A stretch of 59,881 bases of DNA from a virus, in the IMG/VR virus record IMGVR_UViG_3300021185_001015, positions 1-59,881 of that record, one strand, 5' to 3'. How positions within the stretch are numbered: the first letter of the stretch is position 1; each line of letters starts with the position of its first letter. Below the pieces are notes generated by a model. It was given only the letters and a program-made list of their open reading frames with translations, searched no databases and was not told where the DNA came from. Both the position numbers and the translations under genes were made by a program. This document shows, piece after piece, positions 1-59,881 of this stretch.

Positions 1-609
1 TGCCTTCACGCCCCTCCGCTGTGATGATAGATGAGTTAGCGTGATGTACTACTGATTTAGCAGTGCCTCGTGGCTTTACTTGTACTGCTTTGATACAACG
101 ATCTTCTGTGAGACCTGTTGGTACTAAGTGCTTGTGCCAAAGATCATTGCCGTTTGCAGGAATGTCAATAGCTACTGAAGGTATGATTGCATCTGGTAGT
201 CCGAAGTCGCCTTCGAAGTTCCATGCTTCTAAGTCTTTCATGGGAGGTGCTTGAACAATAGTATCTGCATCACCGTAGAGTGATCCACTGTTTACCCATG
301 CAACTACAGCATCGATATCTTCTTGTGCTAGACGCCAATCACCTTGTAAGTCTTGAATGCCGATACCGTGATCGTATGCATAAGGAGGCATTTCTCTTGA
401 TGCTACTTTCAATGCAATCAATGGTGCCCAAGGACGAACTTGTTCGTAAGTCTCAAAACTCATTGGGCCAATACCACCTTCACGATGACATACAACACAA
501 TTGTTGTTGATAATATCTGCTACTTCTGCTGTATAAGTTTGTCCGTTGACTCCACCTGCAACAAATCCTATTGCAAAAAATGTAATCATTGATAATAATT
601 TTTTCATAA
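1..609 (-). CDS. c-type cytochrome / copper monooxygenase-like protein, 5' frameshift, partial at window edge
   Basis: The frame read from ATG 589 stays open for 196 residues to the window edge. It starts with a hydrophobic segment (MITFFAIGFVAGG) suggesting Sec export, then has a haem-binding CVVCH at residues 31-35 followed by GPMSF, a possible axial Met. Next come REMPPYAYDHGIG and DWRLAQEDIDAVVAWV, typical of small periplasmic cytochrome c domains. Near the edge VVHHA (HH 182-183) resembles the first copper site of ascorbate-dependent (PHM-like) monooxygenases. The best ribosome site (GAAGG) precedes ATG 609, but that frame stops after MKKNYYQ because of an A8 tract (599-606). One more A would give MKKKLLSMITFFAIGF, a classic signal peptide. 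A late promoter lies upstream and gp23 is the upstream neighbour. Catalytic activity is inference; the C-terminus is not seen. Confidence 0.75.
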
Positions 610-641
610 TACACCTTCGTTAGTTTAGTGAATGTATACTA

Positions 642-649
642 TTTATAAT
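642..649 (-). promoter_or_regulatory. T4-type late promoter for the cytochrome gene
   Basis: A perfect TATAAATA on the minus strand lies 32 bases upstream of ATG 609 and downstream of the gp23 terminators. This places the cytochrome gene in its own late transcription unit, under the same control as the capsid genes. The motif is the T4 late promoter recognised by the gp55-type sigma factor (family knowledge). Confidence 0.8.
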
Positions 650-692
650 ACGAAAAAAATGTATTACTAGATTGTCACATTTTCTTACAGGC

Positions 693-719
693 AAAAAAAA
701 GGACTCCGAAGAGTCCTTT
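693..719 (-). terminator. Rho-independent terminator 2 after gp23
   Basis: Read on the minus strand, GGACTC and GAGTCC form a stem closed by a TTCG tetraloop and followed by eight T. This is a textbook intrinsic terminator. It separates gp23 from the cytochrome gene. Confidence 0.9.
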
Positions 720-720
720 C

Positions 721-742
721 AAAAACGATACCTTTAGGTATT
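721..742 (-). terminator. Rho-independent terminator 1 after gp23
   Basis: A short hairpin (ATACC / GGTAT, loop of four, 728-741) is followed on the minus strand by a T5 run (721-725). On the plus strand it is followed by a T-rich stretch as well, so it could work in both directions. It lies between the gp23 stop and terminator 2, making a tandem terminator. Confidence 0.65.
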
Positions 743-759
743 CTTTTTATTTTTGATGC

Positions 760-2022
760 TTACATCAAGTTAGATACTTTAACTTTTCTGTAGTACTGGT
801 TACGTGAAGCAGTGAATGTATCACCGTCAGTAGAACCATCAGCCTGTGTTACGTATGGGTTAGCAATCATGCCGTAACGAGTCTTGAAGCCGATCTTAGG
901 CTGGAAGGTGTTAGGGTCAATCGCACGAACCATTTGTAATGGAACGTATGGGCAGTAGAAGAGACCGGCGTCATATGCGCTAGTGCCTTTGTAGCCTGCT
1001 ACGTAGAACTGTGAAGCAGCACCAGTGTTGGCGCTGTATGGATCGATATACACTTTGTAACGACCGTTAAGAACACCAGCGAAAGTATTGCCAGTATCGT
1101 CAACATTGAGGTTAGTAGAAAGTGCAGGAGTGTAATCGAGAACGCCTGCCATTGCGAGGGCACTTGCAACGTCTGATGAACAGATGATGAAGTTACCTTT
1201 GCCTCTACGAGTGTCTTGTGCAATTACGTTAGCGTCACGCTCGATGTTGAACAACAAGCCTTTGAAACGCTCAACTGACCAACGACCGTTTGAGTCAACG
1301 TCAAGATCGAAAGTACCAGGAGTTGCAGTAGATGCTGCACCAGGCTTAGCGACTTTGTAGATTGTACGAATAACTTCACGGTTAATTTCAGCAAGAATTT
1401 CTTGTGAAAGAATGTTAGAAAGCTCTGACTCAGCGTCAAGACCATGAATTGCTTTGAGGTCTTGTGCGAGTTCTACAGTGTACTCAGCTTTCAATGCACG
1501 AGACTTAGCTGTAACAGTAGTCTTCTCGATTGAGAAAGCCATCTCGTTCAAAGTAGTTGTATCGCCGAAACCTTCAGCAGTTGCAGTAGAAACTGGAGTA
1601 CCAGTAGTATAAGAACCGTCAACTGGGTTTGAACCAGCGTGAGCGCCTGCACCAGAGAAATCAGTGTCTGCTTCGTTGAACAATGCTTCTGCACCAGTCT
1701 GGCTAGTGTAGTGTGACTTCATAGCGAAGATCAAACCAGTAGGACCAGTCATTGGCTGTACACCAGCAACGTCATATGCCATCAAGTTAGGCAGCGCACG
1801 ACGGACAAGGCTGATGAGGATTGGGTCGTAGTTATCGACAGAAGCGCCAGTTGCGTTAGCGTGAGTTGCTTCCATGATACCCTTCTCTTCACGAAGGGCT
1901 TTTTCTTGGTTTTCGAGAACTACAGCAGTTACCGCCTTCTTATACGGATCTGCGATTGGCTGCAGGTCAGCATGCTCGAGGACTGGTGCCCACTTGCTCT
2001 CAATTTGCTCTGAAAGATACAT
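760..2022 (-). CDS. 23: Major capsid protein gp23
   Basis: This 420-residue protein is the T4-family major head protein that builds the hexameric capsomers of the prohead. The N-terminus (MYLSEQIESKWAPVLEH, then YDPILISLVRRALPNL and AYDVAGVQPMTGPTGLIF) is the characteristic gp23 start. An IME motif at residues 49-51 fits the (I/L)xE consensus cut by the gp21 prohead protease, so the mature chain probably begins at Ala52. It is shorter than T4 gp23 (521 residues), as is common in marine relatives. It follows scaffold gp22, has its own late promoter and a good AAGGAG ribosome site, and ends at a double terminator. Confidence 0.97.
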   Translation of the reverse strand: MYLSEQIESKWAPVLEHADLQPIADPYKKAVTAVVLENQEKALREEKGIMEATHANATGASVDNYDPILISLVRRALPNLMAYDVAGVQPMTGPTGLIFAMKSHYTSQTGAEALFNEADTDFSGAGAHAGSNPVDGSYTTGTPVSTATAEGFGDTTTLNEMAFSIEKTTVTAKSRALKAEYTVELAQDLKAIHGLDAESELSNILSQEILAEINREVIRTIYKVAKPGAASTATPGTFDLDVDSNGRWSVERFKGLLFNIERDANVIAQDTRRGKGNFIICSSDVASALAMAGVLDYTPALSTNLNVDDTGNTFAGVLNGRYKVYIDPYSANTGAASQFYVAGYKGTSAYDAGLFYCPYVPLQMVRAIDPNTFQPKIGFKTRYGMIANPYVTQADGSTDGDTFTASRNQYYRKVKVSNLM

Positions 2023-2067
2023 TTAAGTCTCCTTGTTGTTTCAGTTTTGTTTTTATAATAACAGTAC

Positions 2068-2075
2068 TATTTATA
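2068..2075 (-). promoter_or_regulatory. T4-type late promoter for gp23
   Basis: TATAAATA on the minus strand, 45 bases upstream of the gp23 start, lies in the gap after gp22. It gives the capsid gene a dedicated late promoter, as in T4. Confidence 0.85.
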
Positions 2076-2086
2076 AAAAATTAATA

Positions 2087-3262
2087 TTAGAACTTAGTTG
2101 ATTTTGAAATTGCTTGAGCATACTTAGACATAACTCCAGTAGTTACTTCGTCGGCTGCTTCAAATGTGTCCTCAAGTTTAGCTTCAGTAACTACATTCTC
2201 TTTCGGGAAATAGTTTTCTTTAACGACTTGAAGTTTTTGCTCATATGAATCCATACCTGTATAAGTAATGTCTTCGACTAATGTTGCAAATTTTTCTGCT
2301 TCAGTAGACGCTAGGCCTTCTGAGATCTTAGCAAATACTTGTTGCTTCTTCAAACTAACTGACTCTTCTTTGAGAGCCATATTGTTCTCAACTTCTTCGT
2401 CTAGTCTAGAAGCGAGGCTGTCAATTTGAGCTTGCATTTCAGCCATTACATCGTACTTTTCTTCAGGTACTTCAATGTAATGCTCTGAGAATACTTGCTG
2501 TAGTCCTTTGATAAATGACTCAGTTACTTCAGTACGAATGCCGCTTTCAATAGCGATTTGATTTTCTGACATCCAGTTTTCAGTAACGTAGCTGAGGTAC
2601 TTATCAACATTTTCTACCATTTGCTCTAACTGTGATTCAAACTCTACGTTTGCAGCTTCAGTTAGCTCTTCTTCAATCTGTGCAATTTCAGCACTAACTC
2701 GTGAAGTAACAACAGCTTCGAATACTTCGGCTGCTTTTACTTTGAATTCTTCTGTGAGATGATCTTCGTCTGCAAAGAGAGCCTTGAGATCAGCTTCAAA
2801 AAGAGCAGCTTCTTCTACAGAAACTTCATCTTCTTCAGCAATTTCTTCTGCTTCTTCGTCTACCGCTTCTTCTTCAGCAATAACTTCATCAGTTACAACT
2901 TCATCTTCAACAATAACTTCTTCTTCTGCATCAGCTTCAACTTCTTCTTTCGCAACATTTCCAGCAGATGCCTTCTTCATTACGTCAGTTTCGCTTGGCT
3001 TGTCATTAGTGAAGTTAGAAGGAGCCTCTTTAGCACCAGCACCCTTTGGCAAAGTGTTATCTTTGCTTTCTTTTCCTGCTGCTGCCTTGCCCACAGGTGA
3101 AGTCAAGCCGCCTTCTGCATTGCCAGTACCACTAAGGTCTTGCATTTCAGGATTAGCGTTTGAATCTCCTTGAGTAGGATTAGAAGCATCACCTTGTTGC
3201 TTATCTTTAGGACGATTTGCAGCGCCCTCCATAAGCTCTCGGATTTTGGATTCTACACCCAT
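2087..3262 (-). CDS. 22: Prohead core scaffolding protein gp22
   Basis: This 391-residue, very acidic, Ala/Glu-rich protein sits in the T4 gp22 position between protease gp21 and capsid gp23. The N-terminal third is a disordered Gly/Asn/Ser and then Glu/Val-rich tract (residues about 105-145). The rest is predicted helical coiled coil, as expected for the core around which gp23 assembles and which gp21 later digests. It begins MGVESKIRELMEGAANRPKD and ends in a basic YAQAISKSTKF tail, a usual gp22 feature thought to contact the shell. The ATG has a GGAG ribosome site and a late promoter 42 bases upstream. It is longer than T4 gp22 (269 residues) because of the acidic insert. Confidence 0.9.
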   Translation of the reverse strand: MGVESKIRELMEGAANRPKDKQQGDASNPTQGDSNANPEMQDLSGTGNAEGGLTSPVGKAAAGKESKDNTLPKGAGAKEAPSNFTNDKPSETDVMKKASAGNVAKEEVEADAEEEVIVEDEVVTDEVIAEEEAVDEEAEEIAEEDEVSVEEAALFEADLKALFADEDHLTEEFKVKAAEVFEAVVTSRVSAEIAQIEEELTEAANVEFESQLEQMVENVDKYLSYVTENWMSENQIAIESGIRTEVTESFIKGLQQVFSEHYIEVPEEKYDVMAEMQAQIDSLASRLDEEVENNMALKEESVSLKKQQVFAKISEGLASTEAEKFATLVEDITYTGMDSYEQKLQVVKENYFPKENVVTEAKLEDTFEAADEVTTGVMSKYAQAISKSTKF

Positions 3263-3304
3263 GTTTATTCTCCTATTTCGGTTGTATTACTATGTTCTGA
3301 TATA

Positions 3305-3312
3305 TATTTATA
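3305..3312 (-). promoter_or_regulatory. T4-type late promoter for gp22
   Basis: TATAAATA on the minus strand, 42 bases upstream of the gp22 start, sits in the short gp21-gp22 gap. Confidence 0.8.
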
Positions 3313-3316
3313 AAAA

Positions 3317-3976
3317 TTAAATTTTCGATAACTTGGTTAAGAAGCTTTCAAAGACTTCTAGCTTAACAGCTTCAAGTTCTTTAGTGCTTGCAGCTCTAAT
3401 CATAGCCTTTGATTCTTCTAGTTCTTTCTCTTGCCAAATACCGTTCACAAATGTCCACTCTTTATTCTCCATGATACCTTGAACATAAGCATCAGGAGCT
3501 GAAGGATCGGCAACAATGTCAGCAGCAGTAGCTAACATGAAGTCTTCTTGCACTTCATTAATACCATTTCTTTCTTTTAGTGAACCCAATCCACGAGAGC
3601 TAACGCCTAAGCTCGCACCCTCGTCAATAAGTTCTTTAACAATACGACCCATAGGTGTATCAAGAATCTTTGCTCTACCGATGTAGTTATCGCCATCTTC
3701 TTTGAGACCAACAATCATATGAGAAACACGGTCAAGATTAACTGTAGGACCGTCTGGATGTCCTAATTCACCGTATGCTCTCTTCTTATCGATAGATTCT
3801 TTTGTATAACGAGCAACCTCTTTCTGCATCACTTCTTTAGGATACATTCTACCATTACGGTTCTTGAGGTTTGACTGTAAGAAAACACCTTCGATAAAGT
3901 GTGACTTCTTACCAGTCTCTTCGTTAAGTTCAGAGATATATTTAATCTCTTCTGTGACTTCTTTTATTAGTTTCAT
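3317..3976 (-). CDS. 21: Prohead core protease gp21
   Basis: This 219-residue serine protease matures the T4-type prohead by cutting scaffold and capsid proteins. The recognisable features are GRMYPKEVM (residues 42-50), the catalytic His in AYGELGHPDGP (His73) and the nucleophile region LGVSSRGLGS (Ser126/127), which is the herpesvirus-protease-like fold of gp21. Length matches T4 gp21 (212). Its ATG overlaps the stop of the upstream gene by one base (TAATG), so the two are translationally coupled, and it precedes gp22 exactly as in T4. Confidence 0.95.
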   Translation of the reverse strand: MKLIKEVTEEIKYISELNEETGKKSHFIEGVFLQSNLKNRNGRMYPKEVMQKEVARYTKESIDKKRAYGELGHPDGPTVNLDRVSHMIVGLKEDGDNYIGRAKILDTPMGRIVKELIDEGASLGVSSRGLGSLKERNGINEVQEDFMLATAADIVADPSAPDAYVQGIMENKEWTFVNGIWQEKELEESKAMIRAASTKELEAVKLEVFESFLTKLSKI

Positions 3977-4365
3977 TATCCTAAGTCTCCGTCAGCGCCT
4001 TGATGCTGTTGTGAACCGTAACCGCTAACTTTAGCCACCTCAACAATGATAGTTCCGTGTCCATTATTAAAGTTAATTACGATGTCAGCATCATTTTGTT
4101 CTGTGTCAGAAAATCCATGAAAATCTAATTCTCCACTTCCGAACAAGTCCCATATCACTACACTGTCTCGTGTGATAGTTATGTCTGCGTTCTTGTCTGT
4201 TGACCAAAAAATTCTTTTAATATTTGCTACAGGTGAAGACTGAGTTTCAGAATCTTTCTTTAGCGTTGTAGCCAGGGCAATAGTGGCAGAGTCATTGTTT
4301 TCGCCGTGAACTTTTACGACCCCTTGGACCTGTGTTAATTTTAGAACAGTAGTGACTGCTGCCAT
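3976..4365 (-). CDS. Hypothetical head-module protein
   Basis: This 129-residue protein lies between the gp68-position gene and gp21. It begins MAAVTTVLKLTQVQGVVKV and is rich in beta-strand-forming segments, with no signal peptide, membrane segment or catalytic motif. The C-terminus is Gly/Gln-rich (GYGSQQHQGADGDLG). It has a GGAG ribosome site and its stop overlaps the gp21 start. Position suggests a minor head component or head-decoration protein, which is inference only; T4 has no gene at this place. Confidence 0.6.
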   Translation of the reverse strand: MAAVTTVLKLTQVQGVVKVHGENNDSATIALATTLKKDSETQSSPVANIKRIFWSTDKNADITITRDSVVIWDLFGSGELDFHGFSDTEQNDADIVINFNNGHGTIIVEVAKVSGYGSQQHQGADGDLG

Positions 4366-4378
4366 TTCTTATCTCCGA

Positions 4379-4792
4379 TTAGTTCTTTTTGTTTACTAAC
4401 TTATCTGTGGCTTTCATGATGCCAGCTTTTCTTTTTACAGCACCTTTATCAAATGTGTCTGCCAAGCTAGAGTTTGTCTTTTTATCAGTAGCAGAACGAG
4501 TTTCTTTAGCATCTCTTTCAAACTCTTTGCCCATTCGTACCCGACTACCGTAGCTAGTAGTTGCTTTCTTAATGTAAGAACCTAAAGTCTTCTTAGAAAT
4601 CTCTTCAATCTCTTCGACTTCTTCTTTCATTTTCTTTTTTCCGCACGAGCTTTCTTCGACAGACTTGTGATCACAATCGCAATCTTCTTTAGGGTTCTTA
4701 GGGTCACATCCACACTCGCTACATGTCTCTTCGCTATATGCTTCTTTTTCGTCTGCTTCTACGCCTTCTCTGAAGTTTTTAAACGTCTTCAT
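4379..4792 (-). CDS. Prohead core protein in gp68 position, Cys-rich insert
   Basis: The start at ATG 4792 is chosen over a TTG four codons earlier because GGAG lies six bases before it. The 137-residue product is close to T4 gp68 in length (141) and lies in the gp67-gp68-gp21 order, so a prohead core role is likely by position. After MKTFKNFREG comes a Cys-rich acidic insert (CSECGCDP, CDCDH and a lone Cys, about residues 24-50), then a Lys-rich helical half with SKKTLGSYIKKA that recurs in marine phage core proteins. The Cys pairs could bind metal. It overlaps the gp67-like gene by 14 bases. Confidence 0.55.
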   Translation of the reverse strand: MKTFKNFREGVEADEKEAYSEETCSECGCDPKNPKEDCDCDHKSVEESSCGKKKMKEEVEEIEEISKKTLGSYIKKATTSYGSRVRMGKEFERDAKETRSATDKKTNSSLADTFDKGAVKRKAGIMKATDKLVNKKN

Positions 4793-5039
4793 TCTCGTCT
4801 CCAATAGTTTCAGGTTCTGCGGCAGGATCTACTTCTAGTACATGCTCTTCGCCGTCTGCTAAACCCATCGCTTGCATATCTGGATTCTTAAAAACTGACT
4901 GTGCCAATTCTTGTTTGTAGTCATTGACTGCATCGCTTGCACGATTCATCATAAGATCGTTGAACTTAGTCTGAACTTCTGCACTCTTGCCCTGTGCCAT
5001 GCTGTCTAACATATCTCTTATTGCTGCTTGCTGATCCAT
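4779..5039 (-). CDS. 67: Prohead core protein gp67-like
   Basis: This 86-residue acidic protein follows portal gp20 directly, at the place and size of T4 gp67 (80 residues), a core component that helps set head shape. It begins MDQQAAIRDMLDSMAQGKS, has an amphipathic helical middle and an acidic tail ending GDENEDV. An AGGAGA ribosome site overlaps the gp20 stop. Identification rests on position, size and composition. Confidence 0.7.
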   Translation of the reverse strand: MDQQAAIRDMLDSMAQGKSAEVQTKFNDLMMNRASDAVNDYKQELAQSVFKNPDMQAMGLADGEEHVLEVDPAAEPETIGDENEDV

Positions 5040-5041
5040 AA

Positions 5042-6598
5042 TTATTCTCCTGTGTCAACTGGAGCCGCATCTTGCGCCTCTTGATCTTGTTGTGCCATAT
5101 TCATTTGATGCTGTTGATCTTGTGTTATAAAAGGTTGCTCTAATGCCAAATCACTTTCTATTTGAGAAATCTCTTCGTCAGTGAGCATTAACACATTGCG
5201 CTGAACATATGATTTACTGAACAGAGTACCAATGTAACTAGCCATACCGTTCAATACTTCAACTCTGCTTCTTAATATTTCTTGATTCTTTGATTCTGTA
5301 TAGTAAGCATCTTGTGCAAACTTATAAAACAAATCATCTTTAATATCATTCCAGTCTTCTTCTGTGATAATATTTTTGAGAAGAAGTTGGGTCTTCAACA
5401 AGTCATCAAACATAACTCCAAACTTTGTTCTAAGTCTAGACACAAACTTTGTGAACTTTAACTCGTCTCTATTGATTTCAGCAGAACGACCAAAGTTTAG
5501 GCCTGCTTGCTGTTCTAATCTAGAAACAGGAACATTTAATGACTGATAGAGTTTCTTTTGAAAGTAAACTACATCTTCAATCTGTCCTAAGTTTTGTCCT
5601 GCAGGCAATGTATCGATTGAAGTACCGCTACTGCCTTCTCTACGTGGTAACCAAAAGTCTTCCAACATAGACATAAACTTCTTATCATCACGGACTTCAC
5701 CTGTACTAGCATCGTATACTAGTTTGTTACGGTAACGATCCATGATATCTTTGAGATACTGTTCTGCTTTATTAGTAGGCAAGTTACCTACGTCAACATA
5801 GAATATTCTTCTTTCAGGAGCTCTCGTAATCCTATAAATGACTACGGCATTCTCCATCATTCTAAGTTGATTGGCAGGACGAATAGCTTTATGTAGATAA
5901 GATAAAGCAATATTCTTATCTTGATCTACTAGCCCAGAGGGTACATATGTGATAGCATCTTTAGTAATCTTTAGAGCATTATCATTCATAGGAGCTTTGT
6001 ATTGTGCTGCTCTTTGTGACATGCCTTTCTCATTGAAAATATAAAACTCTTCAACGCTTTTGACAAACTGTATGCCTTGCTCGTTCTTTTCTTTCTTTAC
6101 TTCTTTGACCTTAGTAATCTTACGTGGGTCAATGTAACGGATATCTCTAATGCCTTTTCTGGGATTAGCAGTATCAATTACTTTATGGAAATACAGACGT
6201 CCGTCAATATACCAACGTCTAAAATAATCGTGAGACCTGTTCTTGAAATCAAGCATCTCAACTATGTTTTCAAACTCATCTTGAATTTGTCGTTTCACCG
6301 CTTCAGAAACTTTCAACTTATCTGTGTCTAATGTCACAGGGTCTTCGTCATCTAAATTAGCAATCGCATCGTCAATGATATCTTGTATTGCAGTATCAAC
6401 ATCAGCCATCAAAGATATATCTCTATATCGCTTGATTAACTCTGCTTCGTTATTTGCAATACCTTCGATATCGAGATACGTGCCGTAATAACCACCAGCA
6501 CGTATACTCTCTACACCGCCCTCATCAGAAGGAGCCACGAAAGACTTTTCGGTCTTAGGCGGCTGCTCCCTTGAGATGTTAAACCCAAATATATTCAT
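5042..6598 (-). CDS. 20: Portal vertex protein gp20
   Basis: This 518-residue protein forms the dodecameric portal through which DNA is packaged by gp17. Diagnostic segments are DVDTAIQDIIDDAIAN, the YFRRWYIDGRLYFHKVID stretch, IRYIDPRKI, and further on LPAGQNLGQIEDVVYFQKKL and RLEQQAGLNFGRSAEI. These are the most conserved blocks of T4-like gp20, the marker used for marine myovirus diversity. Length matches T4 (524). It lies between tail tube gp19 and gp67 in T4 order. Confidence 0.98.
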   Translation of the reverse strand: MNIFGFNISREQPPKTEKSFVAPSDEGGVESIRAGGYYGTYLDIEGIANNEAELIKRYRDISLMADVDTAIQDIIDDAIANLDDEDPVTLDTDKLKVSEAVKRQIQDEFENIVEMLDFKNRSHDYFRRWYIDGRLYFHKVIDTANPRKGIRDIRYIDPRKITKVKEVKKEKNEQGIQFVKSVEEFYIFNEKGMSQRAAQYKAPMNDNALKITKDAITYVPSGLVDQDKNIALSYLHKAIRPANQLRMMENAVVIYRITRAPERRIFYVDVGNLPTNKAEQYLKDIMDRYRNKLVYDASTGEVRDDKKFMSMLEDFWLPRREGSSGTSIDTLPAGQNLGQIEDVVYFQKKLYQSLNVPVSRLEQQAGLNFGRSAEINRDELKFTKFVSRLRTKFGVMFDDLLKTQLLLKNIITEEDWNDIKDDLFYKFAQDAYYTESKNQEILRSRVEVLNGMASYIGTLFSKSYVQRNVLMLTDEEISQIESDLALEQPFITQDQQHQMNMAQQDQEAQDAAPVDTGE

Positions 6599-6627
6599 TC
6601 TAAATCAAATCCTTTTCACGCTACGAC

Positions 6628-7143
6628 TTAAATATTGTCGTAATGTGCGTATTGGAAAGTCACTGTAAATTCTTCAATTATATCGTTTTGTGCGTACTGT
6701 AATGCAATCTCAGACATCTGAATTGGGAATGCGTCTCGAAGCACATAAGTACCTCCACGTAAAACCTCATCGTTTCTGTCTAGGTGTTGTACAGTAATAT
6801 CTGCCTGATAATCAGATGGTTGTATAATACCATCATTACCAGCAGTTCCGTTCATACCTTCCATCCATTGTTCAAAAGGACGACGGAGTGATTGACCAGA
6901 ATCATTGACAATAGTGATTGTCCACGGATCAAAGATTCTCTCGCCTGCTAACTTTACTTCACGACCTCTGTACTGAAGAATCGCTGGGTTAACAGTAGAA
7001 GCAGGAACCGCAGCTCCTGTAACCAAAAGGCTATTTGAAACATCGACACCAGTTACATAACTTGGGAAGCCTAGCAAGACCCTAAATTGATTGGGTCTTG
7101 CACCTCCTGCGCCTAGTCGAGCCTTAAACTCTGAAATATTCAT
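6628..7143 (-). CDS. 19: Tail tube protein gp19
   Basis: This 171-residue protein polymerises into the inner tube of the contractile tail. It shows the gp19 pattern ARPNQFRVLLGFPSYV near residue 15, YRGREVKLAGERIFDPWTI mid-protein, and a C-terminal FTVTFQYAHYDNI. Length is close to T4 gp19 (163). It follows sheath gp18, with a late promoter directly after the gp18 stop. Confidence 0.97.
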   Translation of the reverse strand: MNISEFKARLGAGGARPNQFRVLLGFPSYVTGVDVSNSLLVTGAAVPASTVNPAILQYRGREVKLAGERIFDPWTITIVNDSGQSLRRPFEQWMEGMNGTAGNDGIIQPSDYQADITVQHLDRNDEVLRGGTYVLRDAFPIQMSEIALQYAQNDIIEEFTVTFQYAHYDNI

Positions 7144-7167
7144 TTAAATCTCCTGTTTACTTTTTTT

Positions 7168-7175
7168 TATTTATA
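7168..7175 (-). promoter_or_regulatory. T4-type late promoter for gp19
   Basis: TATAAATA on the minus strand begins just after the gp18 stop and lies 24 bases before the gp19 start, with an AGGAG ribosome site between. Confidence 0.8.
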
Positions 7176-7178
7176 AGC

Positions 7179-8849
7179 CTAAGCGCCAACTTCTTCAAAA
7201 GCAATACCAGTTCTGGTAGCAACGAAGTTGAGTTGAATGAAGTTGATTGACTTCGCTGGCTGAATGAAAATATCAGCTACAAATTGATTCGAATCAACTA
7301 CCTGTGAAGTGTTATTTGTTTCGTCACACACAACACGGAAGTCGTAAATACCTCTGCGACCTTGAACATCACGCAAGAATGGTTCAACCAAGTTCTTGAA
7401 TTGTGCCCTAGTAAACGCATCGTTGAATTCAAACAACTGGAACTTAGCTGCTGTAGCGATTGATTTTTCAAGTGTAATAAACAGTCTACGAACATTGATT
7501 CGATCAAATGCACTTGGCTTTTCAAGCAAAGTTTTGTCGCCGAACAATACAATACCTGAACCAGGGAAGCCAACAACAGGGTTCACGCCTGATTTGTAAA
7601 GCGCATTACGGTCAGTCTTGTTTGGAGAGTAAGCTAGTTTGACTGCATTCTTGATTGCACCACGATTGTATCCTGCAGGTGAGAACCAAGGATCTGCTAT
7701 GTCATCTGTAGAAGCACACAGGCCTGCAATGTCGCCATTACAAGGAACCCATACATACTGATCGTAGTAACGATTGTACATGTACTTCCAACCAGAATCA
7801 AATACTGCAAAAGAACTTCTAGTATAAGAGCCGACTTCAGCAACAATCGCAGTTGCTTCAGAACCTACGTTATCAAGAACAGATGTTGCTGCTGGTGAAA
7901 CAAATACCATACAGTCTTTACGAATTTCTGCAACATTATCGATGACGTAATCACCAACAGTAGCAGAAGCTGCGCCGACAAAGATTAAGTTGACATCTAC
8001 AAGCTCGTCATTTGCAAACAATGCAAAAGCTGTTTGAAGATCAGCGTCATCAGTAGTGCCGTTAGCACCTAGTGTTAATGTAACAGTTGATTCGCCAGCA
8101 GTTGCGTCACTAGTATATGCAACACTGTTAGACAATGTGCCCCAGTTATTTGCTATATCTGCAGGATGACCTGTCCACCAAACATACTGCGATCTTTGAT
8201 TGATTACAGTTTTGTAGTAGTTTGAACGACCAACTGAATCTGTAGCATCAGATGCTTTTGAGACGCCTGCAAATTTCTCAAGAATAGTACCAGCAGTTCC
8301 TGTGAAGTAACCACCCGCATCAATTACGATAATATGCATTTCATCGTTAGAGCCACCGGCAGCAGTTACATATGTTGAAGCGCTTGGAGCGTAATCAAAC
8401 TGATCCTTGTACGCCCAAGTAGCAAAATCCGCAGAATCTGCAAAAGATACTTGTAATGAATTACCAATTGAGCCAGGATATTTTGCTGCCCACATACCGT
8501 TAGCAAAAGATGCTGTGCTATTGTACTTATCTTCGTTTTCGATTAGTACGCCAGCAGTTGATCCTGCATTTAGTGCTGCACTTTTATCAATAGCACGAAC
8601 TATTTTAAGTGTGCTAGTGTAAGCTAGAAATGAAGCAGCAGTAAACCATTCTCTGTAAGTAGTACCAGTGATTGGTGGAAGACCAAATCTAGATACTAAC
8701 TCATTCTCTGAGCTAATAGTCACTACTTCATTTGCTGGACCCCAAATAAAGTCTCCGGCAGTGCCGCCTATTGAGGCACCAACTGCTGGGACTACTGATG
8801 TGAGGTCTCTTTCTGTTACCTGGACTCCAGGTGATAGCTGAAAAGCCAT
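7179..8849 (-). CDS. 18: Tail sheath protein gp18
   Basis: This 556-residue protein is the contractile sheath subunit. It begins MAFQLSPGVQVTERDLTSVVP and continues with GTAGDFIWGPANEVVTI, the standard T4-like gp18 start. Late segments NVRRLFITLEKSIATAAKFQLFEFND are split here as INVRRLFITLEKSIATAAK and FEFNDAFTRAQF, the C-terminal core that interlocks neighbouring subunits. It is shorter than T4 gp18 (659) through a reduced protruding domain. It has a GAGGAG ribosome site and a promoter-terminator overlap upstream. Confidence 0.97.
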   Translation of the reverse strand: MAFQLSPGVQVTERDLTSVVPAVGASIGGTAGDFIWGPANEVVTISSENELVSRFGLPPITGTTYREWFTAASFLAYTSTLKIVRAIDKSAALNAGSTAGVLIENEDKYNSTASFANGMWAAKYPGSIGNSLQVSFADSADFATWAYKDQFDYAPSASTYVTAAGGSNDEMHIIVIDAGGYFTGTAGTILEKFAGVSKASDATDSVGRSNYYKTVINQRSQYVWWTGHPADIANNWGTLSNSVAYTSDATAGESTVTLTLGANGTTDDADLQTAFALFANDELVDVNLIFVGAASATVGDYVIDNVAEIRKDCMVFVSPAATSVLDNVGSEATAIVAEVGSYTRSSFAVFDSGWKYMYNRYYDQYVWVPCNGDIAGLCASTDDIADPWFSPAGYNRGAIKNAVKLAYSPNKTDRNALYKSGVNPVVGFPGSGIVLFGDKTLLEKPSAFDRINVRRLFITLEKSIATAAKFQLFEFNDAFTRAQFKNLVEPFLRDVQGRRGIYDFRVVCDETNNTSQVVDSNQFVADIFIQPAKSINFIQLNFVATRTGIAFEEVGA

Positions 8850-8865
8850 ATTATTTCTCCTCGTT

Positions 8866-8908
8866 AAAAAAAATCAGACAACATTTTTATTGTTTGTTTC
8901 GTCTGATT
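8866..8908 (-). terminator. Terminator between gp17 and gp18 overlapping the gp18 promoter
   Basis: On the minus strand an eight-base stem (AATCAGAC, 8908-8901, pairing with GTCTGATT, 8879-8872) encloses a 21-base loop and is followed by eight T (8873-8866). This fits an intrinsic terminator for transcripts coming from gp17. The 5' arm begins at the last base of the gp18 late promoter, so RNAs that start there should lack most of that arm. Confidence 0.7.
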
Positions 8909-8915
8909 ATTTATA
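8908..8915 (-). promoter_or_regulatory. T4-type late promoter for gp18
   Basis: TATAAATA on the minus strand lies in the gp17-gp18 gap, 58 bases before the gp18 start. It abuts the terminator stem, and the expected start point (about six bases downstream) falls inside the 5' arm. Confidence 0.8.
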
Positions 8916-8919
8916 ACTT

Positions 8920-10575
8920 TTAATATTTGAACTTAGACTCTTTGAGCCGTTTGTCGTACTCATCGTCTGTTAGCCAGTAATCTCCGCCTGCTACCCATGC
9001 TGCCGGCGCATCATCGCTCTTTCTCATTACAAATGGAGTGAGATTCTGTGTAATACTTTGCATTTCTTGCTTGTACAAACCTTCTCTAGTATTGACATCT
9101 ACTAACTCTTTGAAGAAAGGCATAGTAGATAGCCAGCCAAACAATACCATACACATAACACAGTCATCATTGTAGCCTTCGTCTGCTTGATAAGTATTGC
9201 CTTTCTCAACAAATGTAGATATCTCACTGATAATGTCTGCATCAAATACTAAAAGTTTGTGTTCTTCCATAAGAGACTTGAAGTTGAAACAACCTTGTCT
9301 CTTTACTTGTTTAGATGTATTCACGCCGAGTCTTGTAGACTTACCAAATCCAGGCGATACATACTGTCTTGCTTTTTCTGTCACCGTACTAAAGATATTG
9401 TCGTATTCTATTTCTTCGTGTAATATCTCTACTACTTGCCCGCCAATGTCGTTTGTTTCAACGAGTACAAAGGCTTTATTATAATCTTCACCTACTTTAG
9501 CTATAACATTAGGATATAGCATAGGTGCAATTTTATTGTTTCGATACTTTGCCACAACTCTGTACGGCATTTCTGTAATATCGAAAACAACAAATGCTGA
9601 ATAGTCACCGCCAATACCTCTAGCTGTGTCTACTGTAATACAATAATAATGTTCTTCTTGTGGATCTTCATATATATCAACAGCGTTGCCTTCAGGATTG
9701 TCATAAAGAACATCCTTAGAACTTAGTGTTGCAATAGTTCTAGCATTGATAAGTGTGTTTGATGATCCCAAGAAGTCACACAATACTTCCTGTGTAAACT
9801 TCAGTTCGCCGAGAAGTTTGAGTTGCTGCTCTGCCCATGCTTCATCTCTGCCTGGGATCTCAGTATAAGGAATAAAGTGACTGACGAATCCATTTGTACC
9901 TTTTTCTGCTTCATTCCAGAACTTCCAGAAATGATTGTATCCTAGAGGTGTAGATGTGAGTAGAATCTTTGTAGTTTCACCCGCAGAAATTGTAGGGTAT
10001 ACAGAAGCAAAGAATTCATCAGCAACATTATTTGGAATGATTGCCGCTTCGTCAATGTACAGCCAGTTTACAGACTTACCACGAATACCAGATGTTGTTG
10101 TTGCTGCTGTGAATACTCTACAGTTATTCTCTAACTCAACGTCACCTTTGTTCCAAGTCTTTACTCCTTGCTGCATCCATATAGGAAGATTCTCATACAT
10201 CGTTTGATAACGAGCAAGTACTTCTCTTGCAGATGCAGTTTTGTTCGCCATGATAGCAACTGTTTTGTCTGCGTTGAATATTGTGTAGTGAAGAATACAT
10301 GCTGCGGCAGTAACAGTCTTTCCTTGCTGTCTGCCTTCCATAAGAATAACTTTGCGTTCGTTCACAATGATGTCAACTTTTTTCTTTTGACATTCATATA
10401 ATTTGAATGGCTGAAGTCCTCTGTCTAGTGTAATAATCTTACAAAAGTTTTCGATGAAGTAAATTGGATCATCTTTACATTTAAGATAATCTCTGATTTG
10501 TTCTTCGGTGAAGTCATGTTTATACCCAATCGATTTTAGATTAGGATTCCCATGATAGGAAGTTTCTTCTGACAT
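8920..10575 (-). CDS. 17: Terminase large subunit gp17
   Basis: This 551-residue packaging motor has an N-terminal ATPase and a C-terminal RNase H-like nuclease. Walker A is GRQQGKT (residues 81-87), Walker B is LYIDEAA (172-178) with the catalytic Glu176, and the coupling motif is TSTP (207-210). The nuclease begins at ITVDTARGIGGDYSAF with catalytic Asp316. All expected motifs are intact and length is near T4 gp17 (610). It starts four bases after gp16 and drives DNA into the gp20 portal. Confidence 0.98.
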   Translation of the reverse strand: MSEETSYHGNPNLKSIGYKHDFTEEQIRDYLKCKDDPIYFIENFCKIITLDRGLQPFKLYECQKKKVDIIVNERKVILMEGRQQGKTVTAAACILHYTIFNADKTVAIMANKTASAREVLARYQTMYENLPIWMQQGVKTWNKGDVELENNCRVFTAATTTSGIRGKSVNWLYIDEAAIIPNNVADEFFASVYPTISAGETTKILLTSTPLGYNHFWKFWNEAEKGTNGFVSHFIPYTEIPGRDEAWAEQQLKLLGELKFTQEVLCDFLGSSNTLINARTIATLSSKDVLYDNPEGNAVDIYEDPQEEHYYCITVDTARGIGGDYSAFVVFDITEMPYRVVAKYRNNKIAPMLYPNVIAKVGEDYNKAFVLVETNDIGGQVVEILHEEIEYDNIFSTVTEKARQYVSPGFGKSTRLGVNTSKQVKRQGCFNFKSLMEEHKLLVFDADIISEISTFVEKGNTYQADEGYNDDCVMCMVLFGWLSTMPFFKELVDVNTREGLYKQEMQSITQNLTPFVMRKSDDAPAAWVAGGDYWLTDDEYDKRLKESKFKY

Positions 10576-10578
10576 GGT

Positions 10579-11037
10579 TTAATCGTGCTCGATAACCTGT
10601 TCAGCATTCAGGGCTCTTAGTAAGTCCTTTGTGCTTCCCACAAACATATTATTGTTAGTAACATTTGCCTGTTTAGGTTTATCATCTTCCCCCTTCACTT
10701 TTTTTGCTTTCTCTTGTACATCAAGCATATCTTTCGCATTATCTTGTAGAGTTTTGATAAGTTGACCTGCAACTTCATATGCTCTAGGTTGGTCACTGTT
10801 TCTAGCTATATGAAGCATGCCTTTGATAGCTTCTTCGCTGTACTCAGCAGTGCGCTTCAAAATATCTCTCGCCTCTTGAAAGTCATCTTCTAAATCTTTT
10901 TCTGCATCGGCAAGTGGCACAGGAAGATTATTCTCTTCTCGTGTTTGTTTTAGATTACTTTCAAGTGCTTTTGTTTTATCTTTTGTGTTAAATGTATTAT
11001 CTAAACTATCAAAAGGATTATTCAATTGTATCACCAA
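10579..11037 (-). CDS. 16: Terminase small subunit gp16
   Basis: About 152 residues, mostly helical, directly upstream of gp17, matching T4 gp16 in place and size (164). The central helices DFQEARDILKRTAEYSEEA and QPRAYEVAGQLIKTLQDN are typical of the ring-forming, DNA-recognising small subunit. There is no ATG near the start. Candidates are TTG 11037, GTG 11034 and TTG 11025 (giving NNPFDSLD, with GGTG six bases before it), so the true N-terminus is uncertain by four codons. The gene overlaps the end of gp15. Confidence 0.9.
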   Translation of the reverse strand: MVIQLNNPFDSLDNTFNTKDKTKALESNLKQTREENNLPVPLADAEKDLEDDFQEARDILKRTAEYSEEAIKGMLHIARNSDQPRAYEVAGQLIKTLQDNAKDMLDVQEKAKKVKGEDDKPKQANVTNNNMFVGSTKDLLRALNAEQVIEHD

Positions 11038-11815
11038 AACTTTCTAATATAGTAGTTATATATTCAAATTCATCCGCAGGCGTTAATGTGGTATCAATTA
11101 CCCCATCATTACCAACCGTCGATGTGCTTTTCACTCTTACGTTTAAAAAGTCATCTTTTTCGTAAAGTTTGGCAATAGATTCCTTAATAATTCCTACGTT
11201 ATTTATGTCCCCATAGAAATTTAAGCGCATAGTAAAATTAAGAGTCCATATAATACTTTGTCTCTCGGCAAACTCGCCTTCGTAATCATCATCATAATCT
11301 ATACTGTCAAGGGTAATTTTAATATCACGCTTGATACCCATTGCAGGAAGTTCATTGACTGTGATATTAAAATCTGGATTAAAGTAAGGCAAAATCTGCT
11401 CAACTATTTGTAGTCCGTCTTCTTGATTCTTGGCAAATATATAAAGCGAGAGCGTCATATTATAAGGAGTAGAAACAAATGTACTTCTTACTGTATTGGC
11501 GTCATCGCCTGCGCCAACAGCCTTATTTCTTTGTATTGGTGAAATTTTTCTAGTCGAGTCATATGTCAGTTGTTGTATCTCAAATCCCATACGAGGCAAA
11601 ACAATAGCAACTTCGCCACGAGACTCTGCATCAGGTATCAATGCAATACGAGACAAGAACTTTTGCTTAGTTGAATATGCAAGAGGTACACGCATTACCT
11701 GAGCTATTTCATTTGCAGAGGTTTTTCTTGATACTCGAAGATTGTTGAATATCATACCAAAAGCTACAATAGCTTTTTTGACATGTTCGTGATAAAATTG
11801 AGTATCTTTAAACAT
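11018..11815 (-). CDS. 15: Tail sheath terminator / connector gp15
   Basis: This 265-residue protein caps the tail at the head-proximal end and joins it to the neck. The start MFKDTQFYHEHVKKAIVAFG followed by VPLAYSTKQKFLSRI and EVAIVLPRMGFEI is diagnostic. Length equals T4 gp15 (272) within a few residues. Its ATG overlaps the gp14 stop (TAATG), showing translational coupling along 13-14-15-16-17. Confidence 0.96.
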   Translation of the reverse strand: MFKDTQFYHEHVKKAIVAFGMIFNNLRVSRKTSANEIAQVMRVPLAYSTKQKFLSRIALIPDAESRGEVAIVLPRMGFEIQQLTYDSTRKISPIQRNKAVGAGDDANTVRSTFVSTPYNMTLSLYIFAKNQEDGLQIVEQILPYFNPDFNITVNELPAMGIKRDIKITLDSIDYDDDYEGEFAERQSIIWTLNFTMRLNFYGDINNVGIIKESIAKLYEKDDFLNVRVKSTSTVGNDGVIDTTLTPADEFEYITTILESFGDTIE

Positions 11816-12558
11816 TACAATTCACCAAAAGGATTGACTTCAGAAAAATCTAAAATATCAGACGCTTCATTTTCAAGTATAAAATTTGTATTGTCTGTGG
11901 TTGCTGTTGATTTAGTTAATGCATAGTCTTCAAGAATTACTGAAGACCCATCTTCCTGTAAGAATAAAGTGTTATCTTCCAGTAAGAACTGATATAAAAA
12001 CATATCAATACTTTGTTCGGCGTATATGTTGTCAATTTCTTCAATTCCAGTAATAAATGTTTCCGATGAATATTCGAAAAGTTCACACTGCATTTTAAAT
12101 ACGTTAATCTTACTTAACTGATAAAAAGGATTCTGAAATTCTACTATTTTTATTTCAAACAATGATCCAGTTAAAGGAAAAAATAGTAAATCTCCTTCTG
12201 CAGGCCTTGCATTCAATTGAAAGACTCCGCCGGTGGTAGCTGTCATTTGTTCCCATCTTCTTTTAGACAATACAAATGTTGCTTGGTCTCGAATCTCTAT
12301 GCCAAACTTGGTGAATAACTCTCCTTGTCCTTCAAACCCATCAATATTATCAAAGTACATTTCTAGAGGATATGCTTGAGTAAATTGAGAAAGCGAAGAC
12401 TCGTCAAAGATATCATCTGTATTGACAAGAGTCCTGGGAAGATAATAGATATCGTGGCCGTATATCTTTAAACTTTCAATGACAAGGTCTTCTATGAGAC
12501 GTTGTTCACTGGTTGTTCCCGCTGTCAATCCACTTTGAAAATAAAAGTTTGTAGACAT
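11815..12558 (-). CDS. 14: Neck protein gp14
   Basis: This 247-residue protein forms part of the neck hexamer between portal and tail. The N-terminal half (IYGHDIYYLPRTLVN, then YPLEMYFDNIDGFEGQGEL and FGIEIRDQATFVLSKRRW) is highly conserved among T4 relatives. Length matches T4 gp14 (256). A Glu/Asp-rich C-terminal tail (about residues 190-247) is more variable. Confidence 0.96.
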   Translation of the reverse strand: MSTNFYFQSGLTAGTTSEQRLIEDLVIESLKIYGHDIYYLPRTLVNTDDIFDESSLSQFTQAYPLEMYFDNIDGFEGQGELFTKFGIEIRDQATFVLSKRRWEQMTATTGGVFQLNARPAEGDLLFFPLTGSLFEIKIVEFQNPFYQLSKINVFKMQCELFEYSSETFITGIEEIDNIYAEQSIDMFLYQFLLEDNTLFLQEDGSSVILEDYALTKSTATTDNTNFILENEASDILDFSEVNPFGEL

Positions 12559-12562
12559 GAGT

Positions 12563-13528
12563 CTATCCTACATAGAACGAAGGAGGAAGTTCGTAGCGAG
12601 ATTGCATCTCATCTTCTATAGCATTAATCTCAGTGATGGCTTCTTCAAATATCTTATCACCGTTAAGAGTGACGCCACCTGGCATTTGAATTCCACCAAA
12701 CTTCTTCATGTTCTCACCCCATTGCCTTTTGATAAGTGCAGTAGCGTATTTCTTCAACCACATATCGTCATACACTTCTGTGTATTGTTCTGGGTCAAGA
12801 ATTGCGTATGCTTCAGCTATCACATAGTCACCTGGATTGAATGTTTTATCCCAGTCTGTGTCAATGTATAGTCTGTCAGTTTTTCTGTTCCAACGAATTT
12901 GTCTATCGCTGATTAGAAGCTCTTCGAGTGTTTGTAGATGAGACTGCACCATGCTGTAATAAATCATGTCAGCGCCCATCAGATTGTACAGATCGTTTTG
13001 TCTAAACTGATACTGTAAATCGAATAGATTGCCGTCTCTGGTGTTTGAAGTAGCAGCTCCACCAAAGTTAAACAGTCTAACAATACCTGTAATGCCGTTG
13101 CTGATAGGAATATACTTGTTATCCATATCACCTGCAACATAAGGAATTGCATCTAGTATTGCTGTAGTGCCTGATATAGAACCAGTAATGGTTTCTCCTG
13201 CGACAAATACTCCAGCAGTATCTTCAGTGGTTAGAGTTGTACCTGTTCCATACTTTACTACCGAACTGGCACCAGAAGTGGATCCAACAACTCTGTCGTT
13301 ATTTAAAAAGTTGCCGCCAACAGAAGTAGTCAGATTGATAGTAGAACCTGTGATCTTATGTTGAACATAAGTGCGTTCGGTACCATCAAAGTGATACTCT
13401 TGCCAAAGCTGAATAGCATCATCGATACGGTCGTTGACCTGATCTTCATCAACATTTATTTCGATGACAGGAAAGCCAAGCCTACGCAAACAGTAGTCTA
13501 TTAACTCTTGTCTAGTTGATAATGCCAT
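12563..13528 (-). CDS. 13: Neck protein gp13
   Basis: This 321-residue neck protein is first in the 13-to-17 run. The start STRQELIDYCLRRLGFPVIE and the later VQSHLQTLEELL and ILDPEQYTEVYDDMWLKKYA are typical gp13 segments. Residues about 58-130 hold a Gly/Thr-rich insert (GETITGSISGTTA and related lines) that looks like a small beta domain of a kind common in marine phage virion proteins. It is not much longer than T4 gp13 (309). It has a late promoter and GAAGGA ribosome site. Confidence 0.95.
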   Translation of the reverse strand: MALSTRQELIDYCLRRLGFPVIEINVDEDQVNDRIDDAIQLWQEYHFDGTERTYVQHKITGSTINLTTSVGGNFLNNDRVVGSTSGASSVVKYGTGTTLTTEDTAGVFVAGETITGSISGTTAILDAIPYVAGDMDNKYIPISNGITGIVRLFNFGGAATSNTRDGNLFDLQYQFRQNDLYNLMGADMIYYSMVQSHLQTLEELLISDRQIRWNRKTDRLYIDTDWDKTFNPGDYVIAEAYAILDPEQYTEVYDDMWLKKYATALIKRQWGENMKKFGGIQMPGGVTLNGDKIFEEAITEINAIEDEMQSRYELPPSFYVG

Positions 13529-13553
13529 CGTTGTTATTCCTTCGTGTTTATTT

Positions 13554-13561
13554 TATTTATA
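13554..13561 (-). promoter_or_regulatory. T4-type late promoter for the gp13-gp17 operon
   Basis: TATAAATA on the minus strand, 25 bases before gp13, separates the neck/packaging operon from the fibre genes upstream. Confidence 0.8.
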
Positions 13562-13582
13562 ACAAAAAAATACTGTGACTGA

Positions 13583-14911
13583 TTAACCTATCACCACAAC
13601 AGTGGTAATTTTAGCAGTCCACTTAAAAGATTTGCCGGATGAACCGGTGACATAAAATCTTAAAGTGTCACTTATATCATGGATTCTTGCATCTACGGTA
13701 GTATTAGCATCGTCGGCACTCACTAATATTTCATATAAATTGCCGATGTCACTAGTAATGCCACTATAATTGTCTGCTGATCCTTTAAGGTGCCATCCTC
13801 CGCCCTCGCTACCGCCGCCGTCTGTTCTTCTGGCCACAACATCTATGTTATAAAACATCGTAGAGTTTTCTGCTACGGGTATTCTGGAACTGCCTTCTAC
13901 TAGTATTTCTGTTTCAATACCATTCGTTGTCGAACCATATAATATATACTCATTTGAATAATTAGTTGCTCTTCCACTAGTAGGTAAATCTGTTAAATCA
14001 TTATACGAACCGGACAATGCTACAGCAGAAAGACCACCCAAATTATCTGCATCATTTTCAGGTAACCCATTTGCATCGCCACCATCAAGCGTGCCACCAG
14101 TAACTACTACATTTAATCCACTACCTGAACCCAGAAGACTATTCGAATCACTCAACTCGCTCACATCAGATGGAATAGTGGGGGTAGCTACCAAATCTGT
14201 GTATGCGCCTGATAGTGCTACCGGAGACAGTCCACCTAGATTCGCCACTTCATTTTCAGGTAAACCATTTGCATCGCCACCATCAAGCGTGCCACCAGTA
14301 ACTGCATATTTTACGCCAAGAGATCCATTAGCATCAGTCAAATCACTGACATCAGATGGAATAGTAGGGGTAGCTACCAAATCTGTGTATGCACCAGTAA
14401 CTGCGACAGGAGACAATGAAGGAACATCTGTTAAATCCGTATAACTAAGACCAACTCCTCCACCACTTGATGTAAATGTAAACCCGCCTGCTCCATCTGT
14501 AGTTAATACTTGACCATTAGAACCATCTGAAATGCCAAGTTCGGTAATAGTAGACGGTATAGTAGGAGTACCAGTGATATCGGAGTATGCACCAGTAGTT
14601 GCGACTGTAGAGAGAGATGCGCTAGTTTGTTTAGAATTTAACTGCGCTTGGATGTTAGATGTTACGTCTGAAAGATAATTCAACTGTGTAGTTGAAATAA
14701 CTGCTCCATCCATAATGTTGAGTTCAGATGGAGTAGCTTGAATACCAGTATTTGCAAGGTTAGCTAAGGCTAATTCGTGGCCACCAACAGTTACTCCATC
14801 ATGAATTCTTAGAGTATCTTTGGTAATATCTACACTGATTTCACCCAATGCGCCAGTGAACACGCTATGCTGTGACGAGGTGCCCCGGCGAAGTTTGACC
14901 ACTGCCGCCAT
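13583..14911 (-). CDS. Fibre-like protein with RRGT-type anchor domain
   Basis: This 442-residue protein starts VVKLRRGTSSQHSVFTGALG then EISVDITKDTLRIHDGV, the short N-terminal module found in many phage fibres and likely a virion anchor. It continues with an NIQAQLNSK helical segment and Gly/Thr-rich repeats, two of which are near-identical (GGTLDGGDANGLPENEVANL and its NDADNL copy). The last 130 residues look like a compact beta-rich tip. Function as a tail or whisker fibre is inferred from composition and neighbours. Confidence 0.7.
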   Translation of the reverse strand: MAAVVKLRRGTSSQHSVFTGALGEISVDITKDTLRIHDGVTVGGHELALANLANTGIQATPSELNIMDGAVISTTQLNYLSDVTSNIQAQLNSKQTSASLSTVATTGAYSDITGTPTIPSTITELGISDGSNGQVLTTDGAGGFTFTSSGGGVGLSYTDLTDVPSLSPVAVTGAYTDLVATPTIPSDVSDLTDANGSLGVKYAVTGGTLDGGDANGLPENEVANLGGLSPVALSGAYTDLVATPTIPSDVSELSDSNSLLGSGSGLNVVVTGGTLDGGDANGLPENDADNLGGLSAVALSGSYNDLTDLPTSGRATNYSNEYILYGSTTNGIETEILVEGSSRIPVAENSTMFYNIDVVARRTDGGGSEGGGWHLKGSADNYSGITSDIGNLYEILVSADDANTTVDARIHDISDTLRFYVTGSSGKSFKWTAKITTVVVIG

Positions 14912-14981
14912 TTCTTTTTCCTTTAGCTAACTTTAATAATATATATTATATATAACAAAATAAACTATGTACACGGACTAA

Positions 14982-15010
14982 GGTACCACCAGCTGTTAGC
15001 TGATGATACC
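14982..15010 (-). other. Strong intergenic hairpin
   Basis: A 13-pair stem (two or more G-T wobbles) with a three-base loop (TTA on the plus strand) occupies the gap between the tail-assembly chaperone-like gene and the downstream fibre. There is no T run next to it, so it may be an RNA processing or stabilising element rather than a terminator. Confidence 0.6.
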
Positions 15011-15033
15011 AGTTATGTCTCGTGTCTTATTCA

Positions 15034-15531
15034 TTATACTGCCGCAGGCCAATCAGAGTCTTGTAAGTAGGGAAAGTTTGCGTGAGTAGTTATGTCACGC
15101 AACGCCTGTCTGTAAGTAGCCATCTCCATAGTCATAGTAACGTCATACATTCCTGTCCAATCAGTTACAGCAAGTTTAGCATCTCTATCAGCTCTGACAG
15201 ACTCCGCAGCCTTAGCATCCATATCAGCCTGATAAGCCGCCTCATGCTCAGCCTTGGTTGTGGTTACGCCGTCATCGTCTGTAGTATCTTGAAACATATC
15301 CACTACTGACCACGCAGTGACCCAGTTGCCGTTAGCGTCCTGTGTAGCACCGTTACGGATGGCCTGTGTGTAGCCTGTCACTTCTGGCTTAGGAGCTTCC
15401 AGTACAGGGTCTATGCCAAGAGCGGAACAGACGTTAGCGTCCCACACTCGTGGCAGTGATGTGTTGCTGTGCATTTTTCTGACTTCGCCTTGATTTTTGA
15501 CTTCGCCAGTTGATTTAATACGATATTCCAT
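15034..15531 (-). CDS. Phage tail assembly chaperone-like protein
   Basis: This 165-residue protein carries a C-terminal block (ADRDAKLAVTDWTGMYDV, then YRQALRDITTHANFPYLQ and DWP) typical of the phage tail assembly chaperone family that follows fibre genes and helps them fold or attach. The N-terminal half is a variable partner-binding region. It starts just after the stop of the 662-residue fibre, consistent with chaperoning that protein. It is followed by a strong hairpin. Confidence 0.75.
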   Translation of the reverse strand: MEYRIKSTGEVKNQGEVRKMHSNTSLPRVWDANVCSALGIDPVLEAPKPEVTGYTQAIRNGATQDANGNWVTAWSVVDMFQDTTDDDGVTTTKAEHEAAYQADMDAKAAESVRADRDAKLAVTDWTGMYDVTMTMEMATYRQALRDITTHANFPYLQDSDWPAAV

Positions 15532-15541
15532 TGTCTTGTCC

Positions 15542-17530
15542 TTATGCTATTGCTAAAAATATGTAAGTGCCGCCACTGGCGTTAAGCGCAGCAGGAGCAG
15601 ATGATGTTACTGTAAAGCCACTTGATAAAGGGTCTATATAGTCTGTATTAGTTACCGAGCCGCCTTCAAATATAACGTATGGATCATTACCTGCTACAAT
15701 CCCTCTTGCGCTATCCCAGACGTACCAATCGCCATCGCCGTCAGACCTTTTTATAAGCACAAATCTGGCTCCTGCACTAAAACCACAGTCTACATCTACA
15801 TTAGACCCTGTGCCGCTATAGGAGCCTACTTTTGTAACACCATCTAGTGTTGCCCATAACCATGCGACATACTTATATGAGGATGAATTAACGGCTGCAG
15901 AGGAACTCAAAGTAAATGTTGTGTCGTTTGGGGTGGTGTTATTCCATAAACCGCCGTAGCCGCTACCATCCCCGCTAACTAAAAGACTTGCAGCGTTGCC
16001 AGTAGTTTTATGATAAACCCAGTGAGCCTCATTAGATGTGTTGTAAGCTTTTACAAACATCATTTCTGGTATAGCTTGGAGATTGTGAGTAACTGCGTGT
16101 CCCGCAGTCGCATTACCTGTATAAGTTACTATATCAAATACTTTAGACGCTCTTTTAAAAGCATAGCTGATGTGGCTTCTATTTCCTGCATTTGAGTTAT
16201 AGTAATACATCGCTCCGTTGTACTCAACATCCACGCCCTCTTGAAAATCAAATCCACCGTTGGAAGCGCTGTCTCCGGCGGGAGACGCAGAATAACTCGG
16301 GGTAATTAAAGCCTGCCCTTTCCCTCTTATTCTATCAAATATATGAAATCCATAAGAGCTATTAGAAGATGTTTTTTGATGCCAGAACTGGTCTACTGGA
16401 AACCCAGAACCACCATTAGACCCTCCATTAATAATAGTCCTGTTTGAAGCCGTACCTGAACCACTTGTTAAGGTTGCATCCTGATAAGCATACGGACTAA
16501 AAACCTCAGTCCCAGACTCAGGAGTCTTCATGGGTCTGCGGATGGCTACGTAGATGTATTTTGAACCGCTCTCATTCACAATGCCATATCCAGTCTTCAC
16601 CGTGAAACCATTTGCGTTAAAATCTATGTAGTCAGCACCTGAATCTTCACTTTCATTTTTGTTAGGCTTTATAAACGCATCATTTCCACCAGTAACGACG
16701 CCACGCATATTGTCAGCTATCCACCAATCGTCTGTATTATCAGCATTCTTTACCAACACCCACTGTGGTTCAAAACCAAGACTAACAGACCTCTCTGAGG
16801 CGTTACCTGTATAACTCCCACACTTAATAATATTCTCGCTGCCATCGTCTCCAAAGCCTCCTGCGTTGTGAGCGAATAGGTAGGCGACGTATGACCGAGC
16901 GGAGCTGTTTGTCAAACTACTACTACTAACAGTAAATGTGTTGTCGGTTGCTGCTTGTATTCTGCTTCCGTTGTCTTGTGCGCTATTACTGTTTAGATAT
17001 AATACTTTACTAAATCCCAAAGAAGTATGATGACAAGTCCAATTCGAAGAACCGTCGGTGGCTTTAATAATAATAAACTTTGGAGTAGAATTAAGAGAGT
17101 GGTTTAAGACCCTACCCTCTACACTATTCCCATCATAAGCCACAACATCAAAGAACTTCTCAGCCTTGCGGAATGTCCATGAGGCCCAAGAAGTTCCTGT
17201 GCCGTTTAAGATTGCCCCTGCGAGATTCCAACCTGTAGTGCCTGCTGACGGAAAAGAAAGATACGAAGAATAATCTGCACCTGCGGCAGTATCGTTACTA
17301 GTTAGTGATTTTTGTGGCCCATTTACAGTATCAAAAAGAACATGAGAATCTGTTGCTCCTCGTTGTTTCAGCCAAACTAAACCATCCTCATCCGAGAGTG
17401 CAATGCCGTTAGCTATTGTTCTAGCCGCATTGTTGCCTTCATACACATAAGTCGAGAAGACATCCTCAACGTACAGAGACTCACCACCTGCATTGCCTGC
17501 CGCTGCTGTTAGAGCTTTAGACAAACTCAT
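15542..17530 (-). CDS. Probable receptor-binding tail fibre protein
   Basis: This 662-residue protein is built from repeated lectin-like units: DVVAYDGNSVEGRVLNHSL near residue 128 and DIVTYTGNATAGHAVTHNL later show the same F-D-x-V-x-Y-x-G-N...H-x-L pattern. Each is followed by a P-x-F/M-x-x-K-x strand and a WxxYH-type strand. The C-terminal units (VTKVGSYSGTGSNVDVDCGF) are a related variant. Such proteins sit at fibre tips in marine phages. Its ATG overlaps the stop of the giant fibre (TAATG), so the two are made together. Confidence 0.65.
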   Translation of the reverse strand: MSLSKALTAAAGNAGGESLYVEDVFSTYVYEGNNAARTIANGIALSDEDGLVWLKQRGATDSHVLFDTVNGPQKSLTSNDTAAGADYSSYLSFPSAGTTGWNLAGAILNGTGTSWASWTFRKAEKFFDVVAYDGNSVEGRVLNHSLNSTPKFIIIKATDGSSNWTCHHTSLGFSKVLYLNSNSAQDNGSRIQAATDNTFTVSSSSLTNSSARSYVAYLFAHNAGGFGDDGSENIIKCGSYTGNASERSVSLGFEPQWVLVKNADNTDDWWIADNMRGVVTGGNDAFIKPNKNESEDSGADYIDFNANGFTVKTGYGIVNESGSKYIYVAIRRPMKTPESGTEVFSPYAYQDATLTSGSGTASNRTIINGGSNGGSGFPVDQFWHQKTSSNSSYGFHIFDRIRGKGQALITPSYSASPAGDSASNGGFDFQEGVDVEYNGAMYYYNSNAGNRSHISYAFKRASKVFDIVTYTGNATAGHAVTHNLQAIPEMMFVKAYNTSNEAHWVYHKTTGNAASLLVSGDGSGYGGLWNNTTPNDTTFTLSSSAAVNSSSYKYVAWLWATLDGVTKVGSYSGTGSNVDVDCGFSAGARFVLIKRSDGDGDWYVWDSARGIVAGNDPYVIFEGGSVTNTDYIDPLSSGFTVTSSAPAALNASGGTYIFLAIA

Positions 17531-20500
17531 TATACATAACTCCCTGTGTAAGCACCGTAGAGCGTAGACGAGACTTTCCAGAACACCAGTGTGTCCTTAG
17601 CAGTCAGCGTAGGAGCGACATTGCCGCCAGAGGTTACCCATTGCATCGTAGGCCAAGTGACTGTGTAACTAGCACCTGCTTCGAGCTGTAGTACTAAAGA
17701 ATCTCCAGAGACTAGTGAGTCTGTAAAGGTCGTGTTAGCCGCTAGAGTCTTGGTCTGTATTCCACCGTTAGCACGGTCTAGTGCTGTGCCTGTTAAGGCG
17801 TAGACCGTATCTCGAATAACTGCGGCAGAAGACATATCTCTACCAATCATTAACTCAGTAGCACTTAATGCAACACCTGCAAATACTCTAGGAGTATCTG
17901 CTGTAGTAGCAATTGTACCGTTTCCTTGAACAAAGTACGCTTGTCCTGCTGTTAGTCCAGACTGTGCATCATCTACTGAGCCAGCTGTTTGGATAGTAGC
18001 AGTTGCACCAGAAGCATATGATCCGTCAGACACACCTACAAAGTTTTCACTAGTTAGGTTAGGTCCTCGGATGTCTTGGTCTTCAGCTTGATAAACAACC
18101 GACTCATGGTTGTTGTTGCTAGTGCCGAAAACAAGCACAGATTTGTTTGAAGCTGAGTCAAATGTCATTGTAGTCGTGTTTAACCTGCCACCTGGACTGT
18201 CAAATACGACTGGTGAAGCAAAACTAATGCTGGTTCCAGAGACTGTTCCTGCAATTATTTTGCCTACGGGCGTACTGGTGTAATCGGTATAGGCAATAAG
18301 GAATTTATTTGCACTTGAATCAAAAATTGCCTCAGTTTTGTATGGTGCATTAACAGACTCAAATACGACTGCTGAACCAAAACTAATACTTGTACCCGAA
18401 ATAGTTCCTACTTTCGCTGTTCCGTAGCTTGAGTTGGCAGGGTCTCGATAAGTAACGACCATCTTGGAATTTGAATCAATAGCAACACCAGGATAGTACT
18501 GTAACGTGTTTACGAAAGAAGTTGATGACCCAAAACTAATGCTATCTCCTGATACGGTTCCTACAACTGCTGCGCCATTAGCTGACGAATTTTCTTTATA
18601 AACAAGTACGACTTTATTTGAATTTGAATCGAAAGTTGCCCGTGTGAGTGATGGGCCTGGTTCAGATAACGCAACTGAAGAGCCAAAACTAATTGAATTC
18701 CCTGAAACGGTACCAACAATTGCTCGCCCGCCGAGGCCTTGGTTGGCCGCATTATAAGCAACAACTACTTTGTTTGTATTAGAGTCAAAAGTTGCAGCTT
18801 GCCACGATGTGTTGATGGCGTTCTCAAATACGACTGCTGAACCAAAACTAATGCTTGTTCCAGAGACTGTGCCTACATACGCCTCTCCTCTTAATGAGTT
18901 GCTGAAGTTAGCCATAACAACAACGACTTTGTTTGCATTTGAATCAAAAGTGATGTCACCATACGACATTATCGCCCCAACAATCGCAACAGGTGATCCA
19001 AAACTAATTGATTTGCCTGAAACGGCACCTACAATTACTCGGGCACCATTAACGCCGCCGACGCTTGCGTTGTAAAGAACAACGACTTTGTTTGTGTTTG
19101 AATCAAAAACTGCATAAGACTTGTCTTGGTTATTGTCTTCAGATACCGCAACGACTTGAGTACCGAATCCTGCTGGATCAGTACCTATAACCGGACCTCC
19201 TGTTGGACTCACAACACTTACCGTGCCATCAGCATTTACAACAACCTTGTCACCATTTGCTAGTGTACCAGATGCAACTGCGTCAAACGAACCACCTGGA
19301 ACAACCGCTGCCGGTGTACCAGTAAGATCAGAGTAAGCGCCTGTAGTAGCAACCGTTGACAAAGATGAAGTATCAGCTTTGAGTGCAAGTGAACTATTTA
19401 CGGTAGTTGTATCAGCTTTGAGTGCAAGTGAGCTAGTTACAGTACTAGCAAAGTTCGCATCATCACCTAATGCAGCAGCAAGCTCGTTCAATGTATCTAA
19501 CGTAGCAGGAGCACTATCAGTGATTGTTGAAATGATGTTAGTCGCAGTATCATATCCGTTACCAGATAAGTATGTAGCTACATCGCTGTCAGTATATGCT
19601 GCAACTGCGGCAGAAGACATGTCTTTGCCAATCATCAACTCGGTAGCACTTAGAGCGACACCAGCAAATACTCTAGTAGTATCTGCTGTAGTGCCTAGTG
19701 TACCATCTTCTTGTAAGAAGTAGGCTTGTCCTGCTGTTAGTCCTGATTGAGCGTCATCTACTGCACCTGCTGTTTGAATAGTAGCAGTTGCACCGTCAGA
19801 GTAAGCAGCATCAGACACACCTACAAAGTTTTCACTGGTTAGGTTTGTGGCTCCAACGCTGACTGTATCTTCAGTTTTGAAAACTATCGCTTTGCCGCCC
19901 TTCCAAGAGATCACAGACCTGTTTAAATTTGAGTCAAATGCAAGCGACATGGCTCTGGATTGCTGACTGGAAAACTGAACTGGCGTATTAAAACTAATGC
20001 TGGTTCCAGAGACTGTTCCTACAATCACTCTACCGGTTTCAGGAGAACTGTAGTATTGGTAAGATATCACTACTTTATTTTCACTTGGATCAAAAATCGC
20101 TGCATAATACCCTGACGCACCGCCTGATTCAAAAATAACTGGCGCACCAAAATTAATGCTAGTTCCAGAGACTGTTCCTACTATTGCTCTACCGGAGCCA
20201 TAGTCATTCCTATAAATAAAAACAACTTTATTAGAATGTGTGTCATACACCACACTGGGATACTCGCCTGCACCGCCAGTGACAAACTGAACTTCCGAAC
20301 CAAAACTTATGCCTGTACCAGAAACTGTTCCTACAATTGAATTGAAAGTGTTACCTTGCCTGTATATTACCACTACCTTGTTATTATCCGGATCATATAC
20401 AGATGTAATATCGTTATAAGAGGCGACAGCTGAAGAATTAGTAACTGAACCAAAACTTATGCTTGTACCAGAAACTGTTCCTACTCTTGATCGAACCTGT

Positions 20501-23475
20501 TTTGACGAGATAGATATGTAAGAAAATATTACCTTATTAGAACTTGAGTCGAAAGCTAGTGCAAGGGCCCTGGTGTCAAAGGACTCATTGTCCTCGACAT
20601 AGGCTTGTGAACCAAAACTAATGCTAGTTCCAGAAATTGTTCCTACCATTGATCTGACTAGTCTATCTCCATATATGTATTCAACGTAAGCAACAACGAC
20701 TTTGTTTGAATTCGGATCAAATACAGCCTGTAAAGATTTATCCGTTACGGGGCCGTTAGTGTTTTTGGTGGAAACATTACCAAAAGTAATGTTTTTCCCA
20801 GAAACTGTTCCTACATAGGCACGTATTGTGTTTTCCGTTTGCGATCCATATATAACAACAACTTTATTTGAATTTGAATCATAAACTGTTGCTGTATACG
20901 TAGCGCTAGAACCAGCCACAGAGATTTCAGTGCCTAATCCTCCTGCTTCGATAACGGTAGTCTCTGCTCCTGCTACAGATACAGTACCTGTAGCATTTAT
21001 AACTACCATGTCACCATTTGCTAGTGTACCAGAAGCTACTGCTTCGAATGAACCACCTGCCGTATCAGCAAAAGTAAACCCGCCAGATCCGTCAGTAGTA
21101 AGAACTTGTCCTACAGTACCATCAGTGATACTTAGGTCAGTAAGTGCAGATGGAATAGAAGGTGTACCAGTAACGTCAGCATAAGCACCTGTAGTCGCTA
21201 CAGTCGCTAGATCAGCAGTATTCGCTTTCGCTGCTAATGAAGTCGTAACTGTTCCTGCAAAGTTTGCATCGTCGCCCAGTGCTGCTGCCAATTCGTTTAG
21301 TGTATCTAACGTAGCAGGAGCACTATCAGTGATTGTTGAAATAATATTACTTGCACTATCATAGCCATTTCCAGCCAAGTATGTAGCTACATCACTATCA
21401 GTATAAGGTACGACTGCGGTAGAAGACATGTCTTTGCCAATCATCAACTCGGTAGCACTTAAAGCAACACCTGCAAATACTCTAGGAGTATCAGGAGTAG
21501 TAATTATTGTGCCGTCGCCTTTCAAGAAGTACGCTTGTCCTGCTGTTAGTCCAGACTGTGCATCATCCACTGCACCAGAAGTTTGGATAGTAGCAGTTGC
21601 ACCAGAAGCATATGATCCGTCAGAAATACCTACAAAGTTTTCACTGGTTAGGTTGGATACAGTCGTAGATGACAAGCTTACTACTGACACTTGTTCGTGA
21701 TTAGATGAATCTTTACGAATAAGAATAATTTGGTTTGTGCTTGTATCTACTGTTGTCGCAATCGAATAATTAAACTCATTTACAATTATCGTAGGAGAAG
21801 TAAGATTAATTGAAGTACCAGAAACTGTTCCTGTCACAAAAGATATACGACCAGTGCCATCATCATAAGAAACATCATACGCAGAGTAAGTAATAATGAC
21901 CTTATTTGTATTTGGATTAAATATAGCAGAGGAAATCTTACCTACTTTTTTACCGACTTCAAGCTGTTGGGCAGTGCCAAAAGAAATACTATTACCAGAA
22001 ACAGTACCTACACGAACCCATCCAGTATACACGACATGTGCGTTATTATAAGTCATTACGATTTTATTTGCGTTTGAATCAAATGCAAGCTTAATATTTT
22101 CAGTAGACACATCATTAAATTGAAGTTCACTGCCAAGAGTAATTGAATTGCCAGAAACTGTTCCTACTCTTACTCTACCATAGTAAGGCGTGTAGTTATT
22201 TCTTATATGATAAGCAAACACCATTTTGCCTGAGTTAGAATCAAATGCTACTGCCAGATGACCAAAACTGCCAGTGGGAGCTGCTATCTCTACACTAGAA
22301 CCAAAACTAATTGAATTACCAGAAATTGTTCCTACAAACGCATGGACCCCGTCTCTCGTATGAGCAAGAACAACTTTGTTTGAGGTTGTGTCAATTGCAA
22401 GGACATGGTCAGAAATCATGCCATTATAAAATTCTACAACAGAGCCAAAACTAATTGAATTACCAGAAACTGTTCCGACCGCATATGCGGTCCAGCTGTT
22501 GTTTGGGTTGAAGAAAGCTACAACAACTTTGTTTGAGGTTGGATCATATGCTAGTGATGGTTCCCATGTAGAAGTAGACAAAGCGACGGGAGTACCAAAA
22601 GTAATTGTTTTAGTACCAACAGTTCCTACAACAAATGTTATGTAATTACTGTTATCCGTATCGCCATACGTAATAATAACTTTGTTTGAGGTTGGATCAT
22701 ATAATGCAACATTATTGTAGTCTGATACATCGCCAGTTGAGAGACGAGTTTCAGCACCTGGTCCAGGCCCTGTCGTTACAACGGCTACAACACTCACAGT
22801 ACCATCAGCATTTACAACGACCTTGTCACCATTTGCTAGTGTACCAGATGCAACTGCTTCGAATGAACCACCACCTGATGTGTCATCAAAAGTAAATCCG
22901 CCAGATCCGTCAGTAGTAAGAACTTGTCCTACAGTACCATCAGTGATACTTAGGTCAGTAAGTGCAGATGGAATAGAAGGTGTACCAGTAACGTCAGCAT
23001 AAGCACCTGATGTTGCTACAGTTGCTAGTGATGATGTATCAGCTTTAAGTGCAAGTGAGCTATTTACGGTAGTTGTATCAGCTTTAAGTGCAAGTGAGCT
23101 ATTTACGGTAGTTGTATCAGCTTTAAGTGCAAGTGAGCTATTTACGGTAGTTGTATCAGCTTTAAGTGCAAGTGAACTAGTTACGGTAGACGCAAAGTTT
23201 GCATCATCGCCCAATGCTGCTGCTAGTTCGTTTAATGTATCTAAAGTTCCTGGCGCAGCATCTACAAGATTATTTACTGCTGATGTGACATCAGCGGAAG
23301 TTGCAAGTGATGAAACATCGATCACATATGCTAAACTATTCCAAGCAGATACGCCGTTACCTATTTTTAGTTTTAGTGTGTCAGTTTCAAAACCTTGCTC
23401 ACCAGAGGCAAGAACAGGATTCGCTGCTGACCAGTTAGTGGAAGTATCTCTTCTTAATTGTATGCGATCAGCCAT
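17530..23475 (-). CDS. Giant tail fibre with three seven-unit repeat blocks
   Basis: The start at ATG 23475 is preferred because GGAGG lies eight bases upstream. The 1981-residue product begins ADRIQLRRDTSTNWSAANPV, matching the N-terminal anchor domain of phage tropism determinants. Four 13-residue repeats follow (about residues 95-147). Then come three blocks (about 240-605, 845-1205, 1425-1805), each with seven units of the form FDSNSNKVVVxY...VGTVSGTSISFGS. Linker domains containing LTSENFVG and GLTAGQAYF separate them. Seven units per block suggests a seven-bladed beta-propeller, which is inference. The C-terminus is a compact beta domain ending AYTGSYV. Confidence 0.75.
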   Translation of the reverse strand: MADRIQLRRDTSTNWSAANPVLASGEQGFETDTLKLKIGNGVSAWNSLAYVIDVSSLATSADVTSAVNNLVDAAPGTLDTLNELAAALGDDANFASTVTSSLALKADTTTVNSSLALKADTTTVNSSLALKADTTTVNSSLALKADTSSLATVATSGAYADVTGTPSIPSALTDLSITDGTVGQVLTTDGSGGFTFDDTSGGGSFEAVASGTLANGDKVVVNADGTVSVVAVVTTGPGPGAETRLSTGDVSDYNNVALYDPTSNKVIITYGDTDNSNYITFVVGTVGTKTITFGTPVALSTSTWEPSLAYDPTSNKVVVAFFNPNNSWTAYAVGTVSGNSISFGSVVEFYNGMISDHVLAIDTTSNKVVLAHTRDGVHAFVGTISGNSISFGSSVEIAAPTGSFGHLAVAFDSNSGKMVFAYHIRNNYTPYYGRVRVGTVSGNSITLGSELQFNDVSTENIKLAFDSNANKIVMTYNNAHVVYTGWVRVGTVSGNSISFGTAQQLEVGKKVGKISSAIFNPNTNKVIITYSAYDVSYDDGTGRISFVTGTVSGTSINLTSPTIIVNEFNYSIATTVDTSTNQIILIRKDSSNHEQVSVVSLSSTTVSNLTSENFVGISDGSYASGATATIQTSGAVDDAQSGLTAGQAYFLKGDGTIITTPDTPRVFAGVALSATELMIGKDMSSTAVVPYTDSDVATYLAGNGYDSASNIISTITDSAPATLDTLNELAAALGDDANFAGTVTTSLAAKANTADLATVATTGAYADVTGTPSIPSALTDLSITDGTVGQVLTTDGSGGFTFADTAGGSFEAVASGTLANGDMVVINATGTVSVAGAETTVIEAGGLGTEISVAGSSATYTATVYDSNSNKVVVIYGSQTENTIRAYVGTVSGKNITFGNVSTKNTNGPVTDKSLQAVFDPNSNKVVVAYVEYIYGDRLVRSMVGTISGTSISFGSQAYVEDNESFDTRALALAFDSSSNKVIFSYISISSKQVRSRVGTVSGTSISFGSVTNSSAVASYNDITSVYDPDNNKVVVIYRQGNTFNSIVGTVSGTGISFGSEVQFVTGGAGEYPSVVYDTHSNKVVFIYRNDYGSGRAIVGTVSGTSINFGAPVIFESGGASGYYAAIFDPSENKVVISYQYYSSPETGRVIVGTVSGTSISFNTPVQFSSQQSRAMSLAFDSNLNRSVISWKGGKAIVFKTEDTVSVGATNLTSENFVGVSDAAYSDGATATIQTAGAVDDAQSGLTAGQAYFLQEDGTLGTTADTTRVFAGVALSATELMIGKDMSSAAVAAYTDSDVATYLSGNGYDTATNIISTITDSAPATLDTLNELAAALGDDANFASTVTSSLALKADTTTVNSSLALKADTSSLSTVATTGAYSDLTGTPAAVVPGGSFDAVASGTLANGDKVVVNADGTVSVVSPTGGPVIGTDPAGFGTQVVAVSEDNNQDKSYAVFDSNTNKVVVLYNASVGGVNGARVIVGAVSGKSISFGSPVAIVGAIMSYGDITFDSNANKVVVVMANFSNSLRGEAYVGTVSGTSISFGSAVVFENAINTSWQAATFDSNTNKVVVAYNAANQGLGGRAIVGTVSGNSISFGSSVALSEPGPSLTRATFDSNSNKVVLVYKENSSANGAAVVGTVSGDSISFGSSTSFVNTLQYYPGVAIDSNSKMVVTYRDPANSSYGTAKVGTISGTSISFGSAVVFESVNAPYKTEAIFDSSANKFLIAYTDYTSTPVGKIIAGTVSGTSISFASPVVFDSPGGRLNTTTMTFDSASNKSVLVFGTSNNNHESVVYQAEDQDIRGPNLTSENFVGVSDGSYASGATATIQTAGSVDDAQSGLTAGQAYFVQGNGTIATTADTPRVFAGVALSATELMIGRDMSSAAVIRDTVYALTGTALDRANGGIQTKTLAANTTFTDSLVSGDSLVLQLEAGASYTVTWPTMQWVTSGGNVAPTLTAKDTLVFWKVSSTLYGAYTGSYV
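23036..23191 (-). repeat. 39-base tandem repeat inside giant fibre gene
   Basis: Four head-to-tail copies of a 39-base unit encode the 13-residue repeat NSSLALKADTTTV. The first three copies are nearly identical and the last has diverged at one end. Two related copies lie in the third block near 19373-19450. The length is a multiple of three, so copy changes keep the frame. Confidence 0.85.
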
Positions 23476-23713
23476 TGGCCGTTCCTCCGTCATATTCTGC
23501 GTTAAACAATGTGGTTGTTGCGGTTCCGCTTCCTACAGAACCGATAAATGAGGTCGTAGTAGAAAGCCCTCCATCTACTGTTCTGTCAAGCTGTTGAATT
23601 AGTTTTGTTACAAGTATCGCAGATGAAGCTGTAATTTCAGCGGTAACATCCGCTTCTTTTGCAAAGCCTGCATTTGATACTGTAGTATATTTTAGCGTAC
23701 TATAATTAGCCAT
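23468..23713 (-). CDS. Small fibre-module protein
   Basis: ATG 23713 with a GAGAGA ribosome site gives an 81-residue protein; a longer in-frame extension would run far into the upstream gene. It begins MANYSTLKYTTVSNAGFAKE, is rich in Thr/Ser/Gly and ends GTATTTLFNAEYDGGTANG. No domain is recognised. The four-gene run 24914 to 23468 is closely packed, and its last codons overlap the ribosome site of the giant fibre, so it is probably a fibre accessory or anchor. Confidence 0.6.
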   Translation of the reverse strand: MANYSTLKYTTVSNAGFAKEADVTAEITASSAILVTKLIQQLDRTVDGGLSTTTSFIGSVGSGTATTTLFNAEYDGGTANG

Positions 23714-23714
23714 G

Positions 23715-24404
23715 TTATCTCTCTGTGAATAGCCAGCCGTAAGTTGAGTTATAATATACGATGTTACATGCTGCGCCACTGACATCAATCGTTAGGTCTT
23801 CGTTAGTGAAATCAATGGATCTTCCGTTTCTAGCAATAGTAATATTATTGACCCCCGCATTACTTGTACCATCAATGATACTTATCTGATCTCCAAAAGA
23901 AGGATTTGGTGGTAATGTTATTGTAACAGGATTGCTCGATACGTTTACAATTATTTTTTCACCACTAGTAGCAAAATGATTTGAAGACCTTTCAATCCAT
24001 GGGACAGCACCATCACCTTCACTCCAATATGTTGTTCCTTCACCATTTGTAGTGAGTACCTGCCCGACAGCACCGTCAAATTCTGGTAATCTATAGTCAC
24101 CTACTTCAAGTGTGACGGCAGTTAAATCATTGAATCCAGCGTCTGCTGCTGCAGGCACATTTTCAGTAATTTCTCCTAAATCCCAAGTATTACCTGCAGG
24201 ACTCAAGTCTCCCAAGTCATTTGGAAGGTAGAAGGAAGTATATTCGTTAGTGGTTTGTGCTAGTGTTACTATTGATCCATCTTCTTTCTTGGAAAATAGT
24301 TTAGCATCTTCTAAGTTAATAGCAAGTTCGCCGACTGCCAATTCTGCCGTCGATGGTGTTCTATTAGGTACTTCGGATCGTTTTATTTGTACAATTGCAG
24401 ACAT
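23715..24404 (-). CDS. Fibre-like structural protein
   Basis: This 229-residue protein begins SAIVQIKRSEVPNRTPSTAE and continues GELAINLEDAKLFSKKEDG, an N-terminal module shared by many marine phage fibres. A GAVGQVLTTNGEGTTYWSEG motif (also seen in the giant fibre as GTVGQVLTTDGSGGFTF) follows. The C-terminal 90 residues form a predicted beta structure (PVTITLPPNPSFGDQISIID) like the tip of phage fibre caps. Role in host contact is inferred. Confidence 0.65.
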   Translation of the reverse strand: MSAIVQIKRSEVPNRTPSTAELAVGELAINLEDAKLFSKKEDGSIVTLAQTTNEYTSFYLPNDLGDLSPAGNTWDLGEITENVPAAADAGFNDLTAVTLEVGDYRLPEFDGAVGQVLTTNGEGTTYWSEGDGAVPWIERSSNHFATSGEKIIVNVSSNPVTITLPPNPSFGDQISIIDGTSNAGVNNITIARNGRSIDFTNEDLTIDVSGAACNIVYYNSTYGWLFTER

Positions 24405-24416
24405 GTAAACTCTCCG

Positions 24417-24671
24417 TTATAGCGCCGCTATAGCTATTTTAAAATCGTTGAAGTCACTACATGCAGCAACCAGAATCTTCAAATCGGAGATGCTAATATG
24501 ACCTATAAGGTTAGTGCCGTCTGCGAGAGCAAGTTCTACTCCTCCAGGTGTTACTCCGTCATGAACAACAAGAGTATCTTTAGTGGTATTTATTGTCACC
24601 TCACCTTCCAAACCTGTAAAGGCCGAGTGTTCACCAGTGGTGCCTCGTCTTACTTGTAATATTGTTGGCAT
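24417..24671 (-). CDS. Stand-alone RRGT anchor protein A
   Basis: These 84 residues are almost only the anchor module ILQVRRGTTGEHSAFTGLEG followed by EVTINTTKDTLVVHDGVTPG, ending in a short hydrophobic helix (DFNDFKIAIAAL). It is a paralogue of its neighbour (24687-24914) and of the N-terminus of the 13583-14911 fibre. It may be a truncated fibre or a mini-anchor. Ribosome site is AGGAG. Confidence 0.65.
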   Translation of the reverse strand: MPTILQVRRGTTGEHSAFTGLEGEVTINTTKDTLVVHDGVTPGGVELALADGTNLIGHISISDLKILVAACSDFNDFKIAIAAL

Positions 24672-24686
24672 ATATTTATCTCCTAT

Positions 24687-24914
24687 CTACGGGTAGGTGC
24701 CACAGTCGATGTCAGTAATATTAACCGCAGGTATAGAAGTAGATGCATCTAAATTGTTCAAATCTGCTCGCAACATCTCGTAACCGCCGACCTGAATACC
24801 ATCGTGTACTACAAGTGAATCGGTGGTGGTATTTACAGTAATTTCGCCTTCTGCGCCTGTAAAGGACGCATGTTGTATTGCGGTGCCTCTTCTAAACTTA
24901 ACTCTACTCGCCAT
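24687..24914 (-). CDS. Stand-alone RRGT anchor protein B
   Basis: This 75-residue protein has the module VKFRRGTAIQHASFTGAEGE, then ITVNTTTDSLVVHDGIQVGG, with a short tail ending DIDCGTYP. The tail resembles the C-termini of two other fibre-module proteins here (DGGTF, DGGTY). A GGAGG ribosome site and late promoter precede it, so it is the first gene of the fibre operon that runs to 13583. Confidence 0.65.
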   Translation of the reverse strand: MASRVKFRRGTAIQHASFTGAEGEITVNTTTDSLVVHDGIQVGGYEMLRADLNNLDASTSIPAVNITDIDCGTYP

Positions 24915-24954
24915 GCGAGTACCCTCCTTATTTATTAGGCACTTACCTTGATAC

Positions 24955-24962
24955 TATTTATA
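24955..24962 (-). promoter_or_regulatory. T4-type late promoter for the fibre operon
   Basis: TATAAATA on the minus strand, 40 bases before the start of anchor protein B, is followed by a GGAGG ribosome site. No other perfect late promoter is seen downstream until gp13. Confidence 0.8.
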
Positions 24963-24977
24963 ATTATCCGTAAGAGT

Positions 24978-25742
24978 CTAATTGTTTAAACTGTGATTTA
25001 CTACTGCTGCTTCTTTTAAATAAACTTGCAGTTTGCTTTTCAAGTCTGCAATCTTTCTTTCATTAAAATCTACTGTTTTTAAAAGTTGAACATTTTGCTT
25101 ATACAGTGCTTGGTATTCCTTGCTTTCTGTAGTTTTAACATTCTGACCAGCTTTGCTGACAGTATCTTCAAGTCGTTTCACGGTAGATTCAAAACCTTTT
25201 ACTTGAAATTTTAACTTAGTATTTTCTGTAAACAATGCTTTATATTCTTCACTTTCCTTGGTAATCTCTTTTACATGTGTAACTTCGTTCACATTGGCTT
25301 TACCATTATTTTCTTTTAATTGTGATCTGAGTGTCTTACACTTTGCACTTAAATCATCTCTTTCCTGTTCTGTAGAAGCAATTATTGCATTTGCTTGTTC
25401 TAATCCTTCTTCCAATCTTTTAATATAATCTTCAGCTTCATCATTCTGTCTTTTTAATTCTAAATACTCTGGAGTATCTGTAGAATTAACTGCTGCCGTC
25501 TCATCGGCTAACTGATCAGTATTTGGAACAGAAAAACCTTCAACCGTCTCCGATGAATTAGTTGTCGCCTCTCTAAGACCCTGTATTTCTTGTGCTTGAG
25601 TCTGAACTTGTTCTGATAATCTATTAATATTTTTACCAGAAAGCGATTGTTTTGATTTTAGGAGAATATTCTCCATAGTCAAATCACTTACACTCTTACC
25701 AAGATGAGCAACATACTCATTAACTAATTCTTCATTTTCCAT
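24978..25742 (-). CDS. Coiled-coil structural protein
   Basis: This 254-residue protein is nearly all charged coiled coil, with heptads in NINRLSEQVQTQAQEIQGLR, the ERDDLSAKCKTLRSQL region and FESTVKRLEDTV. A short Thr/Ser/Asn spacer lies about residues 58-90. No enzymatic motif or signal peptide is present. Coiled coils in this setting often form fibre shafts or whisker-like trimers, but no family is recognised. Its own late promoter and a 5' hairpin precede it. Confidence 0.6.
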   Translation of the reverse strand: MENEELVNEYVAHLGKSVSDLTMENILLKSKQSLSGKNINRLSEQVQTQAQEIQGLREATTNSSETVEGFSVPNTDQLADETAAVNSTDTPEYLELKRQNDEAEDYIKRLEEGLEQANAIIASTEQERDDLSAKCKTLRSQLKENNGKANVNEVTHVKEITKESEEYKALFTENTKLKFQVKGFESTVKRLEDTVSKAGQNVKTTESKEYQALYKQNVQLLKTVDFNERKIADLKSKLQVYLKEAAVVNHSLNN

Positions 25743-25773
25743 TTCGTCATCACCTTTAACTTATGATTTGAAA

Positions 25774-25793
25774 GTAGGGGGTTTCCCCCCTAC
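25774..25793 (-). terminator. GC-rich hairpin between fibre gene and coiled-coil gene
   Basis: On the minus strand a stem of eight pairs (GTAGGGGG-type arm with its C-rich complement) has a short loop and is followed by only three T. It lies downstream of the 25804 promoter. It may be a weak terminator for the fibre gene or a 5' hairpin on the coiled-coil mRNA. Confidence 0.6.
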
Positions 25794-25803
25794 CCGTTTC
25801 TTC

Positions 25804-25811
25804 TATTTATA
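25804..25811 (-). promoter_or_regulatory. T4-type late promoter for the coiled-coil gene
   Basis: TATAAATA on the minus strand lies 61 bases before the coiled-coil gene start. The hairpin at 25774-25793 falls within the first bases of the expected transcript. Confidence 0.75.
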
Positions 25812-25819
25812 CTTACTAT

Positions 25820-27496
25820 CTAGAATGTGCCACCGTCGATGCCACCAAATGTAGGCAATCCACCAACACCAGCAACTAGAACTTGGCCTTGTTGCCCGAT
25901 TGCTGTTGCTTGAAGTGCGCCAGTTCCGTTGCCAAACAAGATACCTTTTGTAGTAAATGTTTGGGCGCCAGTACCACCATCTGCAACGTCAATTGCTTGT
26001 GATAGATTGTGAACACGACCAAGTGTTAAGTCGCCTTCTACGTTACCAGCTACATTACCAACTACGTTACCGGTATGAGTACCAGCAGTGTTACCAGTGA
26101 CATCACCAGTTACGTTACCAGTAAGGTTAGCAACTAATGTAGCAATCTGATAGTCTGCATTAGTTTTATCAACTACATTGCCTGTGATTTCTTCACTAGA
26201 ATTTGTAAACAAATGATATTTACCGTCATTTGCATCACGGAAGAAACCAGTTGTTCTGTCATCGGCGCCGTCGTTATACCTGGCTGTGAAACCAATATCA
26301 ATTGCATCACCGGCAACACCAATGTTATTGGTAGCGTAAGCAACAAGTGAATCTTCAACAGCCATGTTAGTAGTATTAACTTGTGTGGTTGTACCAGAAA
26401 CAGTCAAGTCTCCAGAAACTGTTAAGTTACCACCAATAGTTGGGTTAGCTACGAGTCCAACTTGAATACCATTGTCAGTAACAGTAGTTTCAACTTGTAA
26501 AGCAGTACCAGAAATAGTAAGCTTTTCGCCGCCAGCTACAGTATCGTCATCACCAATGTCTGCTCCGATTTGCAAAGCAGTTGCAATAGTTGCAGTACTG
26601 GCAGAAGTAATACGACCTTTGGCATCAATGCTTAGAATAGGAACTTCAGTAGTTGAACCAACGTTACCAGCAGTTACGCCAGAATCAGCAAGTGTAAGAG
26701 CGATGTCTGCATCAGCAGAACCGTCAAAACTTACAGTACCAGTTGCGTCACCTGAAGTGCTGATGTTGCGGCTAGTTTGTAGAGCAGTTGCAGTAGAAGC
26801 ATTACCGACTACAGCACCAGTATGAGTACCAGCAGAGTTACCAGTAAGATCACCAGTTACGTTACCAGTAAGATCACCAGTTACGTTACCAGTTACCGCA
26901 CCAGTGTGAGCACCTGTAGTGCTACCTATGAACGCAGCGTCAGATCCGTCAGTGCCGTTGTCTAGAATCGTTACTAGACCGTCATTAGAAAGGACATCAC
27001 CTTTGAATGTCGCATCAGATCCGTCAGTGCCGTTGTCTAGAACCGTTACTAGACCGTCATGAGAAAGGACATCACCAGTCAATGAAGTAGCGTCTGCGCC
27101 TGATACAGTAACAGCGATATCTACGTTACCAGAACCGTCGATGCTTGCAGAACCAGCAGCATCACCTGATAAAGTAAGTGTGCGAGCAGTTGCCCATGCA
27201 GATGCAGTATCAGCGTTACCAGTTACGTCAGCATTAATTGCGCCGAGTGCATCTCTCTTTGCGAGAGTGTTGGCTGTTTTGAGATTAGTTGCAGCGTCTA
27301 CGATGTCGGTATAATACTTACCACCAACTTTGTGTATCGCAGGGGTATCGTCATTATTTTTCGACTCAATATATAATATTGCGCCAGCACCGTCAAGTGC
27401 TTTATCTTGTGCATAAGCCATTTCCGCTTCTGCTAAGTTGGTCGCATCCGGAGCTGCACTTCCGGTAGATCGTTTAATTTGAATTACAGTTGCCAT
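25820..27496 (-). CDS. Repeat-rich tail fibre protein
   Basis: This 558-residue protein begins ATVIQIKRSTGSAAPDATNL, the anchor start shared with 23715-24404. The body holds short repeats (TGNVTGDLTGN, GTHTGAVVGN, two DNGTDGSDA lines) and a TVSGDLTVSGTTTQVNTTN segment commonly seen in marine T4-like fibre proteins. It ends GIDGGTF. The shaft repeats probably form a trimeric beta structure. Likely a long virion fibre; the exact attachment point is unknown. Confidence 0.75.
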   Translation of the reverse strand: MATVIQIKRSTGSAAPDATNLAEAEMAYAQDKALDGAGAILYIESKNNDDTPAIHKVGGKYYTDIVDAATNLKTANTLAKRDALGAINADVTGNADTASAWATARTLTLSGDAAGSASIDGSGNVDIAVTVSGADATSLTGDVLSHDGLVTVLDNGTDGSDATFKGDVLSNDGLVTILDNGTDGSDAAFIGSTTGAHTGAVTGNVTGDLTGNVTGDLTGNSAGTHTGAVVGNASTATALQTSRNISTSGDATGTVSFDGSADADIALTLADSGVTAGNVGSTTEVPILSIDAKGRITSASTATIATALQIGADIGDDDTVAGGEKLTISGTALQVETTVTDNGIQVGLVANPTIGGNLTVSGDLTVSGTTTQVNTTNMAVEDSLVAYATNNIGVAGDAIDIGFTARYNDGADDRTTGFFRDANDGKYHLFTNSSEEITGNVVDKTNADYQIATLVANLTGNVTGDVTGNTAGTHTGNVVGNVAGNVEGDLTLGRVHNLSQAIDVADGGTGAQTFTTKGILFGNGTGALQATAIGQQGQVLVAGVGGLPTFGGIDGGTF

Positions 27497-27579
27497 GTGG
27501 CTTTACCTCTTTTCCAGTTAATAATACTTTTTTTTTTGTTATAATATAAAACTTTTGGGATCACACAAACACACAATAA

Positions 27580-27912
27580 TTAATAAGTGCCGCCATCCAA
27601 CTGCATAACACTTGTAGCCAATTCTTGTGCAATCCATTGGCCCGTATCATCATCATAAACGATGGTATACCCATCTGCTAGCCCACCTGATATGTCTACA
27701 TTAGCTAAAGTTTCAACTCTACTGGCTGTCGTAACTCTAGAATCATTTTTAATTGCCGTGCCGATTCTGGGATTTCCGGGAGATAACTTAACTTTTTGAA
27801 CCGTATTGGTACTCGACGGCGCTGCTACTATTGTCCCACCAGAGGAATTTGAACTAATTTCTACATCAATGACCTGAACAGCGTCGGAAGGTACAGCAAC
27901 ATTAATAGCCAT
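27580..27912 (-). CDS. Small fibre-module structural protein
   Basis: This 110-residue protein begins AINVAVPSDAVQVIDVEISS and ends QLDGGTY. It shares the short C-terminal motif with other fibre-module proteins. The region VETLANVDISGGLADGYTIV and the DDDTGQWIAQ segment look like the linker seen at the start of larger fibres. Its ATG overlaps the stop of the preceding gene (TAATGG). Probably a tail or fibre connector. Confidence 0.6.
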   Translation of the reverse strand: MAINVAVPSDAVQVIDVEISSNSSGGTIVAAPSSTNTVQKVKLSPGNPRIGTAIKNDSRVTTASRVETLANVDISGGLADGYTIVYDDDTGQWIAQELATSVMQLDGGTY

Positions 27913-28238
27913 TATCGTGTGACTCCTGGTGTTACAGTTATAATGCCTTCTATTACTCTAAGAGTTTCTGCACTAGAAGTAATTTCTAAATCATAAACAT
28001 ATCTACCTGATTTCAATGCGTTCGTTTCGACTGGAGTAAGAGAAAATGTAATATCTCCTATCAAATCATTTTTAACACAAGTAAATGCTGTATAAGTATT
28101 AGTGTTATAGCTTCTTCTGATATGTGCGGTCACAGTGTAGTTGGTGAGATCTTTTAGGGTGCCATCGTCATTATTCAGAGTAATCGTATTGGTATACGAT
28201 GCCCCTTGATCTATAACTATGTTTACTGGCGTTGCCAT
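27912..28238 (-). CDS. Baseplate/fibre adaptor-like protein (Ig-like)
   Basis: This 108-residue protein contains QGASYTNTITLNNDDGTLKD, then LTNYTVTAHIRRSY, GRYVYDLEITSSAETLRVIE and GIITVTPGVTR. This pattern is very common in marine phages and resembles the N-terminal Ig-like domain of upper baseplate (BppU-type) proteins. It is the first gene of a minus-strand unit with AAGGAG ribosome site and late promoter, and it borders the plus-strand glycosyltransferase cassette. Confidence 0.65.
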   Translation of the reverse strand: MATPVNIVIDQGASYTNTITLNNDDGTLKDLTNYTVTAHIRRSYNTNTYTAFTCVKNDLIGDITFSLTPVETNALKSGRYVYDLEITSSAETLRVIEGIITVTPGVTR

Positions 28239-28262
28239 TAAGTTTCTCCTTATTAACTGTTT

Positions 28263-28270
28263 TATTTATA
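28263..28270 (-). promoter_or_regulatory. T4-type late promoter for the adaptor/fibre unit
   Basis: TATAAATA on the minus strand lies 24 bases before the 28238 start, in the 49-base divergent gap. No perfect TATAAATA is found on the plus strand for the opposing cassette. Confidence 0.75.
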
Positions 28271-28287
28271 AGAATAAGAAAATTCAT

Positions 28288-28938
28288 ATGAAGACAATTT
28301 TAACATTAAAATACGGAAATAAGTACAGTTCCGATGATGTGAATCGTATATACGATGCCACTTTTGGCAAATATAATTATGTGTGCGTTACTGACGATGC
28401 GAATGGCATATATGATACTATTTATACAATACCCATAAAAAAAGAACAAGAAGGTCACTGGGAAAAGGTAAAATTATTCAAATTAAATACCTTTGGTAAG
28501 ATCCTTTACTTAGACTTAGATATAAGAATACAAAATGATATAGATCATTTGTTTGATTTGCTTGACACCACGCCTATCATTTGTTATACTTATTGGAAGG
28601 ATAAAAACTTTCCTTATCATAAAGACGCTAGATGGTCTTTCAATTATCTGAGCAACTTCAACTCTAGTGTAATGTTGTGGGAAGATGCTAGGCATATATA
28701 TGATTACTGGGAAGAAAATAAAGACTATTACATGGTCAAATACGCAGGTGACGATAGATTCTTGTACCATGAAAACTTTACTTTCGAACACTTTCCAGAG
28801 AACGAGATATACTCTTTCAAGTTCTCCGGTAATAGATACAAACCTGAATATACAATAGCACTATTAAACGGGCAAGCTGACTTCCCGAACATTGAGAAAG
28901 AATATGATGAACTTTGTATGCATCAAGTGGGGCAATAA
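28288..28938 (+). CDS. Putative glycosyltransferase 1 (DXD, GT-A-like)
   Basis: ATG 28288 is chosen because upstream in-frame codons lie in the opposite gene and do not match the paralogues. The 216-residue protein begins MKTILTLKYGNKYSSDDVNR, has a CVTDD turn near residue 33 and LYLDLDIRIQ with the sugar-nucleotide/metal-binding DLD at 76-78. These features are shared with the next three genes. It is the shortest and most divergent copy. It is first in a plus-strand cassette and overlaps the next gene by 35 bases. Donor and acceptor are unknown. Confidence 0.65.
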   Translation: MKTILTLKYGNKYSSDDVNRIYDATFGKYNYVCVTDDANGIYDTIYTIPIKKEQEGHWEKVKLFKLNTFGKILYLDLDIRIQNDIDHLFDLLDTTPIICYTYWKDKNFPYHKDARWSFNYLSNFNSSVMLWEDARHIYDYWEENKDYYMVKYAGDDRFLYHENFTFEHFPENEIYSFKFSGNRYKPEYTIALLNGQADFPNIEKEYDELCMHQVGQ

Positions 28939-29662
28939 GTACTCACCTGATTATGTAAATAATCTTTATAACATGGTCAAAAAAAACTATACCAAAGATT
29001 TTACATTCACATGCTATACAGATGACACAGAAGGTCTAGAGTGTGATACTCATCCTATTCCTGATGACGGTGTTCTGCATCCAGATCATTGGTTTGGCAA
29101 AGAAGGCTATTGTTGGGATCGTGCCAAGTTTCTTGTATTCAACTCACAGGAATGGTTAGGATATGAGGGCAAATGGTGCTACTTTGATTTAGATGTTATC
29201 ATTCAGAACAATATAGATGACATAGATAAACTAGCAGAAAAGCCTCGTATAGCACATTCTAAGTGGCAAAATCCTTCTCAGATACACGAAAGACTTTTTA
29301 TTGAAATGAGAGGCACTTTCTACAACTCTAGTATGATGCTTTGGAATGGCGGACAGTGCAAACACATTTACCATGATGTTCTCATTAATGATGAGATGGT
29401 GTTCAAAACATTCTACAAAGGCAGTGATAACTATCACTACTGGAGACAGAGAGACTTTTGGGCTAACATTCCTTATGAATGGGTGTATTCATACAATAGA
29501 GGTATGACTTATCCTGACGATATAGAACCAAAAACATATAGACCCGATGCTAAGATTTGTGTTTTCAATACAGACCTAACACCGGATCCTAAAGCAAAGT
29601 CACAAATAAAACTTGAAGAACTAGAAGATCCAATTATGTTGACTTTGTGGGAGGGAGAATGA
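28904..29662 (+). CDS. Putative glycosyltransferase 2 (DXD, GT-A-like)
   Basis: ATG 28904 (or 28907) starts a 252-residue protein: MNFVCIKWGNKYSPDYVNNL, FTCYTDDTEGL, WDRAKFLVFN and YFDLDVIIQNNID with DLD at 95-97. The C-terminal half holds NSSMMLWNG, YHYWRQRDFW, WVYSYNRG and ICVFNTD, all shared with glycosyltransferase 3. The N-terminal signature WGxKYxxxxVNxL links it to a family of putative glycosyltransferases seen in marine bacteria and phages. It ends in an ATGA overlap with the next gene. Confidence 0.7.
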   Translation: MMNFVCIKWGNKYSPDYVNNLYNMVKKNYTKDFTFTCYTDDTEGLECDTHPIPDDGVLHPDHWFGKEGYCWDRAKFLVFNSQEWLGYEGKWCYFDLDVIIQNNIDDIDKLAEKPRIAHSKWQNPSQIHERLFIEMRGTFYNSSMMLWNGGQCKHIYHDVLINDEMVFKTFYKGSDNYHYWRQRDFWANIPYEWVYSYNRGMTYPDDIEPKTYRPDAKICVFNTDLTPDPKAKSQIKLEELEDPIMLTLWEGE

Positions 29663-30477
29663 GAGTAAACTATGTCTGCTGCAAATGGGGAACTAAGTAT
29701 GGGCCTCACTTTGTAAACAAACTAAAGAATATGGCAAAGCGTCATACTGATCCTGAGAAGTTTGACTTTCACTTCTATTGCTACACCGAGTATCCTGAGG
29801 GTCTTGATGAGGAGATTAAAGTAATTGACTTCCCTGACATTGACAGCATTCATCCTAAGTATTGGTTTGGTAACGATAATTTTAAATATGGCATGGCTCG
29901 TTGTTGGGACCGTCCTAAGACTTTTGTCTTCAACACTCATAATTTTGCTGAAGATAAACCTACTGGTCGTTTCGTCTTTCTTGATCTGGATGTTATTATC
30001 CAGAATGATATGGAACCTATCATTATATACGATTTAGATCGCCCTACTAAACTGAGAAGTTGGTGGCAAGATCCTCGTCCTATGACTACACGACAATTCA
30101 AACTTGCACACGGGGCTTACACTAACGGTAGTTGTCAAGTGTGGAGTGACGATCAGTGTGAAATCATCTGGAAAGATGTACTAGAACATCAAGAAAGAAT
30201 ATGGTTTACATTCACTGACGGCACCGATAACTATCACAGTTGGCGGTGGGGTGATTTCAGTGAAGCAAAATTATGGGGACACTTTCCGAGTTCGATGGCA
30301 TATTCATACAACAGAGGTAGAGACTGGGACGCAGACGATCTAGCAGTAGATACATACAGAGAAGATCCTATATTGTGCGTATTCAATATTGACTTGTTGC
30401 CGTTTGAAGATAAAAGCAGAGGCAGCACAAAACAAGATGACTTGGCAGACCCTAATTTATTGGAGCATTGGAGATGA
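29659..30477 (+). CDS. Putative glycosyltransferase 3 (DXD, GT-A-like)
   Basis: ATG 29659 sits behind a strong GGGAGGGAGA ribosome site and overlaps the previous stop as ATGA, so it is preferred over GTG 29647. The 272-residue product begins MRVNYVCCKWGTKYGPHFVN and has RCWDRPKTFVFN, FLDLDVIIQNDM (DLD 109-111), YHSWRWGDF, YSYNRGRDWD and LCVFNIDLLP. It is the longest copy and clearly paralogous to glycosyltransferase 2. Confidence 0.7.
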   Translation: MRVNYVCCKWGTKYGPHFVNKLKNMAKRHTDPEKFDFHFYCYTEYPEGLDEEIKVIDFPDIDSIHPKYWFGNDNFKYGMARCWDRPKTFVFNTHNFAEDKPTGRFVFLDLDVIIQNDMEPIIIYDLDRPTKLRSWWQDPRPMTTRQFKLAHGAYTNGSCQVWSDDQCEIIWKDVLEHQERIWFTFTDGTDNYHSWRWGDFSEAKLWGHFPSSMAYSYNRGRDWDADDLAVDTYREDPILCVFNIDLLPFEDKSRGSTKQDDLADPNLLEHWR

Positions 30478-31157
30478 TTAATATCTACACAGTGAAGTGG
30501 GGACAGAAGTATGGTCCTGAGCATGTGAATAAGATACACGATCAATGCAAAGAGTTTATCAAAGAAGACTTTGATTTCTATTGCTTGACTGAACTACCAC
30601 ATGATTTGAATCCAGACATACTTGTGATACCTTTTCCAGAAGATAACTACTACGAGAAATGGTGGAACAAGCTACATCTTTTTGATCGTAACATAGTAGA
30701 GCAGAAAGGTGAGAAGATATTTTTTGATTTAGATGTAATCATACAGAAAGATATAGATTGCATTGTAGATCATCCATGTGATGACAATCTTGTTTTTATT
30801 AGAACGAGTTGGCACAATATGCGAAAAATGAAAACAGATGTTGTTGATGCTCAGTGGAAATACACTGATTTAAACTCTAGCGTACTACGCTGGAATGACA
30901 GACTAAATATTGACAAGATTACAAAATTTGTGAAAGACTATCCTTCTCAGATGTTTTTCTATTACAGAGGACTAGATAATCTTTTTGCACATCAAGGAGA
31001 ACGTCTACTGAATATAGACTATTTTCCAGACGGTTGGGTGTATAGTTACAACAACGGTTACGTGTGGCCTACTGATGTGAGAAAGCAGACGTTTAGAGAA
31101 GACCCTCTTATTTGTTTATATGATTCTATGGAGAGACCTGAAGATGTTAAGCTATAA
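30474..31157 (+). CDS. Putative glycosyltransferase 4 (DXD, GT-A-like)
   Basis: ATG 30474 overlaps the previous stop (ATGA) with GGAG before it. The 227-residue protein has INIYTVKWGQKYGPEHVNKI, FYCLTELP, LFDRNIV, FFDLDVIIQKDID (DLD 85-87), LNSSVLRWND, GWVYSYNNG and LICLYDS. The same signature order as in copies 2 and 3 is kept, so all four arose by tandem duplication or repeated gain. It overlaps the methyltransferase-like gene by 14 bases. Confidence 0.7.
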   Translation: MINIYTVKWGQKYGPEHVNKIHDQCKEFIKEDFDFYCLTELPHDLNPDILVIPFPEDNYYEKWWNKLHLFDRNIVEQKGEKIFFDLDVIIQKDIDCIVDHPCDDNLVFIRTSWHNMRKMKTDVVDAQWKYTDLNSSVLRWNDRLNIDKITKFVKDYPSQMFFYYRGLDNLFAHQGERLLNIDYFPDGWVYSYNNGYVWPTDVRKQTFREDPLICLYDSMERPEDVKL

Positions 31158-31800
31158 CTTTTTGAACAACTACAAAAACTGGGGCGATGGATTAGACAAA
31201 ATCAATCACGAAATGCCTTGGAAGAACGAAGACTTCAGAAAGTCTCTCAATCCAAACTCTATGGAAGCTGCTATCTGGCTTGTAGAAGAATTATTAAAAC
31301 ACATAGATAATGAGAAGAAATTGAACATTACGGTGTTAAATTCTTGGTTAGGGTTTCCTCTCGTTCCATTGCTGTGCGAGAACTTGAATGTTGAGAAAAT
31401 AAATCTGATTGATGTGGACAATGACGCACTAGAATTGTCTAAAGTATTTAATCGTCATTATCGAAAAGAAGGTGTAGATTTGAATCATATCAACTGGGAC
31501 GTTCCGTTTGCGTTTCACGACATTAATGCAATGGAATCTGATGTAGTAATCTCAATGTGTGCTGAGACAATGTATCCTTTGAAAGAATTGACTACTGCAA
31601 ATCCTGATTGTATCTTTGCAATACAGAACTCAAATCTAATTAAAGAGATGTACGGCATCAATTGTATGAATAGTATTGAAGAGCATATAGAAAATACAGG
31701 CATAAAAAATGTCCAGTATCAAGGCTCTATTGAGCAGAAGTACTGGACATTTGATGGCCTAAACGAGTTTGACCGCTTTATGGCTATTGGAACGAAGTAG
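31144..31800 (+). CDS. Methyltransferase-like protein
   Basis: ATG 31144 has GGAGAG upstream. The 218-residue protein shows a Rossmann-like order: ITVLNSWLGFPLVPLL (62-77, in place of the usual GxGxG loop), INLIDVDNDALELSK with acidic Asp90/Asp92 (86-100), and later DVVISMCAETMYPLKEL (133-149), where a strand and post-IV type motif fall. A class I SAM methyltransferase is the best guess, but the glycine loop is atypical. It is last in the cassette and converges with the oxygenase gene, overlapping its end by 17 bases. A terminator for the opposite strand is embedded in its coding sequence. Confidence 0.5.
   Translation: MLSYNFLNNYKNWGDGLDKINHEMPWKNEDFRKSLNPNSMEAAIWLVEELLKHIDNEKKLNITVLNSWLGFPLVPLLCENLNVEKINLIDVDNDALELSKVFNRHYRKEGVDLNHINWDVPFAFHDINAMESDVVISMCAETMYPLKELTTANPDCIFAIQNSNLIKEMYGINCMNSIEEHIENTGIKNVQYQGSIEQKYWTFDGLNEFDRFMAIGTK
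31702..31752 (-). terminator. Terminator for the minus-strand operon, inside the methyltransferase gene
   Basis: A perfect 12-base inverted repeat (31707-31718 with 31741-31752) surrounds a 22-base loop that itself contains GCTC/GAGC. On the minus strand the stem is followed by a T6 run, giving an intrinsic terminator 32 bases past the oxygenase stop. Confidence 0.8.
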
Positions 31801-32440
31801 CGTCTTCACCTGATATATCTTCAATCATGTCTTGCCACATTTCTAAGTGTGGTATGACGAAGCCCAAAGTAAGACGAGCTTCATGAGACCCGGCACAGTG
31901 ATAAACTACTTTGTCGGGTTCTCTGCCTTTACCAAAGTATCCTACCTTACACGTCCAGCCTGGGCTGTCTTTCATATTGACTACTTCTTTCGTAATAGGA
32001 TCTCTGTAGCGAAAGAAGCCATTCCCTTCTTTTGAATATGACAATAGAATATTATAGCCAGAAGCATTCCAATTATTATGCCAGCCCATGAAACCGCCAG
32101 GCGGATAATACACGTTGACTGCTTGGTTACGAGCGCCCAAGTATGAACACAATGTAGTGGCCATGTCTCTACATTTTTTCTTATGTTCAGAAGATACTCG
32201 TTCCTCAGATGCAATATCAACTGATATAGTTTTCTCAGGATAACCAATATGTTCTGCGTCCTTAGAAACTACTTCTTCTAAGTGTTCAAGACTACAGCCT
32301 TTAGGTAGTGTGTATCCCTGATGTCTGCCTTCATGTTTAGATATTTTATCTAGCTCAGATAAGTCTTGCTCAAAAAACCAATCGCTGTATTCAGTAATGA
32401 TTTTTAAAACATCTTCGTTTTTTATGTCAACTAGTTTCAT
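31784..32440 (-). CDS. 2OG-Fe(II) oxygenase-like protein
   Basis: This 218-residue protein contains YYPPGGFMGWHNNWNASGYN (111-130), then GNGFFRYRDP, GWTCKVGYFG and VVYHCAGSHEARLTLGF. The order fits the double-stranded beta-helix of 2-oxoglutarate/Fe(II) oxygenases: first His at 121, second His at 181 and an Arg at 189 suited to binding 2-oxoglutarate. The usual HxD acid is replaced by HxN (Asn123). Related phage proteins with a WHTN line are known to me from marine T4-like genomes. Substrate is unknown; possible targets are virion proteins or glycans. It starts next to the stop of the glycosyltransferase upstream. Confidence 0.6.
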   Translation of the reverse strand: MKLVDIKNEDVLKIITEYSDWFFEQDLSELDKISKHEGRHQGYTLPKGCSLEHLEEVVSKDAEHIGYPEKTISVDIASEERVSSEHKKKCRDMATTLCSYLGARNQAVNVYYPPGGFMGWHNNWNASGYNILLSYSKEGNGFFRYRDPITKEVVNMKDSPGWTCKVGYFGKGREPDKVVYHCAGSHEARLTLGFVIPHLEMWQDMIEDISGEDATSFQ

Positions 32441-33145
32441 TTAGTCTAACTTATCCTGAGGTATAGTATGATGATACAAAACAACGTCAGTGCCTTGTAG
32501 TTCTTCATAATGATAACCATTTACAAAGTTCCAACGAGCATCTGGCTCTTTAATGTATCCCCACTTGACAGCTTTCTCGCCGTAAGTCAATAGACGCCAC
32601 ATAGTAAATGTGTCCCACTTTCTAGCATCTTCGGGGTAGTGTAACATGTCATAGTCAGGTTCCCGTTGTGCAAGATACTCAGTGTACCAAGCTCCCATGA
32701 GATCCATTGTTGCTTCGTTTTTTCTATATATGAAGAAGCCACAATGGCAAGTCATCTCTTCACCTTCTGCTAACTTAGTCAGTTTAGCGTTGTATGGACG
32801 ATTCTTAGTGAATACGATATCCATATCATCAGGCAACTCGTCCCAGACATTCTGAATATCTTCATGTTGGCACATCATATCAGCATCAAGATAGCAAGTA
32901 ATATCGTATGGAGTTTTGTTGAGTGCCCAAAGTTTAGCACGAATGTGTCGTGGAATACCTTCTGTGACTATGCTATCAAATAGATCATAGTCTTCAGGTT
33001 CGACCCATTCTTCGTGTGTAAAGAATGTTATGTTAGCTTCTGGATAGAAATCTCTTACTGATTCTGCTAGTACTTTAGCATAACGATAGAATCCTTTCTT
33101 AACAGAAGCAACAATAACAAACCCTTTAGTCTGTTTCTTCGGCAT
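32441..33145 (-). CDS. Putative glycosyltransferase 5 (DAD, GT-A-like)
   Basis: ATG 33145 is preferred to TTG 33151. The 234-residue protein begins MPKKQTKGFVIVASVKKGFY, has AKLWALNKTPYDITCYLDAD with the DXD motif DAD at 87-89, and CGFFIYRKNEATMDLM and YHHTIPQDKLD further on. This is a GT-A fold pattern, but not the WGxKY family of the plus-strand cassette. It overlaps the gene before it and is coupled to the oxygenase. Confidence 0.65.
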   Translation of the reverse strand: MPKKQTKGFVIVASVKKGFYRYAKVLAESVRDFYPEANITFFTHEEWVEPEDYDLFDSIVTEGIPRHIRAKLWALNKTPYDITCYLDADMMCQHEDIQNVWDELPDDMDIVFTKNRPYNAKLTKLAEGEEMTCHCGFFIYRKNEATMDLMGAWYTEYLAQREPDYDMLHYPEDARKWDTFTMWRLLTYGEKAVKWGYIKEPDARWNFVNGYHYEELQGTDVVLYHHTIPQDKLD

Positions 33146-33614
33146 TCTCAAGTTCCTTCATCAGCAAAATAGTAGCATAAGCCTGTACTTCCATAACAGA
33201 TTTAGACTTACGAATCATTCGCTTCAGTTCAGTATTTTTAGAGTTTTTGATTGCGGCGATTTCAAACGCTTCAAGTTTACAGTTGAACAGCATTTCTTGT
33301 CTGCCACGGACTGCTTGTGATTCTCGTCTTTCCATTTGACGCTTGATGTTTTCGTTGCGTCTGTCTAGGCCTTCTTGTGTGTTAGCATCAATTTCGTCTT
33401 CAGTATACTGTTCTAACACAGCTTTCATGTCAGGATTTGTGCCATCAGAATCCTGAATAGAAGCCATGCTAGTCTGTCCATTCGTTTGTTCGATAGTTAC
33501 AATGAGGTGACGATTTTCCTTATTTGACCAATAAGGATTGAGATATTTCTTTTTAGGGGTTTCCGTAAACATTATCTCAACTGGACTGTCTACAGAAACT
33601 GCTAATTCTGTCAT
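33126..33614 (-). CDS. Hypothetical protein
   Basis: This 162-residue protein starts MTELAVSVDSPVEIMFTETP with a GGAG ribosome site. It has a short beta-rich N-terminal third (HLIVTIEQTNGQTSMASIQD) and a long charged helical remainder (RRNENIKRQMERRESQAVRG). There is no membrane or catalytic motif. The position between fibre-region genes suggests a structural or chaperone role, but no family is recognised. Confidence 0.55.
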   Translation of the reverse strand: MTELAVSVDSPVEIMFTETPKKKYLNPYWSNKENRHLIVTIEQTNGQTSMASIQDSDGTNPDMKAVLEQYTEDEIDANTQEGLDRRNENIKRQMERRESQAVRGRQEMLFNCKLEAFEIAAIKNSKNTELKRMIRKSKSVMEVQAYATILLMKELENAEETD

Positions 33615-33652
33615 AATATAACTCCAAATAATAAATCTTCAATACTATATAG

Positions 33653-34975
33653 TCATTTTGTTTTATCGATTATAAGTTGAAATTTTCTAGTTTTTTTATT
33701 TACAGGAATTTCTTTTACTACGAATACATCAAAAGAAACATTATCTAAATTTTTCTTATGTAAAAGCTCAACTAAATTATTTTCAACCTTTTTTATAGCC
33801 TCTGACTTTTCTTCTTTTGTTAGATGTGATTCTAAACAAATGGGAAAACGAAAAGAAGTATCGCTAGTAACTTGCATTTGAAATTTACTTACTCCCTTGA
33901 CATAAAATCTACGAGTAATAAAAGACGTAAAACTTTCAGTATCGCCAACAGAATTTTTAAAGTAAACTTTAGTTTCTGTTCTGCTAATAAGATTTTTTGC
34001 TATAGTAGGGTATGTATTTTTTTCACTAATAGGAACAAGAACATCTGACATTTTATATCTAATTAGGGGCATAGTGTAATTACATAAATTAGTGACTAAA
34101 GTGTGATCTTCAAAAAATTCAAAAATAAGTTTATCATCAAAAAGAGACATAGTTTCTTTATCACGATTTGATCTTCCCATGTTACCATGTTCACTACTGG
34201 CATATAAGCTCATTACATGAGAGGTGGGAAATACTTTATTCAAAAATATAAGATCGTCTTTAGTTACAGTTTCTGCTGTTGCTATTATAACTTGTGGTGA
34301 TATGGATAAGTTATTATTGATTTTTTCTTCTGCTAAAATTTTCAGCATCGTAGTGTAGCCGCAAAGAATGTTTGGCTGAAATTGATTTATATCTTCAACA
34401 GTTTTAGAAACAGCTTGATTAATTTCAAACCCTTTTGCATTGAATAGTAATTTAGGCCACTTTATCGCTGAATCATATCCTGCATAATGACCGCTTACAT
34501 TACCGTAAAATGCAATCGCTGGCTTTTTTCTTTTTGTAAAAACCCAACGTACATAGTTAATTAACAGGGAAATTTTTGTTGATAATTTTGCAGGAGATAT
34601 AGAGGATAACCCTCTAATAGTATCTTTGAAGTGCGATACAAAATAGCCTTCTTCGCCTGAAGACCCAGAAGTAACGAGTGCGGTATATTTATTAAGAAAC
34701 AAATCTCTAGGATCTGAAGAGGTGGTTACAAATTCTTCAATTCCTTTTTTGGTTATTTTTCTGTCTGTAACAATATCATCAAAGTTTTCCATTGCTATAG
34801 ATTTAGTCAGGACAGGAAAATCTTCTGGCACCGAAGAGTCAATACTAATGCAATTCTCTCTTATTATTTTAGCATAATAAGGAGAATTGGCATTAGCATA
34901 TTTGACTAATTTTCTAAATTTTTTAAGCCGCTCACTCTCAAAATCAGACATGTCCGATTCATTTTTTATCTTCAT
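33653..34975 (-). CDS. PaaK/CapK-type adenylate-forming enzyme
   Basis: This 440-residue protein has the order of phenylacetate-CoA ligase and CapK relatives. It has an N-terminal KKFRKLVKYANANSPYYAKI helix, the ATP loop VTSGSSGEEG (101-110), an IATAE strand (231-235), the ASSEHG motif (259-264) in place of YGxTE, PLIRYKMSD (303-311) for RYxxGD, and a C-terminal KKTRKFQ (427-433) that could supply the catalytic Lys. Such enzymes activate an acid as acyl-AMP, often in capsule biosynthesis. It lies directly downstream of a YTG-repeat fibre and upstream of a glycosyltransferase and oxygenase. The substrate is unknown. Confidence 0.75.
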   Translation of the reverse strand: MKIKNESDMSDFESERLKKFRKLVKYANANSPYYAKIIRENCISIDSSVPEDFPVLTKSIAMENFDDIVTDRKITKKGIEEFVTTSSDPRDLFLNKYTALVTSGSSGEEGYFVSHFKDTIRGLSSISPAKLSTKISLLINYVRWVFTKRKKPAIAFYGNVSGHYAGYDSAIKWPKLLFNAKGFEINQAVSKTVEDINQFQPNILCGYTTMLKILAEEKINNNLSISPQVIIATAETVTKDDLIFLNKVFPTSHVMSLYASSEHGNMGRSNRDKETMSLFDDKLIFEFFEDHTLVTNLCNYTMPLIRYKMSDVLVPISEKNTYPTIAKNLISRTETKVYFKNSVGDTESFTSFITRRFYVKGVSKFQMQVTSDTSFRFPICLESHLTKEEKSEAIKKVENNLVELLHKKNLDNVSFDVFVVKEIPVNKKTRKFQLIIDKTK

Positions 34976-34990
34976 AATATAGATGAATCT

Positions 34991-35530
34991 TTAGGCAGTT
35001 TTTAGCCAAAGGTTTACGGTTGATACATTTTCAGTGCTTGCCTGAATTGTATCTCCTGCATAATTTCCAGTAAAGTTATTAGCATAACTACCTGAATACG
35101 TTCCTGCAAAAGTATTTGAATAATAACCAGTATACGTTCCTGAGTAAGTACCAGCGTACGCTGAAGTGCCTACATAGTAACCAGTAAAGTTTTGATTGTA
35201 TGCTCCAGTGTAGTATCCAGTGTATGTCTTAGCACCAGTATAGAAACCTGTATAGAATCCAGTGTAGTAACCGGTGTAGTAGTTAGTACCACCTGCGAAT
35301 CCAGAGTAGAAAAGAGTATATGCTTCAGTTCTAGCGTAAGCCCCTGCATAAGCGCCTGCGTATGCTGAAGTTCCTACATAGTTTCCTGCATATGCTCCAG
35401 AGAATGAACCAGTGTAAGATCCAGAATATGTCTTAGCACCTACATACGATCCTACATAATTTCCAGAATAGTTACCTGCAAAAGTATTTGAATAATAACC
35501 AGTATAGTTGCCAGTAAAATTGCCAGTGTA
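34991..35530 (-). repeat. Degenerate YTG-coding repeat tract
   Basis: The 3' half of the YTG-repeat fibre gene is a low-complexity tract of short in-frame units encoding Y-[TAS]-G-[NY] patterns. Longer repeats are visible too, such as YYSNTFAG at two places and VGTSAYAG at two. Confidence 0.65.
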
Positions 35531-36319
35531 CGTGCCTGCGTAATTTTCTGAAGCTACTTGTTGGCGAGTATCAACGAGACTATCACCCATTTGAACCCAA
35601 GTGCCGCCTGCAGGAGCAGACGCTTGTAACTTATATGTACCTACACCAGAGTCAATTATACGATTTCTAAAATTAGGAACCATCTGTTCGATTTCAGCAA
35701 CAGTCATCATCTTAACATTAGTGCCTTCTAGTTTTAGAGAAGATAAGTCAGAATTTGCTGATGTAGTAGGAGCAGTCTTTTGCCACAAGTAAAGGTTAGT
35801 GCTTCCGCCTTGATTGCTATCTGTGATAGTGGCACGAGAAGTCCAAGTACCGCCTGCAGGAGCAGATGCTGCTAATGAATATTGACCAACAGTGTAGCCT
35901 GTACTAGTTACCATGTCTTCAATAACTTTATCTAGTACATCTGTATCTATTGCTGAATCGTTGAATTCTTTAATAGAGGAGTCCCAGCCAACTGGACGAT
36001 TTGTGATGCTTTCAGATGCTGCCGCTGTTACTTGCTTGAAGTAGTACGTAGTATCTGTAGTTGCACCAGCAGTTGGATGAGTACCGATTGCATCATTACG
36101 AATAGTGTTAGTCCAAGTACCAATACTAGTACCTGTCAAAGCATTCGAGGTATCAACATTAAGTTCTGCTGTACCTGTGCCATCTGTATCAGTTGCAAAC
36201 TTATTTGTGATTACATAAGAGAGATATTGATTTATCTCGCCGGCCGTCATTTCCTGCAAGCCCTGAAAGTTTGCAGAAGTGATTGGAGTACCTGATGCCT
36301 TTATTCTTAATGGTTGCAT
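34991..36319 (-). CDS. YTG-repeat tail fibre protein
   Basis: This 442-residue protein has an N-terminal region (LRIKASGTPITSANFQGLQE) with two related Gly/Thr/Trp segments (PAGGTWTSRATIT, PAGGTWVQMGDSL). A C-terminal stretch of about 150 residues (about 265-420) is almost only Tyr, Thr/Ser/Ala, Gly and Asn with short units such as YTGYYTGFYTG and FAGNYSGNYVGS. The Tyr-Gly period of three to four residues suggests a fibrous beta structure. It ends STVNLWLKTA. A virion fibre is likely; the repeat is unusual. Confidence 0.65.
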   Translation of the reverse strand: MQPLRIKASGTPITSANFQGLQEMTAGEINQYLSYVITNKFATDTDGTGTAELNVDTSNALTGTSIGTWTNTIRNDAIGTHPTAGATTDTTYYFKQVTAAASESITNRPVGWDSSIKEFNDSAIDTDVLDKVIEDMVTSTGYTVGQYSLAASAPAGGTWTSRATITDSNQGGSTNLYLWQKTAPTTSANSDLSSLKLEGTNVKMMTVAEIEQMVPNFRNRIIDSGVGTYKLQASAPAGGTWVQMGDSLVDTRQQVASENYAGTYTGNFTGNYTGYYSNTFAGNYSGNYVGSYVGAKTYSGSYTGSFSGAYAGNYVGTSAYAGAYAGAYARTEAYTLFYSGFAGGTNYYTGYYTGFYTGFYTGAKTYTGYYTGAYNQNFTGYYVGTSAYAGTYSGTYTGYYSNTFAGTYSGSYANNFTGNYAGDTIQASTENVSTVNLWLKTA

Positions 36320-36328
36320 GGTTTAATC

Positions 36329-36811
36329 TTAATTTAGCTGTGATCCCGTAGAATCATAAACAATAACCGACTGAAGGCCATTCCATAATGTTCCAGAAGA
36401 ACACACTAGAGTTAGACTTGCACCAGGAGCCAAGTTTTTTGCAGTATTTGTTCCCAAAGCATCTATTTGTTCACCAGATGCTGGATACACTTTAATATTC
36501 ACTGCTGTGTTGTTGAGAATAGTAGCAACTTTACCTATAGTTGCGTCAGGAAGTACTACACCCTGATCAGCAGTGGCCGTTGTTACTATATTATAGGTCT
36601 TTGTCAGTGCTGTAGCGTCACCTTGTATCGTTCCAGCTGCGGAAACAGTACCTGAGATTGCGAAATTAGTTTCTCCTGCAACGGCAAGCGTACCAACACT
36701 AACATCATCACCAGATTGATACTTGTCAGTATTTAGGTTGGTGAAGTTAGTATCAACCTCATTATTGGTTAAAGGACTGCCTTTAATAGACCTTAGAGTG
36801 ATTGTTGCCAT
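36329..36811 (-). CDS. Small fibre-like structural protein
   Basis: This 160-residue protein begins ATITLRSIKGSPLTNNEVDT with NFTNLNTDKYQSGD, a start seen on many marine T4-like fibre proteins. The middle (GTLAVAGETNFAISGTVSAA) and tail (GSLWNGLQS-like GTLWNGLQSVIVYDSTGSQL) are beta-rich. Probably a fibre or fibre connector. A TATAAATA lies inside the preceding gene, 78 bases before this start. Confidence 0.65.
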   Translation of the reverse strand: MATITLRSIKGSPLTNNEVDTNFTNLNTDKYQSGDDVSVGTLAVAGETNFAISGTVSAAGTIQGDATALTKTYNIVTTATADQGVVLPDATIGKVATILNNTAVNIKVYPASGEQIDALGTNTAKNLAPGASLTLVCSSGTLWNGLQSVIVYDSTGSQLN

Positions 36812-36815
36812 TTAC

Positions 36816-37061
36816 TTATCCCTTGGAATTTAGTTTATCAAGAATTAACTTCAGTGAATCCTTGATATCCGCTACTTCATCTTTTAATGTATTTATATCA
36901 TTCTCATATTGCAGAACCGCAGCTTTATTTTCTTGTCTTTTCTTTCTAGCTTCTTTATATTCTGCAAGTGCCCGGTCATCGGTATTCACCAAACCTTTAG
37001 AATGTATATCTCTATACAGAGTTGGTGATTCTTTTATTTGTACAAATTTATTTATACTCAT
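36816..37061 (-). CDS. Small coiled-coil protein
   Basis: This 81-residue protein starts MSINKFVQIKESPTLYRDIH, just after the stop of the giant 2362-residue protein (TAATATG). A charged helical coiled coil fills residues 35-75 (KKRQENKAAVLQYENDINTL). It may trimerise a fibre or connect fibre to baseplate; no family is recognised. Confidence 0.6.
   Translation of the reverse strand: MSINKFVQIKESPTLYRDIHSKGLVNTDDRALAEYKEARKKRQENKAAVLQYENDINTLKDEVADIKDSLKLILDKLNSKG
36890..36897 (-). promoter_or_regulatory. Possible internal late promoter for the 36811 fibre gene
   Basis: TATAAATA on the minus strand inside the coiled-coil gene, 78 bases before the next start. The octamer is intact but intragenic, so use is uncertain. 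Confidence 0.35.
37049..37056 (-). promoter_or_regulatory. Possible late promoter at the start of the coiled-coil gene
   Basis: TATAAATA overlaps codons 2-4 of the coiled-coil gene on the minus strand. It could feed the next gene, or it may simply encode Ser-Ile-Asn-Lys. Confidence 0.25.
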
Positions 37062-37062
37062 A

Positions 37063-40000
37063 TTAGACCTGCAATGCGTAAGCTCTGAGTCCAGAGGACT
37101 TAGGTATCTTAGCTGTGTTGCCGCTCAAATGTACAATCTTAATAGAAAAGTCTTTGAATGATTTGAATGTAACCGGTGTAACCGTAACTGCACCAGCAGT
37201 TGCTCCTGCTCCGTCGCCGTCGGGATTAATAGTAGCAGTAACAGTTCCGCCTTCATAGTCTCGACCTGGATTTGTTATCTTTATACCTGTGACTGCTCCG
37301 CCAGAAATGATTGCTTCTGCTGTTGCGCCATAACCAGTACCTTCTGAGTGAACTAAAGACACTGTAGGCGCAGTAGCAGAATATCCAGAACCACCTGCAC
37401 TAACAGCAATTGCAGATACTCTAGACACTGAGTACTCATACACACCTGTACCTGCATCTACGCCTGAGTTGGTTGATCCCTTAGCAGGTATCTTGTATAC
37501 ATACTGTGCAAAGTTTTCAGTTGCAACTTTAGGAGAAGTTTCTACTTCTAACTTCTTCCAGTAGATGTCATTGTTAAACTCAGCATCATCTTCAGCATTT
37601 CTAAATTTACCATAAACTTCTACTGCTGCGTTATTTGGTATCTTGTTGTCCAAGAACACTCTCATATCTTCAGCATCTTGTTTATCTGCTAATACAACTT
37701 GTCGTGAAATATATTTAGCAGATGCATTGCCACCGAATCTAACTTCTTCTGTTACTGTAGAATTTCCACTAATATCTTTCGGATAGTTTATCTTGTTCTT
37801 GTATACACCCATATCCATACTAGCAATATCAATAATAGGCGACAAGTTATTTAGAGGCGTTCTTACTGTAAACCTAACACGAGCAGTCTTGTTTGTAGCA
37901 TACAATGTTTGTTCGTTAGAGTAACTGTATATAGTTTTCTCTGTTTCTAACTCTGTAGTTGAATTGATATCTACTACCGAATACGTTGTATTTGCAGAAG
38001 CTGCTCCAGTGTTAGTTAGAGCAATTTCTTTCTTGATTGTTCCAAGTTCGCCTGCATTCGCAGTTGATAGCTTCAGTACATGTGCATCAACTATACGATT
38101 GCCTATACTGCCAATATTTACAGTAGTAGCTGCATTGCCTACTAGATCAGCAGCAGTGAAATAACCATCTGTGACTTCTAGCTCATATGTTTTATATGCA
38201 GAGTCAAAGTATTTAACTTTTGCACGATTCAATCTCACAGTAACAGTTGCCGCTGTTGTAGGATCGCCCAAACTCAACGCTACAGTTGGATTTGATGTGT
38301 AACCGGCACCAGGATTAGTGAGAGTTATAGTTGTAACTACACCGCCACTCACAACATAAGAGAATTCTCCTCCAGTACCGCCGCCGCCAGTAATAGCAAC
38401 CCCAGTATATGTTCCATCTGTATACCCTACACCTGCACTTGATGTGGTAAAAGTAAAGCCATGAACAAAACTCAATAAATCGAATTTAGGCTGAACAGAT
38501 TGCTTCCATGTATTATTGTCAAATAGTATCCAGTCAGTATTTTTGTTAGTTGTATTTAAAACAAAATCAGTATTGGATGTAAACTTACATCGATTGACAA
38601 TAAACATCAAATCTTCTGATTGATGTGGAGTCCAGCTTCTGTTGTTTGCTGAAGTGAATAAGACACCGCCATGCGCTTGCTTTGTTATTCTGTTTGCTGT
38701 ATTCTTTTCAATTTCTCCAAGCTCACCAACCCACGCTTCATAGTTAGGATCATTTGCTTCAGGCATTAGAACGATACAGTATTCAGTATCGTTTTCTAAA
38801 TGAACTAAATGCTGGAATCTAAACTTAGTTGAAATGAAGTCTACTGCACCAGATACTGCATTAATAGATGCTTTAACATCACTTCTTCTCAAGAATACTT
38901 CACCATTTGGTATTACTTGTTTACCAGGAACGCCGTTTACAACTTCTCTGATTTGTAAAGTGATGCCGTTGTTATTTTCTTCTGGGGGGATTCTCTTGAA
39001 GAATATATCTACAGAAGGTACAAACATACCGCCTGGCATTCCAGTAACAAAGAATGTTTGTGCAAGAGGATCCATGCCAGACATGCAAAGATTTATCTCT
39101 CCAATTCCTGGGAACTTCCAGTTTGAAAAGTCGAACACTGAAGTTGCTTCAGCAACTTTTATTGAAAGTAGTGGATCTGGAGTTTCAGCAGAGACAGTAT
39201 TAGTCTCAATTGCAAATGGGCCCATGATCTGTATGCCAGCAGCTTCATCAGCAGCCGCAAATCTGCCTTCAGTAGTAGTTACCCCCGGAACATAGTCAGC
39301 ATCATCTAATCCAGCAGCGACTAAATTCACACCATTCGCTAAATCAACAGTGATTACTCCGGAAGCACTTCCCCCAGTATTTGTGTTGCCGCCCACATCA
39401 AAGATAGTAACATCAGTTATAGGAGTATCATCTACCACTATAGTGTTTGTTACTGTGTTAAAAGTTTCTGCTTCTGGTACGGTAGCTATAGTAACAACTT
39501 CTGGTACTAATGTTATAGTACCTGCAGAGGATATTGTTGTAGTAGAAGTTGCACATGAAGAGTCAACAGTAGTTACGCCGTATGTTGTTCCATCAAATCT
39601 TCTATATGTATCTTCTCGGCTGCCTGGTGTGCCAATTGAACATCCGCCAGATACAAATACATCTTCTACAGGAATCCATATTGGATCACCTGAATTCTGT
39701 CTATGGGTATCGATTATAACGTCACCCTTCTTCGTCATTGTTCTACCGTCTTCGCCGATAGGAATGATTTCTTTCTTAGTATCAAAAAGAGACTCAGGTA
39801 CCATTGGTGGCGCAGGCCACTTTGTTGTCACATAAGTAGTTTGGAAAGTTCTCTTTGTTCCATTCGCCGTGAATGAAGCTGCGGCATATGACTCAATGTC
39901 ATCAAGTTTGTTTGCGTCAGATATTTCAATTAGGATATTACCACACCTAAATTCACCTTTATTGACACTGATAGAGAAATCTGCTCTACCGTTTGCGTTA

Positions 40001-43000
40001 GTGGTCAATGATCCTTTATTTACTCCGCCCATCACAATATTATGAGTTGCGTTAGGCATCAGTGCCTGTACTGAACCAGAGATAGCAATAGGACGAACAA
40101 AGGCTGCCACTTCAGTATTGATTATAGAGTCGCCGATATTCTCTGTAACTTCGTCAGGAATGTTTCCGTAGAAGATACGAGAACCTGTTCTTTCCCAGGT
40201 CTGAGTATTCTGACCAGCAACAGTAGTTGTAATATCGTATTTTTGTCTGCGACCAGTATATGTGTGAACTTCTTGTTGCCAGTAACCAGAGGCTTCTTCT
40301 TTAGTTTCGAAATCAATAGAAGTAGGTCCGACGCTGCCGCCGTAACCTTTAGGAGGAATTCCTATTTCACCTTCGGTTATTATAGTTTCAGCATTTATTA
40401 TGTCTTCAGATACAAGTTCCCAAGAACCCCAAGTATCTTTCCAATCACCAGTTATCTCTAGGTTGTCCCAAGATCCTTGTTCGTTCTTATATGCAGCTTC
40501 AGCATACGAATCATCGAACCAAGAATCTTCAGAAGGAACTAAATTCAAGCTGCCTCTATATGGCCCAAGAGCAGGCGCAGGCGGAACAGGAGTCACTGAA
40601 GTATCATTAATTGTGACTGAAGTGGTTACCGCATTTCCACCCATTGTTATGCTGTCAAGGGTAAGAGTGAGAGTTTCTGTGCCTTCAGTCAAAGCATCTG
40701 CTGTGATGTTAAATGTTACTGAAGCATCTCCTACTGCATCTAATGTGAATGATCCAGTTAAGCTGGCGCCTCCTATATCAGCAGAAGAAATGCCAGTAAT
40801 TGTATAAGGAATAGTCTGACCATTAGAATTCTCAAGATTTCTAACTTCGAGACTTATTGTGCAAGAATTTCCTTCATTAACTGTTGCGCCCGTAGTTCTA
40901 ATCAGTTGATAGTCAACTTCGAGGGGTCTAGGCTCAGGTCGAGGATCAGCTACTACTACAGGAGGAGGCGCAGGTATAACTGGAGCTGGCACTGGATCGG
41001 GAGTTAATGGATTCACAGTTTCTGGATTGGCGTATAATAATTCACCAACAACATTTCTAAACTTGCTTGCTTGTAGTTGCTTTGTGAATGTAGTTTCTAC
41101 ATAAGGTATATGGAACAAGTCTCCGCTCTGACTCATAGTAGTATCAGTCACGACAGGCTTAAATCCAACAATACTAGAATCAAAAGACGCTCTCATCTGT
41201 TGACGTTTTAAATCCAATGAACATGCGTTATCGTCATGCCCTACTGCGATTGTGCCATAACCCTTGAATGCGTCTATCATCAAACCATTTTTGAATCTAT
41301 CTATGCCATTAGTATCCAAAATCTGAACAGACTTCGCTTCTTTTTCAAGTAAACTCAATGCAGTATAGTATTCGAGATTTGCGATTCTCTCTTCTAATCC
41401 ACCGATATCTCGCATGGTATATCTTTTAGTTCTGACTTGTTCTATATAAATTTTCAAGTCAGACCGCTTATAATAATTCGCAGCTTTTACAGATAAAGCT
41501 GGATACGGCGGCAAGATTCCTTTTGCGATTGTGAGAGAGTTTGCAGGAGCCTCTGGGAACTTAGGATAATCAGCAGACTGCGACTTGAGTACTTTTATTG
41601 TACCAGAGTCAGTAATTACTACTTTGAATGCTTGTGCAAGATAGTAACTTAGATCTGTCGTGAATGTTGCAATAGGGACAGGATTACTCAGTCCTTGAGC
41701 AGGTCTTACAATAGTTTCAGTGATATCAGGATTTAAAGTTGCAGATGCTAATGTAGCAGCCTCAACAGCAGTGTTATTTACATAAGGCCTAAAATCTATG
41801 CAGTTTCTCAAATCAATAATATTGCCTGCTGCAGGAGAATACAAAGGAATCTCCTGAAGGCCAAGACCTGTGCCAGTATAAGAGTCAACACATGCAAAAG
41901 AAGGACCGTTCACAGTTCTTGTTAAATAATCAAATTTTACAGATATATATTTGTAAGTAGATAAATCAACAGAGCTACTTGCTTTTTGCTTTATCTTTGC
42001 CAAACCGTAATAGTTATCTCTTTGACCGTTATCTATAATAAAATCATCAGTAATATTGATTGCGCCAGTTTCATAATCAGCATTAGTAGTAGCAGTGATC
42101 AATTTAATTTTTATAAGATCAGTTACGCCAAGTGAGTACCAGCCACTAGCAGCATTGTAACCAGCTGCATCTGTTTGTATCTTTACATAGTTGTCTTGAA
42201 TTCTTGTCTTTGTAATAGGACCAACGCCATCTGAGTATTGCATGTTCACATATACTCTAACATTGGCATTAGAGGCAGGAGCGCTGCTAAATGTAATAAT
42301 TAGTTGACTTTCAGTTGGTTGAGTTACCGTAATGCTTGCATGAGTCAAGTCTATGTATTCGCCAGCGGCATATGAAACTCCGCCAGCAGTAAATGCATCT
42401 ACAGCTACTGCTTGGATGTTGGCAAGTATTTCAGTAGGAGTTGGGCTTGCAGATAAAAAGAAAGTTTGTTGTGAAGAAGGTCCGGCTAGTGTTATTTGGC
42501 CAGTTCCGGAATCTACAGATGCATCAAATTCGTTGATATATTTAAAATCAAAATCATATGCACCGGCATCTGCTTTCATTGTTTCTAGATTTGCATAAGG
42601 CAATTCCCACACTAATCTGTTGTAGTTGCCTTCTTGAATGACGGCCTCAGAACCTGAGTTCAATACAGTATCGGCAAATGCGTTCGATGTGCTGTTTGCA
42701 TAATGTATCGTTTCAACATCTTTGAATGTTCCTGCCGACATTTTTATATCATAGAGATACAATCGATATTGTGCAGCAGCAGATCCAGCTGTACCAGAAT
42801 TTAATGTCAAGTATCTAACTTTAGCTGTGCCTATTTTATTACCAGCAACTGAAGTCGATGCGAATGAAGCAGCAGTTACCGCAGTTACAGCAGTGTCATA
42901 AAGATCAATAGAAGCGCCGCCGTCTACATCCCACATGCCGCAAACTTCTTTGACTAATGTATAATTTCCGTATGCTGTAGTTTGAGAAACTGAGTTTTCT

Positions 43001-44151
43001 ATTTTAGTATCTTTAGGCTTGTCTACAATTAATGGCAAGTCTTTCTTTGTTTCTATAGGATAACCAGCAACATTTGCAGTACCAGGAGTGATTGAGAAAA
43101 CAAACTTATCAGCATCTCCTCCAGCACTAACACTGAAATAACCAGAGTTTACACCGTTATTTAGATGCTCATGAACTACGGTTTGCAGTCCTTTAATATT
43201 ATAGCTACCATTTGCATCATACGCTCTTTTCGCTAGAATATCACCTAGACCTTTTAATGGGTCTGTTTTGATATTACTTGTTACGATATTTCCATTTCTA
43301 TATGCAGCGTACTGATAGAAGTTTTCTGGTATGTTTCTAGTACCATCAGACTCTCTATAGTTATATGAACGCAATGAAGCTGTGAGTTTTAGTCTGTCTG
43401 CGCCTGGTGCATAGTAGTTGAATGATCCTTGAGCAACGTCTAATAGGGTCTCATCGGTAGACGAGGTAACAATTGACTCCAATACATAAAAACCAATATT
43501 CTTATCAGCTTTAACAACAAATGGATCAATATAAGCAGCAAGATCTGTGGTTCTAATAAATGTACCACGAGCGTATATGATACCAGCACTTAGTTGAATT
43601 CTAGGGGCAGTTCCTTCGTATCGAGTGTTAGATCCTACCGAAGCAGATCCAGAATCTATTGACACAAACTTTTTGCCGTTTAATAGAACATTGTCTGAAG
43701 ATACTGTTAAAGTTTCATTCATAGAAAAAACTTTAGTTATAGAATCTCCTCTTCCTGTGTATGCAATATAAAGAGTTTTAGTATTTGGATTTCCGGCTTC
43801 GGTTCCTTTTCTCACATCAATAATTTGTGCAGTCAGACCTGTTATACTGCCTACAATTTTACTTCCAATATAGCTTGCCAAAGCACTGTTTGCAATAGCA
43901 GCACCGTCAAAATCAGAATCCTTAATCTTTATATATTTTACTACAGTAATTTTTTCTTCACAGCCACTAATAATGGCACCGTCTTTAAGCGTGAAGCTAG
44001 ACAATTGCGATAGTTGATCCGACAGTACGGTTTGAAGCTGCGTTAATTCTCTTGCTTGAACAGCAACGCCAGGCTTGAACAATATTCTATTGTAATTTTT
44101 GGTACTATCAAAATTATCATAATAGGGAGAAGAATTTAGATTAAGAGCCAT
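37063..44151 (-). CDS. Giant baseplate-associated structural protein (gp9/gp10 position)
   Basis: This 2362-residue protein begins ALNLNSSPYYDNFDSTKNYN, then FKPGVAVQARELTQLQ, a start typical of the large DUF4815-type baseplate proteins of marine T4-like phages. A Pro-rich hinge (about 1047-1064) precedes a Calx-beta domain (about 1085-1190; GATVNEGNSCTISLEV, TEGTETLTLTL). The C-terminal third carries GSGY-type repeats (about 1910-1950, 2237-2330; AGGSGYSATAPTVSL). It lies just after gp8, where T4 has gp9 and gp10, and probably forms a tail-pin or fibre-holding arm. The split of function is inferred. Confidence 0.7.
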   Translation of the reverse strand: MALNLNSSPYYDNFDSTKNYNRILFKPGVAVQARELTQLQTVLSDQLSQLSSFTLKDGAIISGCEEKITVVKYIKIKDSDFDGAAIANSALASYIGSKIVGSITGLTAQIIDVRKGTEAGNPNTKTLYIAYTGRGDSITKVFSMNETLTVSSDNVLLNGKKFVSIDSGSASVGSNTRYEGTAPRIQLSAGIIYARGTFIRTTDLAAYIDPFVVKADKNIGFYVLESIVTSSTDETLLDVAQGSFNYYAPGADRLKLTASLRSYNYRESDGTRNIPENFYQYAAYRNGNIVTSNIKTDPLKGLGDILAKRAYDANGSYNIKGLQTVVHEHLNNGVNSGYFSVSAGGDADKFVFSITPGTANVAGYPIETKKDLPLIVDKPKDTKIENSVSQTTAYGNYTLVKEVCGMWDVDGGASIDLYDTAVTAVTAASFASTSVAGNKIGTAKVRYLTLNSGTAGSAAAQYRLYLYDIKMSAGTFKDVETIHYANSTSNAFADTVLNSGSEAVIQEGNYNRLVWELPYANLETMKADAGAYDFDFKYINEFDASVDSGTGQITLAGPSSQQTFFLSASPTPTEILANIQAVAVDAFTAGGVSYAAGEYIDLTHASITVTQPTESQLIITFSSAPASNANVRVYVNMQYSDGVGPITKTRIQDNYVKIQTDAAGYNAASGWYSLGVTDLIKIKLITATTNADYETGAINITDDFIIDNGQRDNYYGLAKIKQKASSSVDLSTYKYISVKFDYLTRTVNGPSFACVDSYTGTGLGLQEIPLYSPAAGNIIDLRNCIDFRPYVNNTAVEAATLASATLNPDITETIVRPAQGLSNPVPIATFTTDLSYYLAQAFKVVITDSGTIKVLKSQSADYPKFPEAPANSLTIAKGILPPYPALSVKAANYYKRSDLKIYIEQVRTKRYTMRDIGGLEERIANLEYYTALSLLEKEAKSVQILDTNGIDRFKNGLMIDAFKGYGTIAVGHDDNACSLDLKRQQMRASFDSSIVGFKPVVTDTTMSQSGDLFHIPYVETTFTKQLQASKFRNVVGELLYANPETVNPLTPDPVPAPVIPAPPPVVVADPRPEPRPLEVDYQLIRTTGATVNEGNSCTISLEVRNLENSNGQTIPYTITGISSADIGGASLTGSFTLDAVGDASVTFNITADALTEGTETLTLTLDSITMGGNAVTTSVTINDTSVTPVPPAPALGPYRGSLNLVPSEDSWFDDSYAEAAYKNEQGSWDNLEITGDWKDTWGSWELVSEDIINAETIITEGEIGIPPKGYGGSVGPTSIDFETKEEASGYWQQEVHTYTGRRQKYDITTTVAGQNTQTWERTGSRIFYGNIPDEVTENIGDSIINTEVAAFVRPIAISGSVQALMPNATHNIVMGGVNKGSLTTNANGRADFSISVNKGEFRCGNILIEISDANKLDDIESYAAASFTANGTKRTFQTTYVTTKWPAPPMVPESLFDTKKEIIPIGEDGRTMTKKGDVIIDTHRQNSGDPIWIPVEDVFVSGGCSIGTPGSREDTYRRFDGTTYGVTTVDSSCATSTTTISSAGTITLVPEVVTIATVPEAETFNTVTNTIVVDDTPITDVTIFDVGGNTNTGGSASGVITVDLANGVNLVAAGLDDADYVPGVTTTEGRFAAADEAAGIQIMGPFAIETNTVSAETPDPLLSIKVAEATSVFDFSNWKFPGIGEINLCMSGMDPLAQTFFVTGMPGGMFVPSVDIFFKRIPPEENNNGITLQIREVVNGVPGKQVIPNGEVFLRRSDVKASINAVSGAVDFISTKFRFQHLVHLENDTEYCIVLMPEANDPNYEAWVGELGEIEKNTANRITKQAHGGVLFTSANNRSWTPHQSEDLMFIVNRCKFTSNTDFVLNTTNKNTDWILFDNNTWKQSVQPKFDLLSFVHGFTFTTSSAGVGYTDGTYTGVAITGGGGTGGEFSYVVSGGVVTTITLTNPGAGYTSNPTVALSLGDPTTAATVTVRLNRAKVKYFDSAYKTYELEVTDGYFTAADLVGNAATTVNIGSIGNRIVDAHVLKLSTANAGELGTIKKEIALTNTGAASANTTYSVVDINSTTELETEKTIYSYSNEQTLYATNKTARVRFTVRTPLNNLSPIIDIASMDMGVYKNKINYPKDISGNSTVTEEVRFGGNASAKYISRQVVLADKQDAEDMRVFLDNKIPNNAAVEVYGKFRNAEDDAEFNNDIYWKKLEVETSPKVATENFAQYVYKIPAKGSTNSGVDAGTGVYEYSVSRVSAIAVSAGGSGYSATAPTVSLVHSEGTGYGATAEAIISGGAVTGIKITNPGRDYEGGTVTATINPDGDGAGATAGAVTVTPVTFKSFKDFSIKIVHLSGNTAKIPKSSGLRAYALQV

Positions 44152-44162
44152 TTACTTTTTTC

Positions 44163-45779
44163 CTAAAAATTTACCAATGCTTTTATTGTTTCGACCTGAT
44201 CGACGGATCTGGTAATTGTAGGTCTGTTTTCTATATAGACAACATCACCCGTTGAAATTTTTACTTCTGGAACAGCAACACTATTTATACTCAATCCAGT
44301 TATGTTTTTAGTATCATTTATCAATGTACTATTGTTGGTTATGTAAGGAAGAATCGGCTGTAGATGTACTTTATATTTAGAAGTAGTATCGTCATATCTT
44401 ATTTGTATGACACGAAATTTTCCTGAGTCATCTGTAAGAATAATGTCATCAACTGCATAACTTGCCGCACTATCAACGTCTAAAACAAAAAGAGCTGATC
44501 CTGTTTTTAGAGTGTATGGCGAAGAAGGGATTTCGTATTGTCCAATATTCTTTATTAGTCCTATTTGTCTAAAATCATTGTTTAAAAATAAATCTTCATT
44601 TGTGTTATCGTCAAACGACATAGTAATTCCTACAGTCGTGCTAAATAATTCTTTTACAGGATTTGATCCGTGACCATCTATGGGAGAAATTATCGAACGA
44701 GCTGATGCTCCTGTTCCTATAACAACATTCTGAGTAAACGTAATATCTGCAAAAGTATAACCAGTACCACCAGAAGTTATATTGACGCCAGTTATTGTAC
44801 CTGAGCCAGCTGCTATGATTGCATTTGCTTCTGCTCCCATTCCGTCACCAGTAATAGTGACAGTAACATCTCCGGGAGTATAATCTTGACCACCTGAAAG
44901 AATTTCAATACGATCCAATGAGCCGGCAATCGCAGAATTTTCTACCGCTGATTGAAGCCCAGGATTTGGATCGGTGTCTCCCAATAGCACATTTGCTTTA
45001 GCACCTGTGCCTCCGCCTTCGCCTGAGAAACTAACATTTGCAAATGAGTATCCACTACCAGGATTTACAACATTGATTGCAGTTACCACTCCTCCAACCA
45101 CTGTTGCCGTCGCTGTCGCTAATCCATCACCGTCACCTAATATGTTTACTGTGGGCGGATCAAGTGAGTCATAACCAGCGCCGCCAGCAGTAACAGTAAT
45201 AGAATCAATCTCACCGTTGACATCGCCGTATCCACCACCAGTAGTAAGTTTTCTTACTGGAATATGTGAAGAGTCTAAAAATTTAGTCTGATCAGATGCA
45301 GAAACTTGAAACATGAACTTCCACGAATACCCGTCAGAAAGTATCACTGTATTAGTACTGGTGCTTGTTGGCTTCACCGTACTAGGAGCATCGGCGTTGT
45401 TATCAATGCACTTGTAAACTTTGAATTCGTCTGTAATAACATAAAATCGTGCTTCTGCCAAACTACTTGCACCAGACGCTGAAGTATTTGTAGGAGTGTA
45501 ATTGTCATTATACGAATCATATATTGAACCTGATACCCAATCTATTCTTGGAATCAAATGGCAAATTTCAGCAGAAGATATTGTTTGAGTTAGCATTATA
45601 TTATTTCTGAAATTATTAACATAACGTATAGAATCCAATGGATTCTCAGGCGCTTCCTCGTCTGGCCAGGCAGTAGTTTTACCCAACGTAAAACTAAAAT
45701 AGCTATGAGAATTCGTTATGTCTGCAAAGAATGCCCTAGCTAATGCTACTCTTCCTGCTTTTGTTAGTAAGATTGCCAC
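44163..45779 (-). CDS. 8: Baseplate wedge protein gp8-like
   Basis: This 538-residue protein starts at GTG 45779 (AILLTKAGRVALARAFFAD). The region YFSFTLGKTTAWPDEEAPEN, then FYVITDEFKVYKCIDNN, PSTVKPTSTST and GYSWKFMFQVS is the conserved gp8 pattern. Between about 190 and 330 it carries GSGY repeats (GGAGYDSLDPPTVNILGDGD, NPGSGYSFANVSF, GGTGYTFADITF) absent from T4 gp8 (334 residues), which explains its larger size. Order gp6-gp7-gp8 matches T4. A possible intragenic late promoter lies near its end. Confidence 0.8.
   Translation of the reverse strand: MAILLTKAGRVALARAFFADITNSHSYFSFTLGKTTAWPDEEAPENPLDSIRYVNNFRNNIMLTQTISSAEICHLIPRIDWVSGSIYDSYNDNYTPTNTSASGASSLAEARFYVITDEFKVYKCIDNNADAPSTVKPTSTSTNTVILSDGYSWKFMFQVSASDQTKFLDSSHIPVRKLTTGGGYGDVNGEIDSITVTAGGAGYDSLDPPTVNILGDGDGLATATATVVGGVVTAINVVNPGSGYSFANVSFSGEGGGTGAKANVLLGDTDPNPGLQSAVENSAIAGSLDRIEILSGGQDYTPGDVTVTITGDGMGAEANAIIAAGSGTITGVNITSGGTGYTFADITFTQNVVIGTGASARSIISPIDGHGSNPVKELFSTTVGITMSFDDNTNEDLFLNNDFRQIGLIKNIGQYEIPSSPYTLKTGSALFVLDVDSAASYAVDDIILTDDSGKFRVIQIRYDDTTSKYKVHLQPILPYITNNSTLINDTKNITGLSINSVAVPEVKISTGDVVYIENRPTITRSVDQVETIKALVNF
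44282..44289 (-). promoter_or_regulatory. Possible intragenic late promoter before the giant baseplate gene
   Basis: TATAAATA on the minus strand inside the 3' end of gp8, 130 bases before the 44151 start. Intragenic and therefore uncertain. Confidence 0.3.
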
Positions 45780-45791
45780 TAGATTTGCCTA

Positions 45792-46238
45792 TTAAGAAAT
45801 TGTAACGGTCCAAGTGACAGTCATTGAATCCGCTGCACCTTTGTTGATTACAGCAAACACTGTACGACATAGCATTGTTCCTGATGAAGCAGCATTAAAA
45901 ATACCCGCTTCTGTCAATGCGCCAGTACCTGTGCCTGCCGCATAAGTAGCAACATATGCAACACTGTTTGTAGTGACTGTAGTTGATGTGAGAGCCTGTA
46001 TAGCAAGTTCTGATCCAAGTGCAGTATTGCCGGCAGCGGCTGCAGTGTTATCTGTACCAACAGCCATGTGTGTCATGGCAGCATCGCTGGTGTCTTTCAT
46101 GCGCCCAGCAATGTATGCAAGACCAGTATCTACTACTAAGTTGGGAACAGTAAATTCTTGCTTAATAGCACCAGTGATTTCGTCACGAACAACGACATTG
46201 ACCATGCCAGTAACTTTTGATGAATCTTTTTTAATCAT
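45792..46238 (-). CDS. Small structural protein
   Basis: This 148-residue protein lies between gp7-like and gp8. It begins MIKKDSSKVTGMVNVVVRDE with PNLVVDTGLAYIAGRM and MTHMAVGTDNTAA, followed by EAGIFNAASSGTMLCRTVF and TVTWTVTIS. This layout is a common phage structural family often annotated as tail fibre or minor tail protein. The GGAG ribosome site is good. Precise role unknown. Confidence 0.6.
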   Translation of the reverse strand: MIKKDSSKVTGMVNVVVRDEITGAIKQEFTVPNLVVDTGLAYIAGRMKDTSDAAMTHMAVGTDNTAAAAGNTALGSELAIQALTSTTVTTNSVAYVATYAAGTGTGALTEAGIFNAASSGTMLCRTVFAVINKGAADSMTVTWTVTIS

Positions 46239-46261
46239 GTGGAATTCTCCATTAGTGTTGT

Positions 46262-49018
46262 TTAAAAGTTTACACCGACGCCTACATAGTCTTCACTGAA
46301 GTAGCCTGGTGAATAATTTTGTATAGTAATTATGCCGGAATCTGCCACGCCAAGTGTTTCAGAAACAGGTTTATCTATAGTTATCAGTGGCAAGTCAGTA
46401 GCTGTCTGTGCCTCAGAAATATCTCTATTGATATTTATAACAGGTATTCCACTTATGTGTGTGACATTATCTACTAAAGATTCGTGTTGTAGATCTACTT
46501 GAAATAGGGTTGATCCGTCAACTTGCACTGTATCAGTAACGTCTAATGGAATATATATCAGAGCGTCAAAATTCTCTGATGTTGTAACATTATCAGAAAA
46601 GAATGAAGGAGGTTTCACATTGCTTGCTACAAACGTTTCCGTAATTGTTGCAGTATCTGTGAAGAATCTGTTAAGGGTTAACAGGGGAACAAGAATCTCA
46701 GACGTAACCAGTGTTTCTGATATAACCTTTTCTAAATATTTACTTATACCTGCGCCAGTGTAGTTTACAGGCAAGTATCCGCTATCAACGTAATCTTGAG
46801 AATAATCATCACTAGAAGCAATTGTGTCCGTGAAATTAGGCTCAACTGACAAAGATAGTGCATCTGTACTTGTTGCTGTATTGTCCTCATTGCCGTCATC
46901 GGTTTCATCGGCGAATACTCTCACCCATTGAACTACAATGCTAATAGTATCGTCATTTGATATTACAATATCTTCTGTCTTGAATTCATGCAAATGCAGC
47001 CCATCTGATACTATATTAATAAATGGTGCAAAGTTTATATTATGGGAAATAATCAAGTCGCCAAAAACTTCCATACCGGCTGGATGCATGAGGTCTTTAA
47101 ATCGCTTGACCCATTTCTCTTGTGAAACAGCAGACTTGATAATGTAAGAATAACTCTGAAATTTATAATTGTCTTGAATTCTATTTACATCTGATAACTT
47201 TCCTCTGTCATCTTTGTACTTTCCATCATACAAGTATAAATACTTTGTAACTAAATCTATGTTTAAGCTTTCGCCTGTTTTCGATTCTATTGAAATTGTA
47301 GTCCGTGAATTTATAAATCCTTCGCCAGAATTGATTATTGTCCATGCAGTAGGAACATTATATTCATTTACGGCAGCAACTCTAATTACAGATTTGTTGG
47401 CACCTCCCACGTAGGTGTAATCTTCTAAAAAATAACCAGATACAGCATATGACCCAGAATCATCGCCTGATTCATTGATAAAAAATACATCACCTACTGA
47501 GAATCCAGCATTAGAACCAACGTATGCCCCTGAAGTAACAGAAAACAGAGTTCTGTCTATATAGGCTCTGATATTAACATTTTCTGCTGTAGCATCTCTT
47601 TCTACAATTACAGTTCTGTAGTCACTAGAATCGAAAGACAGTGATATTGATTCTGAAGAAGTATAACCAGTTCCTCCTTCACGAGAAGCAGTTGCAGTTG
47701 CAACCGCAGATCCAAAATCTCCTATACCACCCTCGAAGGTAATATTTGGTGTGCTAGTATATCCAGATCCAGGATTTGTTATTGTTATTCCTGTAACTGC
47801 CCCCAATGAAATAGTTGCAGTAGCGGTAGCAGTGACACCATTTCCTGGAGGAGAATCAAAAACTACAGTAGGTGCAGAAATGTAACCCATTCCCCCTGAT
47901 GTCAATGTCACTTTATTTACATAATCTCCAGGAACAAGAACAATATTAGTTATTTCTCCGTCAGAAACAACTGCTCGTGCTACTGCTCCATAACCACCAT
48001 TTGAATCATATATTTGCACGTCTGGTGCAACAGTATAATCATACCCGCCATTTACAACAGTAAATCCAGTGATAAATCCTCCAGAAACTGTTGCTGTTGC
48101 AGTAGCTTGAGTACCTGGTCCTGGTATATCTGTTATGCCAAGTGGCAAATCAATAATTATTTCATATGATTGAGGAAAAGTTGCAGCAATCTTCTCTACT
48201 CTAGGAATAGTTATAGGTATTGTCTTTGTAAGAGTAACAGATCCAGTAGTTTCGTAATATTTTATATCAGCAACACGACCATTTAAATTCAATACTTCAT
48301 AATTATCATATCCAACAAGAGCACGAACTGATGTTTCTTGTATCCAAATTCCATCGGATGCTCTAAGAATATTTTTGCTAGGATAATAAACTTCAACCTC
48401 TTCGTTATAAAGAAGTTTGAAATATGCCTTTATAGATCGCTCAGACCCCTTTGATTCATATATGTTTTTTATTCTTTTGAGAAGAAGTTTTCTATCAGTT
48501 TGAATTAGTTGCGGAAACGCAGCAGCGAGTTCATTCGCTCTTTGGTTGAGTTCTGCATCGTTAAGATCATCGATGTCAGAGTACTGCTTGTTTAGTAATA
48601 AATTTATAGGATTATTGTTTTCATCCATATACTCAAAGTATTTTTCTATGAATGATACAAATTTATTATAATCTGTTTGAATGAATTCAGGTAGAGAAAA
48701 TTTTACATTAAGTGCAGATTTTTCTTCATACTCAGATGCACTAGCAGATGCAAATCCTAAAACTGCGGTCAAGACAGCACCACTACCGCCGCCGTTTGTA
48801 ACAGTTATGGTAGGCACTGAGGTGTAATTTTTACCAATATTAGTAATATTAACAGTTTGAATTGCACCATTAAATACAGAAGCAGTAGCTGTAGCACCTG
48901 ATCCGCCACCACCACTTATAGTAATAGTAGGAGGCACAGCAGAATTATATCCAGAACCACCATCTACAATCGTGATACTAGAAATATAGTTTAAGTATTC
49001 AGGTATTTGATGTGACAT
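46262..49018 (-). CDS. 7: Baseplate wedge protein, probable gp7 equivalent, with GSGY repeats
   Basis: This 918-residue protein lies between gp6 and gp8, the T4 gp7 place (1032 residues). It has DYNKFVSFIEKYFEYMDENN, NKQYSDIDDLNDAELNQRAN and LLKRIKNIYESKGSERSIKA, the conserved core of the marine family. N-terminal and central GSGY repeats (VDGGSGYNSAVPPTITISGG, NPGSGYTSTPNITFEGG) are abundant. The C-terminal third has repeated acidic strands (SETLVTSEILVPLLTLNR and similar). Its ATG overlaps the gp6 stop. The exact gp7 identity is by position. Confidence 0.6.
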   Translation of the reverse strand: MSHQIPEYLNYISSITIVDGGSGYNSAVPPTITISGGGGSGATATASVFNGAIQTVNITNIGKNYTSVPTITVTNGGGSGAVLTAVLGFASASASEYEEKSALNVKFSLPEFIQTDYNKFVSFIEKYFEYMDENNNPINLLLNKQYSDIDDLNDAELNQRANELAAAFPQLIQTDRKLLLKRIKNIYESKGSERSIKAYFKLLYNEEVEVYYPSKNILRASDGIWIQETSVRALVGYDNYEVLNLNGRVADIKYYETTGSVTLTKTIPITIPRVEKIAATFPQSYEIIIDLPLGITDIPGPGTQATATATVSGGFITGFTVVNGGYDYTVAPDVQIYDSNGGYGAVARAVVSDGEITNIVLVPGDYVNKVTLTSGGMGYISAPTVVFDSPPGNGVTATATATISLGAVTGITITNPGSGYTSTPNITFEGGIGDFGSAVATATASREGGTGYTSSESISLSFDSSDYRTVIVERDATAENVNIRAYIDRTLFSVTSGAYVGSNAGFSVGDVFFINESGDDSGSYAVSGYFLEDYTYVGGANKSVIRVAAVNEYNVPTAWTIINSGEGFINSRTTISIESKTGESLNIDLVTKYLYLYDGKYKDDRGKLSDVNRIQDNYKFQSYSYIIKSAVSQEKWVKRFKDLMHPAGMEVFGDLIISHNINFAPFINIVSDGLHLHEFKTEDIVISNDDTISIVVQWVRVFADETDDGNEDNTATSTDALSLSVEPNFTDTIASSDDYSQDYVDSGYLPVNYTGAGISKYLEKVISETLVTSEILVPLLTLNRFFTDTATITETFVASNVKPPSFFSDNVTTSENFDALIYIPLDVTDTVQVDGSTLFQVDLQHESLVDNVTHISGIPVININRDISEAQTATDLPLITIDKPVSETLGVADSGIITIQNYSPGYFSEDYVGVGVNF
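46432..46439 (-). promoter_or_regulatory. Possible intragenic late promoter before the 46238 gene
   Basis: TATAAATA on the minus strand near the end of the gp7-like gene, about 190 bases before the small structural protein. It is intragenic and uncertain. Confidence 0.25.
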
Positions 49019-50922
49019 TAATAGCCTTCAATCTCAGCAGTAACTGATATGTCTAGTCCTCTACGTGATCCTGTGACGGTATTCAATGCGCTAGTGTCCA
49101 AAGTCAACACTGTGTTTTGAGATGCTTTTGCTACAACTGGTCCAGTAGATGTCTCGGACGTTCTATTCAATACGGACGTGCTTATATCTTTTGAGTCGTC
49201 ATGTGGTCTAGTTCTAAATTTTATTTCAGTGTCCGTTCCGTACAAAGAAGTAACCATAATACTACCAAGTGTCAACTTACCTGTATCATAGTCAATAGTT
49301 CCTACATTTTGTAGTTTTGTTCCTGATGAATCTACTAGATATACAACACCAGAACCATTGTATTCTGGCGCAACTACGTCAGAATTAGGAATATCTTGAA
49401 ACTTTACTTTGTAGTTAATGGTGTTTAGTGTCGCATTAAACCAAGTACTATGCAACTCTCTAGGCTGCACTCTACTATTAAAACTGAATGTATAATTTTT
49501 ATCAACATTGAGATTTGCTTCAATTCTCTTCTGTAGCGTAGGAGTAATGTTTACAGAGATAATTGAAGGCGATACTGCCTTTACTATATTGTGTATCCGT
49601 GAATAATAAAAATTCTTATTCAATTGATTCAAATCTGTATTGAAGTAATTACTAATTGCAGTCGAAACGGCATTGCTGATTTGACCAGAGGTGAGAGATG
49701 TTTTTGATGGATCATACACAACACCCACTTTGAGACCGATGTAAGTATACTCAGGATCTACAAATTCTGGTAATATTGCAACTGGTGCCCGAGGAGAAAC
49801 AAGACTAGTAATAATACTATCTTTAACTTCTTGTGTAATTATTTGTCCTTCCACAGGAGAAAGAGAAATAAACACTTTACCGTAAATTGGAGGATCGTTA
49901 TTTTCTCCGCCCCAGACTGAAGCTGACTGTACGCTAGGATTGTCGGCTAGTATAAGACTTCTATAATCAGTAGCAGTTACCATTCTTTCTTTTGTCTGAT
50001 TGAAGATCGGCGCTGTTTTTCTAATACTGTCAATACTTTCTTTTTCTGCACCCCCAAGAGCTGCTGTCACATTTGAAAATAATTTATCTTCTCCTGAGCC
50101 AGTCAACGTAGTTGCATTTGTAAAACTTTTTGCCCCGTTAGGAAGTGAGCCGTTTGAAACAATATAATCAATAATAACTATATTACCTGCTTCCAATTTT
50201 TTGCCAAAAACATCGTCTCCAAAACGAAGAACATAGTTACCATGAACTTCTTCTTCTAAGAAATATACTTTATCTTTATCCTTTAAATCGAGAAGAGATT
50301 TGGTTTCTAAAAAAGTTTCTACTGTTAAATTGGTTGTAGACTTTTGCACCCTAACACGAATAGATGATGTATCCACATTACTGTTAGGTAAAGTTATTGG
50401 TCCAGATAAAGAATTAGCATCTATCAAAAAACTATTGGATACACGAGTACCTTCTTTTAGTTCTAAATTATCGAAGAAAAATTTATCTACTCCATCAAAT
50501 GTTTGACGAGTCGCAGTAACATCTTTAGATGGGTAAAATTTGTATGAGTTACCATCGATTGTGCTAGTAAAAACTGTATCTCTCGACAAAGTATAGGTTA
50601 TATCAGTATATGAAGATGCGGGAGTAAGATAAAAATCAACGTATCCTGTTGATGATCTTCTTGATCTAGGCGTGTATCCTAATGACTTGGCGATAGAGAC
50701 TACCGAACTTCTCTTAATTGCACTATCAAGAAATGATTCGTTTGCCAACATATGAGCAAGAACTGCATTATAATGCGTATTATACGCTAATGTGTCCAAA
50801 AGAACAGACAGTGCTGAGCCTTCAAAATCGTAGTCGCTAAACTCGTCTTGAGCTTGCATGAAGGTTTTTAATGACTGCTTTATATTAGCAAAGTCTAATT
50901 CTGTTACATTTAATTGTGCCAT
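49018..50922 (-). CDS. 6: Baseplate wedge protein gp6
   Basis: This 634-residue protein builds the inner ring of the baseplate wedge. The start (AQLNVTELDFANIKQSLKTF, DEFSDYDFEGSALSVLLDTL, AYNTHYNAVLAHMLANESFL) is the strongly conserved gp6 region of T4-like and other contractile tails. Length is close to T4 gp6 (660). Its ATG lies four bases after the gp25 stop, so gp25 and gp6 are co-expressed. Confidence 0.97.
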   Translation of the reverse strand: MAQLNVTELDFANIKQSLKTFMQAQDEFSDYDFEGSALSVLLDTLAYNTHYNAVLAHMLANESFLDSAIKRSSVVSIAKSLGYTPRSRRSSTGYVDFYLTPASSYTDITYTLSRDTVFTSTIDGNSYKFYPSKDVTATRQTFDGVDKFFFDNLELKEGTRVSNSFLIDANSLSGPITLPNSNVDTSSIRVRVQKSTTNLTVETFLETKSLLDLKDKDKVYFLEEEVHGNYVLRFGDDVFGKKLEAGNIVIIDYIVSNGSLPNGAKSFTNATTLTGSGEDKLFSNVTAALGGAEKESIDSIRKTAPIFNQTKERMVTATDYRSLILADNPSVQSASVWGGENNDPPIYGKVFISLSPVEGQIITQEVKDSIITSLVSPRAPVAILPEFVDPEYTYIGLKVGVVYDPSKTSLTSGQISNAVSTAISNYFNTDLNQLNKNFYYSRIHNIVKAVSPSIISVNITPTLQKRIEANLNVDKNYTFSFNSRVQPRELHSTWFNATLNTINYKVKFQDIPNSDVVAPEYNGSGVVYLVDSSGTKLQNVGTIDYDTGKLTLGSIMVTSLYGTDTEIKFRTRPHDDSKDISTSVLNRTSETSTGPVVAKASQNTVLTLDTSALNTVTGSRRGLDISVTAEIEGY

Positions 50923-50926
50923 TAGT

Positions 50927-51331
50927 CTACCTTAATCTTTTTAGGCTAGTCGTTAATATTTGAGGTATATCTACGCCAACAACAGTATATCTGAGAGTGA
51001 CCTCGTATTGGTTTCCATCGTAGTCAGGAGTAACAACAACTGAATCTACTCTAGCTCTAGGTTCGTAAGATGATATAACATTTTTTACAGAATTTTGCAG
51101 CAATGCTGCTAATGTACTAGACATCTGTTCGAACAAAAAGCCTCTTAGATTAGCGCCCTTATCAGGTGCAAACGGCCTTTCGTAGAAGTTTGTACTTAGT
51201 AGAATCAATATAGATTGCTTGACTGCATTTACATCTAGCTTCTTAGCAACATCTCCAGTTACAGGATTTGCTGTGAAGTTCAAATCAAGGTCTTTATATA
51301 TTCTTGATACTTTTAAAGTTTCTGTTGTCAT
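50927..51331 (-). CDS. 25: Baseplate wedge protein gp25
   Basis: This 134-residue protein has the gp25 core: YKDLDLNFTANPVTGDVAKK, ILILLSTNFYERPFAPDKGA and YEPRARVDSVVV. It is a structural wedge component of all contractile tails, related to lysozyme-like proteins in T6SS and phages. The 5' end is odd: no Shine-Dalgarno is seen, and a TATAAATA ends five bases before the ATG, so a leaderless message or coupling is possible. Confidence 0.95.
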   Translation of the reverse strand: MTTETLKVSRIYKDLDLNFTANPVTGDVAKKLDVNAVKQSILILLSTNFYERPFAPDKGANLRGFLFEQMSSTLAALLQNSVKNVISSYEPRARVDSVVVTPDYDGNQYEVTLRYTVVGVDIPQILTTSLKRLR

Positions 51332-51336
51332 ATGCG

Positions 51337-51344
51337 TATTTATA
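51337..51344 (-). promoter_or_regulatory. T4-type late promoter directly at the gp25 start
   Basis: TATAAATA on the minus strand ends five bases before the gp25 ATG, with no ribosome site between. The expected start of transcription would nearly coincide with the start codon. Confidence 0.55.
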
Positions 51345-51354
51345 ACAGTTTACG

Positions 51355-51987
51355 TTATATTCCTATGCTATTAGGTATTTCAACATTAATAAAGTTTTCT
51401 GCTTCTTCTTTTTTCTTTTTCACTGCATCAATTCGATATACAAAATCTTTTATTTCTGGTATTTGTATTCCTAACAAATCTGCAATAGGACTTCTTTTCG
51501 GCGTAATTATAGGTGTTCCTTTAAGAACTAAGCCGGCGCCGTCTTCTTCAAAGTTCGGTATCTTCTGACATAGATTATTTAAATCGAGAGCACCATCTTT
51601 AAGTAGTTGTGGAATTTTTTGAATATCAATATCACCTAAATTTAATCCTGAATATTTTGTCGAAAGATTTTTGACTTCATTCGCAATGTCATCTGCTGCA
51701 AGTTTTGCGTTTAAAATATCAGAAGCAAAACTTTGAATATCAGATTGTAGTCCTTTTATTTCTTCTGGTATCTCAATCTCTGGCAAATATTCTTTCAATT
51801 TACTTGTTACCAACTCTTGTATAGCGGCTGCATCAGATGCCATAGCTATAATAGCAGCGGCATCTGCAATTGACTGATTTTGAGCAGGAGTAATTGGTAT
51901 TTTATCAATTAGCTTGTCTATTATATCATTAGTACTGCCGATAGATTGAGTCAGTTCTACTAACTTTTCAGTTGCTCCACAACTCAT
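51355..51987 (-). CDS. Hypothetical structural protein between gp5 and gp25
   Basis: This 210-residue protein is mainly helical and acidic (PAQNQSIADAAAIIAMASDA, EEIKGLQSDIQSFASDIL, IPQLLKDGALDLNNLCQK). It starts MSCGATEKLVELTQSIGSTN with an AAGGAG site overlapping the gp5 stop region. No family or signal is recognised. Position between hub spike and wedge genes suggests a baseplate hub or assembly protein. Confidence 0.55.
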   Translation of the reverse strand: MSCGATEKLVELTQSIGSTNDIIDKLIDKIPITPAQNQSIADAAAIIAMASDAAAIQELVTSKLKEYLPEIEIPEEIKGLQSDIQSFASDILNAKLAADDIANEVKNLSTKYSGLNLGDIDIQKIPQLLKDGALDLNNLCQKIPNFEEDGAGLVLKGTPIITPKRSPIADLLGIQIPEIKDFVYRIDAVKKKKEEAENFINVEIPNSIGI

Positions 51988-51997
51988 ATTTTACTCC

Positions 51998-53524
51998 TTA
52001 TGGTGCAGGTGTGCCTGTTAGAGGAGCCGCTGATCCTCCAACAGTATGTTTGTGGGTACCGAGAATAATGCTACCTTGTCTTACTATTGTTCCTGATGCA
52101 GTTCCTACTACAGTTAAGTTACCTGTTATAGTGTATGCTCCAGTGTGTGAAGTAACTCCTGTAATATTTCTAGAAGCTGCAACAATTGTCTGTAGAGGCG
52201 TTGTAATCATCTGTGACGCAACAGCAGATAATGTCTGTACTGTGCTTGCTTCAACTAATTGTACCGCAGCAGTTACTGTTTGATTCAATGCAGCAGACAA
52301 TGACATATTCAAACTCAATGCTTTGAAATCACCAACAGGAGCATTCATACTGACATTGCCAGTAGTACTCATGACCTTATATCCTAAAATTGATGTGTGC
52401 GAAGTTGAACCTACTGATATGCTTGTCACATTTCCTCCTATCGTTGCAAAAGAATTGCCTCCAACGGTAGTAGTACTGTCTTTGATAACAGAATCTGTTT
52501 TACTGCCACCAACTCGGAGTGCTTGATCTCTCTTGATAGAAGAATTTTGTCCAGACAATACTTCAGTTAAATCATTGCCTATAACCTTAGTAACTCTATT
52601 ACCTGCTACTGTAGTGAATAAGTTGCCGCCAATTTCTTGATACATGTCTCCAGTTACGAGCATTCGTGCATCGCCGCCGATAGTGACATCACACGACCCT
52701 TTGATATAAACTTTTTTGTCTTTTAGTGTTATCTCGTATTCATCACCTACGACTTTGGTGATCTTTGAGCCGTCTGCCTGAATTTCATAGAATGTTCCAG
52801 CAGTATGGTATTCGTGTATTCTTTCATTGTTCGGTGTGTCATCTATCTCAAATACGTGACCGCCTTCTGTCTCATTCACTTTGTTGTAAGGATAAACAGA
52901 ACATTTATTATCAAAATTTGGCTGTTGATTTGACGAATTATAGGTATAACTAGCATCACCAAATCTAGGATGTGGCTCTTCCCACACTTCTCTATCGTAT
53001 ACTGCTCCTGGTATGTCAGATGCAACAGATTCAACATGAGGAGCTGCTGCACGTGGAATCGCTTCTTGTCTCGCTGCTCTTTTGTTTGCTAGGCTTACAT
53101 GACCTTCTGCAATCGCATTTCTTGCTAGTCTAGATAAATCAGATTCTTGAAGTCCGTTGAGACCTGTGCCAACTTCACTTCTTGGATACTTGCCAGAAGG
53201 ATCAGAAAAGCCAATGTCTTTGTCTCTTTTATTTCTTGGCTTACCTGGCAAAGTTCCTATAATAATAGGGAGTTGTTCGTCTTCTCCATCACTAAAAAAT
53301 CCAAGAACAGTAGTACCTTGAACAAATGATGGAGTCTCACCTATACCTGATATTCCTGGAGAGGTTGTAGGCGTTACAGGTACTGCCCAAGGCAAGTCTA
53401 CTGTTGGTAGTTCATTTTTATCTTCAGTATGATATCCTATTATTCGTACACGGCATCTGCCGAGCATAGCAGGATCTGCTCGATCTTCAACAATACCTAC
53501 CCACCAATTAAACTTAGGATACAT
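51998..53524 (-). CDS. 5: Baseplate hub spike protein gp5, without lysozyme domain
   Basis: ATG 53524 with GGAG nine bases before it is chosen over GTG 53539. The 508-residue protein has an OB-fold N-terminus (FNWWVGIVEDRADPAMLGRC, DLPWAVPVTP, GTTVLGFFSDGEDEQLPIII), a linker, then a long VgrG/gp5-type beta-helix of repeated VGG/IGG strands (VTIGGDARMLVTGDMYQEIG, KVIGNDLTEVLSG). It ends LGTHKHTVGGSAAPLTGTPA, a spike tip. The lysozyme domain that T4 gp5 carries is absent, as between about 105 and 210 there is only a charged linker. Confidence 0.9.
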   Translation of the reverse strand: MYPKFNWWVGIVEDRADPAMLGRCRVRIIGYHTEDKNELPTVDLPWAVPVTPTTSPGISGIGETPSFVQGTTVLGFFSDGEDEQLPIIIGTLPGKPRNKRDKDIGFSDPSGKYPRSEVGTGLNGLQESDLSRLARNAIAEGHVSLANKRAARQEAIPRAAAPHVESVASDIPGAVYDREVWEEPHPRFGDASYTYNSSNQQPNFDNKCSVYPYNKVNETEGGHVFEIDDTPNNERIHEYHTAGTFYEIQADGSKITKVVGDEYEITLKDKKVYIKGSCDVTIGGDARMLVTGDMYQEIGGNLFTTVAGNRVTKVIGNDLTEVLSGQNSSIKRDQALRVGGSKTDSVIKDSTTTVGGNSFATIGGNVTSISVGSTSHTSILGYKVMSTTGNVSMNAPVGDFKALSLNMSLSAALNQTVTAAVQLVEASTVQTLSAVASQMITTPLQTIVAASRNITGVTSHTGAYTITGNLTVVGTASGTIVRQGSIILGTHKHTVGGSAAPLTGTPAP

Positions 53525-53525
53525 A

Positions 53526-54899
53526 TTATTCTTCTCCACTCATATCAACACTATCCGGTGAATCAGAGAGCCCATTCTTAATCATTTCAACTGTCATAAT
53601 ATGTCTGTCTGCATTGAATTTGTGATGTATAGCTGATATTATGTACAGTCCTGATAGCATAGGATCCAAAACAGTACTAGTAGATCCAGCAGTTGGAGCT
53701 TCAGCAGATGGATACAACAGACTTATTACATGCCCAACATTGATATCAGTTCTGCCAGGTAAAGTCGCTTCAAACTTGTAATTTTCAAAGGAATTCAAAT
53801 AACTTTTTCTATTACTTATTCTATCTACAATAGTCTGAGCTGTTGATCCCGCAGGCAAATCTTCTTCATCTGTTAGTCCAAAATCATTGTATAGACCAGT
53901 ATTCTGTGAATAGTATGTCTTGTTAGATAGAGCATTTCTTTTAAGATTCGGTGGCAATATATTAGTAGGTCCAGTTTTTTGAAATTTATCCATGTTTTCA
54001 ATAAAATCAAAATCACTACGAACAATCTTCTTTGTATAGAAATCATACCCGGCTATCGTTGAAGCAAATGCGCCTCTGTTATTACCATCAAGAGTATCGA
54101 TACTAGTTAGAAGTTTTAAATTCTCAATTGCTGTCATTGAAGAAGGAAACTGATTGCCTACATATGTTAGAGATGGATTGATCCTTCGTGGCATTTTTGC
54201 ACCATTTCTTTCTAATACATACTCATCAAAAATTCCACCTTTTATCTGAGCATCAATCAAAGACTCAATACTTGCAAAATAAAATGATTTATTTGTCTCA
54301 AAGAATAAGTAATCAGAACCGTTGAGAGTGCTGCCTTTTGCTCGCTTGGCGACAAAGTTCATATTCTTAAAAGGAGACCAGTAATTTGAAGTGTATTTTA
54401 TTCTGCTTACGTGTGGAGTATCAAATATTATCAAAGGCCTATCAACTTCGATATATTCCTCATATATTTTTTTGACTACTGCATCAGTAGAATCATTATA
54501 AGATTTGCCCACAACTGTAGTCTGGTTTTCATACCCTTCAGGAGATATGAAAGATATGTTGTAAAACTGAGATCTGTCATCGTTTAGAATTCTATCGTAT
54601 ATTGCATATACTTGAAATGTTTTCTGTATTACGTTTTCAGGTGAATCCTCAAGAGTGGGTGTTCTGAATTTCACTGTAATAAATTCATTGCCAACGATAG
54701 GCAAGTTTGATATCAAGTTTGCAGCATCAGCAAGGATAACATTTCCAGTCATGCAAAAAGAAAATAAATCTTCGTAAAGATTTATTTCCATCATAAAGTC
54801 AGTGATGTCGGCAGTTGCTTCAGTGCTAGGACTAGTGATAAGCAATTGCTCTATTTTATAATCACCTGCATGTATTAGTGATTCAGACGAGGAATCCAT
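53526..54899 (-). CDS. 27: Baseplate hub protein, gp27-like
   Basis: This 457-residue protein lies between gp53 and gp5 where a gp27-type hub is expected. Segments ITDFMMEINLYEDLFSFCMT, then TGNVILADAANLISNLPIVG, FQVYAIYDRILNDDRSQFYN and ISFISPEG are typical of tail hub proteins (gp27/gpD relatives). The late LPGRTDINVGHVISLLYP and ISAIHHKFNADRHIMTVEM continue the tube-like domain. It supports the gp5 spike. T4 gp27 is 391 residues. Identification is by motif and position. Confidence 0.7.
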   Translation of the reverse strand: MDSSSESLIHAGDYKIEQLLITSPSTEATADITDFMMEINLYEDLFSFCMTGNVILADAANLISNLPIVGNEFITVKFRTPTLEDSPENVIQKTFQVYAIYDRILNDDRSQFYNISFISPEGYENQTTVVGKSYNDSTDAVVKKIYEEYIEVDRPLIIFDTPHVSRIKYTSNYWSPFKNMNFVAKRAKGSTLNGSDYLFFETNKSFYFASIESLIDAQIKGGIFDEYVLERNGAKMPRRINPSLTYVGNQFPSSMTAIENLKLLTSIDTLDGNNRGAFASTIAGYDFYTKKIVRSDFDFIENMDKFQKTGPTNILPPNLKRNALSNKTYYSQNTGLYNDFGLTDEEDLPAGSTAQTIVDRISNRKSYLNSFENYKFEATLPGRTDINVGHVISLLYPSAEAPTAGSTSTVLDPMLSGLYIISAIHHKFNADRHIMTVEMIKNGLSDSPDSVDMSGEE

Positions 54900-54900
54900 A

Positions 54901-55407
54901 TTACTGATCCATTAAACTTTTGTATTTGTTTATGAAACCAGCTAAAAAGTCATTTCTTAGTATTAATATCTGTCTCTTTTTTTCGTTCTCATCAACTTCA
55001 TAGTCTATATTTGAAACTGCTTCTATGCTACCGTTAGCAATACCTACCGCATCATAATCAACTATAATTGTTATATCATCTGCTAGGCGATAGTGATGGT
55101 CTTTACCAGAATTGCCAACACCATGTTTAGATTCTGTATATGCAAAAATTTCTTCTTGTCTTTTTGGCCACTCTTCGTGTACGTTGACAATATCGTTTAC
55201 GGTCAAAAGAATCCAATGGTAGTTAGAAGATCCATAAAGATTATTGGCTATTATATCAGGAGTTTCTCCGTTTTTAACATAGTAAGCCTCTAGTGCTGCT
55301 CGACTAGTTAGTTTTCTATCAAGACCTACTCGCTGAAAGATGTCTTTCGTATTAATAGTTTCGCCGTTTGCTTTGTACGAAATTTTTGGCATCGCTTTAA
55401 AAAACAT
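54901..55407 (-). CDS. 53: Baseplate wedge protein gp53
   Basis: This 168-residue protein has the LysM-like core AYYVKNGETPDIIANNLYGS, NYHWILLTVNDIVNVHEEWP and a Gly/His segment near GKDHHYRLADD, typical of gp53. The C-terminus is helical (FLAGFINKYKSLMDQ). T4 gp53 is 196 residues. Its ATG overlaps the gp48 stop and has GGAAGG upstream, so it is translationally coupled. Confidence 0.92.
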   Translation of the reverse strand: MFFKAMPKISYKANGETINTKDIFQRVGLDRKLTSRAALEAYYVKNGETPDIIANNLYGSSNYHWILLTVNDIVNVHEEWPKRQEEIFAYTESKHGVGNSGKDHHYRLADDITIIVDYDAVGIANGSIEAVSNIDYEVDENEKKRQILILRNDFLAGFINKYKSLMDQ

Positions 55408-56621
55408 TAGTAACCTTCCGCTATTCTATCATTAGTTAGGGTTTCAAGTTCTGTGAACGCCAACTGCATGTTTATTTCTGCTGGTGCACCTCTCGTGCCT
55501 TTAAATGTAGTAAATGCGTCTTGATTGCCGTATGTTATTTTTATATCTGTTAGCGCACAAGAAGAAATTTTACTTAGATGTGTATTTTCTTCTCCTTTGT
55601 ACATATACTGTATATTAAATTCTGATGGATATTCTAAGAATAGACCGGTAGGATCATTCTCTGGATGCATGTGATATTTAAAAAGTCGGATTATTCTTTG
55701 TACTTCATTGTATTCCGTTTCATTTCTAGGAACAAACTTATAGTTGAATGCGAACTGTCTAAAGCCCATGTTAGAGAATAGTTGCTCTTTATATGGATTA
55801 GCCACTTTACCAGATGCTAAGTCAAGAGATGCTCCTATTTCGCCCGTAATACCCAAACCAGATGGCAATGAAGCCGCAGCTTTTATTGCCCCTCTAGCAA
55901 CAAGGTCACCAACACCGCCAGCAGTACTCAAAAGACCTTCTTTATCGAGCAACTCTCCTGCGCCGGCTAATGCACCGAGTTCTTTGTTTTCCCAGTTTGC
56001 TGAATATTGAGCAACAGGAGGAGCTGCAACGTGAAGTTCTATTACTCCTAGAGTTCTGACTTTGGTGACTGTTTCTATAACAGATTCTGCAAGTGTTACT
56101 CCTGCAAAAGCGACCGTGCCGCCTCCTGCAATAGATGCTAAAGCCTTTCCTAATTTTGATGCGTTGCCTGTAAGACCAGCAATACTGGCACCTGCACCTG
56201 AACCCAAGAGAAATCCAGCAACTCCTCCTGCTCCTTTTGCGAGAGTTTTTGCTTGATCAGCAGTCACTCTATTTTCAGAGGTAGAATCTACTGTCTCCAG
56301 AGATCTTACTGGGCCGGCCCAATCACGCCCATTTGACTGCAAAGAAATGTTGGTTTGCTCGGCTACTCGACTGTTTGACCTTGCGTTGATGAAGAATCGA
56401 ACACTGTGAGGTTGATAATCGTCATCGCCCACTCGCTTAGGATATTCGAGAACAGTTGGACTACTGAATATAAAAGCTGACGCCAGGTCTCGGTCTCTAG
56501 CATCTCGTTCGGCAATTTTTTTCGCTTCTTCCGCAATTGTTTTATTGCGCTCATCTTGATTTACTTTTGCCGAGGAGGATTGATCAAGCACCCTGCCTAC
56601 CCTGTCTGCCATATCACCCAT
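55407..56621 (-). CDS. 48: Tail tube initiator / baseplate protein gp48
   Basis: This 404-residue protein contains the conserved VLEYPKRVGDDDYQPHSVRF near residue 58 and LFSNMGFRQFAFNYKFVPRN with FKYHMHPENDPTGLFLEYPS toward the C-terminus, which mark gp48/gp54-type caps from which the tail tube grows. The middle (about 120-215) is a Gly/Ala-rich hydrophobic insert (GVAGFLLGSGAGASIAGLTG). The ATG has an AGGAAAAG site and a late promoter. Confidence 0.9.
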   Translation of the reverse strand: MGDMADRVGRVLDQSSSAKVNQDERNKTIAEEAKKIAERDARDRDLASAFIFSSPTVLEYPKRVGDDDYQPHSVRFFINARSNSRVAEQTNISLQSNGRDWAGPVRSLETVDSTSENRVTADQAKTLAKGAGGVAGFLLGSGAGASIAGLTGNASKLGKALASIAGGGTVAFAGVTLAESVIETVTKVRTLGVIELHVAAPPVAQYSANWENKELGALAGAGELLDKEGLLSTAGGVGDLVARGAIKAAASLPSGLGITGEIGASLDLASGKVANPYKEQLFSNMGFRQFAFNYKFVPRNETEYNEVQRIIRLFKYHMHPENDPTGLFLEYPSEFNIQYMYKGEENTHLSKISSCALTDIKITYGNQDAFTTFKGTRGAPAEINMQLAFTELETLTNDRIAEGY

Positions 56622-56651
56622 TTCTTTTCCTGCGTAAAGAATTGTTTTCTT

Positions 56652-56659
56652 TATTTATA
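56652..56659 (-). promoter_or_regulatory. T4-type late promoter for the baseplate operon
   Basis: TATAAATA on the minus strand lies 30 bases before the gp48 start, at the head of the baseplate operon. Confidence 0.8.
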
Positions 56660-56676
56660 ACAGGAATACAAGATGT

Positions 56677-56853
56677 CTAAGAAACTTCTTTCGAAGGAAT
56701 TATCTTGCCCCATTTACCAATAGGACATTCTGCCCAATTGAGCCTGGTTTTAGCTGGCATCCAACAGCCGCATTTGCGGCATTGGCTTAACAGTTTATTG
56801 AGATGTTCACACTCATTGCATATTTTTGCTCTTTCTTGATGCTCTGGTTTCAT
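56677..56853 (-). CDS. Zinc-ribbon miniprotein
   Basis: A 58-residue protein starts at ATG 56853 and overlaps the stop of the gene before it as ATGA. It reads MKPEHQERAKICNECEHLNK, then LLSQCRKCGCWMPAKTRLNW and AECPIGKWGKI. Cys12-x2-Cys15 and Cys25-x2-Cys28 form a zinc-ribbon pattern, with extra Cys30 and Cys43. Such DUF6171-like mini-proteins are common near phage structural genes. Function is unknown; DNA, RNA or protein binding is possible. Confidence 0.8.
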   Translation of the reverse strand: MKPEHQERAKICNECEHLNKLLSQCRKCGCWMPAKTRLNWAECPIGKWGKIIPSKEVS

Positions 56854-57863
56854 TTTTTCTGTACCTTCTTATCAATGATGCCCCGTCCCATTGATAGTGG
56901 TCGATATAGTTCTCGTAGTTCAAGTGCCTTATCAAAATACAATTTCAGTCTTTCTTCATAATCTGGCATAAACTCAAACACTACGCCTGACCAAGGACAT
57001 GCTAATATGTTAGCGATTGCTTTCTTCGCTGCTTCTTTGCCTTCTCTCTTTTGTATATATGTGATTATACGATGAAAAGGCTGATACACACCAGCTCCTG
57101 ATGAGTTCCACAAGGATATATCATATACAGTTTTGCCCAATGCAGCGCCTGTAATAATCATTTCAGATGCGGTAGTGCTATATACTGTTTCGCATTGTTC
57201 AAGTAACTTAGCACCAGAAACATTTTTAGGCAATACTTTTTGCCAACCACACTTTTGGCTAACCATTTTCAGAGCGTTAGTGTGAGTTAAAGGGTGAGGT
57301 TTTACTACAACATCGTCTTCTTCTAGTAAAAGTTTTTCGAGAGATGCTGTGTCTACTAAATCAAGAAGATTGTGTCCAGGGAGAAATACCGCATGCTTGA
57401 TGTCTTTGTATTTTTCTTCTAGTTCATCGAGTTCGTATTTATCTGAAAACGAGGATACAAATTTTTGAAATAGTTCTTCGCCTTCTTTGCCTGAATCTAT
57501 TTTTGATGCAAAGTCAATTAGACGACAATTTACTTCTCTGGACTGAGTAGTAACCCAGATTCCACCACCGGCAAATTCTGTATATGTAAACTCGCTAAAA
57601 TTATTATCTTGAACTGATCCTACATCGTATGTAATTGGCCACGGAGAAAGAGAAATAATTAATTCTTCATTTTCTACTGCCCATTTATTTCTCATTGATC
57701 TAGAAGCATATGGACCAATTTTTTTTCTTTCATTGAACCTATCTGACATCTTATTTTCTGCCAGTCTAGGTGTTGGTTCTTTTTCTTCTTTTGGCTTTAG
57801 GTCGTTTTCATTCAAGTCAGTAGGGCGAGTACTAACATCATTATACAATTTAAGATCCATCAT
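56850..57863 (-). CDS. Capsule-type glycosyl/glycerophosphotransferase-like protein
   Basis: This 337-residue protein has VVVKPHPLTHTNALKM (185-200) and YSTTASEMIITGAALGKTV (228-246), the HP and T/S-x-x-S-E pattern of GT-B-type capsule synthesis, polysialyl and CDP-glycerol transferases. A Gly-rich turn (FAGGGIWVTT) lies near residue 98. The N-terminal 60 residues are a charged disordered extension not usual for these enzymes. It lies between fibre-end genes and the baseplate, with ATGA coupling to the zinc ribbon. Donor and acceptor are unknown. Confidence 0.45.
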   Translation of the reverse strand: MMDLKLYNDVSTRPTDLNENDLKPKEEKEPTPRLAENKMSDRFNERKKIGPYASRSMRNKWAVENEELIISLSPWPITYDVGSVQDNNFSEFTYTEFAGGGIWVTTQSREVNCRLIDFASKIDSGKEGEELFQKFVSSFSDKYELDELEEKYKDIKHAVFLPGHNLLDLVDTASLEKLLLEEDDVVVKPHPLTHTNALKMVSQKCGWQKVLPKNVSGAKLLEQCETVYSTTASEMIITGAALGKTVYDISLWNSSGAGVYQPFHRIITYIQKREGKEAAKKAIANILACPWSGVVFEFMPDYEERLKLYFDKALELRELYRPLSMGRGIIDKKVQKK

Positions 57864-57885
57864 ACACTCTCATTAATAAAAAAAT

Positions 57886-57893
57886 TATTTATA
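57886..57893 (-). promoter_or_regulatory. T4-type late promoter for the KPHP transferase
   Basis: TATAAATA on the minus strand lies 22 bases before the 57863 start and overlaps the end of the neighbouring gene. Confidence 0.75.
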
Positions 57894-58398
57894 CTTCAAA
57901 AAATACAGAATCTCTTATGCCCCATATATTTTCAAGTTCAGTCACATTTCTAAAAGATTCCGCTTTAGCATCTAAGTCTGCAATATTATCAGTAGGTGTA
58001 ACACCGAGCCTCACCTGACTTGCATGGCGAGCAAATTTAGCATCTAATTTTACAAATGCTGCGTTTCTTTTTTTTCTTAATTCGTTTAGTCTGAAATTCT
58101 TTCTAACTTCACGCTTTTCTGGTATTACTTCAACTAAACCATATACTCGATCAAATGCGCCTGTGTCCTCATTATATACTGCTGAGATGGCTTCTATTGA
58201 ATGAGTGTACGTAGGCACTAACGCAACATCATCTATAGGCAAAGGCAAAACGCATCTATAGGGAGTGCCTACTAAAGAGAAATCAGTAATAACGTTTGGT
58301 AAAGTAGTACCACTAAGATGTTTTTCTCTTAGGTCATTTTCATAAATAGGAAACTCTATTACTTCATTAGTTTCTAAATTTACTTTAACATATAACAT
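57889..58398 (-). CDS. Hypothetical structural or assembly protein
   Basis: This 169-residue protein begins LYVKVNLETNEVIEFPIYEN with GTPYRCVLPLPIDD. The second half is a helical KNFRLNELRKKRNAAFVKLD region. This split (variable N-terminal part and a helical charged part) resembles fibre assembly chaperones, but no family is certain. It follows the SRNT-repeat protein, so it may serve that protein. Ribosome site is GGAGAG. Confidence 0.5.
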   Translation of the reverse strand: MLYVKVNLETNEVIEFPIYENDLREKHLSGTTLPNVITDFSLVGTPYRCVLPLPIDDVALVPTYTHSIEAISAVYNEDTGAFDRVYGLVEVIPEKREVRKNFRLNELRKKRNAAFVKLDAKFARHASQVRLGVTPTDNIADLDAKAESFRNVTELENIWGIRDSVFFEV

Positions 58399-58413
58399 TT
58401 GTATCTCTCCAAT

Positions 58414-59881
58414 TTATTCGGTTATCCAATTTGTGGTTCTACTAGTAGAAATTTCAGTATTTTGAGATTCTAATGTAGTCCAAGAAGTTGTAGCATTAGT
58501 GTTCCATGACGTGCTGGTATTTCTAGAACCAGAATTTGTTGTAGAAGTTACATTTGAGGTATTCCAGTTAGTGACGTTGCTTCCTGTCCACGTTGTACTG
58601 GTTATCCTATTTGTATTGACCTGTGTGTCAGTATTTCTATTTTCGTCCCAGGTAGTGACAATAATACTATTCCAATCAGTAGCAGTATTTCTACTTTCGT
58701 CCCAACTAGTGGTAACATCCCAATCAGTAGCAGTATTTCTATTTTCGTCCCAACTAGTGGTAACATCCCAATTGGTAGCAGTATTTCTACTTTCGCCCCA
58801 AATAGTGTTAACATACCAGTTTGTGTCAGTATTTCTACTTTCGTCCCAACTAGTGGTAACATCCCAATTGGTAGCAGTATTTCTACTTTCGCCCCAAATA
58901 GTGTTAACATCCCAGTTTGTGACAGTAATGTGGTTTGTTGTCCAAATGGTACTATAAGTGTTACCCCATGAAGTACTTGTAAGATGGCTAGTTGACCATG
59001 TAGTAGTACCTTGATATTCAGTCTCAGTAATTCTACTACCAGCCCACGAAGTTACATCATTCCATGCAGTACTAAACGTAGTTGAAGTGTTTCTAGAATA
59101 ATTAGTGTACACTGGCACTGCTGGACCAGTCGCAGTACTTCTGTTAGTATTTCTACTAGTAATTCTGCTGGTATTAACGCTACTAGATGTATTTCCGATC
59201 ACTGTATTCCAGCAAGTTGGATAAGTAGTAGTAGTATTTTGGCTACTTGCAACCGGCCAACAAGTAGAGTATGTACAGTTATATGATGTTGCACATACAG
59301 TATCACAGTTATAGCACTCTTGTTGAATATAGACTGCAGTATATAAAGTACATTCACCTAGTCCTCTATTGTCTTCCTGACATCCCCCACCGTTATTCAT
59401 AGTGTCTATGTATCCCATTACAGGATAGAATCCGGTAGTGTAGAACGGGCCAGTAAACGTAGGACAACTACATCCTGCAGGAAGGGAATCGGCTGTGTTC
59501 AATGTTCCATTTGTATTGTATGTATAACAACCATATGCTGAACCAGTAACCGAAGTATTTACAAATACATCAGTGTTTCTACATATGGTATTGACAACCG
59601 GCTCAGGTGTCGTCCTATCTGTATTGCGACACTCTTGTCCATATATAGGAGATATAACGGTTGCAGTCCAGTTTGTAGTGTAAGATGTAGACCATGAGGT
59701 AGATGCAGTAGGTATAGAATTTCTTACAAATACTTGCCAGGATGTAGTCCAAGAACTGGTAGTATTTCTAGAGTTAGTAGTATTCCTGCTATCAGACCAA
59801 GAAGTTGTAGCACTGCCAGTGTATGTAGTGATTCGGCTAGTATTATAATTAGTAGTAGTATTTCTACTAACATTTGCTGAA
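58414..59881 (-). CDS. SRNT-repeat, Cys-rich structural protein, partial at window edge
   Basis: The frame is open from the right edge (489 codons seen), so the start is beyond the window; TTG 59502 is not the real start. The edge-proximal part is Ser/Asn/Thr-rich (SRNTTNSRNTTSSW), then comes a Cys-rich section (SLPAGCSCPTFTGPFYTT, QECYNCDTVCATSYNC), then 16-residue repeats such as SRNTATNWDVTTSWDE. It is probably a virion fibre or adhesin. The very high Ser/Thr/Asn content is unlike the neighbours. Confidence 0.65.
   Translation of the reverse strand, partial: SANVSRNTTTNYNTSRITTYTGSATTSWSDSRNTTNSRNTTSSWTTSWQVFVRNSIPTASTSWSTSYTTNWTATVISPIYGQECRNTDRTTPEPVVNTICRNTDVFVNTSVTGSAYGCYTYNTNGTLNTADSLPAGCSCPTFTGPFYTTGFYPVMGYIDTMNNGGGCQEDNRGLGECTLYTAVYIQQECYNCDTVCATSYNCTYSTCWPVASSQNTTTTYPTCWNTVIGNTSSSVNTSRITSRNTNRSTATGPAVPVYTNYSRNTSTTFSTAWNDVTSWAGSRITETEYQGTTTWSTSHLTSTSWGNTYSTIWTTNHITVTNWDVNTIWGESRNTATNWDVTTSWDESRNTDTNWYVNTIWGESRNTATNWDVTTSWDENRNTATDWDVTTSWDESRNTATDWNSIIVTTWDENRNTDTQVNTNRITSTTWTGSNVTNWNTSNVTSTTNSGSRNTSTSWNTNATTSWTTLESQNTEISTSRTTNWITE
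58678..58920 (-). repeat. 48-base tandem repeat in the SRNT protein gene
   Basis: About five head-to-tail copies of a 48-base unit encode a 16-residue repeat (SRNTATNWDVTTSWDE and the WGE variant). The copies alternate between two close variants, suggesting expansion as pairs. They are coding, not CRISPR. Confidence 0.8.

Follow-up and report, generated by a model that had tools for sequence, protein, structure and literature searches.

An intact gene for an acid-activating, adenylate-forming enzyme lies immediately downstream of a presumed tail-fibre gene in the virus record analysed here (59,881 bases; hereafter the window, meaning the whole stretch). We show that this gene is a rare, polymorphic and swappable plug-in of the host-recognition region of its phage, gained or lost as a single unit. 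Tentatively, we propose that the enzyme activates an acyl or aryl group with which a surface glycan can optionally be modified, as one of several interchangeable add-ons to host recognition.

The window derives from a T4-like myovirus, as indicated by matching terminase, sheath, baseplate and neck genes. Its terminase shares no more than about 49% identity with cyanophage terminases. Because psbA was absent from all 10 cluster-bearing records searched, including ones of 162 and 125 kb, a cyanophage identity was rejected and a cyanobacterial host is unlikely. The cassette around the enzyme, running from the fibre gene to a set of glycosyltransferase genes on the opposite strand (Table 1), recurs in conserved form across dozens of contigs from marine phages. 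It is framed by baseplate genes on one side and a neck protein on the other, with optional genes in between, and so fits the host recognition cluster of T4-like marine phages: a variable island of fibres and glycosyltransferases set among structural genes. The available text of a study of pelagimyophages (PMC7029224) describes a host recognition cluster that is hypervariable and includes both fibres and glycosyltransferases, and proposes that this cluster alters the O-chain of the host. The pelagimyophage and cyanomyophage clusters in that text resemble the present region in being hypervariable islands within the structural genes that combine fibres with glycosyltransferases, but, unlike the window, no adenylate-forming ligase is mentioned for them there. 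Elsewhere in the window, the protein encoded at 13583-14911 begins with a major tropism determinant N-terminal domain (Mtd_N, E 4e-11) and is possibly a diversified receptor-binding protein.

Table 1. Features of the fibre-side cassette and of the enzyme insertion, in window coordinates.
Feature	Position	Strand	Basis
Presumed tail-fibre protein, 442 aa, 4-aa YTG-type repeats (12-nt repeat in DNA)	34991-36319	-	ORF and repeat
15-nt gap from fibre stop to enzyme; 5' junction of the insertion	34976-34990	-	
Adenylate-forming (PaaK/F390-synthetase-like) enzyme, 440 aa	33653-34975	-	ORF, family profile, motifs
Leader TGACTATATAGTATT, conserved ahead of the 162-aa gene; marks the 3' junction	33641-33655	-	
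Conserved protein downstream of the fibre, 162 aa, no assigned function	33126-33614	-	Conservation
Putative glycosyltransferase, 236 aa, GT2/GT8-like	32441-33151	-	Sub-threshold Pfam matches
2OG-Fe(II)-oxygenase-fold protein, 218 aa	31784-32440	-	AlphaFold and Foldseek
Methyltransferase-like protein	31120-31800	+	Conserved position; weak sub-threshold Pfam matches to spermine synthase-type families
Glycosyltransferase-like protein	30468-31157	+	phrog_1962, E 3e-10; conserved position
Putative glycosyltransferase, 276 aa	29647-30477	+	Conserved position; no Pfam match; label inferred
Putative glycosyltransferase, 256 aa	28892-29662	+	Conserved position; no Pfam match; label inferred
GT8-like protein, 239 aa	28219-28938	+	Pfam Glyco_transf_8 E 5e-4, below cut-off; conserved

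A reading of the sequence alone had placed the enzyme directly behind a YTG-repeat fibre and ahead of a glycosyltransferase and an oxygenase. The first part holds: the fibre gene, whose product has no Pfam or PHROG match, stops 15 nt upstream and carries the repeat. The two other genes are indeed downstream, with the 162-aa gene intervening before the glycosyltransferase. Their labels need qualification, since the glycosyltransferase matches Pfam below threshold and the 218-aa protein matches no family by sequence, although its fold model is confident (AlphaFold pLDDT 91; best Foldseek matches P4H, Ofd2, AlkB and PHD2, with low TM-scores of 0.3-0.4). In this protein His-Asn-Asn (121-123) replaces the expected HxD/E and is invariant in 31/31 aligned relatives, so that the protein seems to lack the carboxylate that normally helps to bind the metal.

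The enzyme itself belongs to the adenylate-forming (ANL) superfamily and, as judged from its motifs and profile matches, to the PaaK-like branch. Its reading frame is full length, with a possible true start at Met9 (~34951) that aligns with the start in a relative, locus L002. All signature motifs are intact: TSGSSGE (102-108), YASSE (258-262), RYKMSD (306-311), R332 and K431 within TRKFQ. These correspond to the A3 Gly-rich loop, A5 Y-x-x-[ST]-E, A7 R-Y-x-x-x-D, the A8 Arg and the A10 Lys, which are all present in the window, in L002 and in the bacterial relatives; the ATP-binding and Lys motifs thus persist across relatives. A seven-member profile matched solved PaaK-like structures (6wuq, 2e-23; 9s3l, 5e-22; 6siw, 2e-21; 4r1l, 9e-20). 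The sequence-only reading of a full-length PaaK/CapK-type enzyme is borne out by this evidence, yet the profile searches and phylogeny against PaaK, CapK and F390 synthetase leave the enzyme below the cut-offs of PaaK, F390 synthetase and TIGR02304 and in a small separate clade. The best family match, TIGR02304 ('F390 synthetase-related'), covers residues 5-431 and hence nearly the full length (E 7.5e-20), and its 71.3 bits fall well under the cut-off of 251.9 bits, against 755 for an E. coli plasmid control. The coenzyme F390 synthetase profile TIGR03335 gave 15.3 bits (cut-off 458.7 bits), and the PaaK profile TIGR02155 (cut-off 646 bits; control E. coli PaaK, 790) gave no match at E<=1. Together with the tree described below, these scores rule out membership in PaaK, F390 synthetase or TIGR02304. 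An AlphaFold model built from 3 sequences reached a pLDDT of 45, poor because relatives are too few, and at that quality the acid pocket and the two-domain ANL fold are unreadable.

The anatomy of the insertion is exact. In carriers, the enzyme gene sits exactly in the interval that separates the fibre stop from the leader TTGACTATATAGTATT, which is conserved ahead of the 162-aa gene, and in the window the TGA of this leader doubles as the stop codon of the enzyme. In many empty-site phages the same leader comes straight after the fibre stop. The leader (ACTATATAGT) contains a palindrome; it is kept in many relatives, occurs once in the window and could be a promoter or a processing site.

We compared 77 distinct loci in which the fibre gene and the 162-aa gene are both present, found by using the oxygenase-fold and glycosyltransferase neighbours as bait. 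The slot is empty in 75 of them, with only 22-94 nt between the two genes, and no other gene was found in it across the 77. The enzyme is present in the remaining two, L002 and L001, the latter a near-identical copy of the window. It is consequently not a standard part of the fibre module. A third copy, comprising the last 110 residues only, lies at the edge of contig L011. These three are the carriers recovered from scans of 2.9 million viral contigs, in agreement with the earlier view that such an enzyme is rare in phages; three other profiles and one fragment profile added none, and pattern-based scans of this sort may miss divergent carriers. In the literature searched, no paper on a fibre-linked F390/PaaK enzyme in phages came up. 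An apparent further case, a faecal scaffold deposited in GenBank as 'bacteriophage' (L092, MT835502.1), holds a CapK-like enzyme in the part that was fetched; it was rejected as a second phage case, because the surrounding polysaccharide cluster (glycosyltransferases, flippase) looks bacterial and the enzyme falls in another clade.

Presence and absence alternate among close relatives. Locus L008 has neighbouring proteins 95-98% identical and no enzyme, and the local difference between L002 and its empty sister L016 is the enzyme alone, so no partner gene was inserted nearby along with it. When three flank proteins were concatenated and a tree was built for 86 loci, each carrier paired with an empty locus (L001/L008, L002/L016 and L011/L012); this tree, made by a quick method, needs three changes, and such counts cannot separate gain from loss. 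The three phage enzymes nonetheless form one clade (100/99) and diverge more between carriers than most of the flank proteins do. A single entry, with later exchange through the flanks held in common, would explain this pattern, and separate insertions at the same base appear less likely. We suggest that the gene probably entered this T4-like lineage on one occasion, arriving alone and landing between the fibre stop and the next leader. It would since have come and gone in closely related phages, with homologous recombination across those common flanks as the likeliest route. Other slots of the cassette also hold optional genes, at L034:8628-9917, L080:9263-11071, L041:9191-10297, L036:8648-9031 and L059:7817-8416, whose products comprise a DUF1552 protein, a fatty-acid desaturase plus a cytidylyltransferase, a DNA ligase, an Fe-S assembly protein and a methyltransferase. 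Additionally, L068 has a 185-aa gene with no Pfam match (5647-6204) between the glycosyltransferase and the oxygenase-fold gene, where L069 and L074 show similar spacing.

An enzyme so unusual in phages, with a base composition unlike that of the downstream genes, might be thought to reflect chimeric assembly or bacterial contamination. Third-position GC is 0.20-0.27 for the enzyme and 0.34-0.39 for the three downstream genes; this is suggestive only, because the fibre gene (0.26) falls within the range of the enzyme. The gene is also not confined to the window. The same insertion with a different sequence (72% identical in L002 and about 54% in L011) recurs at this site in contigs of other datasets; in comparisons between carriers, the enzymes are 71% and 53-55% identical. 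L001 covers the insertion at 99.96% identity and is possibly not independent, as it may share its source with the window. With independent contigs holding the enzyme at one site, we rejected chimeric assembly, and an artefact of either kind is highly improbable. The rarity of the gene would equally suit a passenger with no present use, caught while entering or leaving the population. However, copies at about 53% identity are still open and retain their motifs as far as the L011 fragment extends, and the differences between the window and L002 enzymes at the three codon positions (0.24/0.14/0.46) indicate purifying selection on the protein. A useless passenger is thus hard to credit.

The nearest bacterial relatives are few. 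A scan of genome contigs gave one gene from a Pseudomonadales MAG (49% identity), and whole-genome searches found five homologues among 137 genomes of one Pseudomonadales family (G001, G963, G1118, G1181 and G1185; 44-50% identity); no other close homologue came from searches at wider rank, which covered 369 genomes for the class and 398 for the phylum. In a 37-sequence tree, in which some rows are long branches, the phage and Pseudomonadales members group together with 100/100 support; a long stem leads to this clade and separates it from TIGR02304, a metal-plasmid group and PaaK/CapK. In contrast to the phage copies, the Pseudomonadales genes are chromosomal and stand-alone, with GC-rich third positions and without fibre or phage context. 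The better-known enzymes differ in other respects. E. coli phenylacetate-CoA ligase (PaaK, b1398; TIGR02155) shares the A3, A5, A7, A8 and A10 motifs and a similar length, but the phage enzyme lacks a TIGR02155 match and a paa pathway, has a P-loop without the terminal Lys and sits in a separate clade. The TIGR02304 members examined (L183-L185) belong to an operon of KAS III, an NAD(P) oxidoreductase and an MBL hydrolase that is absent from the phage and its bacterial clade, and they too group separately. Next nearest are plasmid proteins of the 'phenylacetate--CoA ligase family' (Metabacillus, Haloarcula, Arthrobacter and others; about 23-31% identity); the aligned examples retain a CxCG motif, which is missing from the phage clade. 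The plasmid clade (L088-L090, L188-L190) repeatedly adjoins heavy-metal or cation transporters, metal regulators and methyltransferases; because it is a different clade, this metal-resistance context was not used to assign function. Finally, location among sugar-polymer genes, which would point to a CapK-type enzyme of a polysaccharide cluster, gives a mixed picture: the phage copies adjoin putative glycosyltransferases and the bacterial homologues do not.

PaaK-like enzymes activate acids as adenylates and usually hand them on to CoA; members of the superfamily form free acyl-adenylates or thioesters, and a separate transferase is normally needed to move the group further. We infer the activity, substrate and use of the phage enzyme against this background. 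It is predicted to bind ATP and a carboxylic acid and to join them as an acyl- or aryl-adenylate; if it works as PaaK does, the acyl group would then pass to CoA. We propose that the activated group may be used on a surface glycan built or altered by the adjoining glycosyltransferase/oxygenase cassette, with the host envelope a likelier target than the virion. What favours this reading is the identity of the neighbours and the O-chain proposal made for similar clusters in the available text of PMC7029224.

There is an appreciable chance, short of an even one, that the gene instead serves metabolism, activating a host aryl or fatty acid to a CoA thioester during infection and so fuelling catabolism or membrane and lipid metabolism, with the fibre-side site merely tolerant of insertion. 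Metabolic use is favoured by the absence of the enzyme from near-identical cassettes, by the want of a recognised transferase (in the window proteins that were scanned, Pfam revealed neither an acyltransferase nor a carrier protein) and by bacterial neighbours with a catabolic look. The clade's bacterial members, found in one Pseudomonadales family only, have a tannase/feruloyl esterase within about 5 kb in two of five cases and a FadL-type porin and an FMN oxidoreductase in one each; two related ones adjoin EptA-like transferases. The esterase and the porin point at least as much to acid catabolism. Furthermore, other slots of the region carry metabolic cargo (the desaturase, Fe-S protein and DNA ligase). 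Nonetheless, the gene neighbourhoods vary among the bacteria and might be coincidental, and the exact position in the fibre/glycosyltransferase cassette is constant in all carriers, in a slot that held no other gene in the loci compared. On balance we slightly prefer surface-glycan modification to metabolic use.

The earlier suggestion that the enzyme works with its neighbours to place an acyl or amino-acid group on a sugar or on the fibre finds no support in that form, given its absence from 75 of 77 loci, the lack of an acyltransferase or carrier among the scanned proteins, and the lack of a shared operon or common polysaccharide cluster around the five Pseudomonadales homologues. Acylation of sugar or fibre is possible as an optional trait. 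Direct modification of the adjacent fibre, by acylation or amino-acylation of its tyrosine-rich repeats to tune adsorption, would account for the enzyme following the fibre gene after just 15 nt. It is the least supported functional reading, because fibres are 85-89% identical in phages without the enzyme (L012 and, at 89%, L010); the separate transferase that family knowledge would lead one to expect was not recognised, and we consider this role improbable. A bolder account would make the enzyme the founding member of an uncharacterised adenylate-forming clade. Phages would use it to decorate either a surface glycan or the tyrosine-rich fibre with an acyl or aryl group, which might be phenolic, and the gene would be an optional module, exchanged by recombination, that alters host recognition or excludes rival phages; taken whole, we regard this account as unlikely.

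Overall, these phages offer a natural presence/absence pair, in which close relatives differ locally by one intact acid-activating enzyme beside the fibre gene. An isolated carrier, if obtained, would allow acylation of surface sugar or fibre to be tested directly against activation of a host acid in infection. The small enzyme clade common to one Pseudomonadales family and this phage lineage is, in addition, a weak pointer to the host of the phage.
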